A DNA stretch of 64,000 bases from a virus. Location of the stretch: positions 1 to 64,000 of the IMG/VR virus record IMGVR_UViG_3300047323_000477; one strand, 5' to 3'. This document shows, in pieces, positions 1 through 64,000 of the stretch (the stretch's first letter is position 1; every line of letters begins with the position of its first letter). The notes below the pieces were generated by a model that saw only the letters and a program-made list of their open reading frames with translations, was not told the origin of the DNA and made no database searches. The position numbers and the translations under genes were made by a program.

Positions 1-78
1 GCCTGGGCCTCCGAGGAGCTTCTCACCGCTGAGCTCGGCCCCCTCGCCGCGATCCCCGCCCAGCGCACCGCCGCCTGA
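1..78 (+). CDS. Partial unknown CDS, 3' end only
   Basis: The first 25 codons form an open frame that enters from the left edge and stops at TGA 76-78. Nothing in this Ala/Leu/Glu-rich C-terminal tail identifies it. It reads in the same direction as the following small genes. Confidence 0.5.
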   Translation, partial: AWASEELLTAELGPLAAIPAQRTAA

Positions 79-118
79 CCACCCGTCCTCCGCCCCAACG
101 TCCAGAACGGATAACCCA

Positions 119-382
119 ATGACCACCATGACCCTCAACCTCGTCGACACCAGCGACCAGGACCCCGCCTACTACGCCGGCCGCGCCGACGCTTACGACG
201 ACGCCGCGGTCTTCACCATCGACGAGCTCAACGCCCGCCTCTCCCTCTACCTGGAACTCCACCCCGACATCGGATACGTCGAGGGCTACGCCGACCGCGT
301 ACTTGAGATCCGCAAGGAGAGCGCCGCCGTCGTGGCCGCCGAGACCGAGCTCGCCCACACCGACGTGGTCGGCGCCCGATGA
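119..382 (+). CDS. Small acidic phage protein of unknown function
   Basis: An 87-residue acidic protein with no family I recognise. A second in-frame ATG three codons downstream could be the real start, because neither has a strong Shine-Dalgarno. Its stop overlaps the next start in an ATGA junction at 379-382, which places it at the head of a translationally coupled string of small genes. Codon choice is typical GC-rich Streptomyces usage. Confidence 0.7.
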   Translation: MTTMTLNLVDTSDQDPAYYAGRADAYDDAAVFTIDELNARLSLYLELHPDIGYVEGYADRVLEIRKESAAVVAAETELAHTDVVGAR

Positions 383-831
383 GCGCCCCGATGACGCCGG
401 AGCGCGAAGCCGAGTACCGCGCCCTCATCGCTCGCACGACCGACCTCGGCGCCCTCGTGGCTTCCCCCGGGGTGCTGCAGGTGCTGCTGGCCGAGCTGGA
501 CCGTGTCCGCGCTGAGCTAGCCGACACTCAGGAGAACTTGGCGTTCCTCCACCGGAACACGCTGCCTGAGGTGCGCCGAGAGTCGCAGCGGCACGAGGCC
601 GGCAAGAAGCGCTGGCGTGACCGCGCGCAGAAGGCCGAAGCCGCCCTGGCCGCCAAGCCCGCCCAGGTTCTCCGCGACCTCGCCCTCATCGTGGTGGATT
701 CCTGCCCAGACCATCAGCCCGCTGACACCGAGGGGTCCTGGATGGACTGCCACTGCCCCGTCGCGGACGAGTTCCGCCGCATGGCAGCCGTGACGGCAGC
801 CGTGAGCGAGAAGAGCAGCCGCACCTCGTGA
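379..831 (+). CDS. Coiled-coil hypothetical protein
   Basis: A 150-residue protein. The central part (about residues 35-100) is rich in Glu, Arg, Ala and Leu with heptad-like spacing, so it is probably a coiled coil. The C-terminal part has a Cys/His cluster (CPDHQ, then DCHCP) that could bind metal. The gene at 11486-11977 has a comparable coiled-coil build. It overlaps both neighbours by four bases. Function unknown. Confidence 0.75.
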   Translation: MSAPMTPEREAEYRALIARTTDLGALVASPGVLQVLLAELDRVRAELADTQENLAFLHRNTLPEVRRESQRHEAGKKRWRDRAQKAEAALAAKPAQVLRDLALIVVDSCPDHQPADTEGSWMDCHCPVADEFRRMAAVTAAVSEKSSRTS

Positions 832-962
832 CCTGGCCCACCGCACCCGAGCTCATAGCCGCCGCGCTGGGAGTCACCGCACTCCTCATGATCTGCGCCT
901 CCCAGCACGGCATCGGCACCACCAACCCGCAAGACCCGCCGGACGACGGAGACAAACCGTGA
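828..962 (+). CDS. Tiny single-span membrane protein
   Basis: GTG at 828 overlaps the preceding TGA and opens a 44-codon frame. Residues about 7-24 are hydrophobic (ELIAAALGVTALLMICA), followed by a polar Asp/Pro-rich tail, so a one-pass membrane peptide is likely. Its own TGA overlaps the next GTG. The gene is inferred from the unbroken overlap chain and from its composition. Confidence 0.55.
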   Translation: MTWPTAPELIAAALGVTALLMICASQHGIGTTNPQDPPDDGDKP

Positions 963-1531
963 CCAGGAAGACCAGCACCAGCACCGAGCAGCGCCCGCGC
1001 CCCGCAGCCAAGAAGCGCACCGCACGCCCCGCGCCCAAGAAGCGCACGGCCGCCCAGCTCCCCCCGGTACGCGCAGTCCTCCCCGTCCGACCCCACAACA
1101 CCGACACCCCGCCCACCGCCTACCCCGAGTTCATCACCGAGCAGCAGATCAAAGCCGCCTACGCCGCCCGCCTCGCCGACCTCCCCCTCATACCCATCAC
1201 CGCCTGGACCCCCCAGCCCGACGGCACCGTCCGCGCCCACTTCCCCGCCGGGGCCAGCCTCACCCACACCCCCACCGGCTTCCACGCCCTCACCCCCTGC
1301 CCCAACGGCGCCCTACACCACCACCACATCACCAACGGCACCGAACTCCGCCACGCCGCCGCAGCCACCGCCCACTGCACCAACCTCCACGGCCAGCCCC
1401 GCGTACTCACCCTCACCCAAGCCGACACCACCAACGCCGACACCCAGCAACTTGCCCGCGACGACATCGACACCGGCCTCGCCAACCGCACCCCCGATAC
1501 CGAGACGCCGAAGGAGCACCCCCAGCCATGA
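959..1531 (+). CDS. Hypothetical protein with basic Lys/Ala/Pro N terminus
   Basis: A 190-residue protein. Residues 1-40 form a basic, disordered tail with two AAKKRTA/APKKRTA-like repeats, resembling nucleic-acid-binding tails. The rest is rich in Thr, His and Pro without a recognised fold. GTG at 959 overlaps the previous stop, and its TGA overlaps the ATG at 1528. Function unknown. Confidence 0.7.
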   Translation: MTRKTSTSTEQRPRPAAKKRTARPAPKKRTAAQLPPVRAVLPVRPHNTDTPPTAYPEFITEQQIKAAYAARLADLPLIPITAWTPQPDGTVRAHFPAGASLTHTPTGFHALTPCPNGALHHHHITNGTELRHAAAATAHCTNLHGQPRVLTLTQADTTNADTQQLARDDIDTGLANRTPDTETPKEHPQP

Positions 1532-1935
1532 CCACGCCCCACAACCAGACGTACATCGAAGGCCTCGTCACCGACCTCGTCGTCCGGACCGACGCCAACG
1601 CACTCGTACTCGCAGAGAACGGCGACAACCAGCTCGGCCGCCGACACCCCCACCACGCCGGCTACCGCATCTGGAACGGCAACCTCTGCCGGGTCGGCCA
1701 CCACAACAAGGACACCTTCGTCCTCGAGGCCAACGCGATCCTGCCCGGCTACATGTTCGTCGACAGGGCCCACCACGAACACGCCCACCTCGAGCACATC
1801 GCCCTACCGCCCGGATACGACGACGACCCGTCGAACCTCGAGTGGGTCTACTGCGCGGCCAACGCCAACGGCGCTGTCCCCGTCACCGTCGCCATCACCC
1901 AGACCCGCGACACCGACGAGGGGGCCGGCCAGTGA
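1528..1935 (+). CDS. Hypothetical phage protein
   Basis: A 135-residue acidic protein whose start ATG at 1528 has AAGGAG about eleven bases upstream. It contains the sequence LVLAENGDNQLGRRHPHHAG and scattered His residues. I do not recognise the family. It is coupled to the DUF5131 gene by a GTGA overlap. Confidence 0.7.
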   Translation: MTTPHNQTYIEGLVTDLVVRTDANALVLAENGDNQLGRRHPHHAGYRIWNGNLCRVGHHNKDTFVLEANAILPGYMFVDRAHHEHAHLEHIALPPGYDDDPSNLEWVYCAANANGAVPVTVAITQTRDTDEGAGQ

Positions 1936-2717
1936 CCGCCATCGAATGGACCGAGCAGACCTGGAACCCGACAACCGGCTGCGACCGCATCAGCCCCGGC
2001 TGCACGAATTGCTACGCCCTCACCATGGCCAAGCGCCTCAAGGGCATGGGCTCCGCGAAGTACCAGATCGACGGCGACCCACGCACCTCCGGCCCCGGGT
2101 TCGCACTCACCGTCCACCCTGACACCCTCGACGAGCCGCTCCGCTGGAAGAAGCCCCGCAAGGTTTTCGTGAACAGCATGAGCGACCTGTTCCACGCCCG
2201 CGTCCCCGTCGCGTTCATCGTCCAGGTCTGGCGCACCATGCAGGCCACACCGCAGCACACCTACCAGATCCTCACGAAGCGCCCCGAACGCCTCGTGCGT
2301 GTCCTCGACAGGGTCTACGACGCGCTCGGACTGGACGAGCCACTGGCGAACGTGTGGATCGGAACCAGCGTCGAGTCCGACGAGTACGTGCGCCGCATCG
2401 ACGCCCTCGCCCAAGTACGCGCCGCTGTCCGGTTCGTGTCCGCGGAACCCTTGCTCGGCCCCCTGCCCTCCGCCGACTTCACCGGCATCGACTGGCTGAT
2501 CGTCGGCGGCGAGTCAGGCCCTGGCGCTCGCCCGTTCGACCCGGACTGGGCCGACGGCCTCATCACCGCAGCGCGCGCCACTGGCACAGCCCCCTTCATC
2601 AAGCAGCTCGGCTCCGTCTGGGCCCGCGACAACAACGCGTCCGATGCCAAGGGTGGCAAGCCCGCCGACTGGCCCGAAGCCATCCGCGTCCGGGAGTACC
2701 CGGAGGTGACCCCGTGA
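1932..2717 (+). CDS. DUF5131 / phage Gp37-Gp68 family protein
   Basis: A 261-residue protein opening with the family signature: IEWTEQTWNPTTGCDRISPG followed by CTNCYA. The cysteines at about 17, 24 and 27 resemble a radical-SAM-like metal site. Further family landmarks are VFVNSMSDLFH, QILTKRPER, WIGTSVES, SAEPLLG and VGGESGPGARP. Members are common in actinobacteriophages and some bacteria. The biochemical role is, as far as I know, unsettled, so a radical-SAM-like or metal-dependent enzyme is only an inference. GTG at 1932 overlaps the previous stop. Confidence 0.9.
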   Translation: MTAIEWTEQTWNPTTGCDRISPGCTNCYALTMAKRLKGMGSAKYQIDGDPRTSGPGFALTVHPDTLDEPLRWKKPRKVFVNSMSDLFHARVPVAFIVQVWRTMQATPQHTYQILTKRPERLVRVLDRVYDALGLDEPLANVWIGTSVESDEYVRRIDALAQVRAAVRFVSAEPLLGPLPSADFTGIDWLIVGGESGPGARPFDPDWADGLITAARATGTAPFIKQLGSVWARDNNASDAKGGKPADWPEAIRVREYPEVTP

Positions 2718-3499
2718 TCGCCTGCCCCACACCCGACAAGAAGCGCTTCGCCACCGAACGCGCAGCCGCCGACGCCGGACGGCGCCGCCAAATAGCCGCC
2801 GGTCAAATCCTCAACCCCTACCCCTGCGCCTGCACCTGGTGGCACGTCTCCCGATCCGAACCCACTCCCGCACTCCCCACCACACCCCCCGACCCCATCG
2901 ACGTCGAACGCCTCAAGACCATTCCCGACATCGCCTTCCGCGGAATCGTCGCCGAAGACGCCACCGGCAAAGCCGCACTGCCCGACCGGCTCGCCCTCCG
3001 CCACGTCGCCAACCTCCGACGCTGGCAGCGCATCCTCGGCGAACTCCTCATCGACCTCGGCAAGCAGCGCAAAGAAACCCAGAACGACCAGTCCCTCTCC
3101 GCACACGACTGGCGCAAGCGCAGCGAGTCCTACGAAGCCACCCTCCGCGTTCGCGCCGCCGAATGCCAGCAGCTCCGCTCCGACGCCCAAGTCGAAGCCC
3201 TCAAGCAGGCCCAGGCCGCCGCACAGCGCAAAGCAGACCGCGCCGCCCTCCTGGAAGCACTGAACGACCCAGAAGCCAAGGCGCACCGCGAAGCCACACG
3301 GGCCGCCAAGCACGACCAGAAGGAACTCCGCCGTATCGCCGGCGACGCCGCCATCCAACGCCTCATCGACGCACACGGCACCGAGTGGTGCCAGCTCCTC
3401 ACCGAAGAGTGCAACCGCATCGGCGCCGAAGTACCCGCCCGCGTCACCAAATACCTCCGCCCCCAGCGCACCTCACCCGAGATGGAACACGCCGCATGA
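2714..3499 (+). CDS. Hypothetical protein with long helical region
   Basis: A 261-residue protein. The N terminus resembles small actinophage Cys-containing domains (CPTPDKKRFATERAAADAG, then CACTWWH). Residues about 95-220 are Arg/Glu/Ala/Gln-rich and probably coiled coil. It is overlapped by the DUF5131 gene upstream (GTGA) and the RusA gene downstream (ATGA), so it probably belongs to the same early replication/recombination transcript. Function unknown. Confidence 0.75.
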   Translation: MIACPTPDKKRFATERAAADAGRRRQIAAGQILNPYPCACTWWHVSRSEPTPALPTTPPDPIDVERLKTIPDIAFRGIVAEDATGKAALPDRLALRHVANLRRWQRILGELLIDLGKQRKETQNDQSLSAHDWRKRSESYEATLRVRAAECQQLRSDAQVEALKQAQAAAQRKADRAALLEALNDPEAKAHREATRAAKHDQKELRRIAGDAAIQRLIDAHGTEWCQLLTEECNRIGAEVPARVTKYLRPQRTSPEMEHAA

Positions 3500-3951
3500 C
3501 ACTCACCGCCCCCGAGCCCGCCAGCCTCCACAGGCCCCCGTCCTGGCGCATCGAGCTCCCCGTCGGAACCCTCCTCATCAACGCCAACGACAGCCTCCAC
3601 TTCCGCAAGAGAGCAGAGCTCGTCAAAGCCCTCCGCGCCACCGCATGGGCCACGGCACGGCAAGCCAAACTCCCCGCCATCCAGCGAGCCCACATCCACT
3701 ACGTCATCCACCCCGACACCAAAAGCCGGCGCCGAGACCCAGGGAACTGGTCACCCTCCGCCAAAGCCGCAGTCGACGGACTCGTAGACGCCGGAGTCCT
3801 CCCCGACGACAACCACAAACACCTCATCGGCCCCGACCCCCGCATAGGCCACCCCATCAAGGGATCCCAGCTCGTCCTCTGGATCACCGACCTCGACCAG
3901 ATGACCCCCGACCACATCGCCCTTCTCAACCCGCCCGGAGACCCGTCATGA
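3496..3951 (+). CDS. RusA-like Holliday junction resolvase
   Basis: A 151-residue protein, close to the usual length of RusA-family phage enzymes. It has the family pattern: an N-terminal LPVGTLLINANDSLHFRKR strand-loop, then RRRDPGNWSPSAKAAVDGLV and AGVLPDDN. Asp81, Asn84, Lys90, Asp94 and Asp104/105 match the acidic metal-binding and DNA-cleavage residues of the family. It would resolve branched DNA during phage recombination or before packaging. The adjacent WhiB-like gene and nearby ssb support an early replication/recombination cluster. Confidence 0.88.
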   Translation: MTLTAPEPASLHRPPSWRIELPVGTLLINANDSLHFRKRAELVKALRATAWATARQAKLPAIQRAHIHYVIHPDTKSRRRDPGNWSPSAKAAVDGLVDAGVLPDDNHKHLIGPDPRIGHPIKGSQLVLWITDLDQMTPDHIALLNPPGDPS

Positions 3952-4613
3952 GCTCGCCGCAGATGAACACAACCCGCCGCGGTAGGAGGCCCGCCGCGCA
4001 ACGGCCCGTGGACTGGAAGACCCGCAGCGAATGCCGCGGCGCTGACACTGACGACTTCTTCAGCACGACGACCGCCGAGAAGGACCGCGCCCGCGCCCTG
4101 TGCGCCAAGTGCCCCGTCATAGCCGAGTGCCTGATCGAGCACAGGGCCACGGACGAGGAAATCTACCGGTGGGGTATCGGCGGCGGGTTGGACGCCCATC
4201 AGCGTCGGGCGTTGGAGATGGAGGAGCTGCTCGGGAACCACGCGGACCTTGCCTTGGCCCAGCTGTTGATCTCACCGCGGTGGCTGCTCCGGTTGCAGGA
4301 CCTCCGGTCGTCGTGCCGGTCCCTGCAGGAGGTGACGCGGAAGCTGCGGCTGGACGGTCTCCTGGTCAACGAGGTGACCGTGCGGGTCGCGGTGTGGTGG
4401 TCCGGTGGCCACGGTTCGCGGATGGCGTGGAACTGCCCGACTGATCTGCGGCCGCTTCGGTCGCAGATCCGGGAGGACTACATGGACGTTGTCCTGGAGT
4501 TGCGTGCTGCTGGTGCCCGCCAGTCGGACATAGCCGCGTACTTGGGTGTCCCGGGCAGTCAGGGCAGCCAGGCCATCGCGAAGGCCTTGAGGGCTGTGGA
4601 GGTGGCGGCATGA
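3948..4613 (+). CDS. WhiB-like Fe-S transcription regulator with C-terminal extension
   Basis: A 221-residue protein. Residues 22-90 carry the WhiB pattern: Cys29, then Cys52-x2-Cys55-x5-Cys61, followed by a GIGGGLDAHQRR turn in place of the usual G(V/I)WGG. Four cysteines should bind a [4Fe-4S] cluster. Unlike ordinary WhiB proteins (about 80-130 residues) it continues for about 130 residues, and the end (SQIREDYMDVVLELRAAG, then RQSDIAAYLGVP) looks like a second helix-turn-helix. Phage WhiB proteins are known to interfere with host WhiB control (mycobacteriophage TM4). A regulator of host or phage promoters is inferred. Confidence 0.85.
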   Translation: MSSPQMNTTRRGRRPAAQRPVDWKTRSECRGADTDDFFSTTTAEKDRARALCAKCPVIAECLIEHRATDEEIYRWGIGGGLDAHQRRALEMEELLGNHADLALAQLLISPRWLLRLQDLRSSCRSLQEVTRKLRLDGLLVNEVTVRVAVWWSGGHGSRMAWNCPTDLRPLRSQIREDYMDVVLELRAAGARQSDIAAYLGVPGSQGSQAIAKALRAVEVAA

Positions 4614-5539
4614 GCAGGCCGACTCCGCCGCACGGGCACCCGAACCGGTACGCCTACGGGTGCAGGTGCACGCCGTGCACCAAGGCAGCCAGCAGAGCGG
4701 ACGCCGAGCGGCGCCTGGACCGCATGGCGGGCCGGTCCCGCAAGGTTCCTGCGGGGCCTGCGCGGGAGCACGCGCAGAAGCTCCTGGAGCAGGGGCTGTC
4801 CATGGCACAGATTGACCGGGCCAGTGGTGTTCCGGTCACTACTGTGCAGCGCCTGGTCAGAGGTCAGGTCAACCTCAGGCGAGAGAACGCCGAGAAGATC
4901 CTGGCCGTTCCGCTGAAGGTTCGCGTGACCCTCGGGGATGTCTCCGCATGCGGTGCCACCCGCCGGGTTCGTGCCCTGTACGCGCTGGGCCACTTCAACT
5001 GGGAGATCGCTCTGGCAGCCGGGGTGTCCCGGGACACGATCGGCTACCTGGCGGTTGGGAAGTGGTCGACGCTGAGGGTGTCTGCAGATGACGGGGTCCG
5101 TGCCGCGTATGACCAGCTGTCGATGCGGGCCGGCGCGTCAGGGAAGACGCGAATGCTGGCCGAACGGAACGGGTGGGCACCACCGTTGGCATGGGACGAC
5201 GACACGATCGACGACCCTGCCGCGGTCCCGCAGATCGATGCTGCGCCTGCCGGTTACACCGTGGGCAAGGACGTGGCGGCCCGGTTCCTGATGGGCGAGT
5301 CCGTGGTCCTCGACGACGCGGGTCGCCGCGAGGTCATTGCGCACCTCATGGAGTGGACGCAGCACACCCCGGCTGAGATTGCTGGCCGGCTCGAGATGTC
5401 CCCGGACGCGGTGTCGCGGACGTGGGAGCGCATCAAGCGCAAGGCCCGTGATGAGGGCCGCAAAGCACCGTGGCGGCGGGTGTACGTACCGCTGCGCGAC
5501 ATGGATCTGACACAAGACGAACTGAGGAGTGTGGCCTGA
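4610..5539 (+). CDS. Multi-HTH putative DNA-binding protein
   Basis: A 309-residue protein with a CRCTPC cysteine knuckle near residues 18-23 and at least three helix-turn-helix-like stretches: [20 protein letters not shown] (about 62-81), [19 protein letters not shown] (about 129-147) and [20 protein letters not shown] (about 263-282). The repeated HTHs suggest a regulator or replication accessory protein. It sits between a WhiB-like gene and ssb with overlapping start/stop codons on both sides. No specific family is assigned. Confidence 0.75.
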
Positions 5540-6102
5540 TGGCTGGCGAGACCGTAATCACGATCATCGGCAATCTAGTCGAAGATCCCGAACTTCGATT
5601 CACCCCGGCCGGTGCCGCGGTTGCCAAGTTCCGGGTGGCGTCGACCCCGCGGAAGCTGAACCGTGAGACGAACACGTGGGAGGACGACAAGGAAGGGTCG
5701 CTCTTCCTTACCTGCTCGGTGTGGCGTCAGCAGGCCGAGAACGCCGCTGAGAGCCTGCAGAAGGGCATGCGGGTCATCGTGCAGGGCCGGTTGAAGCAGC
5801 GGTCGTACGAGGACCGTGAGGGCGTCAAGCGGACGGTGTACGAGGTGGACGTCGAAGAAGTGGCCGCCAGCCTGAAGAACGCGACGGCGAAGGTGACGAA
5901 GGCTGCCGGGAAGGGTGGCCAGGGCGGCTACGGCGGCCAGCAGGGCGCCGGTTCTGGTGGTGGCGGCCGGCAGGGTGGCGGTGCTGCCGCGGATGACCCG
6001 TGGGCGTCCAGTGCGCCGTCTGGCGGCCAGCAGGGCGGCTGGGGCCAGGGAGGCAGCTCCGGCGGCTCTGGTGGCGGCTACTCGGACGAGGCGCCGTTCT
6101 AG
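5539..6102 (+). CDS. ssb: Single-stranded DNA-binding protein
   Basis: A 187-residue SSB. An OB-fold domain spans about residues 4-108 ([29 protein letters not shown], then [20 protein letters not shown]). It is followed by a Gly/Gln-rich disordered linker and the acidic tip SDEAPF, which matches the protein-interaction tail of bacterial SSBs (DDxPF). It should coat single-stranded DNA during phage or plasmid replication. ATG at 5539 overlaps the previous TGA (TGATG), and a strong hairpin follows the gene. Confidence 0.96.
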
Positions 6103-6120
6103 CAGGCAGGCGTAAGGCGT

Positions 6121-6155
6121 TGGGCCCGGTTCCCGGTTGGGGGTCGGGCCCTTTG
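6121..6155 (+). terminator. Intrinsic terminator after ssb
   Basis: Inverted arms GGGCCCG (6122-6128) and CGGGCCC (6145-6151) flank a 16-base loop and are followed directly by TTTGT. It lies 20 bases after the ssb stop and would end the early operon. Confidence 0.75.
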
Positions 6156-6187
6156 TCGTGCCTGGGTGCTGCGCCTCCGACACGCCT

Positions 6188-6217
6188 ATTGCGTACGCCA
6201 TAGGGAATGGGTAGTCT
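6188..6217 (+). promoter_or_regulatory. Sigma70-like promoter with palindromic operator over -35
   Basis: TTGCGT (6189-6194) and TAGTCT (6212-6217) are separated by exactly 17 bases. The -35 lies inside the near-palindrome ATTGCGTACGCCAT (6188-6201). The same element appears at 19705-19718 and 22399-22412, each time facing a downstream gene. The predicted transcript would start near 6224 and serve the gene at 6274. Confidence 0.7.
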
Positions 6218-6273
6218 GGCAGAGCCGACAACGGAGACGCACACAGCGTCTCGGAGTGATCAAGGGGATTCAC

Positions 6274-6654
6274 ATGCAGACCAAGGGCCAGCAGTTCGCG
6301 AAGGACATGCGGAAGAACCTCGGCATCGGATCCCGCACCCGCCGGACCCGCAACGGCATCGACCTGCACGCCGACATCCTCGAGTGCATCCGCACCGCCA
6401 CCTACAACAACGGCTGGTACAGCGAGCAGCGCACCGACCTGTTCCGTGCCGCATTCGGTGCCCAGATGGCTTACGAGAAGCACATCGCCGGCTACCGCGT
6501 GGACCCCAGCGTCCAGCGCTACGTCAGCGAGCTGTCGCCGTACCAGTTCTGCAACCTCCTCGGCCGCATGGTCGACGCCGGGATCAGCAACGTGGGCGAA
6601 GGCGAGCTCTTCTTCCAGCAGCTCCGCGCCGAGCTCTACGCCCAGGCGGCATGA
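6274..6654 (+). CDS. Hypothetical protein expressed from its own promoter
   Basis: A 126-residue protein with a basic N terminus (RKNLGIGSRTRRTRNGIDLH) and a helical remainder (ECIRTATYNNGWYSEQRT, YQFCNLLGRMVDAG). AAGGGG lies about nine bases before ATG 6274, and an operator-bearing promoter lies about 60 bases upstream, which is unusual in this otherwise densely coupled region. Its stop overlaps the next ATG. Family unknown; a regulated early or lysogenic protein is possible. Confidence 0.75.
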   Translation: MQTKGQQFAKDMRKNLGIGSRTRRTRNGIDLHADILECIRTATYNNGWYSEQRTDLFRAAFGAQMAYEKHIAGYRVDPSVQRYVSELSPYQFCNLLGRMVDAGISNVGEGELFFQQLRAELYAQAA

Positions 6655-6761
6655 CCATGCTCTGCGACTGCGACACCTGCTGCGACACATGCGGACACGA
6701 CACCAACTGCATGTCCCAGCAGGCGCCGGCCGCCGACCCCAGCGACGACTACACCCGCTGA
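6651..6761 (+). CDS. 36-residue Cys-rich miniprotein
   Basis: ATG at 6651 overlaps the preceding stop (ATGA) and opens 36 codons with seven cysteines in residues 5-22: LCDCDTCCDTCGHDTNC. The pattern suggests a metal-binding (zinc ribbon-like) miniprotein, followed by a short acidic tail. It sits before a strong terminator, so it closes a two-gene operon. Function unknown. Confidence 0.6.
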   Translation: MTMLCDCDTCCDTCGHDTNCMSQQAPAADPSDDYTR

Positions 6762-6800
6762 CCCCCCTGCCCGGTCTCCTCGCCCCCTGGGAGACCGCCC

Positions 6801-6836
6801 GGGCCGCGCCCCAGCACCCCCCTGAGGGCGCGGCCC
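6801..6836 (+). terminator. GC-rich hairpin terminator
   Basis: Eleven-base arms GGGCCGCGCCC (6801-6811) and GGGCGCGGCCC (6826-6836) pair perfectly and are followed by CCCATTTCT. A second hairpin (GGTCTCC ... GGGAGACC, 6774-6796) precedes it. Together they close the 6274-6761 operon. Confidence 0.7.
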
Positions 6837-6865
6837 CCCATTTCTGAGACCCCATGGAGCCACGA

Positions 6866-7042
6866 ATGACCCTGCTCGAGCGCCTCATCAACGAATCCAT
6901 CCCGGACGGCACCTACGGCGACGTCGACCGCCGCCCGTGGACCCCGGCCGAGCAGCTCGCGCACCGCATGGTCCTCGAGGAGGCCATTGACGGCTGGAGC
7001 TGGAAGGCCGACCCCCGCAACCGCACCAAGCGTGCCGCGTGA
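6866..7042 (+). CDS. Small hypothetical protein
   Basis: The start is taken at ATG 6866 because GGAG lies about eight bases upstream, whereas ATG 6854 has no ribosome binding site; that longer form would have 62 residues. The shorter form is 58 residues and opens MTLLERLINESIPDGTYGD. It has many acidic and tryptophan residues and no recognised family. It stands alone between a terminator and the protease gene. Confidence 0.6.
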   Translation: MTLLERLINESIPDGTYGDVDRRPWTPAEQLAHRMVLEEAIDGWSWKADPRNRTKRAA

Positions 7043-7141
7043 AGCAGCGCAACTACCGCGCCTGACCCACTGACCGGTTCCCCCACCCCCATCCGGGACC
7101 GCATCCCTTACCCCGCCACACCAGCTGTACCTGGAGGAACC

Positions 7142-7873
7142 ATGAAGCGTCAGATAGTCCGTGCCGCGCGTGCCTCAGTGCTCGCCGCCGTAGCGGTCAC
7201 CACGGCCCTCACCGCGACCGCTGAGGCCGCCACTCCCGGGCAGGCGGTTGCTGGACCGGGCTGGAATCTGATCAGCCCAGAGCAGACCACGTCGCTCGCG
7301 CCCGGCACGTACACCATCCAGTTCGACAGCACGGCGGCCCGCACCAAGCTGACGTCGTACCTCAAGCTCGCCGCCGCCAACACCCAGAAGCAGACGGCCG
7401 GCGTGAAGTTCGTCGTCTCCACCACGATCCAGAAGCGGGTCACGACCGGCTGCCAGAAGGCCGGGACGCTGGTCGCCTCTCTGGAGTACCGGCCCATTGG
7501 CAAGAAGGGCTTCTCGTGGGGCGGGAACTGCTACCGCCTGACGGATCACAGCCTGTTCTCGGGGGCCATGCGGTTCGACACCGAGTGGTGGTACCCGAAG
7601 TGGTTCTCCACCAACGCGACCACCAACGAGTACAAGATCCGCAACTACACGACGCACGAGTTCGGCCACGCGATCGGCCTGGGCCACCCCAACCGGGACC
7701 TGAACCACGACGGGGTCATCCGGGACTACGAGTGCCCGCTGAACAAGGACAAGACGCGGCCCCTGATGTGCTCGCCCAACGGTGGCGTGGTCACCAGCAC
7801 GGGAGCGGGCAACTACACGCCCCTGGACATCCCGGGCCTTCGGGCGCTCGTCGCCAACTACCAGTACCGGTGA
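7142..7873 (+). CDS. Secreted matrixin-type zinc metalloprotease
   Basis: A 243-residue protein with a Sec signal peptide: a basic MKRQIVRAARA, a hydrophobic core, and cleavage near ATAEAA at about residue 30. Residues 172-182 are HEFGHAIGLGH, the extended HExxHxxGxxH zinc site of metzincins/matrixins, followed by PNRDLNHDG. Two or more cysteine pairs suit an extracellular enzyme. Start ATG 7142 has GGAGG six bases upstream. The catalytic site looks intact, so it should cut secreted or surface proteins. A phage-borne secreted protease is not a virion function; lysogenic conversion, or cleavage of host surface proteins, is inferred. Confidence 0.88.
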   Translation: MKRQIVRAARASVLAAVAVTTALTATAEAATPGQAVAGPGWNLISPEQTTSLAPGTYTIQFDSTAARTKLTSYLKLAAANTQKQTAGVKFVVSTTIQKRVTTGCQKAGTLVASLEYRPIGKKGFSWGGNCYRLTDHSLFSGAMRFDTEWWYPKWFSTNATTNEYKIRNYTTHEFGHAIGLGHPNRDLNHDGVIRDYECPLNKDKTRPLMCSPNGGVVTSTGAGNYTPLDIPGLRALVANYQYR

Positions 7874-7974
7874 CCGCCGTGACCGCGTTCCTGCTGTGGC
7901 CGCTCGCCTTTGCCGAGCTCACACCGCGCGCCCTCGCACACCTCATCCGCACCCTCGCCCCCAAGGAGAACTGA
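7870..7974 (+). CDS. 34-residue hydrophobic peptide
   Basis: GTG at 7870 overlaps the protease stop. The frame has a hydrophobic N-terminal half (VTAFLLWPLAFAEL) and a basic end. AAGGAG near its 3' end serves the next gene. It could be a small membrane peptide or merely a coupling frame, and confidence is limited by its length. Confidence 0.4.
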   Translation: MTAVTAFLLWPLAFAELTPRALAHLIRTLAPKEN

Positions 7975-7976
7975 CC

Positions 7977-8459
7977 ATGACCGACACCCACGAGTCCGGC
8001 GCCTACTACTGGAACGCCGACACCGACGAGTGCCCGCACAGCACCGAGCCCAACATCAAGACCGACGGCGAAGCGTGGGACCTCTGGAGCGATCGGCACC
8101 CCGTCAGCGACGACGGCCGCATCTGCCTCGATGCGCCTGCCGGTGAAGCCTGTCTGGCCTGCTCCGCCGAGGACGGCGAGATGGTGCCGTGGGCGGCCTG
8201 CCGGGTTCGCGAGCACGCCCGTCCCAAGCAGGGGGTTGTTCCGAACGTGGACGCCGAGCACCAGCCCGTAACCGTCTGGGTCGGCACCTTCGAGTGCTTG
8301 GACCGTGAGTGCGAGGAGTACTTCACCGACGACGGCGACTCCGACCCGGGCGTGGAGCGCTGCTCACACATCCGCGAGGAGACCGCCTGCTCATGCCAGC
8401 GGCAGAACGACGGCGAGTACGGCAGCGAGCCGTGCCCGGCACTGGTCGTGGCCTCATGA
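7977..8459 (+). CDS. Acidic Cys-rich hypothetical protein
   Basis: A 160-residue protein with about a dozen cysteines grouped as CLACSAED, CLDRECEEYF and CSCQRQ, consistent with metal binding. It is strongly acidic. AAGGAG precedes ATG 7977 by about eight bases. Its stop overlaps the next ATG. The family was not recognised. Confidence 0.7.
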   Translation: MTDTHESGAYYWNADTDECPHSTEPNIKTDGEAWDLWSDRHPVSDDGRICLDAPAGEACLACSAEDGEMVPWAACRVREHARPKQGVVPNVDAEHQPVTVWVGTFECLDRECEEYFTDDGDSDPGVERCSHIREETACSCQRQNDGEYGSEPCPALVVAS

Positions 8460-8923
8460 CCGACCCGATCGCCGTCCAGCACGCCGCGTCCCGCGCCTGG
8501 TCCCTGTTCACGCAGGACCGGCAGACCACCGAAACCGTGGAGAACTGGGAGACGAGCACGACCCCGGACGGTTCTCCGTGCCTGTCCGGCCAGGTGGTCG
8601 GGGCGAACCCGGAGGCGGCGCTGCGCTTGTTCACCGCGGACTACCCGATACCCCTCGGCCAGCCCGGGGACCAGCGCCCGACGGTGGAGTACCGGGATGG
8701 CCGTGTCGTCACGGTGTGGCGGTCTGCGGGGGTGTGGGTGGAGTTGTGGCACCCGGAGGCCCCGACACCCCGCCCGGGCCCGCAGGCGGGCGCACAGAGA
8801 CCCGCACGCCCCGTTCCCGCCCCGCCACGCCGCACCGTCAACACCCCGTCCGGCCGGCTCCCCCTCGGACAACGCCTCACCAACATCCGCCGCCAGTACG
8901 CCAACAAGGAGACCGCCCGATGA
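8456..8923 (+). CDS. Hypothetical protein
   Basis: A 155-residue protein. The N-terminal 100 residues look folded, with Trp/Val-rich strands such as VVTVWRSAGVWVELWHP. The C-terminal part is Pro/Arg-rich and probably disordered. It overlaps both neighbours by four bases. The end of the gene carries AAGGAGACCGCCCGATG, so the ribosome binding site of the next gene lies inside its last codons. Function unknown. Confidence 0.7.
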   Translation: MTDPIAVQHAASRAWSLFTQDRQTTETVENWETSTTPDGSPCLSGQVVGANPEAALRLFTADYPIPLGQPGDQRPTVEYRDGRVVTVWRSAGVWVELWHPEAPTPRPGPQAGAQRPARPVPAPPRRTVNTPSGRLPLGQRLTNIRRQYANKETAR

Positions 8924-9435
8924 CCACCGCCCTCGAGACCAAGGCGGTCGTCGGCGGCCGCGTCGAGTTCGCCTACTACCGCGACCAGGACACCTACCTC
9001 CCCGGCATCATCACCGCGGTCACCGAGGACGAGGCCAGTCTCCGGATCCGCCTCGACGGCGCCCGGTCGAACCTCGCTGTACGCCCCGACTACGACGGAC
9101 TGCGCTACCTCGACGACGTCGTCTCCGTACCCGCCCTGCCCATGGGCCGCTTCCACCCCACCGCCGGCGACTTCGGCGGTACCTGGGAAGGCGTGGCCGT
9201 CTGCCAGTTCGAAGACGAAGACATCGTCATCCTCACCGCGGACTGCCGTCCTGCCGCTGTTGCACTCCTCGCCTACTGCGCCGACATGGGCATCGACAGC
9301 GAATCCCTCGCTCCGATGGAGACCCACTGGGTGGTCTTCGAGTGGCAGCCCGAGGACGACGAATCCCAGTGGCTCATGCACTTCGCCAAGCAGGGCGACG
9401 ACATGGCCATCCAGATCCACTACCTGCCCGCCTGA
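8920..9435 (+). CDS. Acidic hypothetical protein
   Basis: A 171-residue acidic protein with a beta-rich N-terminal half (VGGRVEFAYYRDQDTYLPGI) that may be a small barrel. No family recognised. It is coupled upstream by ATGA and followed after 15 bases by the next gene. Confidence 0.7.
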   Translation: MTTALETKAVVGGRVEFAYYRDQDTYLPGIITAVTEDEASLRIRLDGARSNLAVRPDYDGLRYLDDVVSVPALPMGRFHPTAGDFGGTWEGVAVCQFEDEDIVILTADCRPAAVALLAYCADMGIDSESLAPMETHWVVFEWQPEDDESQWLMHFAKQGDDMAIQIHYLPA

Positions 9436-9450
9436 GAAGGAGAACTGACC

Positions 9451-9756
9451 ATGTCCGACACCCGAATCGAAGAGATCCGCGCCCGCGCTGACGCCGCAAC
9501 CCCGGGCCACTGGGGCACCAGCTACGACGGCAAAGGCACGTACACGATCGAGGCTCAGCCGCGGCTCATCCCCGGCCAGGGGATCGTCAACGAGGGGGCT
9601 GTCGCCACGCTGGCCGGCGAGCACGGTGACGGGCAGACGTACTCCAACGCCCGCTTCGCCGCCCACGCCCGCGAGGACGTCCCGTTCCTGCTGGCCCGCA
9701 TTGCCCAACTCGAGGCGCTGCTCGCCCTTCAGACGCCGGATGGAGCCGGCAAGTGA
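9451..9756 (+). CDS. Ead/Ea22-like small phage protein
   Basis: A 101-residue protein opening EIRARADAATPGHWGTSYDG and ending with ARFAAHAREDVPFLLARIAQ. This layout (an R.A.aATPGpW start and an A.FIA.ARedvP.LLa end) is shared by a large set of small phage accessory proteins of unknown function. GAAGGAGA precedes the ATG. It overlaps the sigma-factor gene by four bases. Confidence 0.75.
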   Translation: MSDTRIEEIRARADAATPGHWGTSYDGKGTYTIEAQPRLIPGQGIVNEGAVATLAGEHGDGQTYSNARFAAHAREDVPFLLARIAQLEALLALQTPDGAGK

Positions 9757-10418
9757 CCGTCTCCGCACAGGTGGGCCCGTCGCCTTCGGGTGGCGGGCCC
9801 AGCGCGTACAACGACGGCTACGGGGATGCCCCCACCGTCGACGAAGCTCTCGCCGACTACGACGCCTGGCTCCACCGCCGCGCGCACCAGATGCTGCCGT
9901 CCACCGACCACCGGCACGACGACCTCGTCCAAGAAGGCCGGATAGCGATGTGGCAGGCCTACCGCCAGCACGACCCGGCGAAGGGTGCACTGCCGTCCTG
10001 GCTGACGCAGAACGCCACGTGGCACATGCGGGAGGTCCTGGCGCGGCGTGGGAAGTGGACGGGCAGCCCGGCCCGTCTGCATGGCCGGCACCCGGTTCAG
10101 GACCTGCCGACCGAGTCCCTGGACGTCCTACTGGATCCGTCGGATGACGGGCGCAGAGATGAGACGGCGGGCGGCGTGGTCCCGGACATTGCCGACGTGG
10201 CGATGACCGCCTACCACCGTGCCGAGATCGTGGAGGCTCTCGCCGGCCTCACCGCGGGGCAGCGCCGCTATGTGTTGCACCGGTTCTGGGGCGATGCGGT
10301 GGGGGCGGAGTTGAAGGCCGAGTTCGGCTACGACCCGAAGGCGTTGTGGAGCCGTTCCGGCCGTGCTGCGGCGCGTGACCAGCTGGCTGATTCCCTCGCC
10401 CACTTGAACGCAGCGTGA
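9753..10418 (+). CDS. Phage RNA polymerase sigma factor
   Basis: A 221-residue protein with sigma-70 region 2 at about residues 48-95: DDLVQEGRIAMWQAYRQHDP, then WLTQNATWHMREVLARRG (core-binding helix and -10 recognition segment). A region 4-like HTH lies at about 160-205: LAGLTAGQRRYVLHRFWGD and KALWSRSGRAAARDQLA. Region 3 is short or absent, as in compact group 3/4 sigmas. It is a candidate activator of phage late or middle promoters; the recurrent CGTACGCTGATCA element before late genes is one possible target. GTG 9753 overlaps the previous stop. Confidence 0.82.
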   Translation: MTVSAQVGPSPSGGGPSAYNDGYGDAPTVDEALADYDAWLHRRAHQMLPSTDHRHDDLVQEGRIAMWQAYRQHDPAKGALPSWLTQNATWHMREVLARRGKWTGSPARLHGRHPVQDLPTESLDVLLDPSDDGRRDETAGGVVPDIADVAMTAYHRAEIVEALAGLTAGQRRYVLHRFWGDAVGAELKAEFGYDPKALWSRSGRAAARDQLADSLAHLNAA

Positions 10419-10546
10419 CCGGTCGGGGTTCGCGTAGCCCCGTTTCTTGATCGAACTATCCCCGTTCCCCACGGCGAAGACCCATACCCATCAGTACGCC
10501 CCACGCATCCGTAACCCACCGTCACCTATCGCCCTTGGGGGCCCTC

Positions 10547-10807
10547 ATGCTCCGTAAACGCCTCAGACGCCTCCGCGGAAGCGTCAACGACCTCAGCACC
10601 ATCGTTTACCTGTCCGTACTCGTCGGCGTCCTATTCCCCGCCGGGGCAGCGTGGCTGCTTCTCGTCCGCCCGACCCGGCCGGCGATTTGGGTGCACATCG
10701 CCCTGGCAGTCGGCGTGGGCGTGGCCATGGCGCTGCTCGCCAACCTGGCCGAATGGATCGTGGTCCGTTGGCGGAAGGCTGCGGCCCGCGCGAAGGCAGT
10801 GTCGTGA
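10547..10807 (+). CDS. Two-span membrane protein
   Basis: ATG 10547 is preferred over an in-frame TTG at 10535 because GGGGG lies five to ten bases upstream. The 86-residue product has a basic N terminus (LRKRLRRLRG) and two hydrophobic spans (about 21-41 and 48-70), followed by a basic C-terminal tail. The topology predicts both ends in the cytoplasm. A 130-base gap separates it from the sigma gene. A small membrane role is inferred. Confidence 0.65.
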   Translation: MLRKRLRRLRGSVNDLSTIVYLSVLVGVLFPAGAAWLLLVRPTRPAIWVHIALAVGVGVAMALLANLAEWIVVRWRKAAARAKAVS

Positions 10808-11001
10808 GCGCCGACCAGCAGCGGCTCCTCCGCCAACTCGAGGGCTGCCTGCGCCGCGGCCGCGCCAAGACGGACATCTGCTGGCAGCTCACCCAGGCCG
10901 GCATGACGGCAGACGACATCTGGAAATTCGAGTGCACCGTCCGCCGCCGAATCCGCAAAGAACGCGCAGCCCGGACCCTCAACGCCCAGGAGGCAGCATG
11001 A
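10804..11001 (+). CDS. Small basic helical protein
   Basis: GTG 10804 overlaps the preceding stop. The 65-residue product (QQRLLRQLEGCLRRGRAKTD, ECTVRRRIRKERAARTL) is basic and helical and may bind nucleic acid. It overlaps the next ATG. Function unknown. Confidence 0.6.
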   Translation: MSADQQRLLRQLEGCLRRGRAKTDICWQLTQAGMTADDIWKFECTVRRRIRKERAARTLNAQEAA

Positions 11002-11489
11002 CCAAGCAGACCGCCCCGCAGCCCGCCGAAGGCCTGCGCCAGCACCTTGCCGAGGCCATGGCGAAGGAGGCCGGGTCGAAGGCGTTCCGCGAATCCGGCC
11101 GCGAGTGGAACCAGATGCGGTCCGTATGGCTGGCCCACGCCGATGCCGCGGTGAATGCCCTGCACCGGTGGGAGGAGGAAGGGACCCTCGTCCGGCTGTG
11201 CACCATCCCCGGGTGCTTCCGGCAGCTCAACATTGCCAAGGTCGAGCCCGGGTGGCTGCAGTCGTCCGCGGTCGGCTACATGTGCCCCGACCACGCTGCA
11301 GCCCTCTGGGGAGAGCCGGACGACCCGCGCGACCGCCACGTCCCAACCTGGCAGCGCCGTTTCACGGAGACGCGGCTGTACTGCTCGTGCGGGTGGGACG
11401 CAGGCAAGACCCGGTTCCGCGGCCACGGCACCACCCTGTGGCAGGCCCACGCCCTCGAGGTCCTCGACACCCAGGAGACCGCAGCATGA
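10998..11489 (+). CDS. Hypothetical protein with Cys/His pairs
   Basis: A 163-residue protein. The first 60 residues are helical and acidic. The remainder has spaced CTIPGCF, MCPDHAA and YCSCGWD motifs that resemble a zinc-ribbon arrangement. It is coupled to its neighbours by ATGA junctions. No family assigned. Confidence 0.7.
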   Translation: MTKQTAPQPAEGLRQHLAEAMAKEAGSKAFRESGREWNQMRSVWLAHADAAVNALHRWEEEGTLVRLCTIPGCFRQLNIAKVEPGWLQSSAVGYMCPDHAAALWGEPDDPRDRHVPTWQRRFTETRLYCSCGWDAGKTRFRGHGTTLWQAHALEVLDTQETAA

Positions 11490-11977
11490 GCGAGCAGGTC
11501 GAACAGTCCACCGAAGAGCAGCTGCAGCACTGGCACGCCGAGCTCGCCCGCGTCCTGCAGGCCAATAAGGCGTTGCCGTGGCCGACCCTCATCGAGTGGG
11601 CGGAGGAGTCCAACGAGTGGGCTCTGAAGGCCGCGACACGGTCTGGACGGAAACGGCTCGCCGGGCTGGAGCAGCGCGCGAAGGATGCCGAAGCGGCACT
11701 GAAGACGCAGACGGCTGAGCTCGATCGGGTTCGGAAGAATCTCGCGCTGACGCAGCAGGCGGTGTTCGCGTTGACGGACATGGTGGAGAACGCAGCGTAT
11801 GACCGGACGTGGCCGGACGACCGTGAGAGGCCTGCCGACGTGGCGCGCGAGGTCGAGAGGGCTGTTGCCGCTGAGCGGGAGAAGACCCGTGTTGTCGAGG
11901 CCCAGTTCGGTGAGGCGGCCGAGCGGTGGCGTGCCCAGCGGGTGCTGCTGGAGAAGGCGGTGCGCGGTGAGGCGTGA
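11486..11977 (+). CDS. Coiled-coil hypothetical protein
   Basis: A 163-residue protein, almost wholly alpha-helical, with long Glu/Ala/Arg/Leu heptad stretches (LEQRAKDAEAALKTQTAELD and VEAQFGEAAERWRAQRVLLE). This is the same architecture as the 379-831 product, so the two may be distant paralogues. Its 3' end overlaps the NERD gene by 11 bases. Function unknown. Confidence 0.72.
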   Translation: MSEQVEQSTEEQLQHWHAELARVLQANKALPWPTLIEWAEESNEWALKAATRSGRKRLAGLEQRAKDAEAALKTQTAELDRVRKNLALTQQAVFALTDMVENAAYDRTWPDDRERPADVAREVERAVAAEREKTRVVEAQFGEAAERWRAQRVLLEKAVRGEA

Positions 11978-12623
11978 GAACTCTGCGGCCGCGCAGGCTG
12001 CTGCCATCCGGGCGGGTGCCCGTCGTGGCCCGTGGCGGCGTCTCCTGGTCCTCCTGGGGGTTCGTACCCCGGGGATGCGTAGGGCGGACTCCCGGGCGTT
12101 CCTGTGGGGCCACGGGGCGGAAGGCGAGGCGGTCACAGCGCGAATGCTGGCCGCGCTCGAGGCCCGAGGGTGGGCGATACGGCACGACCGTCGATTACGC
12201 GGCCGCCGCTTCAACCTCGATCACGTCCTGGTACCCCCGTGCGGGACGGCGGCGGTGGTCCTGGATACGAAGCGTTGGCACCGCGGCCGCACCACCGACC
12301 TGGTGAACGGCCGGGTCCACTGCGGTACGGAGGACCGGCACACGCAGGTCCAGAGGGTTGCCGAGTACGCGCTGCTCGTCGACCAGGCCCTGAAACTGCC
12401 GGACGTGGCGGTGTGGCCGCTTCTCGTGGTGCACGGGTCACCGGTGGCCGGCGGGCAGCTCGAGGCCCGGGTGAACGGCTGGGATGGTCCTGTGTTCGTG
12501 CTGGGCCCGGAGCTGCTGCTCCCGCGCTTGGCGGGCGCACCGAAGGGCTGGGATCCGCGTCGGGCTCAGGCGGTGGCGGACCGGGTCGATTCGGTGCTTC
12601 TGCCGTACACGGAGGGCGCCTGA
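11967..12623 (+). CDS. NERD (nuclease-related) domain protein
   Basis: A 218-residue protein with a basic N terminus, then a NERD-like fold: GHGAEGEAVTARMLAALEA, NLDHVLVPPCGTAAVVLDTK and HTQVQRVAEYALLVDQALK. The Glu in the first helix, the Asp in NLDHV and the Asp-x-Lys in VVLDTKRW correspond to the PD-(D/E)xK-like residues of this domain. It would act on nucleic acid, possibly in replication or defence. GTG 11967 lies within the previous gene. It is followed by a canonical terminator. Confidence 0.82.
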   Translation: MRRENSAAAQAAAIRAGARRGPWRRLLVLLGVRTPGMRRADSRAFLWGHGAEGEAVTARMLAALEARGWAIRHDRRLRGRRFNLDHVLVPPCGTAAVVLDTKRWHRGRTTDLVNGRVHCGTEDRHTQVQRVAEYALLVDQALKLPDVAVWPLLVVHGSPVAGGQLEARVNGWDGPVFVLGPELLLPRLAGAPKGWDPRRAQAVADRVDSVLLPYTEGA

Positions 12624-12663
12624 GACATACGGTGGCCTGGCTGGCTATGGGCCCACCAGGCCA

Positions 12664-12701
12664 GCGGCCCGTTGTCCCTGGGGGGATGACGGGCCGCTTT
12701 T
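12664..12701 (+). terminator. Intrinsic terminator
   Basis: Arms GCGGCCCGT (12664-12672) and ACGGGCCGC (12689-12697) are followed immediately by TTTT. This is the clearest rho-independent terminator in the window. It ends the 10547-12623 gene string. Confidence 0.88.
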
Positions 12702-12787
12702 GTGCGTTGTCTGGTGGCCTCGCAGACGGGGGTGCCGCGAGGCCGGGTCCAGTCTGGCAGGGGCTGGCGGGATTGTTCGGCGCGCCA

Positions 12788-12818
12788 TTGGATTCCGATA
12801 TTCGAACAGTCGTAGCAT
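12788..12818 (+). promoter_or_regulatory. Candidate promoter for a leaderless transcript
   Basis: TTGGAT (12788-12793) and TAGCAT (12813-12818) are 19 bases apart, slightly long. An imperfect palindrome CGATATTCG (12798-12806) lies in the spacer. The predicted start falls at or near GTG 12825, seven bases after the -10. Confidence 0.5.
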
Positions 12819-12824
12819 CGGTGC

Positions 12825-12926
12825 GTGCCCACGAACGACGCCTATGACTTCCCCCAGGACCTCCTGGACGCTCAGCTCGCCCTCCACGAGACCCGTGCCG
12901 CCCACGAGCAGCCGGCCGAGGCGTAG
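12825..12926 (+). CDS. 33-residue peptide, probably leaderless
   Basis: GTG 12825 opens 33 codons (PTNDAYDFPQDLLDAQLALH, then ETRAAHEQPAEA) ending at TAG 12924. No Shine-Dalgarno precedes it, and the -10 hexamer is only six bases upstream, which fits a leaderless message; such messages are common in Streptomyces. It stops two bases before the next GTG. The helical, acidic peptide matches no known family. Confidence 0.5.
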   Translation: MPTNDAYDFPQDLLDAQLALHETRAAHEQPAEA

Positions 12927-12928
12927 CC

Positions 12929-13258
12929 GTGTCCGACCCATCACAGATCTCTGACCTCGACAAAAACCGGGCTCTGGCTGAATGGCTCGAGTGGCAGCTG
13001 CGCCAGGTCCGGAACCGGATCCGGGAGCTTGAGGTCAAGGAGCAGCAGGAGCAGCGTGCGCGGGAGCGGGCTCGGGCGGAGATGTCGTGGAAGATTCAGC
13101 CGCAGCGGGGTGGGATGGCGGCGATGCTGCACCGCGGGGGCTGCTCGACGTACAGCGAGCAGTTCGGTTTCATCAACCGCGAGGAGGCGATCATCGCGTT
13201 GGGCGAGCCGGATATTGAGTCGTGCCCGATCTGCACCCCGGAGACGGGGCTGACGTAG
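12929..13258 (+). CDS. DUF6233-like protein
   Basis: A 109-residue protein with an N-terminal amphipathic coiled helix (LAEWLEWQLRQVRNRIRELE), then SWKIQPQRGGMAAMLHRGGC and a C-terminal PDIESCPICTPETGL. This arrangement corresponds to DUF6233, a small family abundant in Streptomyces chromosomes, plasmids and phages; the assignment is from memory of the family pattern. Function unknown. It is followed by a terminator at a convergent junction. Confidence 0.8.
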   Translation: MSDPSQISDLDKNRALAEWLEWQLRQVRNRIRELEVKEQQEQRARERARAEMSWKIQPQRGGMAAMLHRGGCSTYSEQFGFINREEAIIALGEPDIESCPICTPETGLT

Positions 13259-13261
13259 CAG

Positions 13262-13293
13262 CGCCCCCGCTTGGCCTCTTGGCCGCGGGGGCG
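13262..13293. terminator. Convergent-junction terminator
   Basis: Arms CGCCCCCGC (13262-13270) and GCGGGGGCG (13285-13293) pair perfectly, followed by TTCTTTG on the plus strand. It separates the plus-strand early block from the minus-strand cargo block. Confidence 0.8.
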
Positions 13294-13339
13294 TTCTTTG
13301 TCGTTGGGGCCCAGCGTGGCATGCGGCACTGACAGCGGC

Positions 13340-13555
13340 TCAGGAGGCGTCTCGGCGCCATCGGCGGATGGCTCGGGCTACCTGGTCACCTATCTGGGCG
13401 GGCGAGCCGGCGGGGCGAACGTCGACCTTCACGCGGGTATCGTTCTCCGCTTCTTCCCATGGGGCGGGGCGAAGTGCTAGTTGCCCGTACGGTCCGTACT
13501 CCCACCAGTACGGCTTGTCGAACAGCCACACGATGCGGTTGGTGTCGTGGTTCAT
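13340..13555 (-). CDS. Small protein with tape-measure-like C-terminal motif
   Basis: A 71-residue protein. The N-terminal half is aromatic (RIVWLFDKPYWWEYGPYG). The C terminus (SPAQIGDQVARAIRRWRRDA) closely resembles the ends of the neighbouring gene and of the tape measure protein at 50462-55195. Its start overlaps the stop of the upstream gene by four bases. Function unknown; the shared terminal helix is the notable point. Confidence 0.7.
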   Translation of the reverse strand: MNHDTNRIVWLFDKPYWWEYGPYGQLALRPAPWEEAENDTRVKVDVRPAGSPAQIGDQVARAIRRWRRDAS

Positions 13556-13923
13556 GCGTCACCGCGGCGGGCGCGACGCACCGCCCGGCCGATCTGCGCG
13601 CCAAGCTCAGTAGCGTCACCACCGGGGTTGACGACGACATCCACAGGTTGCACAACCTCGAGGACGTGCCAGACCAGGTTGCCGTTGGGCGCGAGGACGG
13701 TTCCAACGTGCCAGGTACCGGGAGAGATGGGGTGTCCGGTGCCGGTGACGGTGAACTCGCGGACGATCGAGCAGGACGACGTGGGGGCGTAGGCCCAGAA
13801 CTCGACCCTGTCGCCCTGGCGGCACGCGAAGTGCAGGGGGCCTTGGCCGATGGTGAACCTGTGGGTCAGGCCGTCGATGGGGATCTCGTAGCGGTGGATG
13901 ACGTCGGGCTGGGAAGGGCTCAT
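13552..13923 (-). CDS. Beta-rich hypothetical protein (DUF7352-like)
   Basis: A 123-residue protein opening VIHRYEIPIDGLTHRFTIGQ and continuing with beta-strand-rich sequence (VEFWAYAPTSSCSIVREFTV, TWHVGTVLAPNGNLVWHVLE). I associate this with a small family widespread in actinophages (DUF7352), from memory. It ends with ATELGAQIGRAVRRARRGD, the same terminal motif as its neighbour and the tape measure. It forms a two-gene unit with the 13340 gene. Confidence 0.72.
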   Translation of the reverse strand: MSPSQPDVIHRYEIPIDGLTHRFTIGQGPLHFACRQGDRVEFWAYAPTSSCSIVREFTVTGTGHPISPGTWHVGTVLAPNGNLVWHVLEVVQPVDVVVNPGGDATELGAQIGRAVRRARRGDA

Positions 13924-14001
13924 GCATCCATGCTGGCCCCGGCAGCCTGGTTCGTTGCCCCTGGTCGGGGTGCGGGCCGACGCAGGGGGACGGGCGGTGG
14001 T

Positions 14002-15051
14002 TCAGCCCTGCCAGGTGCCGCGGAGTGCTGCGGTGATGAAGCCCGGCCCGTAGGCGACGGCGACACCGGTGGCCCCGGCCGCTGGGGGTGTGGTGTGGGT
14101 GCGCTCGAGGATCCGCAGCACGCTGACGCCGCCAAGGTTGCCTTCGTCGGCGAGGGTGTCCGTGCTGTGCCGGGTGTCGTGGGCGTCGAGGCCCAACGCG
14201 GTGGCGGTGTCGGTGATGATGCGGGCGCTGCCGGGGTGGATGGCCGCCCAGTCGACGATGCGGGGTCCGAGCCAGTGCAGGAGGTGGGGCAGGACGTCGT
14301 CGGCGGCGGTCAACGCGGCCTTCGTGGAGTCGAAGTGGAAGCCGGTGTGGTCGACGCGCCCGTTGTATCGGGTGAGGCTGCCTGGGAGGACGTGTTCGTA
14401 CGTGTCCGCCGGTCCGTCGACGCGGAGGCCTGGGCCGAGGGGTTGGCTGGTGACGAGGACGGCTGCGGCGGAGTCCCCGAACAACGCCTTGTAGATCATG
14501 TGCTCGACGTCGGTGTCCTGGTGGTTGTACACCGCGGAGATTACCTCTGAGGCAACAACGAGGACGGTGGTGCCGGGTCGGGCGGTGACCATGTCGACGG
14601 CCCGGATCAGTCCTTGGGTGCCGCCGGCGCACGCCATGGTGGTGAGGGCGATGCGGGAGACGTTGGGGCGGAGGCCGAGCCGGTCGACGAGGTGGATGTC
14701 CAAATTGGGGACGGACCAGCCGGTGGAGTGCGTCGTGATGATGGCGTCGACGTCGGTGGGGCGTACTTGGTGGGTGGTGAGGGTGTGGCGGGCTGCTTGC
14801 TCGGCGAGGTCGAGGGCGTCGCCGAACGCGGTGCGGGCCCGTTCTGCGATCCCGGCGGTGCCGGACACGGTGGGGGCGTCGAGGGGGCGGGTGAAGTACC
14901 GGGTGTTCACACCGGTGTTGTTGACGATGCGGAGGATGGCAGGCAGGCGCGGGTGGTCGGGGTGGTGGGTGCGGATGTCTTCGGCGATGTCGCTGGTGTT
15001 CACCTTGTTGTCGGGGAACACGGTGCTGGGGCGGTTTATGTAGGCGGGCAC
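14002..15051 (-). CDS. Type III polyketide synthase (chalcone/stilbene synthase family)
   Basis: A 349-residue protein, the normal length for a bacterial type III PKS. GTG 15051 is chosen over an upstream in-frame start because CCGGAGGAACGTC precedes it. The catalytic triad is complete: Cys141 in LTTMACAGGTQGL, His272 in AAIHPGSARI and Asn305 in DEGNLGGVSVL. The glycine-rich AYGPGF loop near 335 is also present. Such enzymes condense an acyl-CoA starter with malonyl-CoA units to pyrones or phenolics; the product cannot be told from sequence. It lies downstream of an MmyB-type regulator across a long inverted repeat. A biosynthetic enzyme is unusual phage cargo. Confidence 0.93.
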   Translation of the reverse strand: MPAYINRPSTVFPDNKVNTSDIAEDIRTHHPDHPRLPAILRIVNNTGVNTRYFTRPLDAPTVSGTAGIAERARTAFGDALDLAEQAARHTLTTHQVRPTDVDAIITTHSTGWSVPNLDIHLVDRLGLRPNVSRIALTTMACAGGTQGLIRAVDMVTARPGTTVLVVASEVISAVYNHQDTDVEHMIYKALFGDSAAAVLVTSQPLGPGLRVDGPADTYEHVLPGSLTRYNGRVDHTGFHFDSTKAALTAADDVLPHLLHWLGPRIVDWAAIHPGSARIITDTATALGLDAHDTRHSTDTLADEGNLGGVSVLRILERTHTTPPAAGATGVAVAYGPGFITAALRGTWQG

Positions 15052-15140
15052 GACGTTCCTCCGGCAGGCAGGGTCCAGCTGCGGTGTGGGGGCTGCGCCC
15101 AACCTACGGCACCGTAGGGCCGGTATTGCCCCTGCTCAGG

Positions 15141-15182
15141 GCATTGCAAGGAACAGACCCCCCGTTCTGTTCTTTGCAATGC
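15141..15182. repeat. 16-bp inverted repeat between PKS and regulator genes
   Basis: Left arm GCATTGCAAGGAACAG (15141-15156) and right arm CTGTTCTTTGCAATGC (15167-15182) differ at one position and flank a 10-base spacer. It lies 15 bases beyond the regulator stop and 90 bases before the PKS start. No U-tract follows in either direction. It may be an operator for the adjacent regulator or a structured terminator/attenuator. Confidence 0.8.
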
Positions 15183-15196
15183 CTTGACGTGCCAGG

Positions 15197-16018
15197 TCAG
15201 TAGGCACGGAGCATGTGAGTCCGGATATGGGCGCGTCTCTTCCCGGGATGGAACACGAGAACAATCAGGCGGGCGCCGGGCGCCGTCATCGGCTCCGCGG
15301 CGCACATCGTGACCCATCCCGGCCCGTCGATGGCGTGGAGAAGGGGGCGTTCGTCACCGTCGGGATGTATGTGCGCACCGCCGGCATCCCAGATCGGCGC
15401 ACACTCCGGGTCGGCCAGGACTTCCTTCTCCAGCTGCTGGAGCGTCTCGTCGTCGGGGCGCGCGGCGAGCGCGGCCCGCAGCTGGGGCAGGACCAACGGC
15501 GCCCAGGAGGTCGCCCAGTCCGTCAGTGTGTTCCGCCCGTCGGGGTCGAAGAGCATCCACCGCATGGTGTTCGTCGGGACACGGCAGCCGGGGAACAGGC
15601 GGGCGAACGGGGCGTTGTACGCGATCAGTTCCCACGACGCGTCCGTCACGTAGGCCATGTGCCGCATTCCGTCGACGGCCTCCTGCCACACCCCGGGGAT
15701 CTCTTTCCCGGAGCGGGGGGTGAGCGGGCCGGGCGGGTTACCGATCCCCGCGTACCGGCACAGCGACACCCACTCCTGCTCGTTCAGCGCGAACAGCGTG
15801 GCAATGTCACGCAGGAGGTCGGCCGGCGGGTTCGGGTAGGACCCGGACTCGAGCCTGCGGTACGTCCCGAGGGTTCGGTGGCACAGCTGGTCGACCTGGT
15901 ACTGGGTGAGCCCGGGGGCGCGCCGCCCTTGTCCGGTCGGGCGTTCGAACCCGTGCCCTTCCGGCTCGACGAGGGCACGGCGTTCCCTGAGGAGATCCCG
16001 TAGCGCCTTCTTGTTCAT
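15197..16018 (-). CDS. XRE/MmyB-type transcription regulator
   Basis: A 273-residue protein. An N-terminal helix-turn-helix spans about residues 36-90 (GLTQYQVDQLCHRTLGTYRR, then LLRDIATLFALNEQEWVSLC). The rest (about 105-270) matches the MmyB-like ligand-binding domain: YVTDASWELIAYNAPFARLF, NTMRWMLFDPDGR, WA..WAPLVLPQLRAALA and LIVLVFHPG. MmyB-type regulators control antibiotic clusters (methylenomycin) and respond to small ligands. Its position beside the PKS suggests that it controls the PKS. GGGGGA lies about nine bases before ATG 16018. Confidence 0.9.
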   Translation of the reverse strand: MNKKALRDLLRERRALVEPEGHGFERPTGQGRRAPGLTQYQVDQLCHRTLGTYRRLESGSYPNPPADLLRDIATLFALNEQEWVSLCRYAGIGNPPGPLTPRSGKEIPGVWQEAVDGMRHMAYVTDASWELIAYNAPFARLFPGCRVPTNTMRWMLFDPDGRNTLTDWATSWAPLVLPQLRAALAARPDDETLQQLEKEVLADPECAPIWDAGGAHIHPDGDERPLLHAIDGPGWVTMCAAEPMTAPGARLIVLVFHPGKRRAHIRTHMLRAY

Positions 16019-16477
16019 CGTGTGAAATCCCCCATGTATAGGTCACGTTGCGCACCACGAACCCTATTTACGTGCATGGTTCTTGGCGATAAAAACCGAC
16101 AGTAGAAAACCAACACTTGACCCGCCATGCTCTCTGGTGTGGGGCACTGGCCTGCGGTCCTTCCGGACCGTGAACACAGTGCTACACGCGCAGGATTCTT
16201 GACTAGACCGCTCCCTGAAAAGGGCCGGTTTACCTCTAGGGCAAGAATTCCTGCATCCCGCCGGAACGGTGGCGGGAAGGAACGGAGGCGTCTCGTATTC
16301 CGTCTTTCAGGGGCGGAGCTTCGCAGCACGAGCGTCCTCTGCACTTCCCCGTTGTTGTTCCTGGGGCCGCCGACTGTGGTCGGTGCCGTCACTTCCGCCA
16401 TGTGCGGCCACGGCACCGGCCGCACCCATTTCACGGCCCATCAGACGCCCGCGGTTCCAGCGGGGCGCAGGACGTTC
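16019..16477. other. 459-base gap upstream of the MmyB regulator
   Basis: No convincing gene. The segment is visibly less GC-rich near 16040-16130. It contains a nested cruciform-like hairpin (GCACTG 16144-16149 with CAGTGC 16177-16182, and CGGTCC with GGACCG inside) and a smaller CCCGCC/GGCGGG hairpin near 16257-16276. It probably holds the regulator promoter and the end of the 16478 transcript. A minus-strand frame (16015-16434) was judged spurious. Confidence 0.5.
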
Positions 16478-17080
16478 TCACTCGCCGGCCTTCGTAGTGG
16501 TGGGCTGCTGCGGCTGGTCGAGGGCTTGGACCGTCGGGCACGGGTAGGGCAGCGGGGTGCCGTAGCTGTCGTGGCAGTGGGCGCAGCTTCCGGGATCGGC
16601 ATTCCAGCGCTGGTGCAGTTCCCGCACGCGTTCGATGGCGGCCTCGGCGGTGCGGGCGCGCTTCTCCTCTGCGGTGCGCGCTGCCCGCTCGCTCTCCCGG
16701 TCGGCGAGGACGGCATCCAGGCGCTTCGAGTTGAGTCGCAGGGCTTCGGCGGTGCGGCAGGCCGCCTGCTGCACGCGGTTCCGCTCGGCCTCGGCCTCCT
16801 CGGCACGCTTCCCGTTCTCGATGGCGCGGTCGGCGTACTGCGCGGCCATGCGCACGGCCTGGCCCGGCTCGCTGCTCGCGGCAACGAGGAGCTTCAGCCG
16901 CTCCATCTCTCGGTCCCGGACTTCGGCGAGCTCCTTGGCGATCCAGTCGACCCACTCGTTGATGCGCTGAGTTCCGCCGGGGCCGTCGAGTTCGGCGTCC
17001 TGGAGGCCCATGAGCATGTTGGGGCGGATCGCTGCCGCGTACCGCTCGCGCACGGCGTCGGCTGTCGGCTGGTCGGTCAC
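16478..17080 (-). CDS. Coiled-coil protein with terminal Cys/His motif
   Basis: A 200-residue protein. GTG 17080 is preceded by GGAGGAAGAA. The N-terminal part (TADAVRERYAAAIRPNMLMG) belongs to a type common in Streptomyces phages and plasmids. Residues about 60-160 form a long coiled coil. The end carries CAHCHDSYGTPLPYPC, a possible zinc site. It is the last gene of the seven-gene overlapped minus operon starting at 19600. Function unknown. Confidence 0.75.
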   Translation of the reverse strand: MTDQPTADAVRERYAAAIRPNMLMGLQDAELDGPGGTQRINEWVDWIAKELAEVRDREMERLKLLVAASSEPGQAVRMAAQYADRAIENGKRAEEAEAERNRVQQAACRTAEALRLNSKRLDAVLADRESERAARTAEEKRARTAEAAIERVRELHQRWNADPGSCAHCHDSYGTPLPYPCPTVQALDQPQQPTTTKAGE

Positions 17081-17262
17081 TTCTTCCTCCGTGCTGCTGC
17101 TCGCCGGTTGGCCCGGTTGGCGGGGGCCGGTGCTGGTAGGACCTCCACGTCGGCAAGGGCGCCAGGGTCTGCGTCGTAGTGTTCGCCGGACGCTGGGACG
17201 AACACGGTCTCCACCCGGGTTATGAGGCGCTCTCCGCGCGGGACGCTGCTCGGTCCGGTCAT
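17077..17262 (-). CDS. 61-residue hypothetical protein
   Basis: A short protein that begins TGPSSVPRGERLITRVETVF and ends in a basic ANRANRRAAARRKK tail. It is coupled upstream through the GAGGAGACCACCCGATGA junction and overlaps the next gene by four bases. Function unknown. Confidence 0.65.
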   Translation of the reverse strand: MTGPSSVPRGERLITRVETVFVPASGEHYDADPGALADVEVLPAPAPANRANRRAAARRKK

Positions 17263-17645
17263 CGGGTGGTCTCCTCGGGCTTCGGTTCGGCAAGGGCATC
17301 GGCCACGGTGTACCCGCGGTACTGCAGCGTCGGGGCGGCCTCCTTGGCGAGGCGCAGCGCCGTGTCGTGGTCGAAGTGGTGCGCGGCAGTCCACGCCTCC
17401 TGCTCCTTGTCGTGCAGCTCCTGCTCCGCATCGGTGGCCGGCCCTTCGATGTGGCCGCTCCACTCGAAGCCCCACGACCAGGTGCCGTCGGCGCCGAGGA
17501 GTTGGCTGCGCTGGATGACGGCCCACCGGCCCGCGGCGCGGCGTTCGACTTGGATGGTGAAGAGGTCCCAGTCGACGTGGCCTTCGGGGAGGCAGGACAC
17601 GAGGTACTTCCACGGCTGGACGGACGGCTCGGGGAGCTCGGTCAT
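17259..17645 (-). CDS. Hypothetical protein
   Basis: A 128-residue acidic protein with strands such as WKYLVSCLPEGHVDWDLFTI and GTWSWGFEWSGHIEG, probably a small alpha/beta fold. It starts at ATG 17645 within a GAGGAGACGACCCGATGA coupling junction and itself ends in EETTR, whose codons carry the ribosome binding site of the next gene. Family unknown. Confidence 0.7.
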   Translation of the reverse strand: MTELPEPSVQPWKYLVSCLPEGHVDWDLFTIQVERRAAGRWAVIQRSQLLGADGTWSWGFEWSGHIEGPATDAEQELHDKEQEAWTAAHHFDHDTALRLAKEAAPTLQYRGYTVADALAEPKPEETTR

Positions 17646-18055
17646 CGGGTCGTCTCCTCGGGGGTGCCGAGGATCTTCCGGGCCACGGTCAGAGCGGTCT
17701 GCCACATGCCGTAACCGGGCTCGTTATCCCGGTACGGCGCCAGCCAGGCCAGCGCGTTGGCGGTTTCGTCGAGCCAGTCCGCTACCGGGTCGGCGAGTCC
17801 GGCGAGTCGGCCCTGGATCTGCGGTGCCACGGCGCGCAGGGTGTCGGCCGCCTGCTGGAGTTCAACCGCGGCCGGCCATGTGGTGCGGCGCCGGTCGACG
17901 GGTGCAGGATGGACGGCGGCTCGGACTTCGGCGGCGTGAGCATCGAGGAGGGCGTTGGTCTTCTCCTCGCCCGCCCCGTAGCTCTCGGAGGTCGGGTTCC
18001 ACTCGGGCCACATCAGCTCGCTGTACACAGCGTTGCGGGCCGGCTGGTCGCTCAT
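17642..18055 (-). CDS. Hypothetical helical protein
   Basis: A 137-residue protein, helical in the middle (ELQQAADTLRAVAPQIQGRL, then ADWLDETANALAWLAPY). It ends in GTPEETTR, again encoding the Shine-Dalgarno for the next gene. It starts at ATG 18055. Family unknown. Confidence 0.7.
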   Translation of the reverse strand: MSDQPARNAVYSELMWPEWNPTSESYGAGEEKTNALLDAHAAEVRAAVHPAPVDRRRTTWPAAVELQQAADTLRAVAPQIQGRLAGLADPVADWLDETANALAWLAPYRDNEPGYGMWQTALTVARKILGTPEETTR

Positions 18056-18369
18056 CGGGTTGTCTCCTCGGTTGTGGTGGCCTGCTGGGCGATGCCGGCC
18101 AGCCAGTCGGGCCAGGTGTCGACGGGGCCGTGGAAGTGCTGCCCGAGGGCGTGGTTGGTGAGGGTGTCGTCTGCCTTGCGCCAGTGCCCGTCGACGTAGG
18201 CGGCGATGCCGCTTTGGCGCGGGTGGTTCTCGGTGCGCCAGGTGATCGTGACCTTGGCGGGAATGATGAAGCCCTCGCCGTACTGGTTGGGCACATCGGG
18301 GTAGCCGACGGCGGCGAACGTCACGGAGTGACCTATGGCGGTCAGGGTGACGGCGGTGGGGCCGGTCAT
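18052..18369 (-). CDS. Beta-rich hypothetical protein
   Basis: A 105-residue protein with alternating strands (TAVTLTAIGHSVTFAAVGYP, KVTITWRTENHP). It ends in TTTEETTR and overlaps its neighbours by four bases at each end. Family unknown. Confidence 0.7.
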   Translation of the reverse strand: MTGPTAVTLTAIGHSVTFAAVGYPDVPNQYGEGFIIPAKVTITWRTENHPRQSGIAAYVDGHWRKADDTLTNHALGQHFHGPVDTWPDWLAGIAQQATTTEETTR

Positions 18370-18959
18370 GCCGCGCTCCATTCGTCGCCCTCGGCGTCCC
18401 GGTAGACGAGCGTCGGCAGGGTGTACGTCGACCCCGTGTCTGCGATGGCCTTCCGGGCTCGCTCCTCGGACGGGTACTGCTGAACGCGGGTGACGCCGTA
18501 GTTGGTGGTTTGGGTGGCCCACTGGCGATTGCCGCGCCACAGGTACCAGCGGAGCTCGGTGGGCAGGTGACGGAACCAGGCGGCCTCAGTGGCGGACCCC
18601 GGATACTGGCCGACCATTGTGGCTGCCGGGGCCACGCCAAGTGCCATGCCACATGAGCAGGACACCGCGACGTTCGACTTGTACCCGCACCCGTCAGTGA
18701 TCGGTTGGTGGGGGTCGAACGCGGTCGGGTGCTCAGGACACAGGTGGACAGCGAACCGGCCGTAGCAGCGTTCGCTGTACGACAGGGCCTTCGGACGGCG
18801 GCCGCGGGGCGGGAACAGGGGGTCCTTTGTGATGGGAATGTGAGCGGTCGATTTGAGGGCGGTCCACCCGTCGGGCGGGGTGATGTTGTTGGAGCCGATG
18901 CCGTTGGCCTCGCAGTGCGGGGCGTCGCATCGGAACCGGGTCAGAGTCTCCGTGCTCAT
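18366..18959 (-). CDS. Cys-rich hypothetical protein
   Basis: A 197-residue protein. The N-terminal half holds CDAPHCEANG, a further Cys, HLCPEHP and CGYKSN...CSCGM motifs, consistent with one or more zinc knuckles. The C-terminal half (TRVQQYPSEERARKAIADTG) looks like a small alpha/beta domain. It is coupled to the HEAGH gene upstream by ATGA. Function unknown. Confidence 0.7.
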   Translation of the reverse strand: MSTETLTRFRCDAPHCEANGIGSNNITPPDGWTALKSTAHIPITKDPLFPPRGRRPKALSYSERCYGRFAVHLCPEHPTAFDPHQPITDGCGYKSNVAVSCSCGMALGVAPAATMVGQYPGSATEAAWFRHLPTELRWYLWRGNRQWATQTTNYGVTRVQQYPSEERARKAIADTGSTYTLPTLVYRDAEGDEWSAA

Positions 18960-19600
18960 CGGTTCGCCTCCTTGGCGGATGGATTCGGCAGGCCGGTGAT
19001 GGTTGCGATGCTGGAGGCGTCGAGGCTTCCATCGGCAATGAGCGCGTCTGCGAGAGCGATGACGCGGGGCCAGTGACCCCCGAGGCGTCCATCGGCCCGT
19101 GAGCAGACCTGGGTCCAGCCGTCCCACGGGTGGGACAGGAAGCTGAACTCCTGACCGTCCTTCGCGGCGGACTCGACCGCTTTTGCCCGGTCGCTGCGTG
19201 CGCCCCGCTCGATCGACCAGGCTCGTTCGGGTGTCCACGCACCGATCTCGCGAAGCCACCGGTCGGCAGCTCGTTCACCAGCGGCCAGCATGGTGGCGTA
19301 GTCGCTCCACCGGGCGTAGGTGCCGGTGAGAACGGTGTGGAACATGTGCCCCTGATTGCTGGGGGCGAGTTCGGTGGAGTCGACGCCGATCCCGACGACG
19401 AGAGCGGCGACCGCGTGCCCGGCTTCGTGGATAGCTCCGTGCCGTTGGAGAAGGGCACCGTCCTGGAACGGTTCGTAGATGCTGGTCTCGCTGGCCTGTG
19501 GGTGCCATGTCCAGACGCCATCCGTGTTCTCAGTCCATTCGGCGGTGGCGGCACGAATGCTCAACTCGGGCATTGGCTCGCGGGCCTGGTGGTCGGGCAT
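18956..19600 (-). CDS. HEAGH zinc-metalloprotease-like protein (M41-like motif)
   Basis: A 214-residue protein with IHEAGHAVAALVVGIG at residues 57-72. HEAGH (His58, Glu59, His62) is the metal site of FtsH-type M41 peptidases, and TEL/LAAGERAADRW further on resembles the downstream helices of that fold. No AAA+ domain or transmembrane span is present, so it is a stand-alone peptidase-like protein. Start ATG 19600 has GAGGAG seven bases upstream, and an operator-bearing promoter lies about 90 bases upstream. It heads a seven-gene overlapped operon ending at 16478. Its role is unknown; phage-controlled proteolysis is an inference. Confidence 0.72.
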   Translation of the reverse strand: MPDHQAREPMPELSIRAATAEWTENTDGVWTWHPQASETSIYEPFQDGALLQRHGAIHEAGHAVAALVVGIGVDSTELAPSNQGHMFHTVLTGTYARWSDYATMLAAGERAADRWLREIGAWTPERAWSIERGARSDRAKAVESAAKDGQEFSFLSHPWDGWTQVCSRADGRLGGHWPRVIALADALIADGSLDASSIATITGLPNPSAKEANR

Positions 19601-19687
19601 GTGACTGCTCCTCGGGAAGGGGGCTCTTTCAGGGTGGCGTGGAATGTGCGCGGTGCTGCCCCCGGTCTGTTGGAGGGTGATGGGTCC

Positions 19688-19718
19688 ACCCTACCTCGAA
19701 ACCTATTGCGTACGCCAT
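19688..19718 (-). promoter_or_regulatory. Operator-bearing promoter for the HEAGH operon
   Basis: On the minus strand TGGCGT (19717-19712) and TAGGGT (19693-19688) are 18 bases apart. The -35 lies within ATGGCGTACGCAAT (19718-19705), the same near-palindrome found at 6188 and 22399. The predicted start is near 19682, about 80 bases before ATG 19600. Confidence 0.62.
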
Positions 19719-19788
19719 GAGAATGCGGGGATTGGTGAGACCCGAAACGTCTCAACTCCCACCCGGAAGCCGCGGGCAGACACGACGA

Positions 19789-19814
19789 CGCCCCCAGCCG
19801 TTCGGCCAGGGGCG
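19789..19814 (-). terminator. Hairpin downstream of the GNAT gene
   Basis: Imperfect arms CGCCCCCAGCC (19789-19799) and GGCCAGGGGCG (19804-19814), followed on the minus strand by TCGTCGTG. It has the same design as the hairpins after the other minus-strand cargo genes. Confidence 0.6.
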
Positions 19815-19875
19815 GGACTGCGCAGGTACTCGACCCCTACACGATGGCACCGGGGTTACGCCTCACCGAACCGCC

Positions 19876-20742
19876 TCAGTCGCGGGACTGGCCGAGGTGA
19901 GCATCGAACATGGCGCGGGTGCGTTCCGGCCCGTAGAGGGCCATCTGTTTCTGGATGAAGGCATCGGCGCGTTTCCGAACTTCGTCGAGTTCCTCCGGCA
20001 TCTCCACGTGTGCGGGATCGAACGGCTCCTCAACGCCAACCACCGCGGGGAACGGCTCGTCTGCCGTCCCAAGGTCGTATGCACGCACCTCAGGGACGAG
20101 CGGAAGCACGATCATGCGGGATCCCTCCTTCAGGTTCAGCCCGACAGCCGAGGGCGCGTACAGGCTTCCGACCTTCTCGCGCAGGAAGAACGTGGCCGCC
20201 TCTGGCGGGGAGACGATGAACCCCCACCTCTCGTACATGCGGGCTAGATCGTCGTCCCACACGAAGCCGGTCAGCATCCGGCGGCCGCGCTGACGCTCGA
20301 CGCTGGCCGCCGCACGAATCAGCTGCCGGCCGATGCCCTGCCCGCGGGACGCAGGCGCCACGACCATAAAGGCCAGGTGCGCACAGACCGCGTTGATTCG
20401 GGAGAACATTGCGCGTTGCATGCCAGCCTGCTGGGCGTACAAGTTCTGGTGCGCTTGCAGCTCAGCCAAGTGTTCGCCCGGCTTCTGGCCGTGGTTGGCG
20501 CCCTGTACCAGCACTGCGCCCATCAGTGTGCGTCGCCGCTCAAAGACCAGCAGGCGGAACGGCTCGGTAAACCGGACCGTGTCGACCCCGCTGTCGAGGA
20601 GACGGCAGGCCACCGCCAGCTGGATCCGGTCCTGTTCATCCCGGATGACTTCCGTGAGCAGGTCCCGGATGGCGTCGCCTTCTCCGACACGAGCCGGACG
20701 TACGCCCGACGTTTCCCCTTTGCGCGCCTTGATCCGTCCCAT
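19876..20742 (-). CDS. GNAT-family N-acetyltransferase
   Basis: A 288-residue protein. The acetyl-CoA-binding motif A is clear at about residues 122-148: AHLAFMVVAPASRGQGIGRQ followed by LIRAA (R/Q-x-x-G-x-G/A). It is followed by a strand and MYERWGFIVSP, the usual GNAT end. The C-terminal 100 residues are an extra helical extension rich in Glu/Asp. The substrate is unknown. Start ATG 20742 has GAGGAG ten bases upstream. It is a single-gene unit between two hairpins. Confidence 0.88.
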   Translation of the reverse strand: MGRIKARKGETSGVRPARVGEGDAIRDLLTEVIRDEQDRIQLAVACRLLDSGVDTVRFTEPFRLLVFERRRTLMGAVLVQGANHGQKPGEHLAELQAHQNLYAQQAGMQRAMFSRINAVCAHLAFMVVAPASRGQGIGRQLIRAAASVERQRGRRMLTGFVWDDDLARMYERWGFIVSPPEAATFFLREKVGSLYAPSAVGLNLKEGSRMIVLPLVPEVRAYDLGTADEPFPAVVGVEEPFDPAHVEMPEELDEVRKRADAFIQKQMALYGPERTRAMFDAHLGQSRD

Positions 20743-20788
20743 GTGCGTCTCCTCGGTTCTGGTGGTGTGCAGCGTTGCTAGGTGCGGC

Positions 20789-20822
20789 TGCGCCCCGGAC
20801 CAGTCTGTCGGTCCGGGGCGCA
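20789..20822 (-). terminator. Perfect 13-bp hairpin terminator
   Basis: Arms TGCGCCCCGGACC (20789-20801) and GGTCCGGGGCGCA (20810-20822) pair perfectly around an 8-base loop, 14 bases after the stop of the minus-strand gene at 20836. Confidence 0.75.
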
Positions 20823-20835
20823 GCGAGGGTCGGGG

Positions 20836-21468
20836 TTACCGGGGCTTGAGCGGCTCGCATCCGCTGATGCTGACGACTCCGTCGGCCTTCTTCAGCGTGA
20901 TGATGATCCGCTCGTCTGCGTTGGCGGACTTGAGCTGCGGGAACACCGAATCGCTGGTCGGCTCGGTCGAGACCATGCACACCTCGAAGATTCCCTTTTC
21001 TGCGCCGGGCGTCGTGTACGTGCCTGCGGGGATGTCCTCGCCGACGACGTAGTCCCCGTTCGCGTACTGCTTCGGCTTCGGTGCGGCCGGCTTGGGCTTG
21101 GCGGGGGCCTTCTCCTTTTGGGTGGGGGCGGCCGGCTTGTCGTCGGTCTTCTCGGCGGGCTTGGCGTCGACCTTGGCGGGTGTGCTGGCCGCGGTGTCCG
21201 TGCTGTTGCTGCTCGAGTCTTCACCACCACCCGCAGCGATCCCGACGACGACGAAGAACAGGAACACACCGCCGACGATGCTGATCGCCTTGTGGCGGGC
21301 GAACCACGACTTCTTCGGCGGGACCGGGCCGCCAGGGTAGCCGGCCGGGGCGCCGTAGAACGGCTGCTGCGGCTGTCCGGGGTAGGGCTGCTGGCCCGGG
21401 TACGGCTGACCCTGGTACTGCGGCTGCTGCGGCTGCTGGTTCGGGTTGTACGGGTCCTGCTGGGACAC
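20836..21468 (-). CDS. Membrane-anchored extracellular protein with GTY domain
   Basis: A 210-residue protein. GTG 21468 has AGGAGG nine bases upstream. Order: a Gln/Pro/Tyr-rich cytoplasmic tail (about 1-48, QPQQPQYQGQPYPGQQPYPG), one transmembrane span (about 58-78), a disordered Lys/Pro/Ala/Asp stalk, and a C-terminal beta domain beginning IPAGTYTTPGAEKG with two cysteines. The C-terminal domain resembles the lipoprotein at 37238-37897. Such tail-TM-domain proteins are common in Streptomyces. A cell-surface role in the lysogen, such as exclusion, is only inferred. Confidence 0.78.
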   Translation of the reverse strand: MSQQDPYNPNQQPQQPQYQGQPYPGQQPYPGQPQQPFYGAPAGYPGGPVPPKKSWFARHKAISIVGGVFLFFVVVGIAAGGGEDSSSNSTDTAASTPAKVDAKPAEKTDDKPAAPTQKEKAPAKPKPAAPKPKQYANGDYVVGEDIPAGTYTTPGAEKGIFEVCMVSTEPTSDSVFPQLKSANADERIIITLKKADGVVSISGCEPLKPR

Positions 21469-21589
21469 GAGTGTGGCCTCCTGATGGGGCGAGCGGGGAC
21501 GTGACGTGGGGGTGCTGCGGTAGGGCGTGGGGGATGCGCGTAGGGGCGCAGGCGTGGAACGTGCGGGGAGAAGCGGGGACGGGGCGGGG

Positions 21590-22213
21590 TCAGCCCAGCG
21601 AGCCGGCGAACGCGCCGGACGTGGCCTCCTCAGCCGACAGCTGGATCTTCCCGCGGTGGGAGATCTCCACCTGGTAGAAGTCCTGGTCGCCTGGAACGTC
21701 CGGCACAGACACGTCGTACGTGCACGTTCCGGCGGCCCGATCGAACTCCGACAACACCAGCTCACTCGTCGCGATGACGGCACCCGCGGCGTCGTACACG
21801 GTCACCGAGGTGCCGAGCCCGATGTCGTCGTACCCGCCGGACCCTTGACATCCACCGGTGCCGTCGTCGATCGCACCGTCGGTCAGGACGAACTCGCCGT
21901 TCAGCGTGAACGTGCCGTCCGGGGCGGCCTCGACGGCGGCCGGCTTCCCGTCCGCGGTGATGCTGCTGCCGCCGTTGTCGCCGTGGTCTCGGCTGGTGGA
22001 GTACCAGGTGCCTCCGACGATCGCAGCACCGGCAATAGCGCCTATGAGCAGCGTGGTGAGGGTGCGTCGGGTGCTGGGCTTCCCGGCGGGCGTGGCCGCG
22101 GTGGGCGGTGCGGCCGGCATCGGCGGAACATCCGGGCCGGGCGTGGAGTCGGTGGTGGGGCTGGGGGTGGTCGGCTGCTCGCCGTCGGCCCAGGAGGGCA
22201 CAGAGTCGGTCAT
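21590..22213 (-). CDS. Single-span membrane protein with extracellular beta domain
   Basis: A 207-residue protein. ATG 22213 is chosen because the upstream extension is unlike a signal region. A Pro/Thr-rich cytoplasmic tail precedes a transmembrane span at about residues 55-72 (LTTLLIGAIAGAAIVGG). After that comes an extracellular, acidic, beta-rich domain with two cysteines (TGGCQGSGGYDDIG, AAGTCTYDVSVPDV). No family assigned. The third operator-bearing promoter lies about 160 bases upstream, so it is under the same control as the 6274 gene and the HEAGH operon. Confidence 0.75.
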   Translation of the reverse strand: MTDSVPSWADGEQPTTPSPTTDSTPGPDVPPMPAAPPTAATPAGKPSTRRTLTTLLIGAIAGAAIVGGTWYSTSRDHGDNGGSSITADGKPAAVEAAPDGTFTLNGEFVLTDGAIDDGTGGCQGSGGYDDIGLGTSVTVYDAAGAVIATSELVLSEFDRAAGTCTYDVSVPDVPGDQDFYQVEISHRGKIQLSAEEATSGAFAGSLG

Positions 22214-22382
22214 AGACCTGCCTGTCGTGAGGGTCTGCCGGTGGTGGGGGCACGACGGCATCATGTGGATGATTTGTGTGACAACCGTGGAGCTCCGGTG
22301 GTTGCAGTGGGTGGGGGTGATTTCCGGAGCGTCGGGTTGCCGGCCTGCCGGGGAGTCCTGGCGGCGTCTTGGCGCATCACCC

Positions 22383-22412
22383 ACGCTACCCGTTTGTCAT
22401 GGCGTACGCAAT
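22383..22412 (-). promoter_or_regulatory. Operator-bearing promoter for the 22213 gene
   Basis: On the minus strand TTGCGT (22411-22406) and TAGCGT (22388-22383) are exactly 17 bases apart. The -35 lies in ATTGCGTACGCCAT (22412-22399). This is identical over 14 bases to the site at 6188-6201. Confidence 0.7.
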
Positions 22413-22441
22413 AGGCAACGGGTGTGGGGCAGACACGACAA

Positions 22442-22471
22442 CGCCCCGGACCCGAGTGCAGGTCCAGGGCG
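22442..22471 (-). terminator. Hairpin downstream of the 22915 gene
   Basis: Arms CGCCCCGGACC (22442-22452) and GGTCCAGGGCG (22461-22471) with one mismatch, followed on the minus strand by TTGTCGTG. It separates the 22493 gene from the promoter at 22383. Confidence 0.65.
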
Positions 22472-22492
22472 CGTACTCCACGTGCGCAAAGC

Positions 22493-22915
22493 CTACGGCG
22501 CTTGTTCCGACGGCTTCGTATCGGCTTCCTTCGCCAAACGGCCCGTCAGCAACGTTGCCGCGGTCAGACCGTGAATGTGGACATCGCCAAGCTTCAAGGC
22601 CTGCTCCAGCTCGCGCGCCAACACCGCCACTTCGGACTCCACGCACTCACCGCCCGGACCGGGATGCCAGTCGTGCTTCCGGGCAGCAACTTCCTGCTCC
22701 GCCTTGGGGAACGGCTCTCCGTCCCTCGGCCGGGGGACCTGCCCGCCGTTGTAGTAGGCCAGGACGGCCGTCTTGAGCAGAAGCTGTTGCTGCTGAACCT
22801 TCCACAGGCACAGCTCCACGATCTCCCGGAGTTCCTTCGGCGAGGCGCACGCCTGCGCCTTGTCGATCTCAGCCTCCCAGGCCAGTTCTGCTGCGGGGCG
22901 GGGCTTCTGGTCCAT
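22493..22915 (-). CDS. Hypothetical helical protein
   Basis: A 140-residue acidic, mostly helical protein (ELREIVELCLWKVQQQQLLL, LARELEQALKLGDVHIHGLT). AAGGA lies six bases before ATG 22915. Single-gene unit between hairpins. No family recognised. Confidence 0.72.
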   Translation of the reverse strand: MDQKPRPAAELAWEAEIDKAQACASPKELREIVELCLWKVQQQQLLLKTAVLAYYNGGQVPRPRDGEPFPKAEQEVAARKHDWHPGPGGECVESEVAVLARELEQALKLGDVHIHGLTAATLLTGRLAKEADTKPSEQAP

Positions 22916-22990
22916 GAAGATCCTTGTCTGTAGATGCTGCGCCCGGCCTGCCCGGGCAGGCCAGTGGTCTGGGGTGATGTTCGTCCGGCC

Positions 22991-23021
22991 GCCCCAGACC
23001 AATCTGTTCGGACCGGGGCGC
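22991..23021 (-). terminator. Hairpin downstream of the 23753 gene
   Basis: Arms CGCCCCAGACC (22991-23001) and GGACCGGGGCG (23011-23021), imperfect at two positions. It has the same design as the neighbouring terminators. Confidence 0.55.
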
Positions 23022-23033
23022 AGGGCGGGTGGG

Positions 23034-23753
23034 CTACGAAGCGAGGCCCTTGTCGTTGTGGACATGCCGGGCCCGCGGACTGCCGGAAAACGTGGCGGAC
23101 TGGCCGGCAGGGGCGCTACGCATGACCCGCTCCGCCTGCGCCCGGCGGGACTCCTCGTCACTGACGGGCTGCACGTCGGTCCAGTAGACGTCAAGCATGG
23201 AGCGAAGCGAAACCATCTTGCTGTCCGGGCCAAGCGGCACGCGGATGCGGTCCAGGGCCTGCCACAGCTCGTAGTCGTGTTGCTCGGCCACGCCGCCAAT
23301 CCGCGCGTGGGCCACCTGGTGCCTCTGCAGAGCATGGGCCAACTCGCGCAGGCGTTCCCGCATGTCCTGGGCGGTCTGATGGTTCGTCGCCCGGTTGATG
23401 TTCCGCTTCGTTTCGTTCACCACGGCCAGCGCGTTCTGCATAGTGCGCCCGAAGTTCGTCGCCCGCCGCCGACGCTCCTCGTACTCAGTCTGCGCCGCGG
23501 CCAAGGACTTCCACCCGCGGTGCCCGAGCGCCCGGCATTCCCGCCGGAACGCTTCGTGCTCGTCGCGCCGCTTGATGATGCCGCCCATGTTCCGTTGGTA
23601 CAGCGTCGTCAGGGTGTCGCGGGTTCGGTCGATCAAGCCGGGATCAGTGAGCGCGGCCCAGACCTCAGCATCCCGGTTCGGCGGGTGTGCGTTGGCGATG
23701 ATGACGCGCTCGAACTGCGAGTCCTCGAGGTTGGCGAGTTCCTGTACGTCCAT
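23034..23753 (-). CDS. Hypothetical helical protein
   Basis: A 239-residue, Arg/Glu-rich, mainly helical protein (DVQELANLEDSQFERVIIAN, MRERLRELAHALQRHQVAHA). ATG 23753 has GGAGG eight bases upstream, which decides against the longer frame. It is flanked by hairpins and so probably expressed alone. No family recognised. Confidence 0.72.
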   Translation of the reverse strand: MDVQELANLEDSQFERVIIANAHPPNRDAEVWAALTDPGLIDRTRDTLTTLYQRNMGGIIKRRDEHEAFRRECRALGHRGWKSLAAAQTEYEERRRRATNFGRTMQNALAVVNETKRNINRATNHQTAQDMRERLRELAHALQRHQVAHARIGGVAEQHDYELWQALDRIRVPLGPDSKMVSLRSMLDVYWTDVQPVSDEESRRAQAERVMRSAPAGQSATFSGSPRARHVHNDKGLAS

Positions 23754-23833
23754 CTGGCGGCCTCCGAGCCGTGGTGGGCGTTCTCCTGCCTCCATGATGA
23801 CGGGCACCACTGACAATCCGACCAGAACACCGC

Positions 23834-23868
23834 AACGCCCCCAACCCGGCATCGGGCAAGGGGCGTTG
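23834..23868 (-). terminator. Hairpin downstream of the 24315 gene
   Basis: Arms AACGCCCC (23834-23841) and GGGGCGTT (23861-23868) enclose a smaller CCCGG/CGGG pairing. It lies 22 bases beyond the stop of the 23890 gene. Confidence 0.55.
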
Positions 23869-23889
23869 TGCTCAGGCGTGTGGTGCTGT

Positions 23890-24315
23890 CTAGATCTCCT
23901 GTACGTACGAGGGGTAGTCGTCCCCCCAGTTGTGGCTCTCTCGAACGGCCGAAGACACGCGGTCTCGAACGTTCAGCACGTCGAACGAAGCTCGCTCCCA
24001 CATGCCGCTCGGGCCGTGTCCGCGGCTTCCCTCGGCAAAGTGGGCGACGGTTTGCAATGCCGGGCAGAAGGAGTCCAGGCCATAGAAGAGAGCCTCTCCA
24101 AGTTCGTCCAGATCCGCATGGGTGTGGGTAATCGACGCGTTCAGGGACCGCGCGACAGCAGACATCCCGGCCGAGCACACGATTCCAGCGTCGCGAGGCG
24201 ACAGAGGGCTGGCCTTGCCGCGGTCGGGTAGCAGTAGACGTTCGATGAGCTCTGCTCGCTGGTTCGGGGTCAGGTCCTTGAGGAGCTGCTCCGCAAGGGC
24301 TTTGAGGTCGTCCAT
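23890..24315 (-). CDS. Hypothetical protein
   Basis: A 141-residue acidic protein with a helical start (DDLKALAEQLLKDLTPNQRA) and a central His-containing stretch (ITHTHADLDELGEALFYGLD). Start ATG 24315 follows GGGAGAG. It stands between the cargo units and the replication gene. No family recognised. Confidence 0.7.
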   Translation of the reverse strand: MDDLKALAEQLLKDLTPNQRAELIERLLLPDRGKASPLSPRDAGIVCSAGMSAVARSLNASITHTHADLDELGEALFYGLDSFCPALQTVAHFAEGSRGHGPSGMWERASFDVLNVRDRVSSAVRESHNWGDDYPSYVQEI

Positions 24316-24344
24316 TTGAGCTCTCTCCCAGGTTGTTGCCGTAT

Positions 24345-24369
24345 GGCGGGGCCGGCTCGCGGCCCCGCC
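24345..24369 (-). terminator. Terminator of the replication gene
   Basis: Perfect 9-base arms GGCGGGGCC (24345-24353) and GGCCCCGCC (24361-24369) with a 7-base loop, ten bases after the stop of the 24379 gene. Confidence 0.75.
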
Positions 24370-24378
24370 AATGGTCAG

Positions 24379-25869
24379 TCAGAACGGGGCGTTGTTGCAG
24401 TACGCGTCGACCTGCTCGGGGGTGCCGTACTGCGCGGCAAACTGCGCCCTGAGGCGGGCCGTCTCCTCCGCGTCGTCGACGTCCCGCCGGCACCTGGGGC
24501 ACATCGTGTCGTCGCTGTCCTTGGCGATCGGATCACCGCAGGAGCAGTCGCGGAAAGGCCGGTGGACCCGCTGTTCGGGCAACTCCGACGCTGCGCTGTC
24601 ATCGTGCGACTCGGCGGCCTGGGCCCGGCGCTGCGCCGTACGGGCCGCGAGACGCTCCGGGCACGTCTGGCACTCCTGGTTCGTATCGACGTCCACTCCG
24701 GCCTCGCACCGCGGGTTCGCACACCCGTACCGATCCCCGGACTTCAGTGGCCGAACCATGGCAACAGCAGCACCGACAAGGGAGTCAATGCCCCCGGCGT
24801 AGAACTTTGACGCCCAGCCGTGGTGGTTCCATCGCTGATGGATACGAGCACCCAGCTGCTCCACCGTCCGGTCCGCACCCGGCACGTCGCCTGCGAGGGC
24901 GTCCAGGATCACTTGCGACAGCGTCGGGACGTTCGGCAGCGGGTCGATGTGCTCACCCGTCTGCGGGTCCGTCCAGCCGGTCAGGACGTGCTCGGGGAAG
25001 TGCGCCCGCACCGAAGCAACCAGAGTCAGCTGCTCCCGGGTGTGCTTCGTCTTGTTGCTGCCGCTTTTCTGCCCTCGAGCCGGCCGGTCGGTGCCGTCGT
25101 GCTGGGGAGAGGAGGGGCTGGTCTTGCTGGACGCGGCGCAGCCGCCTTCAGCCTCGCGCACGCTACTACCGTCAGAGGGCCTACGGCCGTCCCCAGCGCT
25201 ACGCGCTGCAAGCGCATCCCCACCGGTAGCCGTACCAAAAGAAGGAACCAGAGGGACTTCGCGTTCCGGCTGGTCAGCGCCCGGATCCGGGTCGCAATTC
25301 GAACCCCGCGGGTCGGAATTCAAACCCGCCGGGTCGGAATTCCGACCCGCATCAGTCTCCGGGGAGCTCCTGTCACCGCCCGGGTCGGAATTCCGACCCG
25401 CAGCCTTCTCGGCCTCCATCCGGTTGATGTAGGAGAGCTTGACCTCGGCGTTCCGCCACCCCGAGTAGCCCTCCGCGGGCATGTCGTTGATGCGGATCCG
25501 GATCGGCCTCTGAGCCGCCCCAGCACGAGACGACGTCTTCACGGGGCCTCCCTCGGGCGTGGAGATCAGGCCGGCCCCCGAGAGGCCCGTGATGATGCTC
25601 CGGACTCGGGTCAGGCTGCTGGGCTTCCCGTTCGGACCGGGAATGAGTTCGCAGAGGACGGTCAGAGTCAGCTTCCGGACCGGGTTCTTGTACTTCTCGA
25701 GCACCAAGGCGCGCAGGATGATGTATCCGCGGACGTCCGGGTCGCGGAGACCAGGGCAGAGGGCGATCCAGTCGTGGACCCGGGTGGTGTACCAGCCGTC
25801 GTTTTCGGGTCCGTAGAGCTCCACCGGGGTCGCGCCCTCGGGGCCGTACTGGAACTGGTCGGCGCTCAC
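24379..25869 (-). CDS. Putative replication initiator with internal iterons
   Basis: A 496-residue protein from GTG 25869. The N terminus (about 35-150) looks like a winged-helix replication or regulatory domain (YIILRALVLEKYKNPVRKLT, LTRVRSIITGLSGAGLISTP). Residues about 155-205 are a low-complexity insert with NSDP repeats encoded by four palindromic iterons. The C-terminal part has a helical domain (TLSQVILDALAGDVPGADRT) and two cysteine clusters (CANPRCEAG...CQTCP and CSCGD...CPRC). Actinobacterial plasmids and phages carry such winged-helix Rep-like proteins, and lambda O likewise has its origin inside its own gene. The replication role is inferred from these features; no catalytic motif is visible. 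Confidence 0.65.
   Translation of the reverse strand: MSADQFQYGPEGATPVELYGPENDGWYTTRVHDWIALCPGLRDPDVRGYIILRALVLEKYKNPVRKLTLTVLCELIPGPNGKPSSLTRVRSIITGLSGAGLISTPEGGPVKTSSRAGAAQRPIRIRINDMPAEGYSGWRNAEVKLSYINRMEAEKAAGRNSDPGGDRSSPETDAGRNSDPAGLNSDPRGSNCDPDPGADQPEREVPLVPSFGTATGGDALAARSAGDGRRPSDGSSVREAEGGCAASSKTSPSSPQHDGTDRPARGQKSGSNKTKHTREQLTLVASVRAHFPEHVLTGWTDPQTGEHIDPLPNVPTLSQVILDALAGDVPGADRTVEQLGARIHQRWNHHGWASKFYAGGIDSLVGAAVAMVRPLKSGDRYGCANPRCEAGVDVDTNQECQTCPERLAARTAQRRAQAAESHDDSAASELPEQRVHRPFRDCSCGDPIAKDSDDTMCPRCRRDVDDAEETARLRAQFAAQYGTPEQVDAYCNNAPF
25289..25399. repeat. Four iteron-like palindromes inside the replication gene
   Basis: Four 18-base units of consensus GGGTCGGAATTCCGACCC lie at 25289-25306, 25310-25327, 25331-25348 and 25382-25399. 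The third and fourth are perfect palindromes and the first two are imperfect. The first three are spaced at exactly 21 bases (two helical turns), and the fourth 51 bases on. This is the layout of initiator binding sites, so it is a candidate replication origin. Confidence 0.75.
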
Positions 25870-26010
25870 AGGATCACTCCAGCCGTACGGAGGATCACGG
25901 AGCGTGCGCTTGCGGTGGTACTGGTTGCTACGGGTACCCTCACGGGGACACCTGTTCTTTCGTGAGTGGTGTGTCTGTCGCAGCGGGGTGCAACCCGCTG
26001 TAGTGCTTGG

Positions 26011-26041
26011 ACGGCCGGTGGAGCTGCGATCCGCCGGCCGT
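26011..26041 (-). terminator. Hairpin downstream of the 26389 gene
   Basis: Arms ACGGCCGG (26011-26018) and CCGGCCGT (26034-26041). A closely similar hairpin follows the GntR operon at 26467-26500. It lies within the 220-base gap before the replication gene, which must also hold the promoter of that gene. Confidence 0.6.
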
Positions 26042-26089
26042 TCGTGCGTCCCGGGCTACCTCGAGTCCGGGCCTGGCCCACTAAGGGGC

Positions 26090-26389
26090 TCACTGCGCGC
26101 TACCCGAGTCGGGCGCCTGCTTTTGGCTGGCCAGAGGGTGCTCTCGGAAGAAGTCCAGGAACGGGTCGGTCTCCATGACCGTGGCGTTGGCGACCGGCCA
26201 ATACCGGTGCGCGCGGCCTTCGCCGAACGGCCAGTCAGGGTGGTGCTCGGCGATGTACCGGATGCCCTGATGGGTGATCTTCTCGACGATGCGCAGCTCC
26301 ATGAGCAGAAGCGCGCCGCTCTGGAAAGTCACGACGGGGGGCAGGGGAATGTTTTTCGGGTCGCCCCGTTGGGCGCTAGTGAAGCTCAC
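26090..26389 (-). CDS. Hypothetical protein with winged-helix-like core
   Basis: A 99-residue protein. Residues about 30-60 (LMELRIVEKITHQGIRYIAE) look like the end of a small winged-helix domain. A tract of Asp/Glu/His/Phe follows. It could be a regulator of the adjacent replication gene, though this is an inference. It stands alone between two hairpins. Confidence 0.62.
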   Translation of the reverse strand: MSFTSAQRGDPKNIPLPPVVTFQSGALLLMELRIVEKITHQGIRYIAEHHPDWPFGEGRAHRYWPVANATVMETDPFLDFFREHPLASQKQAPDSGSAQ

Positions 26390-26466
26390 TAGTAGGCTCC
26401 CTTATGTGAACAGCTCTTCGCGGGGTTGGTCACTGCTGCCGACTTCGCAGGTCGGTGGTGCATAGG

Positions 26467-26500
26467 ACGGCCGGGTGGGGTCTGTAGCCCCTCCGGCCGT
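26467..26500 (-). terminator. Terminator of the GntR operon
   Basis: Arms ACGGCCGGG (26467-26475) and CCGGCCGT (26493-26500), about 38 bases beyond the stop of the 26538 gene. The sequence is closely similar to the hairpin at 26011. Confidence 0.65.
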
Positions 26501-26537
26501 TCGTGCGTTCAGGCTGGCTTGCCTGGCGCTCGCGCGG

Positions 26538-26837
26538 CTAACGGATCATGCTTGCTGCTGCCGCCCGGATCGTCACGAACGGGCCTTGCGGAACGGCGCC
26601 GCCCGACGGGCAGGCGAACCAATTGTGTAGAGCGACGTCCGCGTCCGTGCCGGATCGGACCTGACCGATGAGCTGGCCGTTGAACGAGACCAGGAACGGT
26701 CCCAGCTGCTCCGACTCGTCGACGCAGGCGTACGCCAGGCCCGGCTTGGACTTCAGGGTGGCGATGACCTCTTCCCGACGGACCGCTTCGACTGCACGGT
26801 CCAGCTCCAGCTGAGCTGCTGATGGTTGGTCGCTCAT
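26538..26837 (-). CDS. Hypothetical protein in the GntR operon
   Basis: A 99-residue protein: a helical N terminus (QLELDRAVEAVRREEVIATL), then beta strands (FLVSFNGQLIGQVRSGTDAD). Its ATG overlaps the stop of the GntR gene by four bases, so the two are translated together. Its role in plasmid or phage control is unknown. Confidence 0.7.
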   Translation of the reverse strand: MSDQPSAAQLELDRAVEAVRREEVIATLKSKPGLAYACVDESEQLGPFLVSFNGQLIGQVRSGTDADVALHNWFACPSGGAVPQGPFVTIRAAAASMIR

Positions 26838-27604
26838 GGACGGTCCTTTCGGGGTAGCGGCAACGCCTCGTACGACAACTCCATTCGGTCGCCCGCGGCA
26901 ACTACACGCAGTAGCTCGATGGGGCGGCCAGAGTCACTACGGCTGATCCTCTCAATGGTGAGCACGGGTAGGGAAACCCCTGTGCCGAGCTGCGCTCCTT
27001 CCTCCTTCGTTGGCATGCGGGCAGCAACCCGTTCATCTGCCTCAACAGCCGCCATTCCAGCGGCGGCGAGGGCGCGATAGACGCCACCGTCGACCTTGCC
27101 CGGTCGGTCCAGGCCGGCCGCTACGGCGACATCGAGCGGGTACCAGGCGTGCTGGATCTGCACGACCTGTTGCTCAATGAGCGCTTCCCGGCGCCGGCAT
27201 ACGAGGTCGTTCTCCGACTCCAGCCCCAACAGGGCGGCCACGTCTGGATCACGTACCTGTTCCACGGTGACCGTCTTCATCACGCCTTCGAGGCCCTGAG
27301 CCTTGCAAGCGGCCTCGAACGGCCCCAGTTGCCCATCGGACTCGATGGATCCTTTGTATCGGCTGAGCGGGATGCGCACCTTGCGCCTGTCCCGTACGAC
27401 CGTTCCGTACCGCCGTCGAGCGACGACCAGCCCCTCCTGCACGAGCACATCCACCGCAGTTCGAACTGTCTGCTTGGACGCGCTGAACCGATCCATCAGG
27501 TCGGTGGTGTGGGGCAGCAAGCTCCCGGGCGGGAGATCGCCACTCTCGATCTGATCGCGCAGTGCGTCCGCGATGTCGCGGTACATCGGCTGGGTCTTCG
27601 GCAT
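26834..27604 (-). CDS. GntR/HutC-type repressor (KorA/KorSA-like)
   Basis: A 256-residue protein. The N-terminal winged helix is typical of GntR regulators: IADALRDQIESGDLPPGSLL, then LMDRFSASKQTVRTAVDVLV and ARRRYGTVV (about 10-70). Residues about 90-245 form a UTRA effector domain (RDPDVAALLGLESENDLVCR, YPLDVAVAAGL, PVLTIERISRSDSGRPIELL). GntR/UTRA repressors of this kind (KorA, KorSA, TraR) keep Streptomyces transfer genes silent. It is transcribed divergently from the transfer operon across an inverted operator pair. AAGGAGG lies eight bases before ATG 27604. Confidence 0.9.
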   Translation of the reverse strand: MPKTQPMYRDIADALRDQIESGDLPPGSLLPHTTDLMDRFSASKQTVRTAVDVLVQEGLVVARRRYGTVVRDRRKVRIPLSRYKGSIESDGQLGPFEAACKAQGLEGVMKTVTVEQVRDPDVAALLGLESENDLVCRRREALIEQQVVQIQHAWYPLDVAVAAGLDRPGKVDGGVYRALAAAGMAAVEADERVAARMPTKEEGAQLGTGVSLPVLTIERISRSDSGRPIELLRVVAAGDRMELSYEALPLPRKDRP

Positions 27605-27632
27605 ATGAACCTCCTTCCTGCTTAGTCAGCAT

Positions 27633-27678
27633 TATTCCTGGGACTAAGCTTGACATGCAAGTCTAGTCCTAGGAATAT
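27633..27678. promoter_or_regulatory. Divergent promoter with inverted operator pair
   Basis: TATTCCTGGGACTA (27633-27646) and TAGTCCTAGGAATA (27664-27677) are inverted copies with one mismatch, centred 31 bases apart. TTGACA (27650-27655) lies between them. The -10 GAATAT at 17-base spacing (27673-27678) falls in the right operator, so a repressor bound there would block rightward transcription. Leftward, TTGCAT and an AT-rich -10 overlap the left operator. Autorepression by the GntR protein is inferred. Confidence 0.75.
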
Positions 27679-27711
27679 TAGAAGTGTCCTCATCGCCTCA
27701 CGGCATGAGAA

Positions 27712-27741
27712 CGGCCCCCGGTGGTTGGACACCGGAGGCCG
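27712..27741 (+). promoter_or_regulatory. Leader hairpin of the transfer operon
   Basis: Arms CGGCCCCCGGTG (27712-27723) and CACCGGAGGCCG (27730-27741) form a 12-base stem with one mismatch and a 6-base loop in the 5' leader. No U-tract follows. It may stabilise or attenuate the transcript. Confidence 0.5.
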
Positions 27742-27784
27742 CGTTACAGACCCACCCGCCTGCCATAACAGGAGGTTGATCCGC

Positions 27785-28300
27785 GTGAACAAGCCTAGCG
27801 GGCTCACCGGACACACCGCACATACCCCCGACAGGGACCTGCCGAGCAGCGAGTTCCTCGCCGGCCTCGTTCAGCGCCTGTCCCGCCCCGACAACGCCAC
27901 CCGCACCTTCACCCCCGACACGCTTCGCACCGTGCTCCTCATGAGCGCCCGCCTCACCCACGAGTGCGCGAAGTACAACCGGGACGCCTCCCAGGCCTGG
28001 CACGAGAACCGGCACGGGAACTACCACACGAAGGACGCCCGGACCCGGGCTATCCGCGACGCCAACGACCTTGCCGACTACGCGTGGGACGAAGCGACCC
28101 GCGATGCCGAGGCCGCCTACGCGCTCCTCGTGACCCCGGACGTCATGGCCATCACCGCGGCCGACCTGGTGGACAGCCTGACCGCCGACGAGGCGCTGCG
28201 CCGCACCGTCGCCGACCCGACCGTCCGACCGCGCCGGCTGATCGCCGCCGGTATCAAGCGCGGCAGCGGCCAGCTCGTCGTCAAGGCGGTGGCGGCATGA
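27785..28300 (+). CDS. First protein of the transfer operon, unknown
   Basis: A 171-residue protein from GTG 27785 with AGGAGG eleven bases upstream. Alpha-helical, with TLRTVLLMSARLTHECAKYN, HTKDARTRAIRDANDLADYA and a C-terminal TVRPRRLIAAGIKRGSGQLV. No family recognised. It lies directly downstream of the GntR-controlled promoter and is coupled to the next gene by ATGA. Confidence 0.72.
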   Translation: MNKPSGLTGHTAHTPDRDLPSSEFLAGLVQRLSRPDNATRTFTPDTLRTVLLMSARLTHECAKYNRDASQAWHENRHGNYHTKDARTRAIRDANDLADYAWDEATRDAEAAYALLVTPDVMAITAADLVDSLTADEALRRTVADPTVRPRRLIAAGIKRGSGQLVVKAVAA

Positions 28301-28689
28301 GCGTTCCAGACGACATCCGCGCCCTCGTCTATGCCCTGTACAAGCTGGGCGGCGGTGAACTCCGCCGCGGCCAGGCCGGCATTCGCGTCAACCTGTCGGG
28401 CCTGAACACGGGATCGAAGACCCCGTGGACGGACTGCTTCAGCGTCGACATGAGCGTTGAGACGTTCGCCCGGCTCGTCAAGGCAGCCGAGCAGGAAGTA
28501 CAGCCCGCACAGGCCCCGCTGGTGGCGGCCCAGTCCGCCTCGGGTACGGACATCGACCCGCTTCTCGAGCAGGACCTGGAGGAGCACTGCATCGGTCTCG
28601 ACACGGACTTCCTGATGTCGATGGCCGCGCAGGACCCGCACCGGGCTGTGGCCGCGTTCGACGAGATCACCCGCGAGGGCGAGCTGTGA
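28297..28689 (+). CDS. Hypothetical acidic protein
   Basis: A 130-residue acidic protein (RALVYALYKLGGGELRRGQA, then CFSVDMSVETFARLVKAAEQ). Mixed alpha/beta. It is coupled on both sides by start/stop overlaps. Function unknown. Confidence 0.68.
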   Translation: MSVPDDIRALVYALYKLGGGELRRGQAGIRVNLSGLNTGSKTPWTDCFSVDMSVETFARLVKAAEQEVQPAQAPLVAAQSASGTDIDPLLEQDLEEHCIGLDTDFLMSMAAQDPHRAVAAFDEITREGEL

Positions 28690-28823
28690 CCGCCGCCGAG
28701 CAGCAGGCCAACGCCAACGCTGCCGCCGAACTGCAGGCCGCTCTCGAGCGCGCTGCCGCCGACCTGAAGGCCGCACAGGAAGCCCTGGCCCGCCTCACCG
28801 AAGTCTCCGGAGGCCAGAAGTGA
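28686..28823 (+). CDS. 45-residue coiled-coil peptide
   Basis: GTG 28686 overlaps the preceding stop. The product is almost wholly Ala/Glu/Leu/Gln (ELQAALERAAADLKAAQEAL), a short coiled coil. CGGAGG near the end serves the next gene. Its placement in the overlap chain supports it. Confidence 0.55.
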   Translation: MTAAEQQANANAAAELQAALERAAADLKAAQEALARLTEVSGGQK

Positions 28824-29209
28824 CCGCCGTTCACACCGAGGGCAACGCCGTTCCGCCCCTGGATGACGACCTCGCCTACGCCCTCGACCGCACGGCCGAT
28901 GTCCACGCCGGCATCGACCTCATCCGCGACGGGATCCGCCTGATCGCCCTCGACCGCCTCGACATCGACAAGACCCAGACCGTCATCGGCTTCCTCGCCG
29001 GAATGCCCGAAGGCAACGACGTCCTCACCGCCCTCGCCCACCTTGTGGCCCGACTCTCCAACGCCGACACCAACCCGTCCCTCCGCACCCTGCCCCTCGA
29101 CCAGCAGAAGACCGCCCAGCACCACGGCGAACAGGCCGCCCTCCACCTGACCGACGAATGGCTCCACCAGCACGCATCCGAAGCCTCCGCCGCCATCGAC
29201 GGCATCTGA
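28820..29209 (+). CDS. Hypothetical helical protein
   Basis: A 129-residue acidic protein (GIDLIRDGIRLIALDRLDID, NDVLTALAHLVARLSNADTN) from GTG 28820. The helical pattern is reminiscent of small actinobacterial conjugative-element proteins, but no family is assigned. Confidence 0.68.
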   Translation: MTAVHTEGNAVPPLDDDLAYALDRTADVHAGIDLIRDGIRLIALDRLDIDKTQTVIGFLAGMPEGNDVLTALAHLVARLSNADTNPSLRTLPLDQQKTAQHHGEQAALHLTDEWLHQHASEASAAIDGI

Positions 29210-29227
29210 CCCGAAAGGACCAACGAC

Positions 29228-29377
29228 ATGCCCGACACCCGAGAGCCCGTACAGCTCGCGGCGGACGTCATCCGCGAGGCCGTGACCTGCGAGCGAGAGC
29301 AGTGCCTGCCGGAGGACCACCAGCGCTTCGTCGCCGAGAACATGCGGATCGCATCCGAGCAGATCAACAACTCCTAA
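29228..29377 (+). CDS. 49-residue helical peptide
   Basis: ATG 29228 follows GAAAGGACCAACGAC. The product has two helices with one Cys each (LAADVIREAVTCEREQCLPE, FVAENMRIASEQIN) and ends at TAA 29375. Unknown family. Confidence 0.55.
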   Translation: MPDTREPVQLAADVIREAVTCEREQCLPEDHQRFVAENMRIASEQINNS

Positions 29378-29468
29378 CCCCCCGCCGGGGTCCGGTTGCC
29401 GAGCCGACAGACGACCGGACCCCACCCCCCGACCACCCGCCAGAACATCCCCGGAAGGAACCAGAACC

Positions 29469-29624
29469 ATGAGCGACGCAATCCAGGCCGCAGCAGACGC
29501 CGTCCGAGCCCACCAGCAGGCCCCCGACACCGCGACCCTCCACGACATGCAGCAGAAGGTCCAGGACGCCCAGAACCAGGGCGCCAGCCTCCAGGACATC
29601 GCCGCCGCCAACCGCAACGCCTGA
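29469..29624 (+). CDS. 51-residue helical peptide
   Basis: ATG 29469 has GGAAGGA about ten bases upstream. The product is rich in Ala, Gln and Asp (AIQAAADAVRAHQQAPDTAT, MQQKVQDAQNQGASLQDIAA). Unknown function. The spacing between these small genes suggests independent ribosome binding rather than coupling. Confidence 0.58.
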   Translation: MSDAIQAAADAVRAHQQAPDTATLHDMQQKVQDAQNQGASLQDIAAANRNA

Positions 29625-29733
29625 CCACCACAGCCCCGGCATTCACGCCGCGAAGGCGCCGGATCGACTCCGGCCCGGGGCACGCACCGCACCACCCGGC
29701 CACCCGCCAGCACCAGCCAGGAAGGACCACCCC

Positions 29734-29895
29734 ATGGACGCCAACACCGCCCCCGCCCCGCACCAGCCCGCCAACGACGCCGACGCCCGCGAAGCCGCCC
29801 GCCAGATCCTCGGCGATGGCTTCGACCACGTCCTGACCGGCGACTGGCACCAGACCCTCGCCGAGGCCGCCGCCCTCTGGGCCCCCGCCGCCTGA
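29734..29895 (+). CDS. 53-residue peptide
   Basis: ATG 29734 has GGAAGGA about nine bases upstream. The product includes ADAREAARQILGDGFDHVLT and WHQTLAEAAALW. It overlaps the next start through TGATG at 29893-29897. Unknown function. Confidence 0.58.
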   Translation: MDANTAPAPHQPANDADAREAARQILGDGFDHVLTGDWHQTLAEAAALWAPAA

Positions 29896-30026
29896 TGCGC
29901 AGCCACTACGCCGCCTACATCTTCCTGACCCTCGCCCTGCTCGCCGCCTACACCGACCAACCCGTCCCCGCGCTCGTCAGCGCAGGACTCGCCGCAATCA
30001 CCTGGAAAGGAAACCGAAAGCGATGA
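29895..30026 (+). CDS. 43-residue membrane peptide
   Basis: ATG 29895 overlaps the preceding TGA. The product is hydrophobic throughout (YAAYIFLTLALLAAYT, ALVSAGLAAITW) with a basic tail (KGNRKR), consistent with one or two membrane passes. Small membrane proteins of this type precede spread (spd) genes in Streptomyces conjugative elements; that link is inferred. Confidence 0.58.
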   Translation: MRSHYAAYIFLTLALLAAYTDQPVPALVSAGLAAITWKGNRKR

Positions 30027-31159
30027 CCACCAAGCCCGCCCAGCAGGCAGCCGCCACCAACGCCCCCGTGCGCTCGCTCACCGGCGGGCAGAAGTGGGTG
30101 CTCGCCCTTGCCACCATCCCGATGATCGCCGTCGGTATCGCCGGCGCCATCGGTACCTACGCCAACGCCACCGCCGAACTCCACCGCTCCGAGACCGCCA
30201 TCGGCGTCGTCGCGGCCGGTGAGGGCGCCACCCTCGTCGCCGCCATCGTGATGATCGGCGTCACGATGCTCGGCCAGGCAGCCCCCTTCATCGTTCGATC
30301 CGCCCTCTGGGCCCTTCCCGCCGCAGCCTCCACCATGGGCATCGTCATCGCCCCCCACGCCAAGGAAGCCGTCGTCTACGGGCTCACCCCCCTCGCGATG
30401 ACGGCATCCGCCGAAGGCATCAGCTTCCTCGCCCGCCGGATCGTCTCCCACACCACCGGAGTCGACGTCGAGGCGCAGCGCCGCAACGCCGAGACGATGC
30501 GCCAGGTCGCCTACCACGCAGCCCGTGCGGAGCGGCACCCCGACGAGAAGGTCCGGGCGAAGTCGGCTCTGACGGCGTGGAAGCTCATGAGCCAGATCGG
30601 AAGCGGAGACGCCGAGCTCGGCTCAGGACTCATCTCTGTGCAGCGGGACCGGCTCACCGATGGAGCCGACGCGGCTCTCGTGGCCATGCTTGGCGGCACC
30701 CGTGAGCCCTCCCTGGCTCGGCCGGTGAGCCGGGCCATCGAGTCGGGTGAGCCGACCGTTGAGCCGACTCGTGAGCTGCCCGGCAGCGCCGTGAGCCTGA
30801 CCGGGAACACGGAGCCGAACCAGGACGCCACCCCTCGCACTCTGACCGACCCGGCAACGATCACCGCACCGGCTGACCAGCAGCTTCGCCGTGAGCCCGT
30901 CTTGATCCCGGCTGAGCCGACCTTCGCCAAGACCGTCGAGCTGAGCACTGAGACGACCGCCACTGAGCCCGCTGAGACGGAGACCGGCTCAGACGAGAAG
31001 GAGCAGCAGATCGCCACGCTGGCTCACCGGCTCACGCTCGGCGACCGGCTCACCAAGACCACCGCGGCTCAGATCCTCGGAGTGAGCCCGGCCACCGCAG
31101 GCCGTCGGCTCAAGGACGCCCGCGACCGCATCAGCGACGGAACGGGGATGTACCTGTGA
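30023..31159 (+). CDS. Multi-span membrane protein with C-terminal HTH (Spd/transfer-like)
   Basis: A 378-residue protein. About four hydrophobic spans lie within residues 25-145 (WVLALATIPMIAVGIAGAIG, then GATLVAAIVMIGVTML, ALWALPAAASTMGIVIA and a fourth). A basic helical segment follows, then a long Thr/Glu/Pro-rich linker, and a helix-turn-helix at about 340-365 (RLTKTTAAQILGVSPATAGR). Membrane proteins with C-terminal HTHs occur next to TraB in Streptomyces elements and are linked to intramycelial plasmid spread. The assignment rests on architecture and context. Confidence 0.7.
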   Translation: MTTKPAQQAAATNAPVRSLTGGQKWVLALATIPMIAVGIAGAIGTYANATAELHRSETAIGVVAAGEGATLVAAIVMIGVTMLGQAAPFIVRSALWALPAAASTMGIVIAPHAKEAVVYGLTPLAMTASAEGISFLARRIVSHTTGVDVEAQRRNAETMRQVAYHAARAERHPDEKVRAKSALTAWKLMSQIGSGDAELGSGLISVQRDRLTDGADAALVAMLGGTREPSLARPVSRAIESGEPTVEPTRELPGSAVSLTGNTEPNQDATPRTLTDPATITAPADQQLRREPVLIPAEPTFAKTVELSTETTATEPAETETGSDEKEQQIATLAHRLTLGDRLTKTTAAQILGVSPATAGRRLKDARDRISDGTGMYL

Positions 31160-31674
31160 GCCAGATCAGCATCGACCAGAAGCGCCCGCGGGCCGTTTCC
31201 TCGTCCGCGTTCACGAGCCCCGACATCCGCCCCACCGGCCCGGCCGGTATCCAGACCCCGGCCGTGGAGCTGGGGCACGCGGATACCCCGCCATGGAGCC
31301 ATCGGCTTCTGCCCCCGTTCATCCGAGGGTTACTCGCTGACCTCGGCTGGTGGCAGGACCCGGCACCGCAACTGCCGTCCGTCCACCTCGAGCAGACCCT
31401 GGCCGTCCTCAAGAAGTACGGGTGGTGCCAGTCCCTCGACGTCACCCCCACCGGCCGGCTCTGCATCCGCGGCGCCCAGAACGTCCTCGAGAAGACCGGC
31501 CACACCACCCCGGAGGCCCGCGAAAAGGCCGTCGGCTACATGCAACAGGCCCTCGCCCAGGCCGGAATCAGCATGCAGTTCTTCGCCTGGAACGACCTGC
31601 CTGACCAGCAGTTTTCCGCAGTTGAGGCCCTTCTGACGGGGGCCGCCCGCCTTGCCCGAGAGAACGGAGAGTAA
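31156..31674 (+). CDS. DUF6197-like protein
   Basis: A 172-residue protein. The second half fits the DUF6197 pattern as I remember it: LEQTLAVLKKYGWCQ, GRLCIRGAQNVLE, and a C-terminal FFAWNDLPDQQFSAVEALLT. This small family is common on Streptomyces plasmids. Function unknown. GTG 31156 overlaps the previous stop. Confidence 0.75.
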   Translation: MSQISIDQKRPRAVSSSAFTSPDIRPTGPAGIQTPAVELGHADTPPWSHRLLPPFIRGLLADLGWWQDPAPQLPSVHLEQTLAVLKKYGWCQSLDVTPTGRLCIRGAQNVLEKTGHTTPEAREKAVGYMQQALAQAGISMQFFAWNDLPDQQFSAVEALLTGAARLARENGE

Positions 31675-31677
31675 AAA

Positions 31678-32283
31678 ATGTCCGCCCCCGAAGACGAATT
31701 CGAGCGCATCATCAAGGAATTCCGCGTGAACCCCTCCGAAATCATCGACCAGAACCCCTACAACGCCCCCACGCAGCACCAGAAGGCGGGCCTCACGAAG
31801 CGCGGAAAGGCCGCCCTCGGAATCGGTGCCGCGGTAATCGCCGGTGGCAGCCTGATCGGCTACCAGGTGCATTCCGCGAACGTCGCGGAACAGGAGACCA
31901 AGGCACAGGAACTCGCCGTGAAGTCGCAGGCCCTGGAGCTGGAGAAACTCCGCGAGACGAACCGCGCGAACGAATCCGACCGTAAGGAGAAGGCCAGCCA
32001 GGCGAAGGCCCGCCAGGCGTCCATCAACACGTGCGTGAAGGACAGCTCGGACCTGGTCGGCAAGGGCTTCGGCTCCCCGTCGCACCGGGACCTCGTGGAC
32101 GACTGCCAGGCCCAGTACGCCGACATCCCGGCCAGCGGCGACATGGAGGCCGCGGCCTCCGCTCAGGACACCGACAACAGCAACGGAGGCGGCGTGAACC
32201 AGGGCCTCCTGATCGGCGGCGGTGTCCTCGTCCTGTTCCTCGTGGGCGCCGCCAAGAAGGGCACCCGAACCAACCCCGCCTAG
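31678..32283 (+). CDS. Membrane protein with coiled-coil stalk and C-terminal span
   Basis: A 201-residue protein. Cytoplasmic N terminus, transmembrane span at about 42-60 (ALGIGAAVIAGGSLIGYQV), coiled coil at about 66-110, two cysteines (TCVKDSS, DDCQAQ), and a second span at about 175-192 (GLLIGGGVLVLFLVGAA). The loop between spans is probably extracellular. It sits within the transfer operon and may be part of the envelope transfer apparatus. Family not recognised. Confidence 0.72.
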   Translation: MSAPEDEFERIIKEFRVNPSEIIDQNPYNAPTQHQKAGLTKRGKAALGIGAAVIAGGSLIGYQVHSANVAEQETKAQELAVKSQALELEKLRETNRANESDRKEKASQAKARQASINTCVKDSSDLVGKGFGSPSHRDLVDDCQAQYADIPASGDMEAAASAQDTDNSNGGGVNQGLLIGGGVLVLFLVGAAKKGTRTNPA

Positions 32284-32412
32284 TTACTTCCCACTTCCTC
32301 CCAGCCCGAGAATGCCCGATCTTCGCCTCCCAGGGGGCGTCTGAACGGGCCTTTTCGGGGGCGGGAAGTCAGTAGGAAGTGATCACCGACACCAGAGAGA
32401 GTGAGGAATGTT

Positions 32413-34236
32413 GTGGCATCCGACGCGATCAATCCGGCAGTTCCCGGCCCGGCCGACCCGCCCGACGCGAACGCCCCTGGCCGCCCCGCCGAGGGTCTGA
32501 TCGCGTCCCTGCTCGCCCCCGTCGCACCCGCCCGGCCGACGTTCGACCTGACCGCTCCTGCGGGGGCGGGCGGGGCCACGGACGCGGCCGTCACGGGCGT
32601 CTCCAGCGCCGCCTTCCACGGCACTGAGGAGGCCACCCAGCAGGACAGCAAGGCCGCGGCCAACAGTGCCCAGAAGAAGGGCATCTGGCGGGCGTGGATG
32701 CTGGCCGGCGCAGCCCGCTGGGGACGGGGCGGCGGTACGCAGAACAAGCGCCTGGACATGAAGAAGGCAAAGGCTCAGGCGCAGCAGGTGAAGGAGACCC
32801 GAACGGTTTCGATAAACCGCTCTCCTGCCCCGCTCAGTAAGGGTTCTTTCGGCGCCGGTTCGAAGGGATCTAGCAATAAGTCTCTGAATTCGAAGGGTAA
32901 TTCTGGCGGTGCGGTGAAGGGCCCGCAGAATTCCAACGGGAAGGCTCACCAGGGTCCCGCCGGGCGTTCCGGAAACGGTGCCGGAACAGGCCCTGGTGGC
33001 AGCGGTGGCCGCGGACCGAGTGGCGGCCGCACAACCAACGGGCCGGGTGGGCGAGGTGACAGCGCTTCCCCGAAGAGCCCCAAGACGGATGCCGGTGGCC
33101 GCCGTACCCCGAAGCAGGAGAAGACCAGCCTGACGAAGGGCGGCACCACCAACAGCCCGAAGGACACGTCGGGTGGTTCCGCGGGCGGGAAGAAGGGCGC
33201 CCCGGGGCCGGCAGGCAGCCCCGGCAAGAGCGGCGGTACGGGCAGTGGCGGTTCGACCGGCGGCAGCAAGGGATCCGGTTCCGGCTGGTTCTCCAGCAGC
33301 AAGAACGGCAAGACCCCCGCCGCCAAGGACGCCCCCACCAGCAAGGACACCAAGCAGGCCCCGGCCCAGGGCGACAAGACGGCGAAGGGCAAGGACACCA
33401 AGGCCGCCCCCACCCCCGGCTCTGCCGCCACGGACCCGGCCAAGACGAACGGTAAGACGAAGGTCAACCTGCTCAAGCGCAAGCGCCAGACCCCCGACAT
33501 GGCCGGCCAGAAGAGCAGCCCGGACACCCCGGCCAACGGGAAGCGGTTCTCCACCCGGGAGTCCCGCGAGACCGGATACCGCGACGGCACCCGCGCCGCG
33601 AAGGTCGCCGCCCACACCAAGGCGTACCGCGACGGCGTCAAGGACGGATGGGCCGACACCACCCAGGCCGCCGACCAGCAAAAGAGCCGCCTGGACGAGG
33701 CACACCAGGCACGCATCAAGGCCCGAGACGAGGAGAAGCCCGTGACCGGCATAGAAACCAGCGCGGACTACCACCAGCCCGAACCGATCGGCGTGAAGGA
33801 GGTCACCACCTCACACGTCGTCCTCGGCGACGGCGCGGCAAGGGAGTCCCTGAGCCGCGCCGAGGTTCGCTCCCTGAAGGGCTTCGAGCGGCGCCTGGAA
33901 GCGAAGACCGGAACCATGACGAAGATCGGGGAGCAGACGAAGTCCCTGAAGGGGCACGCCGACGAGCAGGCGAAGAAGGTCACCAAGCTCCTCGAGGACG
34001 CCAAGGCCGTCAAGGGCGGCGAGAAGCTGGCCGGCAGCCTCGCCAAGCTGCAGGAGGCCGCCGCAGTCCAGGCCGGCAAGGCCGAAGACATCCACAAGCG
34101 GGCCGTCCGCGCAGCCGAGGGCTGCGGCGTGGCCCTGGCCAACGTTGAGACCCGGTACGGCGGCATGTACAAGGCCGTCGTCGACTCCGACGAGACCGCC
34201 CCCGCCGAACTCCGCTTCTACAAGGACCAGGGGTGA
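32413..34236 (+). CDS. Long Gly/Ser/Lys-rich protein of the transfer operon
   Basis: A 607-residue protein. GTG 32413 is preferred over GTG 32401 because GAGGAA precedes it. Residues about 130-370 are extremely low complexity (Gly, Ser, Lys, Pro, Thr; e.g. GPGGSGGRGPSGGRTTNGPG). A basic region (TRESRETGYRDGTRAAKVAA) and a C-terminal coiled-coil domain (KTGTMTKIGEQTKSLKGHAD, LAKLQEAAAVQAGKAEDIHK) follow. A 130-base leader with inverted ACTTCC repeats precedes it. It directly precedes the TraB module and may be a DNA-binding or scaffold protein; the function is inferred only from position. Confidence 0.72.
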   Translation: MASDAINPAVPGPADPPDANAPGRPAEGLIASLLAPVAPARPTFDLTAPAGAGGATDAAVTGVSSAAFHGTEEATQQDSKAAANSAQKKGIWRAWMLAGAARWGRGGGTQNKRLDMKKAKAQAQQVKETRTVSINRSPAPLSKGSFGAGSKGSSNKSLNSKGNSGGAVKGPQNSNGKAHQGPAGRSGNGAGTGPGGSGGRGPSGGRTTNGPGGRGDSASPKSPKTDAGGRRTPKQEKTSLTKGGTTNSPKDTSGGSAGGKKGAPGPAGSPGKSGGTGSGGSTGGSKGSGSGWFSSSKNGKTPAAKDAPTSKDTKQAPAQGDKTAKGKDTKAAPTPGSAATDPAKTNGKTKVNLLKRKRQTPDMAGQKSSPDTPANGKRFSTRESRETGYRDGTRAAKVAAHTKAYRDGVKDGWADTTQAADQQKSRLDEAHQARIKARDEEKPVTGIETSADYHQPEPIGVKEVTTSHVVLGDGAARESLSRAEVRSLKGFERRLEAKTGTMTKIGEQTKSLKGHADEQAKKVTKLLEDAKAVKGGEKLAGSLAKLQEAAAVQAGKAEDIHKRAVRAAEGCGVALANVETRYGGMYKAVVDSDETAPAELRFYKDQG

Positions 34237-34242
34237 CCAGCC

Positions 34243-34620
34243 ATGGCTGACCTGACGTACAAGCAGCTCCAGAAGGCCGTGACTGACCTCGCGAAGGACG
34301 TTGCCAAGGGATCGGACGCCATTCGGACCGTTGCCCGGCAGATCGACGAAGAGGCGCAGGACACGGCCCGCGTTGCCGAGGCGATCGCCGGGGTGGGAGT
34401 CGACCGCGACACCGTCTCCGAGACCAGCGAACTGTCAAAGATCATGCGTGGGGTGTCCGAAGCCGCCCTCGCCTACGCGTCCGCCGGCGACAACACGACC
34501 AAAGCCGCCAAGGCCGCATACGACCAGGCCCACACCACCCACAACGGGATACAGGAGGCCTACTCCCGCTCCACCGTCAACATCAGCAACCTCAACCGCG
34601 AATGGCTGCGCCAGGAATAG
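34243..34620 (+). CDS. Helical protein between transfer genes
   Basis: A 125-residue, mostly helical protein (YKQLQKAVTDLAKDVAKGSD, AIRTVARQIDEEAQDTARVA). It has no membrane span. It begins six bases after the previous gene and precedes the translocase by 83 bases. It could partner the C-terminal coiled coil of the upstream product. Unknown family. Confidence 0.7.
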   Translation: MADLTYKQLQKAVTDLAKDVAKGSDAIRTVARQIDEEAQDTARVAEAIAGVGVDRDTVSETSELSKIMRGVSEAALAYASAGDNTTKAAKAAYDQAHTTHNGIQEAYSRSTVNISNLNREWLRQE

Positions 34621-34703
34621 CGGACCCGACGGGCGGGACCAGGAGGCACCCCGGTCCCGCCCCCCATACCCCGGACTACCTACAACCCACGAAGGAGTAT
34701 CCA

Positions 34704-36983
34704 GTGACCACCAACGCCACGACCACCCCGCGCGCCACGTCCGCTGAGCGCACCGCAGCCATTGTCACAACCGCCGCGCCCGTCGCCGTCGGCCTCGTGG
34801 CTCCGTTCCTCGACGGCGGCGCCGCACTGACCGCAGCCATTGCCTACGCTGGCGCGGCCAGCGTGACCGCCCTGAACTACTTTGAGCGCCTCCCGCAGGC
34901 CCTGACAGACAACCTCCCCGCAGAGGACATCGTCCAGGCCCACAAGACCCCGCTGTTCATCTGCACCATCACCACCGGAATGTCCCTCGGCATGGGCAGC
35001 ATCATGGGACCGGACGGCGCCGATGCATTGATGGCAGGAATGCTCGACCCGATGTCCATCCCTGGCATCGTGTCCCTCGGCTGGTGGGCTGCTGTCGCCC
35101 TCGTGCCGTGGAAGCTGCGCAACGTCCTCGGCCGCAAGCCCAAGGCAGCCACCCTCGTGCAGGGCGCCCCGGTGGGTGCACCCGCGCCCGCCCTGCCGCT
35201 CACCGGCGCGCAGGCGATCCTCAAGCGGTGGGCAGAGCACGTATCCCACCCCCAGAACGGGGCACACCGGGGACAGGAGCTCACCGTCCGCACCTGCGGG
35301 ACCACCCGCTGGGTCGGCACCATCACCGCCCCTGTCGGATCGTCCGTCACCGTCACCGCGGAGACGGTGTCCTCCGTCTACCAGATCCCCGCCGCATGGA
35401 TCTCCTTCAAGGCCGGCGCCCACGCAGGGGAGCGCCACATCGCCGTGAACCTGACCGCCCCCGCCGACCTCGACCCGTCCACCCTGACCGGGGCGTGGAA
35501 GAAGTGGGTGGCCAAGCCCAACGGCCTCATGGCCGGCACCCACCTCAAGGACCTCCGGGACGACCCCAACACCGGCGGGCAGGTCGCCCTCATCGTTGCC
35601 GGAGACGACCTCGACCGCCTTCGCCACCCCGACCGCATGGACCTTGCCGGAGCCATGCGCGTCACCAACCCGCTGCTGATCTCCTACGAGCCCCGCCAGA
35701 ACCCCCGCGAAGCCGTCATCCGCAAGATGGACCGCAACCCCCTCGAGCAGGGCACCCCGTTCCCCGGCGTGCACGTCCTCAAGGCCAACGCCAACGGCTA
35801 CATCGAACTCGGCCGAGGCGTCTCTGGATTCCCCGCCCGCATCCAGCTCCACGACCCGGCACTCGGCGCCCAGCACTGCATCGTCGCCGGGGTCACCGGC
35901 TCCGGAAAGGGCGGCACCCTCCAGCTCATCGCCCTCGCCCACCACGTCAACGGATCCGCGATCATCTACGCCGACCCCAAGGGATCCTCGAACCCGGCGA
36001 TCGAGACGATGGCCGCCTACTCCGGTCTCGGCCCGGACGACGCCATGGGGGCCCTCCGCCTCTGGTACCACGGCCTCCAGCACCGGGTTGCAGAGTCCGC
36101 GCGCCTCAGCATGAAGAACTTCAAGCCCAGCCCAGACCGCCCGTGGGCGCCCCTCATCCTCGACGAGGCCAGCAAACTCCTCGGAGAGAACGCCGAGCAC
36201 CGCAAGGAAGCCACCTTCATCATCAACGCCGGCGCCACCTTGGGCCGCTCCCTCGGCATGCCCGTCATCCTCGCCAACCAGCTCATGCAGCTCGCTCAGC
36301 TCGGCGGAGACGCCGCGATCCGCGACAACGTCTTCTACGGCGGATCCCTGATCCTCCTCCGCTCCGACTCTCAGCAGAAGCACCTCATCGACCTCCCCGA
36401 GAACTTCGCCGGCTGCAACCCCGCCGACATCCCCCCGGCCTGGTCTGGCGACCGCGACATGGTCTACGACCCCAACACCCCGCCGGACGACCCGAAGCGC
36501 ACCTTCGGACTCGCGTTCGCCGCCAGCCCCGGCGCCCACGCCGAGATGATGCGGAACTGGATCCTCGAGGACGCCACCCCGCACATCGACACCGACAACA
36601 TCGTCATCCCCGCCGACTGGCCGTTCTGGGACCAGCGCCACGAGCTCGCCACCCAGTCCGTCCTCCCCGACGACCAGGCCGGCAGCGACGATGACGACGA
36701 CTTCGCCAGCGGCATGCTGTTCGGCTCCGTCAACGTGTCGAAGAAGGGCCCCTCGGCCGACGACAAGATCCTCCGGGCGCTTGAGGAGATCGCCGACCCG
36801 CTCGGCCTCGAGGTCATCTACAAGGACAAGGCCGAGATCGCCGTCCTCGCCAGGCTGGAAGGCTCCACCTTCGACAACGCCCTGTCCCGCCTGTACAAGG
36901 CCGAGAAGATCCACCGCCAGATGAGGGACGGCAAGGAAGTCCGCGGCTACTACGGCCTCGGCCCGGCCCCCGAAGACCAATGA
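34704..36983 (+). CDS. traB: TraB/FtsK-type conjugative DNA translocase
   Basis: A 759-residue protein. GTG 34704 has GAAGGAG eleven bases upstream. The first ~130 residues contain hydrophobic spans (TAAIVTTAAPVAVGLVAPFL, then SIPGIVSLGWWAAVALV). The ATPase core has Walker A GVTGSGKGGTLQL (about 397-409) and Walker B WAPLILDEASKLL (about 480-492). The C-terminal ~80 residues look like a winged helix (DDKILRALEEIADPLGLEVI, EGSTFDNALSRLYKAEKIHR), as in Streptomyces TraB, which uses it to bind clt repeats. Streptomyces TraB alone moves double-stranded plasmid DNA between hyphae. Finding it beside a virion gene set is the central oddity of this window. Confidence 0.9.
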   Translation: MTTNATTTPRATSAERTAAIVTTAAPVAVGLVAPFLDGGAALTAAIAYAGAASVTALNYFERLPQALTDNLPAEDIVQAHKTPLFICTITTGMSLGMGSIMGPDGADALMAGMLDPMSIPGIVSLGWWAAVALVPWKLRNVLGRKPKAATLVQGAPVGAPAPALPLTGAQAILKRWAEHVSHPQNGAHRGQELTVRTCGTTRWVGTITAPVGSSVTVTAETVSSVYQIPAAWISFKAGAHAGERHIAVNLTAPADLDPSTLTGAWKKWVAKPNGLMAGTHLKDLRDDPNTGGQVALIVAGDDLDRLRHPDRMDLAGAMRVTNPLLISYEPRQNPREAVIRKMDRNPLEQGTPFPGVHVLKANANGYIELGRGVSGFPARIQLHDPALGAQHCIVAGVTGSGKGGTLQLIALAHHVNGSAIIYADPKGSSNPAIETMAAYSGLGPDDAMGALRLWYHGLQHRVAESARLSMKNFKPSPDRPWAPLILDEASKLLGENAEHRKEATFIINAGATLGRSLGMPVILANQLMQLAQLGGDAAIRDNVFYGGSLILLRSDSQQKHLIDLPENFAGCNPADIPPAWSGDRDMVYDPNTPPDDPKRTFGLAFAASPGAHAEMMRNWILEDATPHIDTDNIVIPADWPFWDQRHELATQSVLPDDQAGSDDDDDFASGMLFGSVNVSKKGPSADDKILRALEEIADPLGLEVIYKDKAEIAVLARLEGSTFDNALSRLYKAEKIHRQMRDGKEVRGYYGLGPAPEDQ

Positions 36984-37188
36984 CCCGCAGGGGGAACCGG
37001 GGGAGGAGCAGCCCGGACAAACCCCTGATCGTGCGCCACGATTGAGTTGCACGGCCGGTCAGGGAGCCCCGGTGTCCCCGCGCCCACTCCCCGGCCAGGC
37101 CGTGCAACGCATAGCCACCCGGAACGCGGGCAGCAGACCGAACAACCCCGCTCGAGCCGGTACTTCCCCCGACCTGCTCGAGACACCC

Positions 37189-37223
37189 GGCCCCCATCAG
37201 GCACCCCCCGCCTGGTGGGGGCC
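37189..37223. terminator. Convergent-junction hairpin
   Basis: Fourteen-base arms GGCCCCCATCAGGC (37189-37202) and GCCTGGTGGGGGCC (37210-37223) pair with one wobble around a 7-base loop. It lies between the end of traB (plus) and the end of the lipoprotein gene (minus). The rest of the 254-base gap (36984-37237) shows nothing else clear; I could not identify TraB recognition (clt) repeats. Confidence 0.75.
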
Positions 37224-37237
37224 GCGGCATGCCCCGG

Positions 37238-37897
37238 CTACTTCACCGGCTTCCAGATTCCGCAGTCCCGAGTCGTGAACTGCCCATCCGACGCACGGAT
37301 TGTCACCGTGATCTGCTGCGCCGACGTCGCGAAGCTGTTGTCGATGATGTCCCCACCCCTGGAAGTCCGCTCCCAGTAGCAGTCCGCCAGGTCACCCTTC
37401 GCCCGGTACGTGCCCGGCCCGATCGCATCGTCGGCCGTCCCCGGCTTCGCCTTCACCTTGTACGTGCCATCCGAGTACGACCGGGACGCCTTCCCGTCCA
37501 ACGCCTTCTCCACCGTCGTCATCAACTCCGGGCACAGCTTCGGCACCCCCATCCGCAGCACCGCAGCCTCGTCCTCGGTCGGCTTCCGCATCATCAGCCA
37601 CTCAGCCGGATCGTCATCCACATCCTTGCGCTCCGGCAGCGCTTTGCAGATGTCCGCCACATAGTCGGACGCCGACTCACCAGGCATCCACCCCTTCGCG
37701 GTCGCCTCCTGGTCGATCTCGTCCTCCCAAGTCGGCGGCTCCTCCACCGTCAGAGAAGGCGCCGGTGCGGCCTCCGATACCGACGGACTCGAGGCCGCAG
37801 GCTTCGCATCATCACCGCCATCGCTTCCGCACCCCGACACCAGCGCCAGCGCGACGAATCCCGCCGCAACAGCCCCCACCCCACCCATATGCCTCAT
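37238..37897 (-). CDS. Lipoprotein with GTY domain
   Basis: A 219-residue protein beginning at ATG 37897; ATG 37888 is also possible and has GAGG closer. A signal peptide with lipobox ALALVSGC predicts lipidation of the cysteine. A Ser/Pro/Glu linker follows, then a helical domain (TWEDEIDQEATAKGWMPGES, VPKLCPELMTTVEKALDG), and a C-terminal beta domain with IGPGTYRAKGDLADCYWERT and CGIWKP. The terminal domain resembles that of the 20836 gene and is common in secreted Streptomyces proteins. In phages, surface lipoproteins often exclude superinfecting phages; that role is inferred. Confidence 0.82.
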   Translation of the reverse strand: MRHMGGVGAVAAGFVALALVSGCGSDGGDDAKPAASSPSVSEAAPAPSLTVEEPPTWEDEIDQEATAKGWMPGESASDYVADICKALPERKDVDDDPAEWLMMRKPTEDEAAVLRMGVPKLCPELMTTVEKALDGKASRSYSDGTYKVKAKPGTADDAIGPGTYRAKGDLADCYWERTSRGGDIIDNSFATSAQQITVTIRASDGQFTTRDCGIWKPVK

Positions 37898-37964
37898 GCC
37901 GCGCAGGATCCCACCAGGACCGGGCAGGGGGAAGAAAGACCGGCACATCGGGGATCATCGGTTA

Positions 37965-37979
37965 CAGGCGCGGGGCCTG
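37965..37979 (+). repeat. Late-gene leader motif, copy A
   Basis: CAGGCGCGGGGCCTG, 32 bases before the terminase small subunit start. The identical 15-mer occurs at 42030-42044 before the scaffold gene, and a 12-base core lies in the hairpin at 40086 before the portal gene. Its CAGGC/GCCTG ends can pair. It may be an operator, promoter part or RNA element. Confidence 0.55.
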
Positions 37980-38010
37980 ACGACAACACAGAGCGGGAGC
38001 CCCGACCGCC

Positions 38011-38496
38011 ATGCCAGCCTCCAGAGCAAAGCAAGCCGAGACCGCAGGCCGCCGCGCCGACCTCATCCGACTGCGCCGCAGCGGCGTCCGATTCGATGAC
38101 CCGCTCATCCTCGCCCTCGGGTACAGCAGCTCCGGCGCAGCGCGGAAGGACCTCATCCGCGCCCTCGAGCAGAACCGTGACGAGGAAGCTGCCGAGGTCT
38201 CCGTCTACCGGCAGCAGGAGAACGAGCGGTACGACGTCATGCTCCGCGCCATCTGGGCAGAGGTCGAAGCCGGTGACCTCCGGTCCATCGAGACGGCCCT
38301 GAAGATCTCCGACCGGCGTTCCAAGCTGAACGGGTGGGACGCCCCCGTGCGCACCGAACTGTCCGGCCCCGACGGAGGCGCCGTCCCTCTCGGCAGCGGG
38401 TCGCTGACCGAGCTGAACACCCTCATCAGCCTTGCGGGAGAGACCAGTACCGACGAGCAGGGCAGCCAGGGGCCCACGCGTGACCACGACGGATGA
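38011..38496 (+). CDS. terS: Terminase small subunit
   Basis: A 161-residue protein. An N-terminal helix-turn-helix-like region (RRADLIRLRRSGVRFDDPLI, GYSSSGAARKDLIRALEQ) is followed by helices (YRQQENERYDVMLRAIWAEV, LRSIETALKISDRRSKLNGW) typical of small terminases that recognise the packaging site. It overlaps the large subunit start by 17 bases. The assignment rests on this architecture and its position directly before terL. Confidence 0.83.
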   Translation: MPASRAKQAETAGRRADLIRLRRSGVRFDDPLILALGYSSSGAARKDLIRALEQNRDEEAAEVSVYRQQENERYDVMLRAIWAEVEAGDLRSIETALKISDRRSKLNGWDAPVRTELSGPDGGAVPLGSGSLTELNTLISLAGETSTDEQGSQGPTRDHDG

Positions 38497-40042
38497 CCTC
38501 CTCGAGGACACCCTCCTCGAGCACTACCGGACCCTTCCCGTCGCCGCCCGCAAGCGCATCGCCCAGCAGGCCGGCCCCGACGTGCGCCGCCGACTGGCCT
38601 GGGTGGAACGCCAGATGGCCATGGACCTGTCCCCGGGCGCCCTTGCCGCAGTCCTCACCGAGAACCGGGAGAAGCAGGCCCCGCACCTCGACATGATTGA
38701 TGACGTGTTCCGTCGCATTGCCGCAGGCGAGCGCATGCAGGTGATGATTACCTGCCCGCCGCGGCACGGAAAAAGCCAGAGGGCGTCCCGCTGGGGTCCG
38801 CTCTGGTACCTGCGGCGCAACCCGACCGCCCGCGTCATGCTCGCCTCCTACGGTGCCGAACTCGCCGACGACCACGGCCGATGGGTCCGCGACCAGCTTC
38901 GCGAGCACTCCGACACCCTCGGCGTCCGCCTCGACCCCGGATCCCACGCCGCGAACCGGTTCGACCTCGAAGCACCGCGCGGGTCGTCCGTGCGCGGCGG
39001 CATGGTCACCGCCGGCGTCGGAGGCTCGCTTACTGGCAAAGGATTTTCGCTCGGTGTGATCGATGATCCTTTTAAAGGCTCCGACGACGCGAACAGCCCA
39101 GCCCAACGCCAACGCGTCTGGGACTGGTACCGGTCCGTCTTCTACACGCGTCGTGCCCCCGGCGCCTCCATCGTCTTGATCAACACCAGGTGGCATGAGC
39201 TCGACCTGTCCGGACAGATCCTCGCCACCGAACCCGAGAACTGGACCCTCATCGACCTGCCGGCCCTCGCCCTGTCCGCCACCGACCCCCTCGGACGCGA
39301 ACCCGGCGAAGCCCTGTGGCCCGCCCAGTACGATGCCGAAGAACTCCACCGCACCAAGAAGGCCGTCGGCGAACGAGTCTGGTGGGCGCTCTACCAACAG
39401 CAGCCCCGCCCCCTCGAAGGCGGCGTGTGGAAGTGGCCCTGGATCACCGAGAACCGCATCGACCCGATCGCGTTCCGGGCCGTCGACCTCTCCCGCGTCG
39501 TCGTCGCCCTCGACCCCGCCGGAGGCGACACCCCAGGACACGACGAATCCGGAATCGTTGCCGCAGGCCGCTCCACCGACGGCCACTACTACGTCCTCGC
39601 CGACCGCACCGGCAACCACTCCGCCGACGCCCGAGGGCGCGAGACGTGCATCCTCGCCCTTGACCTGCAGGCGGACGCCATCGTCGTGGAGACGAACTAC
39701 GGCGGCGACATGGCACGCCAGAACGTCGTCCAGGCATGGGCCGAGCTCGAGCGGCAAGGCCGAACCAAGGGCCAGCCGATGCCCAGGATCGTCGAAGTGA
39801 CCGCGAAGAAGGGGAAGCGGCTGCGCGCCGAGCCCATCGCCCAGCTGTACGAAACCGGGCTCGTCCACCACACTGCAGAGTTCCCCGCACTGGAGACACA
39901 GATGGTCACCTGGGTGCCTGGCCTCGACTCACCCGACCGCATGGACGCCGCCGTCCACGCCCTCACCGAGCTCGCCAACCCTGCCTCCGCGTCCGTGGGT
40001 AGCTCCTCGTACGCCGACCAGAGGCTAACGGGCCGCCGTTGA
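38480..40042 (+). CDS. terL: Terminase large subunit
   Basis: A 520-residue protein from GTG 38480. The ATPase half has a Walker A-like TCPPRHGKSQ (about 91-100), Walker B LGVIDDPFKG and a coupling motif INTRWHELD. The nuclease half has RNase H-like acidic residues: VVALDPAGGD, then IVVETNYGG and DSPDRMDAAVHAL. It cuts and pumps phage DNA into the prohead. Complete and of normal length. Confidence 0.94.
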   Translation: MTTTDDLLEDTLLEHYRTLPVAARKRIAQQAGPDVRRRLAWVERQMAMDLSPGALAAVLTENREKQAPHLDMIDDVFRRIAAGERMQVMITCPPRHGKSQRASRWGPLWYLRRNPTARVMLASYGAELADDHGRWVRDQLREHSDTLGVRLDPGSHAANRFDLEAPRGSSVRGGMVTAGVGGSLTGKGFSLGVIDDPFKGSDDANSPAQRQRVWDWYRSVFYTRRAPGASIVLINTRWHELDLSGQILATEPENWTLIDLPALALSATDPLGREPGEALWPAQYDAEELHRTKKAVGERVWWALYQQQPRPLEGGVWKWPWITENRIDPIAFRAVDLSRVVVALDPAGGDTPGHDESGIVAAGRSTDGHYYVLADRTGNHSADARGRETCILALDLQADAIVVETNYGGDMARQNVVQAWAELERQGRTKGQPMPRIVEVTAKKGKRLRAEPIAQLYETGLVHHTAEFPALETQMVTWVPGLDSPDRMDAAVHALTELANPASASVGSSSYADQRLTGRR

Positions 40043-40055
40043 CCGGGGGCAACAC

Positions 40056-40099
40056 CCAGGCCCCGCGCCCGTACGCTGATCACATGGCGCGGGGCCTGG
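40056..40099 (+). repeat. Perfect 14-bp inverted repeat between terL and portal genes
   Basis: CCAGGCCCCGCGCC (40056-40069) and GGCGCGGGGCCTGG (40086-40099) pair perfectly. The 16-base loop holds CGTACGCTGATCA (40070-40082), a 13-mer repeated exactly at 60884-60896. The right arm shares its core with the leader motifs at 37965 and 42030. No U-tract follows. It could be a late promoter/operator or an RNA processing signal. Confidence 0.7.
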
Positions 40100-40115
40100 T
40101 GCAGAGGGGTTTCTG

Positions 40116-41981
40116 GTGGGTCTCAGGCAGATCGCCATCCACGCATGGAGCTGGCTGAACTACAAGCCTGTCTACAGCGACGCGATGGGCATGCCCAACC
40201 GTCGTGCGTTCCCCGAAGCGCAGGCCATGTGGGTGCCGGCCGAGGACGAACGGCGCCTCGCCGCGTACAAGCTGCTGTCCGCCTACGACCACAACCAGGC
40301 CGCGGAGATCGCCGAGGTCGTCGACGGCCCGAACGCCCGCGACCGGCGCGAGTTCGGGGACCCGTCGATGTTCATCGACACCCTCGTATCGAACGTGCTG
40401 GGCCGCGAGCAGAAGATCGTGGTCCCCGGTGCGGAGCAGACCGGAACGGTACAGAACGGGACTGTGTCAGCCGCAGCTGCGGAACGCGTCCAGGAACTCC
40501 TGCGCGACTGGGCCAAGGCCGAACTGCTGCCCATGCGTCTGCAGCAGTGCGAGCGGAAGACCGTTGCACTCGGGGACGGCGTGTACCGCATGGCGTGGGA
40601 TCCGGCGAAGCGCCGCCCGACCCTGCGCGTCACCGACCCCGGGTTCTACTTCCCCGTCATCGGGGAGGACGACGACGGTGGGGAGTACCCGCGCCGTGTT
40701 CACTTCGCCTGGGAACTTCCCGCGGATCCCAAGCGGGACCTCAAGGCCCGGTTGCGGCGCATCACGTACGAGCTGGACTGGATTCGGCCGCTGACCGTGA
40801 CCGGGGTCGACGAGACCGGTACCCGTGCGGTCCGCGCCTTTCCTCCCGCCCCCGTGGTGGAGGGCGAAGACGGGACGGAGCCCGCAGCGCCCGTGCTGAC
40901 GGCCGGCGACACCATCGAACCCGTCACCGGGGCCATCGCCCGCCAGTACGCGTGGAACGACGAACCCTCCTACTTCACCTGCTACCTCACCGACGCCACC
41001 TGGGTCATCGGCGACCTCAAAGGCCCTGTCGACGTCGACTCCCTGCCCCTCGCCAGTGCCACCTATGCCACCCGGTCGGACGGTGAGGTCCTCGACCACC
41101 TCGACCTCCTCATCGACTTCATCCCGGTCATCCACGTCCCGAACACGGTGCCGCCGGCAGAGGAGCACTGGGGGCAGTCCAGCCTCGCGAAGGCCCTGCA
41201 GGTCTTCGACGAGCTCGCCGGGTCAGACACCGACTCCGCCCGCGCGTCCGCAACCACCGGACTGCCCATGCTCGCCGTGTCCGGTGTCACCGACTCCCGG
41301 CAGGAGCTGGCCGCCGGACCGGGCATGGTCTTCAAGCTCGGCGAGACCGGCCGCCTGACCGCCGTCGACACTTCCACGGCCCTGGCAGAACTCCGCAACC
41401 ATGTTGCCGACCTGAAGGACCGGGCCTCCAACATCGTGCGGCTGCCCGCCGTATCCCTGGGCACTCTCAGCCCGTCCGAGGTGCCGTCCGGGTTCGCCAT
41501 GCAGGTCTCCCTGGGCCCCCTCGACTCCCTCATCGGCAGCATGCGCCTGGCCCGCGAACACAAGGAACGACTCCTCCTGAAGTTCGTCCAGCGTCTCTAC
41601 CTGGCAGGCCAGCACGACGACTGGGCCGGGATCACCCCGCAGGACGCCGAACTCGTCCGTGGCCCGTACACCCCCACCGACAAGGCCGCCGTTTTGGAGC
41701 AGGTCGCCAACGGTGTCCCCAAGGGCGTCATCTCCCTCGAGACCGGGGTGCGGATGCTCGCCGACGCCGGGTTCCCCATCGACGACATCGAGCAGGAGAT
41801 CGAACTCATCCAGTCCCGGGCGTTCGAGCAGGCCCGGTTCCTTGCCGACGCCCTCGGCAACCCCGACGAAGTCGCTTCCTTCCTCGGCCGTCAGGCCCCG
41901 GAAAACCCGGAGCCTCCCGTGCCGAACCTGCCGCCTGCCGCGGCCGACGACACTGTTCAGAACCTCCTGGAACAGGGGTAG
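40116..41981 (+). CDS. Portal protein
   Basis: A 621-residue protein from GTG 40116 (GAGGGG upstream). Length, position after terL and landmarks (FIDTLVSNVLGREQKIVVPG, YRMAWDPAKRRPTLRVTDPG, SNIVRLPAVSLGTLSPSEVP) match SPP1-like/HK97-like siphoviral portals. It forms the dodecameric ring through which DNA enters. The C-terminal ~50 residues are Pro/Glu-rich. Complete. Confidence 0.9.
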   Translation: MGLRQIAIHAWSWLNYKPVYSDAMGMPNRRAFPEAQAMWVPAEDERRLAAYKLLSAYDHNQAAEIAEVVDGPNARDRREFGDPSMFIDTLVSNVLGREQKIVVPGAEQTGTVQNGTVSAAAAERVQELLRDWAKAELLPMRLQQCERKTVALGDGVYRMAWDPAKRRPTLRVTDPGFYFPVIGEDDDGGEYPRRVHFAWELPADPKRDLKARLRRITYELDWIRPLTVTGVDETGTRAVRAFPPAPVVEGEDGTEPAAPVLTAGDTIEPVTGAIARQYAWNDEPSYFTCYLTDATWVIGDLKGPVDVDSLPLASATYATRSDGEVLDHLDLLIDFIPVIHVPNTVPPAEEHWGQSSLAKALQVFDELAGSDTDSARASATTGLPMLAVSGVTDSRQELAAGPGMVFKLGETGRLTAVDTSTALAELRNHVADLKDRASNIVRLPAVSLGTLSPSEVPSGFAMQVSLGPLDSLIGSMRLAREHKERLLLKFVQRLYLAGQHDDWAGITPQDAELVRGPYTPTDKAAVLEQVANGVPKGVISLETGVRMLADAGFPIDDIEQEIELIQSRAFEQARFLADALGNPDEVASFLGRQAPENPEPPVPNLPPAAADDTVQNLLEQG

Positions 41982-42029
41982 CAGGGGAGCAGGGGGAACG
42001 AATGACCCGAGCCGTGCTTTCCTTGATCT

Positions 42030-42044
42030 CAGGCGCGGGGCCTG
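42030..42044 (+). repeat. Late-gene leader motif, copy C
   Basis: CAGGCGCGGGGCCTG, identical to 37965-37979, 26 bases before the scaffold gene start and preceded by TTGATCT. See also the related arm at 40086-40099. Confidence 0.55.
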
Positions 42045-42070
42045 GAACAAGTTCGGGAGGACTTGCGCTT

Positions 42071-42823
42071 ATGCGTCGCCCCACGCAGCACCACACCACC
42101 CCCGCCAGCACGGTGTGGGCGCACCCCTACACAGGTGTCGCCAGCCTCGGCGTGTTCTACAACGACGGTGGTGCCGGAGACGCCAGCGACTCAGCCAGTA
42201 CGGATGGCCAGGCTCCGAAGCCCGCCCCGCCCGCGCAGCGCACCTTCACGCAGGCCGAAGTCGAAGCGCTCGCCGCGAAGGAAAAGGCCCAGGGGAAGCG
42301 CAGCGCCGCCAAGGAGTTCGCGGAGCAGCACGGGTTCACCACCATCGAGGACGCCGCGACTTTCATCGCCGCCGCCCGCAAGGCACAGGAAGACGCACTC
42401 TCCGAGCAGGAGAAGCAGGCCCGCCAGGTCGCAGAGGAACGCAAGACACTCGAAGCCGACCGGGCCGCCCTGGCCGCGGAACGTCGAACCGTAAGCCTCG
42501 AGCAGGCCCTGACCCGGCTCGGCGCCATCGACACCGACGACGCACCGAACCTGCAGGACGCCATGGCGCTCCTGGAGCGCGAGCTCCGCACCACCCCGGA
42601 CGCCGACACCGACGCCATCACGGCAGCAGCCGAGCGGATCAAGACGAGGCGGCCGGCGTTCTTCGGAGCCACCCAGCCCGCTGACTCCGCCGTCACGCAG
42701 CTCCCCCCGGCTCCCGGCGGTGCACCCGCAGGCGGCCCCCCGGCACGACAGGCACCCACCGGCAAGCCCGGCGACCGAGGCCGCGAAATGGCCCGCCTCC
42801 GCGGCCACAAGCCCGCCGCCTGA
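42071..42823 (+). CDS. Capsid scaffolding protein
   Basis: A 250-residue protein. ATG 42071 is chosen because GGAGG lies about ten bases upstream and the leader motif lies just before it. Long charged coiled coil (about 55-150: VEALAAKEKAQGKRSAAKEF, EKQARQVAEERKTLEADRAA) with a basic, Pro-rich C terminus. This architecture between portal and major capsid genes is typical of siphoviral scaffolds. Confidence 0.85.
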   Translation: MRRPTQHHTTPASTVWAHPYTGVASLGVFYNDGGAGDASDSASTDGQAPKPAPPAQRTFTQAEVEALAAKEKAQGKRSAAKEFAEQHGFTTIEDAATFIAAARKAQEDALSEQEKQARQVAEERKTLEADRAALAAERRTVSLEQALTRLGAIDTDDAPNLQDAMALLERELRTTPDADTDAITAAAERIKTRRPAFFGATQPADSAVTQLPPAPGGAPAGGPPARQAPTGKPGDRGREMARLRGHKPAA

Positions 42824-42931
42824 ACCACAGACTTCCCGGCCACGGCCGGGGTTGGGACCACGCCCTCTCCTCGTGGACGCACACCCCCAGGGGTGCAGCT
42901 GTCACCGCCGTTTTCATGAGGAGAGGCAGTC

Positions 42932-43684
42932 GTGAACGACTTCCAGCCCTACTCCTACACGGACAGCGTCACCGCCGACCGGCCGTGGCTCGCGTCCCTG
43001 GTAGGAGTCCAGGACACCAACACCATCACCCTCGACCTGAGCAAGTTCGTCGCGGGCACCCACTACGTCGTCTCGGCGAACCCGCTGCTTCAGGGCCGCA
43101 CGGTCATGAAGTCCGGCATCCCGCTCGGCAAGGTCGCCGCCTCTGGGCTGTACGCCCCTTACGGTGGCACGACCAGCGAGCTGCAGACCGTCACCGTCAC
43201 CGGCACCCCGACGGGCGGCACGTACACGCTGACGTTCTCCGGGCAGACCACCGCAGGCATCCCGTTCAACGCCACCGCGGCACAGGTGAAGACGGCCCTC
43301 GAGGCCCTGTCGAACATCAACCCCGGTGACGTCGTCGTCGCAGGCGGCCCGCACCCGGGCACCGCAGTGACCGTGACGTTCTCCGGGCAGTACGCCGGCG
43401 ACAACGTCGCCCAGATGACCGCCTCCGGGGCCGGCCTCACCGGCGGAACCACCCCCGCCGTTGCCGTCGCCACCACCACCGCGGGCGGCACCGACCTGGC
43501 CACCGACGGCACGCAGATCTTCGCAGGCTTCCTCGTCTCCGAGATCAGCTTCAACCCTGGCTCGACCAAGGCGGCCGGAGCCCTGCTGTGGCGCGGCGAA
43601 GTGTTCGCCTCCAAGCTCCCCGTTTCCTTCGACCCGGCCAACGTCACCGCGACGGCGCCCGGCGTCAGCGTCCACTACCGGTAA
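42932..43684 (+). CDS. Head decoration protein with inserted beta domain
   Basis: A 250-residue protein from GTG 42932. The ends (DSVTADRPWLASLVGVQDTN, then GFLVSEISFNP...GALLWRGEVFASKLP) resemble capsid decoration proteins encoded just before major capsid genes. Residues about 85-185 form a separate beta-sandwich-like insert (TYTLTFSGQTTAGIPFNATA, QVKTALEALSNI, VTVTFSGQYAGDNV), a domain seen in several actinophage structural proteins. It is likely displayed on the capsid surface. Confidence 0.78.
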   Translation: MNDFQPYSYTDSVTADRPWLASLVGVQDTNTITLDLSKFVAGTHYVVSANPLLQGRTVMKSGIPLGKVAASGLYAPYGGTTSELQTVTVTGTPTGGTYTLTFSGQTTAGIPFNATAAQVKTALEALSNINPGDVVVAGGPHPGTAVTVTFSGQYAGDNVAQMTASGAGLTGGTTPAVAVATTTAGGTDLATDGTQIFAGFLVSEISFNPGSTKAAGALLWRGEVFASKLPVSFDPANVTATAPGVSVHYR

Positions 43685-43699
43685 GAGGAGGAGAACACC

Positions 43700-44752
43700 A
43701 TGGAGGCTCTTGAGCTCCTCCTGCGGGACACCAACGACACCGACATGACGGTGTTTGCCCGTTCGATGGACACCCCCGCGAACTACCGGCTCACCCAGGA
43801 AGTTCTGCCCGAGAAGCAGATCCAGGGAGTCCGGTTCCGCACCACGTCCGCGAAGCGACGCGTCAACGCCGCGAAGTTCCGCGCCTACGACGCCCCCACT
43901 GCCATGGCGAAGCGCCAGGCCGAGCGCGTCGTGAACGAGGGCATGCTGCCCGCCCTGGGCCAGACCCTCCCCGTCTCCGAGATGGACCAGATCCTTCTCG
44001 ACGTCGGCCACGGCCTGGACACCCAGCAGTACATCGACCTGCTGTACTCGGACGTCGAGCGGCATGTCGAGTCCATCAAGACCGCCCAGGAACTCGCCGC
44101 CGGCCAGCTCCTGGCCACCGGTTCGGTCAACCTTCCGGGCCTCGGCCTCGACGTCGACTGGAACGTTCCGGCGGCGAACATGCCGACCGCAGCGATCCTG
44201 TGGGACGACCCGGACGCCACCCCGCTGTCCGACGAGCGGGCGTGGATCGACTACCTGATCGACAGTGGGGCGCCCATGCCGCGCGAGGTCATCACCTCCC
44301 GCCGTGCGCGTGCCCTCCTCGCGTCGAACGCCGAGTACCGGGCCGCGTTCTACGGGTCCTCCACGGTCGGAGGAACGCCGACGGCGACGCTGAACCCCGA
44401 CGACGTCAACACCGTGCGCGCCCGCTACGGGCTCCCACCGATCGTCACCTACGACGTCCAGGTGTGGAACGACGACGTCTACCAGCGTGTCCTCCCGGAC
44501 AACAAGTGGATCATGATTCCGGATGTTCCGGCCTCCGAGTGGGCCCAGACCCAGTACGGGGTCACCCGCGAAGCCGCGAAGTTCACCTCCGGCACCAACC
44601 CGGCGCTCACCCGCGAAGAGGCCCCCGGCATCGTCGTCGTCTCCCACGTCGACGACAACCCGGTCCAGATCTACACCCGCGGCGCAGCGATCGGCATGCC
44701 CGTCCTGTACGTCCCGGACATCCACATCTCTGCGACCGTCCTCGGGGCGTGA
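43700..44752 (+). CDS. Major capsid protein
   Basis: A 350-residue protein with GAGGAGGAGA upstream of ATG 43700. It is of major-capsid-protein-E type (lambda E-like, HK97 fold): FRTTSAKRRVNAAKFRAYDA near the N terminus, DQILLDVGHG, and a conserved end TREEAPGIVVVSHVDDNPVQ then VLYVPDIHISATVL. Position after scaffold and decoration genes agrees. Complete. Confidence 0.9.
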   Translation: MEALELLLRDTNDTDMTVFARSMDTPANYRLTQEVLPEKQIQGVRFRTTSAKRRVNAAKFRAYDAPTAMAKRQAERVVNEGMLPALGQTLPVSEMDQILLDVGHGLDTQQYIDLLYSDVERHVESIKTAQELAAGQLLATGSVNLPGLGLDVDWNVPAANMPTAAILWDDPDATPLSDERAWIDYLIDSGAPMPREVITSRRARALLASNAEYRAAFYGSSTVGGTPTATLNPDDVNTVRARYGLPPIVTYDVQVWNDDVYQRVLPDNKWIMIPDVPASEWAQTQYGVTREAAKFTSGTNPALTREEAPGIVVVSHVDDNPVQIYTRGAAIGMPVLYVPDIHISATVLGA

Positions 44753-45048
44753 CCGCCATGGCCAAGCTCAGCAAGGCCGTGTACGTCCGCGACCCGGACC
44801 GCCACCGCACCGTCCTCCTCAAGCCGGGGGAGGAGCCGGAGCAGCGCCTCGCCGCTCTGGTCACCAACCCCGACTGCTGGGAGGACGGCAAGGTGCCGGC
44901 CGCACAGGAAAGCGTCACCCGCAAGTCCGAGGACGTTGCCCCCGACAAGGGCGACGACACCGAGGACACCAAGCCGGCCGCCCGTAAGGCGGCCCGTAAG
45001 CCGGCCCGGGGCCGGACGACCGCCGCTGAGGGCACCGGCGGTCAGTAA
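44749..45048 (+). CDS. Small head-completion-region protein
   Basis: A 99-residue protein from GTG 44749, overlapping the capsid stop; ATG 44758 is an alternative start. N-terminal beta segment (KAVYVRDPDRHRTVLLKPGE) and a Lys/Arg/Ala-rich tail (KPAARKAARKPARGRTTAAE). Phages of this type commonly encode a short protein here between capsid and connector genes. Its function is not established. Confidence 0.68.
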   Translation: MTAMAKLSKAVYVRDPDRHRTVLLKPGEEPEQRLAALVTNPDCWEDGKVPAAQESVTRKSEDVAPDKGDDTEDTKPAARKAARKPARGRTTAAEGTGGQ

Positions 45049-45053
45049 GCGGA

Positions 45054-45097
45054 GTGTGGGCCCGACCCCCTGGTGGGGCGCCAGGCCGGGCCCACAC
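45054..45097 (+). terminator. Hairpin after the capsid operon
   Basis: Arms GTGTGGGCCCG (45054-45064) and CGGGCCCACAC (45087-45097) pair perfectly around a 22-base loop containing a second small hairpin. No U-tract. It may lower expression beyond the highly expressed capsid gene. Confidence 0.65.
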
Positions 45098-45139
45098 CCG
45101 CCGTACCCCTTCCCACCCCACACAACTCCGGAGGACCTG

Positions 45140-45475
45140 GTGGACGCAGCCGTACGCGCCTGGCTCATCTCCCAGCTCGGCACCGACACAGACCTGCCGG
45201 ACCTCGAGCAGCGGTACACCCGGCTCGGCACCGCCCGCGCGGTAGCGCTCGAGATCCTCCGCGAACGCCTGGCCGCGCTGCTCGCCGCACCCGGCACCGT
45301 GTCCGTCTCCGGTGTCGTGTCCGTGAACTTCTCCGCGAACATCGCCGCATACGAACGGCAGATCACCAACCTCGAGTCCGGGGAACCCACCGCACCGGAT
45401 GACCCCGACGTACCGGGCGAACTCGTCGGTGACGGCTTGGAGGTCGTGTACCTCGTGGAACGGCCCCGCCGATGA
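45140..45475 (+). CDS. Head-tail connector-like protein
   Basis: A 111-residue protein from GTG 45140 with CGGAGG eight bases upstream. It begins with a helical domain (LISQLGTDTDLPDLEQRYTR, then LEILRERLAALL) and ends with an acidic linker and VVYLVERPRR. By position between capsid and MuF-like genes it resembles head-tail connector/adaptor proteins, but the sequence alone is not decisive. Confidence 0.65.
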   Translation: MDAAVRAWLISQLGTDTDLPDLEQRYTRLGTARAVALEILRERLAALLAAPGTVSVSGVVSVNFSANIAAYERQITNLESGEPTAPDDPDVPGELVGDGLEVVYLVERPRR

Positions 45476-46308
45476 CCACCCCCACCCGGCGCCGCACCCT
45501 CCGCGCCCGCCTCATGGCGTTCATCGCCGACGCCACCAGCCGCATCACCGCCGCGTGGCGAATCCTCACCAACGCCCAGAACCGGCTCCTGGACGCCCTC
45601 GCCGTCATCCGGCCCGGCCGTAGCGCCTCGGTCCGGATCCGTGCCGCGCAGCAGGTGTTCCAGCGCAGCATCGCCGACTTCAACCGGGCCGTCGGAGCGT
45701 TCACCGAACGGTGGGCCGCAACCGACCTGCCCCTCGCCTACCGCGAAGGCGCGTTCGGAATGCTCGACCGGGCCGACCGGCCACGACGCATGTGGTCCTG
45801 GACCGCCCGCCACCAGAGCGCCATCACCACCCTGTCCTCCCAGTACTACGCCGACCTCATGGGCCGCCTGCAGGAAGCGGTCCGCCGCGCCCAGACGTTC
45901 CTCCGTGCCGCCGTGGACGCCGCCCGTGTGCGCACCAGCCGGTTCGAGTACGGGTCGTTCAACCGGGACACGCTGCGCGAAGAGCACCCGCTGGGCACGG
46001 TCATCTACGCCAACGACGCCCGGCACCCCGTCGAGGCCTGGGCCAGTGCCGCCATTGCCTGGCAGGCCGTGACCACCGCCAACGCGGGCGCGGTCGCCAC
46101 CGCCTACGAGCAGCTGCAGTGCACCCAGGTCAAGGTCCGCGACGGATCTGGGTGCGGGTGGCGGAATCACGGTGACGCCGACAAGGCCGACGGCACCATC
46201 CGCGACATCGACGACGCCCTTGCCCACCCCACAGCTCACGCCCGCTGTGTCAGGGAGTTCCTCCCGCACTTCGACCGCCCTGCTCTCCCCCTCGGCGGGC
46301 TTACGTGA
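45472..46308 (+). CDS. MuF/SPP1 gp7-like minor head protein
   Basis: A 278-residue protein. Helical N-terminal two-thirds, then the MuF-type C-terminal pattern: CTQVKVRDGSGCGWRNHGDA, then RDIDDALAHPTAHARCVREF. The Cys/His cluster and the final CVREFLP motif are the usual end of this domain. Cys259 starts a 20-residue tail beginning CVREFLPHFDRPALP. A second tail of exactly 20 residues beginning CVREFLPAPERQDQN is encoded at 47058-47117, after the intein-like insertion. The TGA at 46306 overlaps a GTG opening the next frame. Minor head proteins of this type are internal capsid or assembly factors. Confidence 0.82.
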   Translation: MTTPTRRRTLRARLMAFIADATSRITAAWRILTNAQNRLLDALAVIRPGRSASVRIRAAQQVFQRSIADFNRAVGAFTERWAATDLPLAYREGAFGMLDRADRPRRMWSWTARHQSAITTLSSQYYADLMGRLQEAVRRAQTFLRAAVDAARVRTSRFEYGSFNRDTLREEHPLGTVIYANDARHPVEAWASAAIAWQAVTTANAGAVATAYEQLQCTQVKVRDGSGCGWRNHGDADKADGTIRDIDDALAHPTAHARCVREFLPHFDRPALPLGGLT

Positions 46309-47120
46309 CCGTAATCGACTACGACCTCGCGTGCGGGTTCAGGAAGTCAGGATGCCTTGTGGAGATAGCGACGCTGGGAGGACGAGGGGTAACCGTCACG
46401 CCGAATCATTCGATTATGGCGAGGCGCGGTGGGATTGCTTCGAGCGAAATCCACGAAGGCGACGATGTAGTCGTCCGCGCCACGGAATCCGCTGCCGTAT
46501 CTACTGCAACGGACTTCGATCAGGTGCCAGCCCTGATTGAGGATGTATTCGCGGCGCTTGGGGAGGTTATTCCGAGCTTGCGTTCCGTATCCTCCGCCCA
46601 GGACTTCCACGGCGACGGAGCCTTGCTCAATGGCAAGGTCGATGTTGTAGGGACCGACGGCCAGCTGGGGCGTCAAGACGAGGCCTTGGGCCGTCAACAA
46701 GGATCCAAGCTCAGCCTCAAGGTGACTGGCCGAAGCAACGCGGGCTTGCCTCTCAAGGGCGCGCCGGGCGAGCAGGTCGTCCGACTCAACCTGTCCACGT
46801 CTGGCGGCGTGAGCGGCTTCGACGTGTGCCGGGTAGCTGGTTCCCTTCCTGATAGTGATCCCGCGCTCCTGGAGACGACTGCGCAAGGTGTTGTCGCAGA
46901 TTCCGAATTCTTGCGAGAGGCTCCGTGCCGACTCCCCGTCAATGTATCGACGGACGATATCTTCAAGGTTCGGTATTTCCACTCGGCGACGGGACACGTG
47001 TATGACCTTTCGACGTCAGAGGGGGCCTATTTCGCTAATGGAATTCTAGTGCATAATTGCGTGCGAGAGTTCCTCCCTGCCCCCGAACGCCAGGACCAGA
47101 ATGTGGGAGTGAATTCATGA
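46305..47120 (+). CDS. Intein-like segment fused to a second MuF C terminus (block A not seen)
   Basis: A 271-residue frame, -1 relative to the MuF gene, from GTG 46305 (GTGA overlap). Residues 28-37 (GVTVTPNHSI) are intein block B with TxxH. The end (GHVYDLSTSEGAYFANGILV, then HN and Cys252) is a textbook intein block F/G. The sequence after the HN|C junction is the MuF tail CVREFLPAPE. Residues ~60-230 read antisense through the nuclease gene. The N-terminal block A with its nucleophile is not identifiable in frame, so splicing is doubtful unless a frameshift or trans-encoded N-intein supplies it. The stop overlaps the next ATG, as expected of the original 3' end of the MuF gene. Confidence 0.72.
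   Translation: MTVIDYDLACGFRKSGCLVEIATLGGRGVTVTPNHSIMARRGGIASSEIHEGDDVVVRATESAAVSTATDFDQVPALIEDVFAALGEVIPSLRSVSSAQDFHGDGALLNGKVDVVGTDGQLGRQDEALGRQQGSKLSLKVTGRSNAGLPLKGAPGEQVVRLNLSTSGGVSGFDVCRVAGSLPDSDPALLETTAQGVVADSEFLREAPCRLPVNVSTDDIFKVRYFHSATGHVYDLSTSEGAYFANGILVHNCVREFLPAPERQDQNVGVNS
46347..46997 (-). CDS. Vsr/DUF559-like homing endonuclease candidate, antisense inside the intein
   Basis: A 216-residue protein from minus-strand GTG 46997, with GAAAGG eight bases upstream. Residues ~10-50 form an HTH (LEDIVRRYIDGESARSLSQE, then CDNTLRSRLQERGI). Residues ~92-185 form a Vsr/DUF559-type PD-(D/E)xK nuclease fold: LTPQLAVGPYNIDLAIEQGS with Asp120, VAVEVLGGG with Glu131, REYILNQGWHLIEVR and DDYIVAFVD. 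It overlaps the intein-like frame for its whole length, codon against codon; its C terminus RHNRMIRR is the antisense of block B. Base composition is less GC-rich than the flanks. A homing role is inferred from its position in the intein. Confidence 0.8.
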   Translation of the reverse strand: MSRRRVEIPNLEDIVRRYIDGESARSLSQEFGICDNTLRSRLQERGITIRKGTSYPAHVEAAHAARRGQVESDDLLARRALERQARVASASHLEAELGSLLTAQGLVLTPQLAVGPYNIDLAIEQGSVAVEVLGGGYGTQARNNLPKRREYILNQGWHLIEVRCSRYGSGFRGADDYIVAFVDFARSNPTAPRHNRMIRRDGYPSSSQRRYLHKAS

Positions 47121-47497
47121 CCGCCCCGAGCATGGCCGACCAGCCGCACCAGATCCGCCTCACCTCCAACGGCCTGTCCGGCACCGTGGAAGTGGACGGC
47201 GCCGATATCAGCGCGCAGGTGCAGGGCTACAACCTCGAGGCCCGCGTCGGTACCGCGCCGCTCCTGGTGCTGTACGCCAGCCCCCGTGAGGGCGGTGTTG
47301 CCTTCGAAGGCCTTGCGCACGTCGCGATCGGCACCGAGCAGGACCCCGGCCCGTCGATCGCCGCGTTCCTCGCCAGCATGGACCCGGCCTCCCTCCAGCA
47401 GGCAGCCCTGAACCGCGACGACCTCGAGAACAACAAGTACGGGGTCACCCGGGCGATCCTGGCGCAGCTCGCCGACTGGGCGCAGGGGAAAGCCTGA
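47117..47497 (+). CDS. Hypothetical head-tail region protein
   Basis: A 126-residue protein. Its ATG overlaps the stop of the second MuF C terminus. It has a beta-rich first half (IRLTSNGLSGTVEVDGADIS, PLLVLYASPREGG) and a helical end (YGVTRAILAQLADWAQG). It overlaps the next gene by one base (TGATG). Proteins of this kind occur between minor head and connector genes in actinophages; the role is unknown. Confidence 0.68.
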   Translation: MTAPSMADQPHQIRLTSNGLSGTVEVDGADISAQVQGYNLEARVGTAPLLVLYASPREGGVAFEGLAHVAIGTEQDPGPSIAAFLASMDPASLQQAALNRDDLENNKYGVTRAILAQLADWAQGKA

Positions 47498-47955
47498 TGG
47501 CCGGCCTCGACCAGGCGCTCGCCGGCGTCACGCGGTGGATCGGGAACTATCTCCTGATCGACACCGTGCGCATCACCCTGCCCGCCACCGGCGAGCCCGT
47601 CCTGAACACGGGGACCGGGCAGCTCGAGTACCCGGAGGGCGACGTGCTGTACGAGGGCCCCGGCGCGGTGGTCCCGTCCAGCGGCACCACGGAACGGGCA
47701 GCGATCCAGGATGCTGTCCAGCCGTGGACGCAGCAGGCCAAGCTCTCCTACTTCCTCCTGACCCCTCTGACGGCACCTGTCCCGCCGGAGAACGCGGTGG
47801 CGTCCGTGGTCGGTGTCCACGACCCCGCCCGCACCGCGCTCATCGGCCGGACGTGGACGTGCGCCGGGCCGGGCATGGCCAGCACCGTCGAAGTCGTCCG
47901 CAAGACCCCGCTCGACCAGAACACGCTGCCATCGGACGCAGGCGGTGCGCCGTGA
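47497..47955 (+). CDS. Head-tail adaptor (DUF6093-like)
   Basis: A 152-residue protein (GLDQALAGVTRWIGNYLLID, then TVRITLP...YEGPGAVVPSSG). The layout matches DUF6093 proteins found in the connector position of Streptomyces phages; the family name is from memory. It probably bridges portal and tail. It overlaps the next GTG by four bases. Confidence 0.75.
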   Translation: MAGLDQALAGVTRWIGNYLLIDTVRITLPATGEPVLNTGTGQLEYPEGDVLYEGPGAVVPSSGTTERAAIQDAVQPWTQQAKLSYFLLTPLTAPVPPENAVASVVGVHDPARTALIGRTWTCAGPGMASTVEVVRKTPLDQNTLPSDAGGAP

Positions 47956-48341
47956 CCCCTGACGAACTCGCCGACCGGCTCGAGCACGCCGCCGACCACA
48001 TCGGCGATGCCATCGCCCGCAGGGTCGTACACACCGCCGAGATCGGCCGCGGAATGATCCGGGCCAACGCCAGCGGCCGCCCCGGGCCCAACGTCATCAC
48101 CGGGAAGTACCGGGCGTCATGGGAGGTTGCCAGCCGCACCATCCCGTACGGCGCCCAGTGCACCATCGGCACGAACGCACCGCAGGGCCGACGCCTCGAG
48201 TTCGGATTCTGGGACATGACCGACAGCATCGGCCGGCATTTCTACCAGCCGCCGTACCCGCACGTCGGGCCCGCGATCCCGCGCATGGAGGCGGAGCTGC
48301 GGCAGCAGATGCTGGCCGCCGTATCGGAGGTCCTGTCGTGA
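47952..48341 (+). CDS. HK97 gp10-like neck/tail-completion protein
   Basis: A 129-residue protein from GTG 47952. The end (RHFYQPPYPHVGPAIPRMEA, then ELRQQMLAAVSEVL) is characteristic of HK97 gp10-type proteins, in which a helical ending follows an aromatic-Pro loop. It would join head and tail. It is coupled to the next gene by GTGA. Confidence 0.78.
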   Translation: MTPDELADRLEHAADHIGDAIARRVVHTAEIGRGMIRANASGRPGPNVITGKYRASWEVASRTIPYGAQCTIGTNAPQGRRLEFGFWDMTDSIGRHFYQPPYPHVGPAIPRMEAELRQQMLAAVSEVLS

Positions 48342-48787
48342 TTGAACGCCTGCCCGTCACGATGGCGCTGTCCGCTCTACTCACGTCGGCCACCGGCATT
48401 GCGGTCGGCCGCGGAAGCAAGCCGCCGAACATCACCCCGCCGTACTACCTGCTGCACGCCATGCCCGCCGCATACAGCGGGGCACCGTTCAGCGACCTCA
48501 ACGAGGACTCGAGCCTCGTCTACCAGGTGACGTCCGTGTCTGGACCCGACCCCGTAAAGCCCGACTCTCACGGGGTGGCGGACCAGGCTGAGTGGATGGC
48601 CGACAAGGCCCGCACCGCGATCCTCGGCCGCGACCCGGCAACCAAGCTGTGGCTCCACGAACTGTCCATCCCTGGCGTCAGGGTGATCGGGCGGAGCCTC
48701 GACACCGAACCGGGGGGAACGTCTGATCAATCCGATGCCATCATGAGCTATGTGCAGAGGTTCAGGTTCGACCTGACCTCAACCTGA
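48338..48787 (+). CDS. Tail terminator/completion protein
   Basis: A 149-residue protein from GTG 48338. Features: YYLLHAMPAAYSGAPFSDLN, VYQVTSVSGPDPVK, DKARTAILGRDPATKLWL and a final VQRFRFDLTST. This is the typical strand-helix-strand plan of siphoviral tail terminator proteins located before the tail tube gene. Confidence 0.75.
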   Translation: MIERLPVTMALSALLTSATGIAVGRGSKPPNITPPYYLLHAMPAAYSGAPFSDLNEDSSLVYQVTSVSGPDPVKPDSHGVADQAEWMADKARTAILGRDPATKLWLHELSIPGVRVIGRSLDTEPGGTSDQSDAIMSYVQRFRFDLTST

Positions 48788-48920
48788 CCCTGGTCAGGCT
48801 TTACCGCACCGCGGCGGGACCCCACGCGGACGCCACCGACGCAGGTGGCCGCACCCACACACCACGTGTAAGGGGCCGGGTCCGCACCGCCGGATCGCCC
48901 CGGGACAAGGGGCCCATCCC

Positions 48921-49400
48921 ATGCCGGTCAAGAAGTACATGCGGCGCGGAACGTCGAAGTTCTACTTCCTCGAGACGATCGTCGCCACCACCATGATCCC
49001 CAGCCGTACCGAGCTCACCGCCGGCACGGAGTTCTCCGAGTTCATTGCCGCGATGGACGGCTGGACCGTTCAGAACAACGAGATCGAGACGCCGAACATG
49101 GCGGACACCTACGACTCGACGATCCCCGGCAGCGACAAGGCGGACACGTCGACGTTCACGTTCTACGAGGACGAGGTCGAGTCCGACATCGAGGAGATGC
49201 TCGCCAAGGGCACCGTCGGCTACGTCGTCATCCTCCGTAAGGGTGACGTCCCGACGAACAAGAGCATGGACGTGTTCCCGATCCGTGTTGCCTCCCAGTC
49301 GCCGCAGTACACGGCGGACAACGAGGCCGCGAAGTTCGTCGTGACGTGCTCCATCACCTCCCGGCCGGTCCAGGGCGCCGCGGTACCCGCCGCGACCTGA
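48921..49400 (+). CDS. Major tail (tube) protein
   Basis: A 159-residue protein after a 130-base gap, with AAGGGG upstream of ATG 48921. It is beta-rich, acidic and compact: KYMRRGTSKFYFLETIVATT, SEFIAAMDGWTVQNNEIETP, TFTFYEDEVESDIEEML. Position immediately before the frameshifted tail assembly chaperones identifies the tube subunit. It ends in a short Ala/Val tail. Confidence 0.85.
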   Translation: MPVKKYMRRGTSKFYFLETIVATTMIPSRTELTAGTEFSEFIAAMDGWTVQNNEIETPNMADTYDSTIPGSDKADTSTFTFYEDEVESDIEEMLAKGTVGYVVILRKGDVPTNKSMDVFPIRVASQSPQYTADNEAAKFVVTCSITSRPVQGAAVPAAT

Positions 49401-49500
49401 TCTGCCCCTCTCAGCTCCCGGCCGGGCCCGAGCAGTGTTCGGGAAGGGGCGCCGCACGGCGCCCGGCCGGGCCCCCTTCCCCTGACGGAGGACCCACCTC

Positions 49501-50061
49501 ATGACCACCGCACGAAAGACCGCCGCACCCAAGCCGCCCACCGCCGCGATCGATGCCGACGCGCACTGGGCGGCCACCCGGGAGCGGCTCCTCAACCGCA
49601 CCCGGCCCACGGTCCGCCTCACGATCTGCGACGACCACGACGCCAAGGAAGCCCTCACCGAAGCGCGATTCGTGGAACAGAGGGCACGCGAAGCAGCCGA
49701 ACGGGACCCCAAGAACGAAGCCGCCCAGGCCGTTCTCCGCACCGCCACGGCCAGCCTCACCAAGGCGCAGGCCGCCTTCGACAAGGCGTCGATCGAGCTG
49801 CGCTTCCAGGCGTTGGACCGCAAGACATACAAGGAGCTCCTGGCCGCACACCCGCCGACCGAGGACCAGGCCGAGGACGGCTACGCCTTCAACGTCGACA
49901 CCCTGGCGCCCGTCATCATCGCCGCGTCGTCGTTGGACGGCATCACCGAAGAGGACGCCGCACAGTTCCTCGACGACTGGGCGCAGGCCGAAGCCGAAGC
50001 TCTCCTGAACACCGCATTCGGGGTGCAGCGCGAAGAGCGCATGGACCTGGGAAAAGGCTGA
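49501..50061 (+). CDS. Tail assembly chaperone, short form (gpG-like)
   Basis: A 186-residue acidic helical protein (LTICDDHDAKEALTEARFVE, AAQAVLRTATASLTKAQAAF, GITEEDAAQFLDDWAQAEAE). It lies between tube and tape measure, as in all long-tailed siphoviruses, and its 3' end carries a canonical slippery heptamer. A GC-rich hairpin (GGGCGCCG/CGGCGCCC near 49447-49468) lies between it and the tube gene. Confidence 0.9.
   Translation: MTTARKTAAPKPPTAAIDADAHWAATRERLLNRTRPTVRLTICDDHDAKEALTEARFVEQRAREAAERDPKNEAAQAVLRTATASLTKAQAAFDKASIELRFQALDRKTYKELLAAHPPTEDQAEDGYAFNVDTLAPVIIAASSLDGITEEDAAQFLDDWAQAEAEALLNTAFGVQREERMDLGKG
50049..50055 (+). promoter_or_regulatory. Programmed -1 frameshift site GGGAAAA
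   Basis: In the chaperone frame the bases read G-GGA-AAA, followed by GGC and the TGA stop at 50059-50061. This is an X-XXY-YYZ heptamer like the lambda G-GT site (GGGAAAG). Slipping back one base continues into the open frame at 50055 and joins the two chaperone parts. Confidence 0.92.
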
Positions 50062-50423
50062 TCACCGATGAGGCCCTGCGCGCCGAACTGGAGCTCTGCC
50101 ACGAGTTCGGCATGCCCCACAGCCAGTTCAAGGGCGCGGGGGACGGCACGTGGACGCCGAAGGACCGGGCCAAAGCTCTCGCCTATCAGGCGTACCAGCG
50201 GACCCTGTGCCCGCAGTGCGGGACCCGCGAATCCGAATGGGACCCAGACCTCGGCGGCGACCCCTACGCCTACGTCGCCAGCGCACGCAAGTGCTTCGGC
50301 TGCGAAGAGATCCACCGCGAACAGCAGCACATCCCCGACGGTGCGGCAGGCGCCGGACTGAAAGTCATGCTCCTGCCGGCCTCCGTGGCCGCAGCGATCG
50401 AAGTGCAGAACCACCTGGCCTGA
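50055..50423 (+). CDS. Tail assembly chaperone extension (gpGT frameshift part)
   Basis: Reading -1 from the heptamer gives RLITDEALRAELELCHEFGM and about 122 codons in all to TGA 50421. It includes TLCPQCGTRE and ARKCFGCEEI cysteine pairs, a likely zinc site, and ends VAAAIEVQNHLA. There is no plausible independent start near its beginning (first in-frame ATG at 50112), so it is expressed as a fusion with the short form. The fusion guides tape measure folding and tube assembly. Confidence 0.88.
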   Translation, partial: RLITDEALRAELELCHEFGMPHSQFKGAGDGTWTPKDRAKALAYQAYQRTLCPQCGTRESEWDPDLGGDPYAYVASARKCFGCEEIHREQQHIPDGAAGAGLKVMLLPASVAAAIEVQNHLA

Positions 50424-50461
50424 CGGCCTGATCAGTAACCGACGGAGAGGAGGGCGGGCCG

Positions 50462-53400
50462 GTGGCCGAGTGGAACCTGAGCGTAGAACTACGCGGGCAG
50501 GGCAACGACCTCGCGAAGAAGCTCCGCAAGGCAGCAACGGAAGCCCAGTTGCTGAGCGCTGCCGCAAGCGACGCCCAGGACGAGGTGCGCCAGCTCGGCA
50601 CCGCCTCGACCACCACGGCGAAGGCCGTCAAGAAACTCGGCACCTCCTCCCAGACCGCCACCGAGCGCCTCCTGGCCATGGCCGCCGAGGCAAAAGCGGC
50701 GGCGAAGGACTTCAGGAAGCTGGAGCGCGCCCTCAAGCGCACGGACGAACAGGTCCGCGCGATGGCGGACAGCGTCCGGATCACCGCCGAACTCGACGAC
50801 CAGACCGCGACCGGTATCGCCGCCATCAACACGGCCATCGCCGATCTCCACGCACTCAGCCCAATCCGGCTCACCGCAGACCTGGATGACCAGACGGCGA
50901 CGGGCCTCGCCGGCGTCCGTACCGCCATCGCCGATCTCCACGCACTCAGCCCCATCAACCTGACCGCAGACCTGGATGACCAGACGGCGACGGGCCTCGC
51001 CGGAGTCCGTACCGCCGTGAACGACCTGCAAAGCCTCAGCCCCGTCGACCTCACGGTGAACTTCACCGGCAATAGCGCAGATATCACCGCCGCGGCTACC
51101 GCCATGGGCGACCTCCGCGACCGTGCCGACAGCGCGCAGACCGCTCTGGCAGACCTCACCACTCAGGCTGCCGCAGCCGCCCCCGCCCTGAACCTGGTCC
51201 AGCAGGAAGCGAAAGACCTCTCAAGAGCGCTGCGTACCCTGCGTGGGCGTGCCGCTGCTGCAGCTGATGCCCTTGATGACCTGAACGTCCGAGCCATGGC
51301 AGCAGCCACCGGCATTCGCACCCTGGGATCCAGGTCGCGAACAGCAAACGGCCACCTGACCACCCTGTCCGGGAACACCCGCACTCTGCGCGGCGACTTG
51401 GACGACCTTGACGGCAGCCTCACCCGGGTCACTGGCCGTATGGGCGGGCTCCGCGGGTCCCTTGGCACCCTCAGCTCCTCCAGTAACAGCGCGTCCGGCA
51501 ACTCGAACAATCTGAAGCAGGCCCTCATCGGGCTGGCCACCGCCCTGATTCCGGTCGCATCCGCCGTGGTGCCGATCGCAGCCGGCATGGCTGCGGCGGG
51601 TGCGGCCGTCGGCGCGTTCGGTGTGGCCGTCGCCGGTCAGATCAAGGCCCTCACCGAATCTGCCGACGCGGAAGAGAAGTACCAGAAGGCGGTCCGCGAG
51701 CACGGGAAGGCTTCCACCGAGGCCGCAACGGCCGAGAAGGAATACCTGCGCACGATCAGCGAGATGCCCCCGGCAAGCCGGGAAGCCGCCGCACAGCTGG
51801 CCGTACTGAAAGACCAGTACAAGGAGTGGTCGAACGCCCTGGCCGGGGACACCATGCCGGTCGTCACCAAGGGCATGGCGCTGTTCGGGTCGATGCTGCC
51901 GCGCCTGACGCCGCTGGTGAAGGGCACCTCGAAAGAGCTCGACCGGCTGATGAACGTTGCTGCCGGCGGGATGAGAACACCGGGCTTCGACCGGTTCGTG
52001 GCCTCGTTCACTCAGTTCGCAAACGAATCCCTTGCCCGCGGCACCAGCGCCCTCATCCGGTTCACGCAGGTCCTGAACACCGGGAAAATCGGTGGCAGCC
52101 TTCGCGAGTTCCTCGACTACGCCCACGCCAACGGGCCCCTCGTCGCCGACACCCTCGGCAACCTGTCACAGGCCCTCATACACCTCCTGGTCGCCGCCTC
52201 CGACATGGGCGTCAGCGTCCTCACCGCAGTTAATGCCCTCGCCAAGCTCGTCAACGCGGTCCCCGCATCCGTTCTGTCGGTGTTCCTGCAGCTATACGCG
52301 GCGTTCAAGCTCGTCACCCTCGGCGCCGCGGCCCTCGGGGCAGTCACCGGGTCCGCGGCCGTCGCCCGCCTCGGCGCCTATTTCGCGGTCATGCGAGCGG
52401 CCGGAGTGGCGACCACGCTGCGCGCCACGGCCGCCAGCATGTCGATGATGACGAAGGCCGCGATCGGCCTGGGAGTTCTCGCCGTCGCCGCCGTGGGCAT
52501 CAGCAAGCTCGCCGACAAGGCGCGCGGCGCGCCGCCGGACGTCGACCGGCTCACCACCTCGCTCAAGGAACTTGCCGTCACCGGCAAGATGACAGGCGAG
52601 TTCAAAAAGACGTTCGGCGACGTCGACGGTCTCGTCAAAAAAATGGGGGAGCTCGGGAAGGCCGCCAAGGATAACGACGAGTACGTCAAGAGCTTCGGCA
52701 ACAGCGGCATCGGCCCCCTCGATGACCTGCGCAAAAAGGCCAACGACCTGTGGCAGGACTTCACCAAGGGCGACAAGTCCATCACCGCCCTCAAGGACGA
52801 CTTCGGTGGTCTCGACGAGGCCATGGCGGGCATGGTGTCGTCTGGGTACGGCAAGCAGGCCGCCAGCGACTTTTCGCGGATCCAGGCTGCCGCGAAGAAG
52901 GCCGGCTACTCCACGAAGGAGATCGCGGACCTTTTCCCGAAGTATCAGGACGCTGTTGCCGCTGCCGCTGCCGAGCAGAAGCTGGCCGCCGCAGGGATGG
53001 GGCTCTTCGGGCAGCAGGCTCTCGACACCAAGGCAAAACTGGACGCGCAGAAGGCTTCGGCAGACGGGCTGCGGCAGTCGATCGTCGCGCTGAACGACGT
53101 CAACCGGGCGGCGCTCGGCGGGATGATCGGGTTCGAGGCGGGCATCGACGCCGCGGCGAAGGCGGCGAAGGAGAACGCCGGATCGCTCCGCATGGTCAAC
53201 GGCGAGCTGGACCTGAACAGCCCGAAGGCTCAGGCAGCCGCGACCGCCCTGGCAGACCTCGGTGCGAAGACTGACGCGGCCACGACCGCCGCCCGCGACT
53301 CCGGGAAGTCGTGGGAGTACGTCAACGGGATCTACAAGCGCGGCGAGCAGGCGATCATCAAGAACGCCATGGCGATGGGCCTGAGCAAGGCCGAAGCCAC

Positions 53401-55195
53401 CGCGTTCGCCGCGACCGTCCTGACGATCCCGGACAAGAAGTCCACGGTGCTGGAGATGCGCACCGAGGATGCCATCGCCGGTCTGAACTCGGTCATCGCG
53501 AAGATCAAGGCAACCCCGGGCGCGAAGTCCGTCACGGTGAGGGCCCTCACCACCGACGCGGTGAGCATGCTGGAGCGGCTCGGCTACAAGGTCACCCACC
53601 TGAAGGACGGCCGGTTCAAGGTCACGGCCCTAACTGGGGCGGCCTCCGCCGGCCTGGCCGGGCTACAGCGGCAGCGCGACGGCCTGCGAGACAAGACGGT
53701 CCGGATCACCACGGTCATGACGACGGTCCGGCGGACCATCGCGGAGAACAACACCATTGGCAGGCCCGGCTCCGGTGAGGGCGGGCAGTCGAAGTACGCC
53801 AACGGTGGGGTCGTCGACTACTACGCCAACGGCGGCATCCAGCGCGGCGGTGTCCAGCACTTCGCGGGCGGCTCCGAGAACCACGTCGCGCAGATCGCCC
53901 GGGCCGGGTCGTGGCGGGTATGGGGCGAGCCGGAAACGATGGGCGAGGGCTACGTGCCGTTCGCCCCGTCGAAGCGCCCCCGCTCCCGCCAGATCACCGA
54001 GGAGATCGTGCGGCGCCTCGGTGGAGACCCGCGCGCAATCCAGTGGAACGCACAGGGCTCCGTCACCGACTGGCGGTACGACCCCCAGTCCGGATCCCTG
54101 TACTCCGCCTCCGACGCCGGGCAGGCCGGCAACAAGACCAAGAAGGTGAAGGTCAAGGTCAAGGGCAAGACGACCACGAAGGAGGTCAACTACTTCGACC
54201 TCAAGGCCGTCGAGACCCAGCTGAAGAAGAACTCGAAGGCCACGGCAGCCTGGAACAAGGACCTGGGGAAGGTCGCCGACCGGGTCGGTGGGGACGTCGC
54301 CGACGCGCTCGCCGCGATGGGCAAGGACGGTGTCGCCCTCGCGAAGAAGATGGCGAACGGGTCCACGAAGTACATCAACGACATGGCGAAGGCGCTGCGC
54401 GGTCTGGCCGCGACGGCGAAGGCCAGCCTGACGGACTACACCCGGCAGCTGTCCAAGGCGACCGCCGCCGACACCACGTTCTCGAAGAACCTCGCGACCC
54501 TCGCCGGGAAGGGCTACGGGGACCTCGCCAAGCAGTTGGCGGCGCAGGGCGACACCGCAGCGCAGGAGCTCGCCGCGGCTGCGGTGAAGGACAACAAGAA
54601 GGCGGGGTCGGCCAACAGTGCGGCAAAGAAGGCCAACAACAGCCTGACCAACGACGAGGTGCAGCAGCTCGTCGCCATCATCGCCGCCGTCAAGACCAGC
54701 AAGACCGGCATCCACGATGTCGCGGACACCACTGGCCTTGGCGAAGACGAAATCATCGCCACCGCCACGAAGGCGTCCTCCCAGATCAAAAGCTCCCTCG
54801 GCTCCCGCGCCTCGAAGTTCCTCGCCGACCTCGCCCGCGCCAACAAGGGCATGTCGTACGCCAACGGTGGGATCCGGGAGGGCATCTACGCCTCCCAGGG
54901 CGGCCTGGTCCGCTGGGCCGAACCGGAGACCGGCGGCGAGGCGTACATCCCGCTCGGACCGAACAAGCGCGCCGCCGCCACCAACGTGCTGCGCGACGTC
55001 GCCGGACGGTTCGGCGTCGGCCTCACCGACGTATCCGCAACCCGCCCGGTCGTCATCGTCCAGGGCGGCGGCGACACCAACGTCAACGTCACCGCAGTAC
55101 GCACCGGCGCCACCGCGTCGGACATCGGAACACAGGTCGGCCGCAGCGTGCGGCGCGCTCGCAGGGGAGGGGTGAACGCCCGTGCCGCTGCCTGA
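50462..55195 (+). CDS. Tape measure protein
   Basis: A 1577-residue protein from GTG 50462 (GAGAGGAGG upstream). It is by far the longest gene, mostly helical, with hydrophobic segments near 360-400 (LIPVASAVVPIAAGMAAAGA) and 605-650. Three tandem 30-residue repeats (DDQTATGLAGVRTAIADLHA type) lie at about 108-197. The C terminus TASDIGTQVGRSVRRARRGG matches the ends of two small minus-strand genes at 13.3-13.9 kb. By the usual relation of about 1.5 angstrom per residue, a tail of roughly 235 nm would be expected. It sets tail length and aids DNA ejection. Confidence 0.95.
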   Translation: MAEWNLSVELRGQGNDLAKKLRKAATEAQLLSAAASDAQDEVRQLGTASTTTAKAVKKLGTSSQTATERLLAMAAEAKAAAKDFRKLERALKRTDEQVRAMADSVRITAELDDQTATGIAAINTAIADLHALSPIRLTADLDDQTATGLAGVRTAIADLHALSPINLTADLDDQTATGLAGVRTAVNDLQSLSPVDLTVNFTGNSADITAAATAMGDLRDRADSAQTALADLTTQAAAAAPALNLVQQEAKDLSRALRTLRGRAAAAADALDDLNVRAMAAATGIRTLGSRSRTANGHLTTLSGNTRTLRGDLDDLDGSLTRVTGRMGGLRGSLGTLSSSSNSASGNSNNLKQALIGLATALIPVASAVVPIAAGMAAAGAAVGAFGVAVAGQIKALTESADAEEKYQKAVREHGKASTEAATAEKEYLRTISEMPPASREAAAQLAVLKDQYKEWSNALAGDTMPVVTKGMALFGSMLPRLTPLVKGTSKELDRLMNVAAGGMRTPGFDRFVASFTQFANESLARGTSALIRFTQVLNTGKIGGSLREFLDYAHANGPLVADTLGNLSQALIHLLVAASDMGVSVLTAVNALAKLVNAVPASVLSVFLQLYAAFKLVTLGAAALGAVTGSAAVARLGAYFAVMRAAGVATTLRATAASMSMMTKAAIGLGVLAVAAVGISKLADKARGAPPDVDRLTTSLKELAVTGKMTGEFKKTFGDVDGLVKKMGELGKAAKDNDEYVKSFGNSGIGPLDDLRKKANDLWQDFTKGDKSITALKDDFGGLDEAMAGMVSSGYGKQAASDFSRIQAAAKKAGYSTKEIADLFPKYQDAVAAAAAEQKLAAAGMGLFGQQALDTKAKLDAQKASADGLRQSIVALNDVNRAALGGMIGFEAGIDAAAKAAKENAGSLRMVNGELDLNSPKAQAAATALADLGAKTDAATTAARDSGKSWEYVNGIYKRGEQAIIKNAMAMGLSKAEATAFAATVLTIPDKKSTVLEMRTEDAIAGLNSVIAKIKATPGAKSVTVRALTTDAVSMLERLGYKVTHLKDGRFKVTALTGAASAGLAGLQRQRDGLRDKTVRITTVMTTVRRTIAENNTIGRPGSGEGGQSKYANGGVVDYYANGGIQRGGVQHFAGGSENHVAQIARAGSWRVWGEPETMGEGYVPFAPSKRPRSRQITEEIVRRLGGDPRAIQWNAQGSVTDWRYDPQSGSLYSASDAGQAGNKTKKVKVKVKGKTTTKEVNYFDLKAVETQLKKNSKATAAWNKDLGKVADRVGGDVADALAAMGKDGVALAKKMANGSTKYINDMAKALRGLAATAKASLTDYTRQLSKATAADTTFSKNLATLAGKGYGDLAKQLAAQGDTAAQELAAAAVKDNKKAGSANSAAKKANNSLTNDEVQQLVAIIAAVKTSKTGIHDVADTTGLGEDEIIATATKASSQIKSSLGSRASKFLADLARANKGMSYANGGIREGIYASQGGLVRWAEPETGGEAYIPLGPNKRAAATNVLRDVAGRFGVGLTDVSATRPVVIVQGGGDTNVNVTAVRTGATASDIGTQVGRSVRRARRGGVNARAAA

Positions 55196-56087
55196 GCTCA
55201 CGGACTGGCAGTACGAACTCGGCGGTGTCCTCATGGGCGCCGACACCAGCGTCCAGATCATCGAGACCACCGGGCTGGGGCGCCCGCCGTCCCGGGAGAA
55301 CGACAGCGACCAGCCGTCGATGGACGGGGCGTTCGCCGGCCCGGACTACTACAGCACCCGGCAGGTCCAGTTCGACGCCGCGGTACGTATCCCGGGCGAC
55401 CCGGCCGCCTGCCACGACGTTGTCGCATCCCTGCAGGCCGCGGCCGACGCCTCGACGGTGCGCCTGAGCGGCGGGACGACGATGCCGCTGCGCATGAAGC
55501 GCCCCGGCCGCCCCGTGAAGGTCCTCAACGGACGGCTGAGGAAGGTCGACCCGGAGTACAAGCAGGTCATCCACGGCTACGTCCCCCTCGACCTCGAGTT
55601 CGCCGCCACGGACCCGACGTTCTACGGGGACACGGAGACCACCACCGAGATCCCCCTCGGCTGGCTGACCGGCGGCGGCTTCGCGGCCCCGGTGGTCGCC
55701 CCGATCTTTGTGCAGGACGGAACGACGGCCGCCGACCGGCCGGGCTGGGCCACCAACCAGGGGACGGCGGACGCCTGGCCGATCATCCGGATCACCGGCC
55801 CCGTCGCCACGGTCACCATCACCCACGCCGAATCCGGCCGCCAGCTTTCCCTGCCCACCCTGAACCTCACGTCCTCGGCCCAGTGGGTGCAGATCGACAC
55901 CCGGCCCGGCTACCGCACCGTCACCCGGGAGAACGGCGGCAACGCCTCCGCCCTCCTGTCCCCGTCCTCCCGCATCGACCTGTTCTCCCTGCCGCCCGGC
56001 CAGTCCGAGCTGCGCTGGACCGGGTTCGACAACACCAACGCCGCCCGCATGCGCCTGACCTGGCGCGACGCCTACACCGCCCTCTGA
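55182..56087 (+). CDS. Distal tail protein (Dit-like)
   Basis: A 301-residue protein from GTG 55182, overlapping the tape measure by 14 bases. The N-terminal part (ELTDWQYELGGVLMGADTSV, then IETTGLGRPPSR) and VRIPGDPAACHDVVASLQAA are typical of phage tail proteins that cap the tube. The C-terminal half has strands of a galectin-like domain. It connects tube to baseplate. Confidence 0.85.
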   Translation: MPLPELTDWQYELGGVLMGADTSVQIIETTGLGRPPSRENDSDQPSMDGAFAGPDYYSTRQVQFDAAVRIPGDPAACHDVVASLQAAADASTVRLSGGTTMPLRMKRPGRPVKVLNGRLRKVDPEYKQVIHGYVPLDLEFAATDPTFYGDTETTTEIPLGWLTGGGFAAPVVAPIFVQDGTTAADRPGWATNQGTADAWPIIRITGPVATVTITHAESGRQLSLPTLNLTSSAQWVQIDTRPGYRTVTRENGGNASALLSPSSRIDLFSLPPGQSELRWTGFDNTNAARMRLTWRDAYTAL

Positions 56088-56099
56088 GGAGCGCACCCC

Positions 56100-57038
56100 A
56101 TGTCCCTGTACCAAGTGCCGATCCTCGTGAACGGCGCCACCCACTCCGCGGAGCAGTTCCGGGCCATGGTCCAGGACCTGGCGCGCGGCGCCGAAGGCAT
56201 CACCCAGGGCGGCGACCTCAAGGTCACGCAGCTCGGCACACCGGGCACCAGCGTTCAGGTCGGTGACGGCTCCGGAGTGGTGCGCGGCCGCGTCAACGCG
56301 TTCCAGGGCACCTACGCCGTCCGCAACCAGGGCGCAGCCACCGTGCCGATCGCCTCGACCGGCGGGTCCGGGCGCTCCGACATGCTGATCCTGCGCGTCG
56401 AGGACCCCCAGTACGAGGGCACCCTGAACCCCGCGGTCGACCAGATCAATTACTTCCAGGTCATCTCCGGGGTCAGCTCGTCCGCGACGACGATCCCCGA
56501 CGGCCGCACCGGGATCCCGCTCGCCCGGATCGACATCCCCGCGTCCACGTCCACGATCACCAACGCGATGATCAAAGACATTCGGACGGTCGCGAACCCG
56601 CGGCGCGAGACCCGGCTGCTGACGCAGTCCCCGGCCTCCCTGTCCGCCGAAATCACCGGCACATCCAGCACCTTCGCGTACTTCACGACGGCCGCCGGAT
56701 GGAACATCACCATCCCGTCGTGGGCCACCACCGTCCGCGCCCGCGTCGACTTCGCCGGACTCCGCCTGACCACCGGCAACATCTTCGGGTACGTCCGCGC
56801 CACGTTCGGGGCGTCCCTGACCCTGCAGTCGACGATCGTCGACGACAACCAGGGCACCGTCACCCGCCGCATCCCCATGCTCGTCGCCGACACCCTGACC
56901 ATCCCCGACGCCTACCGGGGCACCACCCAGCTCCTGCGCCCCCAGGCCGCCGGAGGCACCGGCAACGCCGGACGCTTCACCGTCGACTCCTCCTCCACGT
57001 TCGTCACCCAGGTCGAGTTCGAGGAGGGGCCCCGGTGA
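56100..57038 (+). CDS. Minor tail / upper baseplate protein
   Basis: A 312-residue protein. The first 150 residues (LYQVPILVNGATHSAEQFRA, then NAFQGTYAVRNQGAATVPIA, DMLILRVEDPQYEG) are shared by many Streptomyces and Rhodococcus phages downstream of Dit. The C-terminal half is a beta-rich domain, possibly for attachment. ATG 56100 follows GAGGAGCGCACCCC. Confidence 0.78.
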   Translation: MSLYQVPILVNGATHSAEQFRAMVQDLARGAEGITQGGDLKVTQLGTPGTSVQVGDGSGVVRGRVNAFQGTYAVRNQGAATVPIASTGGSGRSDMLILRVEDPQYEGTLNPAVDQINYFQVISGVSSSATTIPDGRTGIPLARIDIPASTSTITNAMIKDIRTVANPRRETRLLTQSPASLSAEITGTSSTFAYFTTAAGWNITIPSWATTVRARVDFAGLRLTTGNIFGYVRATFGASLTLQSTIVDDNQGTVTRRIPMLVADTLTIPDAYRGTTQLLRPQAAGGTGNAGRFTVDSSSTFVTQVEFEEGPR

Positions 57039-58141
57039 CCGCACCCGTCCCGGACCGGGTCCTGACCCAGCACGCCCTCACGGGGGAGTGGCAGTCCCTC
57101 GCGCTCCCGCTCTCCGACCTCGAGTACGGCGACGAACTCAACGGCCCCGGATCGTTGACCGGGAAGCTCGAGCCGCGCCTGATCGCACAGAACCCGACCC
57201 TTGCCGACCCGGGCACCACTCTCATCTACGTGGAGTCCGCCGGCCAGCTCCGGTGGGGCGGCCTCGTGTGGGACGTCCGGACCCAGGACAACACCCTGAC
57301 CCTCGAAGCTGCCGGGTGGTCGTCGTACCTGCAAAAACGCCACGACATCGACGGGAACTACGGCGGCCGCGGCCCCTACACGTACACCGACCGGTGCACC
57401 GTCATCCGCGACATCTGGGCCTACGCCCAGTCCGTCACCGACGGCAACCTCGGCGTCATCGTCGACTCCACCACCTCGACATCCACCGTCGGCACGCCTG
57501 CCGACCCGCTCAAATCGTTGTGGTGGGAACTGCCCGTCCTTGGCGACGCGGTCGACGACCTGGTGTCCGGTGACGCCACCCCCGACTACACCTGCACCAC
57601 CGCCTGGAACTCAGCGAAGACCGCCCCGGTGCGCCGCATCCGGCTCGGCTGGCCACGACTCGGCGCCCGCCGCACCGACATCAGCTTCGCGTCGGGGGAG
57701 AACATCATCGAACCCCCGGAGATCGAGCTCGCCGCCGACGAGTACGCGCAGGTCGTCATCGCGAACGGGGCCGGCGACGGGTCCGCGAAACGCCGTGCGA
57801 TCAGTGCCGTCCGCAACGGACGCCTGCGTCTCGAGTCCGCCCTGGACCTCCCCGACACCAAGGGCACCGACATCCTCGGCACCCGCGCGGCCGCCGAACG
57901 CGCCTGGCGCCAGACCTTGGGCTCCGTCGCACAGATCACCATCCGCAACACGCCCGCCGCCCCATTCGGGTCGTGGCAGATCGGCGACGACGTGTACACC
58001 CGCGTCCACAACTCCTGGACCTCGTACACCGGCTGGTGCCGCATCACCGGCTGGACCGTGAAACCCCACGCCAACGGCGGACCCCAGGCCGTCATCTCCC
58101 TGAAGCCCGCCGCGACGTTCCAGTACGGAGGAGTGGCATGA
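57035..58141 (+). CDS. Tail-associated (Tal / ReqiPepy6 gp37-like) protein
   Basis: A 368-residue protein from GTG 57035. Landmarks: DLEYGDELNGPGSLTGKLEP, LRWGGLVWDVRTQDNTLTLE, AGWSSYLQKRHD and WQIGDDVYTRVHNSW. These match the siphovirus ReqiPepy6 Gp37-like family, related to tail-tip hub proteins. It is coupled to neighbours by four-base overlaps. Confidence 0.82.
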   Translation: MTAPVPDRVLTQHALTGEWQSLALPLSDLEYGDELNGPGSLTGKLEPRLIAQNPTLADPGTTLIYVESAGQLRWGGLVWDVRTQDNTLTLEAAGWSSYLQKRHDIDGNYGGRGPYTYTDRCTVIRDIWAYAQSVTDGNLGVIVDSTTSTSTVGTPADPLKSLWWELPVLGDAVDDLVSGDATPDYTCTTAWNSAKTAPVRRIRLGWPRLGARRTDISFASGENIIEPPEIELAADEYAQVVIANGAGDGSAKRRAISAVRNGRLRLESALDLPDTKGTDILGTRAAAERAWRQTLGSVAQITIRNTPAAPFGSWQIGDDVYTRVHNSWTSYTGWCRITGWTVKPHANGGPQAVISLKPAATFQYGGVA

Positions 58142-60618
58142 CGGACATCGGTGTCTCTCTCGCCCAGCTCGCAAAGCGGCTCGAGCGCCTCGAGCGGGCC
58201 GCCCGCCTCGGCTACGCATCCCTGGACGACACCGCCCTCGAGGTCCGCGACAGCACCGGATCCCTGCGCGCTCTGGTCGGCCAGCAGGGCGACGGCACCA
58301 CCGCCGTCAACGTCGTCAACGGACCCCCACCCCCGGCCACGTCCGCCCCGATCGTCGTGTCCGTCCTCGGCGGCGTCACCGTCTCCTGGGACGGGACCTT
58401 CGCCGGCGGGGCGATCATGCCCCTGGACTGGTCCCGGGTCGAGGTCCACGCCTCCCCCCTCGCCGTCTACACCCCGACCGCTGCCACCCTGAAAGCGACG
58501 GTGGAAACCGCGCAGGGCTGCACCGTCGTCATCGCCACACCCGACCCGGTGTACGTGCAGCTGGTGGCGCGCAGCACCTCCGGTACCGCCTCGGACCCGT
58601 CCGCCACGGTCGGACCGGTCGGCCCCACCGCCGTCGTCGCCTCGGACATCCTCGACGGCATCGTCACCACCGTGAAACTCGCCGACGACGCGGTCACCCA
58701 GGCGAAGGTCGCGGTCGGAGCGATCGGCACCACGGAAATCAGCGACGACGCGATCACCACCCCGAAGATCGTGGCCGGTGCAGTCCAGACCGCACAGCTC
58801 GACGCGCTCGCCGTCAACGCCTCGAAGATTGCCGCAGGGGCGGTCACGACCGCCAAGCTGGACGCGCTCGCCGTCACGGCGAACGAACTCGCCGCGAACG
58901 CCGTCACCGCCTCCAAAATCCTCGCCGGAAGCGTCAGCGCACAGGCCCTGACCATCGGCATCGCCCAGTCCATCGGCACCAAGCTCACCGACACGATGGC
59001 CGACTCCACCACTTGGGCCAGGGTCGCCGAAACCGGCACCTTCACCACCGTCACCGGGGTCACCGACGCCGTCGCCGGATCCACCGTGATGCAGGTCAGC
59101 GGCCCCGCATCCATGGAGCGCACCGAGAACATCCCGTACGACTCCGCAGCCCTGTACCGGGTTACCGTCCGGCTGCGCACCACCACCGCACCCACCGCGG
59201 GCAGCCCGATTGTCTACCTCGGCCTCACCGGCATCGCCGCGGACGGCACCACTCGCGTCAACACGACCGGCGCCAACTCGGTCAGCTCCCAGCACTACGT
59301 GACCGCAGCGAACCTCAACATCGGCGTCGGAACGGCGTGGACGACGCTCACCGGCTACATCCAAGGGACCGCCGCCACCGGCACATTCGCCGCATCCCCG
59401 GACCCTCGCACCCCCGGCCAGGCCCACACCAACGTCCGCTACGTCCGCCCCCTGATGCGCCTCCTCAACGGGGCCACGGGCGGCGTCATGCAGGTCGACC
59501 AGGTCACCGTGGAAACCGTCCCGACCGGTGCGGTGAACTCCGTCAACATCGTCGACGGAGCCGTCACCGCCAACGCCATCGCGGCGAACACCATCACCGC
59601 CGTGAAACTCGCCGCCGGATCTGTCGACGCCACCGCCCTCAAAGCCGACGCCATCACCGGCAAGACCATCACCGGCGGCACCATCACCGGCACCGACATC
59701 AACGGCGGCACGGTCACCGGCGGCACCGTACAGACCGCATCCACCGGGGTCCGCGTGGTCCTCACACCTACGCCACCAGCCCCGCTCGTTGCGCGCCCGT
59801 CGATGCTGCTGTACTCCGGCGCCACCGACGAACTCGGCCCCGGCATCGTCAACTCCGGCCTGCCGGGCTCGGGCCAGCCAAATACCGTGATCTCATCCCC
59901 GTCAACCGGTGTCGACAGCCTGAGCGCACAGGTACGTTCACGCCTGACCCTGAACTCACCCAAACCGGGGACGCGTGCCGGACAGTTTCTCCTCTCGGCT
60001 GTCTCCAGCACCAGCGCCCCAGTCGGCAACGCCGAGGTCATCGGATCGACAGCCGTCGACGCCAACGGAACGTCCTCCGTCCAGATCTCAACCAAGGACG
60101 GCGACACCACGCCCAAGCTGGCCCAGCTCACGGTCGGCACCGGCAAGGTCCTCGTGGAGGCCGAGGCGTTCCAGATCGCACCGACCGCCTCCACCACCCA
60201 ATCCGCGGTCTACGTGAACTCGCCGTCCACTCACACCGGGAACCTGCTGCGCCTGCAGCACAACGCGGTGGACGGATTCGTCGTCGACAACTCCGGCAAC
60301 GCCACCATCGCGGGTAACGCCACCGTCACCGGCAAGCTCACCGCGGGCAACATCGCGTTCGGCCAGACGTCCATCACCCCGTCGGCGCCCTATGTCCCGA
60401 CCAGTCAGACGGTCTTCTACAGCGTTACCGGCACGACATTCTTCGGCTACGCCACCGCGAACACCACAGCGGTCGGCTACCGCACCCCGGCCACCCCGTC
60501 CAACCTGGGCGTCACCGGCGTAGCCGTCTCATCTGTGACCTCGAGCAGCATGCTCGTCTGGGTCAACCGAGAAAACACCACAGCAACCAACATCAATTGG
60601 ATGGTGATGAGCACGTGA
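58138..60618 (+). CDS. Tail fibre / receptor-binding protein
   Basis: An 826-residue protein. N-terminal coiled-coil attachment segment (LAQLAKRLERLERAARLGYA), then beta domains. Two blocks of short repeats (TAKLDALAVTANELAANAVT, ASKILAGSVSAQAL; later AVTANAIAANTITAVKLAAG) suggest a trimeric triple-helical or beta-helical shaft. GKTITGGTITGTDINGGTVT is a further repeat block. A C-terminal globular part (about 600-826) is a likely receptor-binding head. Confidence 0.85.
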   Translation: MTDIGVSLAQLAKRLERLERAARLGYASLDDTALEVRDSTGSLRALVGQQGDGTTAVNVVNGPPPPATSAPIVVSVLGGVTVSWDGTFAGGAIMPLDWSRVEVHASPLAVYTPTAATLKATVETAQGCTVVIATPDPVYVQLVARSTSGTASDPSATVGPVGPTAVVASDILDGIVTTVKLADDAVTQAKVAVGAIGTTEISDDAITTPKIVAGAVQTAQLDALAVNASKIAAGAVTTAKLDALAVTANELAANAVTASKILAGSVSAQALTIGIAQSIGTKLTDTMADSTTWARVAETGTFTTVTGVTDAVAGSTVMQVSGPASMERTENIPYDSAALYRVTVRLRTTTAPTAGSPIVYLGLTGIAADGTTRVNTTGANSVSSQHYVTAANLNIGVGTAWTTLTGYIQGTAATGTFAASPDPRTPGQAHTNVRYVRPLMRLLNGATGGVMQVDQVTVETVPTGAVNSVNIVDGAVTANAIAANTITAVKLAAGSVDATALKADAITGKTITGGTITGTDINGGTVTGGTVQTASTGVRVVLTPTPPAPLVARPSMLLYSGATDELGPGIVNSGLPGSGQPNTVISSPSTGVDSLSAQVRSRLTLNSPKPGTRAGQFLLSAVSSTSAPVGNAEVIGSTAVDANGTSSVQISTKDGDTTPKLAQLTVGTGKVLVEAEAFQIAPTASTTQSAVYVNSPSTHTGNLLRLQHNAVDGFVVDNSGNATIAGNATVTGKLTAGNIAFGQTSITPSAPYVPTSQTVFYSVTGTTFFGYATANTTAVGYRTPATPSNLGVTGVAVSSVTSSSMLVWVNRENTTATNINWMVMST

Positions 60619-60851
60619 GCACCCCCCCCTTCGAGATCCCCGTCATCGAGTACGAACCCGCCACGTACTACTCGGTGACCGTCACCTGCCTCACACCGGG
60701 CTGCATCCACGAGAACAACGTCTACCCGATCGCAATGGTCTACTCGAACAACGGCGACCCCAACTACGTGCGCGTCCAGGACTCCGCCTGCCGCCAGTTC
60801 ATGGTCATCCTGACCGCCACCAAGCTCGACCCCCAGCCCCCCGAGGACTAG
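60615..60851 (+). CDS. Small hypothetical protein after fibre gene
   Basis: A 78-residue protein from GTG 60615 overlapping the fibre stop. It is beta-rich with three cysteines (YYSVTVTCLTPGCIHENNVY, SACRQFMVILTATKL). Similar small proteins follow fibre genes in Streptomyces phages; the role is unknown and could be fibre assembly. Confidence 0.68.
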   Translation: MSTPPFEIPVIEYEPATYYSVTVTCLTPGCIHENNVYPIAMVYSNNGDPNYVRVQDSACRQFMVILTATKLDPQPPED

Positions 60852-60883
60852 CCGGACCAGGGGGAGCCCTCACCCCCACCGGC

Positions 60884-60896
60884 CGTACGCTGATCA
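60884..60896 (+). repeat. CGTACGCTGATCA motif upstream of the lysis region
   Basis: A 13-mer identical to 40070-40082. It lies 33 bases after the previous stop in a 155-base gap that also contains GGGCGCGGGGAG (60980-60991), related to the late leader motifs. TACGCT could act as a -10, but no clear -35 precedes it, so an alternative sigma factor or activator is possible. Confidence 0.5.
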
Positions 60897-61007
60897 GGGG
60901 CGACCCTCCGCCCCGCACGAACCCCCGAGGGACTGCCACCCGGCCCCGGCCGGCGCAGCACGCCAGCCATATTCGCTCTGGGCGCGGGGAGTTTCGGAGC
61001 ACGGGCC

Positions 61008-61832
61008 TTGCCCGACAACCTCACGGTGCGCACCTACGACGCCCCCACGCACCTCGGGCGTCACCTCGTGCTCGACCCCCGCAGCCTCGCCTACCGTCGC
61101 CCCTACGACGGGCAGCCGCTGCGTGCCACCGAGTGGGAACCGCGCATCCCCGTCCTGGACCAGCAGAACCTTGTCGCGCAGGGCATCTACACCTCCCGGG
61201 ACTACGGCCTCGACGACGACGTCGACGCTCTGTCCTCCTGCACCGGCAACGCTGGCACCGCTCTCCTGTCGATCCTGCTTACCAAGGAGCAGGCGACTGG
61301 CGCCGGGCTGAACACCGACGACGCCACCGCGGCCGAGCACTACGCGATCGGCCTGTACGCCGACGCCACCGAACGCGACCAGTGGCAAGACGCCCAGTGG
61401 CCGTCCCAGGACGTCGGCTCGTCCGGTCTCGGCGTCGCCAAGGTCCTCCGCGACCGCGGCCTCATCGACCAGTACGGGCACGCCACCACCGCCGAGGAAT
61501 TCTGCACCCTCCTGCAGTCCGGGCCGGTGCTGATGGGTGTCCCCTGGTACGCCGCGTTCAGCGAGCCCAACGCCGGCGGGTTCATCGATGCCGACCCGAA
61601 CTGGGCGTCGTCCCCGCTCGAGGGCGGCCACGAAGTCTGCGTCACCGCACTCGAGGCCGTCGCCACCCGGGACGGTGCGCTGATCCCCGAGCAGACCGTC
61701 ATCCGCTTCCGTAATTCCTGGTCGGCCTCCTGGTCGGACCACGGCGACGGACGCCTGACCCTCGCGTCCTATCTGGCCATGCGTGACCAGGTGGACGTTA
61801 TCCAGCCCCGAATCGACGGAGTCCGCCCGTGA
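61008..61832 (+). CDS. Papain-like cysteine peptidase
   Basis: A 274-residue protein from TTG 61008 (CGGAGC upstream). It has the C1-family arrangement: Cys78 in LSSCTGNAGTAL, His208 in GGHEVCVTAL and Asn236 in IRFRNSWSASWSDHGDGRL, followed by the usual aromatic/Gly end and YL. No signal peptide is visible, so it is probably virion-associated or co-released with the endolysin. The position between fibre and endolysin genes suggests a role in entry or lysis. Whether it cuts peptide cross-links or proteins is not shown. Confidence 0.85.
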   Translation: MPDNLTVRTYDAPTHLGRHLVLDPRSLAYRRPYDGQPLRATEWEPRIPVLDQQNLVAQGIYTSRDYGLDDDVDALSSCTGNAGTALLSILLTKEQATGAGLNTDDATAAEHYAIGLYADATERDQWQDAQWPSQDVGSSGLGVAKVLRDRGLIDQYGHATTAEEFCTLLQSGPVLMGVPWYAAFSEPNAGGFIDADPNWASSPLEGGHEVCVTALEAVATRDGALIPEQTVIRFRNSWSASWSDHGDGRLTLASYLAMRDQVDVIQPRIDGVRP

Positions 61833-63622
61833 CCACCTTCCATGCCGCGGTCGACCACATAGACCCCGACACCCTCGAGACCACGACCACCTACTGCGGA
61901 ACCGTCGATCAGGCCCACGTCGACCAGGTCCGCGCCATCGCCGACCTGCCGGACACGGAGCGCTTCGTCAAGGAGCACCCCCGGCTCGAGGGCGCCTTCT
62001 GCGTCCTGCGCGAGGACGGCGACCTCGACGTGTACGTCCCTGTCGACGCCGCCGAGCACCGGGTGTACGCGCCCGACCCCGACGCGAAGAGCGATGACAA
62101 GGACCTGCCGCGCGGTCTCTCTGGCCCGTCCTACATCTCCGGTGCCATCCGGCTCGGCAGCCAGTCGATCGGCGGCGCCAGCGACAGCCCCAGCAAGCCG
62201 CCGCGCGCCGTGTGGCACACCACCGAGTCCCCGGCCGGCGGCAACTACCTGACCAGCATCGGCGCCTACCTCATCCGAGTCGGTGCCGAACCCCAGGTCA
62301 TCTACTGCCCCGTCACCGACCGGATCGGTCAGTTCGGTCCCCTCACCTCGAGCGGGCGGGCGCTGCGCAACGACGGCAGCTACCGGACGAACCGCACAGG
62401 CAGGGTCTGTATCCAGGTAGAGGTCCTCGGCTACGCGAAGTCTCCGTGGACGAAGGGCTTCGATCCGTCGAAGAAGCCGAACTACCAGCGGCTGATCGCC
62501 GCGATGCGAGCGCACGGAATCCCGGACGTCTGGCCCGTGGGGAAGCCGCCGGCTACAGCTGCCGCAGCGACGAAGCGCCCGAAGGACATCTGGGAGAACG
62601 AGGGCGGCCACTTCGGGCACTCGCAGATTCGCGGCCAGGATCACTGGGACCCGGGTGCGATCGACACGGCGATCGTGCCGGGCAAGGCCAACGACTCCAG
62701 CAGCCCGTCGAAGCCCCCCGCGACCAGCACCAGCATCACCCCGAAGTCCCGCGAGACGGCCGCCACCATGCTCAAGCAGCAGGCCGCCGCACTGAAGACC
62801 TGGCCGTTCATCCCCGACGTCGAGAAGACCCACGGCCTCCCCGTCAACCTGCTGATCGCGGTTGGCTCCCGGGAGACCAACCTCACCAACAAGATCGGCG
62901 ACGGCGGCCACGGCTTCGGTGTGTGGCAGCGAGACAACCGATGGCACGACGTCGACGAGACGTACCTGAAGGATGTCCGCAAGCAGGCTGAAGATGCGGC
63001 CGCGTTGCTCGCCTCGAACTACAAAGCGCTGAAGGACTGGGCCTACGCCGTCGCTGCCTACAACAGGGGCGTTACCGGCGTGAAGGAGGCCCTCGCTGCA
63101 GGGAAGTCGCCGGATTCGGTGACCGCGGGCGGGGACTACGCGGCGGACATACTCGGCCGCCTGGCCCACCTCCAGGCAGCGGCCCCGGCGCCCAGCAGCA
63201 GCACGGGCACGTACACGGTGGAGAAGGGCGACACGCTCTCCTCCATCGCCGACGACCACAACACGACCGTGGCCGTCCTGGTGAAGCTGAACAGCCTCAA
63301 GGACCCGAACAAGCTGGCCATCGGGCAAAAGCTCAAGGTCCCGGGCAAGACGGCCACTCCTGCCGCGCAGCCGTTGGAGCCGTTCCCCGGCGCCGCGTTC
63401 TTCCATGGCGGCCGCCACAGCCCGATCATCACGGCCCTTGGCCGCCGTCTCGTCGCACTCGGCTTCGGCAAGCACTACAAGGGCGGTCCGGGTCCCAATT
63501 GGACGAACGCGGACAAGCGCAACGTCCAGGACTTCCAGCGGTCCCGTCCCGAACTCGCCGGCGACGCCGACGGAATCCCCGGCCCCAAGACCTGGGCAGC
63601 GCTCAAGGTCCCCAAGTCCTGA
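61829..63622 (+). CDS. Multidomain endolysin
   Basis: A 597-residue protein from GTG 61829. In order: an N-terminal domain of unknown function (1-90); an amidase_2/PGRP-like domain (about 125-285: RAVWHTTESPAGGNYLTSIG, GHSQIRGQDHWDPG); a lysozyme-like domain (about 335-450: LPVNLLIAVGSRETNLTNKI, GFGVWQRDNRW); a LysM (about 468-512: YTVEKGDTLSSIADDHN); and a C-terminal peptidoglycan-binding helical domain (NVQDFQRSRPELAGDADGIP). Two lytic and two binding domains make a large, complex lysin. It breaks down the Streptomyces wall at the end of infection. Confidence 0.9.
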   Translation: MTTFHAAVDHIDPDTLETTTTYCGTVDQAHVDQVRAIADLPDTERFVKEHPRLEGAFCVLREDGDLDVYVPVDAAEHRVYAPDPDAKSDDKDLPRGLSGPSYISGAIRLGSQSIGGASDSPSKPPRAVWHTTESPAGGNYLTSIGAYLIRVGAEPQVIYCPVTDRIGQFGPLTSSGRALRNDGSYRTNRTGRVCIQVEVLGYAKSPWTKGFDPSKKPNYQRLIAAMRAHGIPDVWPVGKPPATAAAATKRPKDIWENEGGHFGHSQIRGQDHWDPGAIDTAIVPGKANDSSSPSKPPATSTSITPKSRETAATMLKQQAAALKTWPFIPDVEKTHGLPVNLLIAVGSRETNLTNKIGDGGHGFGVWQRDNRWHDVDETYLKDVRKQAEDAAALLASNYKALKDWAYAVAAYNRGVTGVKEALAAGKSPDSVTAGGDYAADILGRLAHLQAAAPAPSSSTGTYTVEKGDTLSSIADDHNTTVAVLVKLNSLKDPNKLAIGQKLKVPGKTATPAAQPLEPFPGAAFFHGGRHSPIITALGRRLVALGFGKHYKGGPGPNWTNADKRNVQDFQRSRPELAGDADGIPGPKTWAALKVPKS

Positions 63623-63660
63623 ACACCCCTGCTCCACTCCATCCTGCAAGGAGAAAACCC

Positions 63661-64000
63661 GTGAAGATCCTCGGACGTGAACCGGCTGTACTGCTGGGAT
63701 TTGTCGCCGTCGTCGTCAAGCTCGTCGCCGCGTTCGGTGTCGACGTCAGCGGCGAGCAGCAGGCCGTCATCAACGCCGTTGCCGCGGCCGCAGTCGGCGT
63801 CACCCTGGCCGTCATGGCCAGCGACGGTGTCGGCGCAGCGCTGGTCGGCTTCATCCAGGCCGCCCTCGCCCTCGCGGTGGGGTTCGGTCTGGACTGGTCG
63901 GCAGATCAGCAGGCCGTCGTGCTTTCCGTAGCCGCTGGTGTCGTCGCCATGTGGGACCGGACGCAGGTCACCGCGCCCGTGGCGGCTGGTGCAGGCAAGC
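63661..64000 (+). CDS. Holin-like membrane protein (cut by window end)
   Basis: GTG 63661 has AAGGAG ten bases upstream. The visible 113 residues contain hydrophobic stretches (PAVLLGFVAVVVKLVAAFGV, AAVGVTLAVMAS, LVGFIQAALALAVGFGLDW, VVLSVAAGVVAMW), and the frame runs off the right edge. Position directly after the endolysin and the repeated membrane segments fit a holin or small lysis-membrane protein. Confidence 0.72.
   Translation, partial: MKILGREPAVLLGFVAVVVKLVAAFGVDVSGEQQAVINAVAAAAVGVTLAVMASDGVGAALVGFIQAALALAVGFGLDWSADQQAVVLSVAAGVVAMWDRTQVTAPVAAGAGK

What the first reader, a model, noticed from the sequence alone, without database searches (positions are those of the whole stretch)
46246..47120. 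Intein-like insertion in a phage minor-head gene with a homing endonuclease encoded on the opposite strand of the same DNA
Seen: the plus strand carries intein block B (TPNH) and a complete C-terminal splice motif (NGILVHN then Cys) joined to a MuF C-extein. The minus strand of the same 651 bases encodes a 216-residue HTH plus Vsr/DUF559-like nuclease with its own ribosome binding site. In ordinary inteins the endonuclease is inserted in sense within the splicing domain. Here it is antisense and even runs through block B. Inference: this is a distinct mobile-intein architecture in which the splicing frame and the homing gene share the same bases.
Basis: partly seen in the sequence, partly recalled or inferred. 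Interest (0 to 1): 0.93.

Follow-up and report, generated by a model that had tools for sequence, protein, structure and literature searches.

The report
Phage intein with antisense homing endonuclease
In hundreds of phages a self-splicing insert (intein) in a virus-head gene carries its DNA-cutting "homing" enzyme on the opposite DNA strand of the same bases, so one stretch of DNA encodes two proteins back to back; the copy in this window is a broken descendant that keeps the cutting enzyme but can no longer splice.

Summary
The minus-strand 216-aa frame is a Vsr/EDxHD-like homing endonuclease (HEN), and the plus strand carries intein block B and a complete C-terminal splice motif. Related MuF inteins occur in hundreds of IMG/VR contigs, over 100 named phages and about 20 bacterial genomes. 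In 105 non-redundant copies the intein frame is unbroken and the exact reverse-complement register is open for a median 263 aa. In-register stops number 20, against 454 expected; the subset found by sense sequence only gives 9 against 235. In the intein core the antisense wobble position varies most; at the ends the sense wobble does. The HEN start codon is the reverse complement of the block F His codon, and Shine-Dalgarno motifs are enriched there. Near-identical empty MuF alleles and intein/extein discordance indicate mobility.

The window copy is a derivative. MuF is complete. The sense ORF starts with 8 codons of a neighbouring exonuclease-like gene fused to an intein lacking block A (Cys1), so it cannot splice; the HEN looks intact.

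Splicing, cleavage and homing are inferred. I found no prior description of an antisense intein HEN in the open-access library. Best filed as a new variant of mobile inteins.

The parts
45472..46308 (+). Complete MuF-like minor head protein gene; its C-terminus HARCVREFLPHFDRPALPLGGLT* matches intein-free relatives
   Evidence: phrog_37388 6e-95; ZL12 70%
46234..46263 (+). Uninterrupted predicted homing site in MuF (HAR|CVREFLP, junction 46245/46246); the intein sits exactly here in L016-L018
46146..46221 (.). The only patch (19 mismatches) that differs from contig L009 across 7152 aligned bp; possible conversion tract beside the homing site
46305..47120 (+). Chimeric 271-aa sense ORF, GTG start overlapping the MuF stop (GTGA)
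46305..46328 (+). First 8 codons (VTVIDYDL) of the exonuclease-like gene that follows MuF in ZL12 (MTAIHYDLEF) and L016 (VTCIDYDLEF), fused to the intein
46329..47057 (+). Intein without block A (about 15 N-terminal residues including Cys1 missing) but with the remaining splicing domain
46398..46409 (+). Intein block B, TPNH
   Evidence: T and H invariant in 47
47037..47060 (+). Intein C-terminal splice motif NGILVHN plus Cys+1
   Evidence: TIGR01443 above cut-off
47058..47120 (+). Old C-extein copy CVREFLPAPERQDQNVGVNS*, a duplicate of the MuF 3' end
46347..46997 (-). Homing endonuclease gene, 216 aa, in exact codon register with the sense ORF
46866..46967 (-). Helix-turn-helix DNA-binding part of the HEN (residues about 11-44)
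46497..46724 (-). Vsr/MTES_1575 nuclease domain (residues 92-167) with conserved E94, D120, E131, R148
46995..46997 (-). HEN start codon GTG, the reverse complement of the block F His codon (GHVYDL)
47006..47011 (-). Shine-Dalgarno-like GAAAGG, 8 nt before the HEN start
   Evidence: family enrichment
47117..47497 (+). Next structural gene (ATGACCGCC...), directly after MuF in the empty alleles L010-L012

Best explanation
The parent element is a mobile intein inserted before the conserved Cys of the phage MuF motif HPN|CRC. Its splicing domain is encoded in sense at the two ends. The DNA between them is the gene, on the opposite strand, for an HTH plus Vsr/EDxHD-like homing endonuclease. The two frames are in exact reverse-complement register, so the host protein is translated through the antisense gene as a disordered spacer, and the HEN avoids Leu TTA/CTA and Ser TCA codons that would stop the intein. 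The HEN starts within intein block F and ends near block A. Inferred mode of action: the HEN is made from an antisense transcript, cuts empty MuF alleles at HPN|C, and repair copies the whole intein in; the translated MuF precursor then splices itself. In the window, an illegitimate recombination joined an empty MuF gene plus the start of the next gene to the intein downstream of block A. That restored MuF, killed splicing, and left an apparently intact HEN as an effectively free-standing gene. Shown: both frames, antisense constraint, homology, empty alleles, the junction. Inferred: transcription, cleavage, splicing, homing.
For: Sense: Intein_splicing in 47/47 relatives; Cys1, block B T and H, and terminal Asn invariant; the modelled intein matches Mtu RecA and other inteins. 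Antisense: MTES_1575 in 57/60; AF2 pLDDT 89.4; top fold hits Vsr and homing endonuclease I-Bth0305I, E about 4e-3. Constraint: 0 sense stops in 160/160; anti-register stops 20 against 454 expected, or 9 against 235.5 in the 53 loci found by sense only. In GC<0.55 phages the open anti-register covers at least 80% in 12/12 inteins and 0/12 exteins. Codon-position divergence 1/2/3: core .307/.111/.196, ends .135/.062/.265, extein .259/.197/.477, changing smoothly along the intein and repeated in Salmonella phages (.245/.046/.115). HEN start at the block F His in 77/105; SD 58/96 against 79/802 background. A free-standing homologue in Acinetobacter phage IME285 has a stop-riddled reverse register. 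Empty alleles: SE131_1NRH aligns at 95% across the joined exteins of SGP009. GTDB: 20 of 22 loci carry the antisense HEN. Window junction.
Against: No experiment shows splicing, cleavage, antisense transcription or homing. Foldseek E-values to Vsr and I-Bth0305I are modest, and the His expected in EDxHD enzymes is not invariant (H in 67/105, G in the window). The two contigs sharing the window junction are nearly identical, so they are not independent evolutionary events.
Confidence: 0.88

Rival explanations
1. The antisense ORF is a by-product of a GC-rich sense gene; the sense core is a real sense-coded domain and no minus-strand protein exists.
For: Exact reverse-complement register is the frame in which spurious long antisense ORFs arise in GC-rich DNA; part of the sense core (DFHGDG segment) is conserved and modelled with fair confidence.
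Against: Open also at 39-50% GC while exteins are not; sense position 1 varies more than position 3 in the core; nuclease and HTH homology on the minus strand; sense core 129-205 modelled as disorder, pLDDT 30-40; start and SD signals; free-standing homologues are ordinary genes.
Confidence: 0.02
2. The window copy is a WHO-like, splicing-independent homing element: a complete, cleavage-resistant MuF 3' end, then the HEN, then a duplicate of the MuF 3' end used as the second homology arm, still able to home.
For: Same geometry as WHO elements at yeast FBA1 (PMC7282813); HEN residues intact; a sharp recombination patch 25-100 bp from the site.
Against: Only one such lineage seen (two near-identical contigs); the junction is readily explained by one illegitimate recombination; resistance of the window's own HAR|C site is untested.
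Confidence: 0.15
3. The window copy is a decaying relic: HEN and intein remnant are both non-functional passengers of phage mosaicism.
For: Block A lost, splicing frame disconnected; found only in one phage population; relative L187 shows HENs can decay.
Against: No stop or frameshift in the HEN; its near-invariant residues E94, D120, E131 and R148 are kept; divergence from L016-L018 still follows antisense constraint (anti aa difference .35-.38 against sense .57-.61), although most of that may predate the fusion.
Confidence: 0.4

Closest known systems
Mobile (HEN-containing) inteins, class 1 Cys type
   Same: In-frame insertion at a conserved host motif, Cys1, TxxH, HN|C, sporadic presence, HEN associated
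   Different: The HEN is not an in-frame domain of the intein but a gene on the opposite strand overlapping the splicing blocks; nuclease is Vsr/EDxHD-like, not LAGLIDADG or HNH
'Fractured genes': split inteins with a free-standing Vsr-like HEN between the halves (Dassa et al. 2009, from memory; paper not held)
   Same: Intein plus Vsr-related HEN gene in phage genes
   Different: Host gene and intein here are one unbroken frame; HEN and intein share the same bases in register
I-Bth0305I / EDxHD homing endonucleases and E. coli Vsr
   Same: Closest solved folds of the antisense protein
   Different: EDxHD enzymes are described for group I introns (PMC3943268); the His is not invariant here; activity untested
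ShiLan domain, hidden HNH in a phage methylase (PMC11855218)
   Same: Endonuclease hidden in another frame of an insert that stays open in the host frame
   Different: As described there no splicing domain and HNH type; the antisense strand is not mentioned
WHO elements at yeast FBA1 (PMC7282813)
   Same: Window copy: restored host 3' end, HEN, duplicated 3' fragment
   Different: WHO proteins are intein-zinc finger fusions in yeast; homing of the window copy unproven

Membership tests
Mobile class 1 intein (the family) | Uninterrupted in-frame insertion in a host gene with empty alleles known | tested here: met
   0 stops in 160/160; SE131_1NRH empty allele 95%; HPN|CRC site
Mobile class 1 intein (the family) | Cys1, block B TxxH, terminal Asn | tested here: met
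   invariant in 47 sequences; note that Cys1 and Asn were also used to set the boundaries
Mobile class 1 intein (the family) | Protein splicing activity | not testable with these tools
   needs expression
Mobile class 1 intein (window copy) | Block A with Cys1 joined in frame to the N-extein | tested here: not met
   block A absent, MuF in another frame and complete
Mobile class 1 intein (window copy) | C-terminal splice motif | tested here: met
   NGILVHN|C, TIGR01443 above cut-off
Vsr/EDxHD homing endonuclease | Vsr-like nuclease fold with HTH | tested here: met
   top hits 1vsr and 3r3p, prob 1.00 but E about 4e-3; HTH models
Vsr/EDxHD homing endonuclease | Conserved catalytic acids and His | tested here: inconclusive
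   E94, D120, E131, R148 in at least 99%; H138 only 64% and G in the window
Vsr/EDxHD homing endonuclease | Site-specific DNA cleavage | not testable with these tools
   needs enzyme assay
Fractured gene / split intein | Host gene broken in two with HEN as separate gene between intein halves | tested here: not met
   sense frame continuous through the HEN in the family
WHO-like element (window copy) | Complete host gene, HEN, duplicated host 3' fragment | tested here: met
WHO-like element (window copy) | Upstream allele resistant to the HEN and element able to home without splicing | not testable with these tools
   needs cleavage assay and phage cross

The most novel reading that the evidence does not exclude
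Antisense encoding of the homing endonuclease is the stable, ancestral design of a large class of mobile inteins. It uncouples HEN expression from the late capsid gene, and the window records the step by which such an intein turns into a splicing-independent, WHO-like homing element that restores its host gene.
Probability: 0.2. Interest if true: 0.93.

Novelty: new variant of a known kind. Interest (0 to 1): 0.86.

Why it matters
Inteins are described as carrying their endonuclease as an in-frame domain. Here hundreds of phage inteins encode it on the other strand of the same bases, codon opposite codon. That makes a very clear natural case of long antiparallel overlapping genes under selection on both strands, with built-in controls (empty alleles, a free-standing homologue, exteins). 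It also bears on how endonucleases invade and leave inteins, and it offers compact dual-coding elements whose splicing and cutting can be tested separately. Many annotated phage 'head morphogenesis proteins' hide an unannotated endonuclease gene.

Tried and rejected
A block A in any frame near 46245-46330: none; the candidate CSPPRRAY picked by regex in L015/L095 is out-of-frame MuF sequence. Programmed frameshift from MuF into the intein: rejected, because MuF ends with a native C-terminus and Cys1 would still be missing. Assembly chimera: a second contig has the same junction, but it is near-identical, so this is only partly excluded. Spurious antisense ORF: rejected (see rivals). Fractured gene: rejected, frame unbroken. 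Alignment A1 gave no conserved stretch for genome contigs; A4 was used instead. Ten paper searches found MuF inteins in Salmonella phages (PMC8425127) but no antisense HEN; only open-access papers were searchable. Dassa 2009 is not held.

Full report
WHAT IS IN THE WINDOW. The window is part of a 64,303-base IMG/VR virus record, related to Streptomyces phage ZL12 (MuF 70% identical). The MuF-like gene 45472-46308 is complete. Its end, HARCVREFLPHFDRPALPLGGLT*, matches the ends of intein-free relatives L006 and L010-L014, where the next gene follows directly. The plus ORF 46305-47120 starts with GTG overlapping the MuF stop. It contains TPNH and NGILVHN|C and ends with a second, diverged copy of the MuF end, CVREFLPAPERQDQNVGVNS*. 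Pfam Intein_splicing matches at 2e-7 but only from profile position 45. The minus ORF 46347-46997 matches REase_MTES_1575 and HTH models.

THE PARENT ELEMENT. tblastn with either frame finds over 100 phage records in Salmonella, Gordonia, Pseudomonas, Vibrio and others, mostly under MuF / head morphogenesis genes. Profile-guided scans of IMG/VR gave 247 relatives of the antisense protein and 426 of the sense protein. In Streptomyces-phage relatives L016-L018 the same MuF carries an intact intein at the homologous site, HP(N/H)|CVVEGTEVEA...GILVHN|C. The usual site is the MuF motif HPN|CRC. Mycobacterium phage Sejanus carries the family intein at another place in its gene (VWV|CTIDGKTRPSH).

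THE ANTISENSE GENE IS REAL. No sense stop occurs in 160/160 loci. In 105 non-redundant copies the exact reverse register is open for a median 263 aa, 95% of the intein, against 60-95 aa in the other frames. Using extein codon usage, 454 in-register stops were expected in the cores and 20 observed; among the 53 loci found only by sense sequence, 235.5 expected and 9 observed. Because GC-rich genes often have spurious antisense ORFs in this register, I compared exteins of equal length: median open fraction 0.59 against 0.95, and at GC below 0.55, 0.34 against 0.92, with 0/12 against 12/12 reaching 80%.

Codon-position divergence separates the strands. In the core, sense position 1 (the antisense wobble) varies most (.307/.111/.196); at the ends and in exteins position 3 does (.135/.062/.265 and .259/.197/.477). 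The position 1 to position 3 ratio runs from 0.61 at the N-end through 1.53 in the core to 0.36 at the C-end, and Salmonella phages alone give the same picture. The usual HEN start codon is the reverse complement of the block F His codon (77/105), with strict Shine-Dalgarno motifs before 58/96 such starts against 79/802 background.

MTES_1575 matches 57/60 antisense proteins. AlphaFold gives pLDDT 89.4, and the best solved folds are E. coli Vsr and homing endonuclease I-Bth0305I, at modest E-values of about 4e-3. The sense intein L096 folds confidently only at its ends; residues 129-205 are predicted disordered, and the fold matches Mtu RecA and other inteins. A free-standing homologue in Acinetobacter phage IME285 has a reverse register full of stops, so the openness follows from sitting inside an intein.

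MOBILITY. Joined exteins of Salmonella phage SGP009 align without a break, at 95%, to the intein-free MuF of SE131_1NRH. Intein and extein identities disagree: NFG5577 and SE1 exteins .95, inteins .69; SGP009 and NFG5577 exteins .72, inteins .77. Twenty of 22 GTDB loci, from Chloroflexi, Actinobacteria, Acidobacteria, Cyanobacteria, Campylobacterota and others, carry the antisense HEN; in one (L187) it is broken while the intein frame persists. Cleavage and homing themselves are inferred.

HOW THE WINDOW COPY AROSE. The first 8 codons of the sense ORF, VTVIDYDL, are the start of the exonuclease-like gene that follows MuF in ZL12 (MTAIHYDLEF) and L016 (VTCIDYDLEF). The name 'exonuclease-like' is my reading of that neighbour's sequence and was not tested. 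After these codons comes the intein from ..LACGFRKSG, aligned to L018 ..IELAYRFKKSG. So an empty MuF plus the start of its neighbour was joined to an intein allele downstream of block A. MuF was restored, splicing lost, and the HEN left intact with the old C-extein duplicate after it. The arrangement resembles WHO elements (PMC7282813). A second contig, L009, is identical over 7152 bp except 19 mismatches, all within 46146-46221, just upstream of the homing site.

COMPARISON WITH WHAT IS KNOWN. MuF inteins are annotated in Salmonella phages (PMC8425127). Out-of-frame HNH endonucleases in inserts are known (ShiLan, PMC11855218; 'antisense', 'opposite' and 'reverse complement' do not occur in that text). 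Split inteins with Vsr-like HENs are known as fractured genes (from memory; paper not held). Ten searches of the open-access library found no intein whose HEN is encoded antisense. I therefore rate the architecture a new variant of mobile inteins, and the window copy a splicing-dead derivative of it.

Noticed in passing
46146-46221, compared with L009: All 19 differences between the window and L009 over 7152 bp lie in this patch, 25-100 bp upstream of the MuF homing site; the L009 version resembles L014, the window version L010. Possible gene-conversion tract.
   Followed up: partly
L207 (Mycobacterium phage Sejanus gp8): Family intein with antisense HEN match at a different site of its host gene (VWV|CTIDGKTRPSH).
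   Followed up: partly
L205:455-1348 (Acinetobacter phage IME285) and L208:913-1500 (Rhizobium phage): Free-standing relatives of the HEN, coded as ordinary genes; possible source of the intein HEN.
   Followed up: partly
gene slot after MuF in L006, L010, L013, L014, L016-L018: The gene directly downstream of MuF differs among ZL12-like phages, suggesting a recombination hotspot next to the homing site.
   Followed up: no
L187 (Brasilonema): Antisense HEN broken (longest piece 115 aa) while the intein sense frame stays open: HEN decay after fixation.
   Followed up: no
sense intein residues about 84-128 (DFHGDG segment), A4: This part of the core is conserved at all codon positions and modelled with fair confidence in sense; it may be functional on both strands.
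   Followed up: partly
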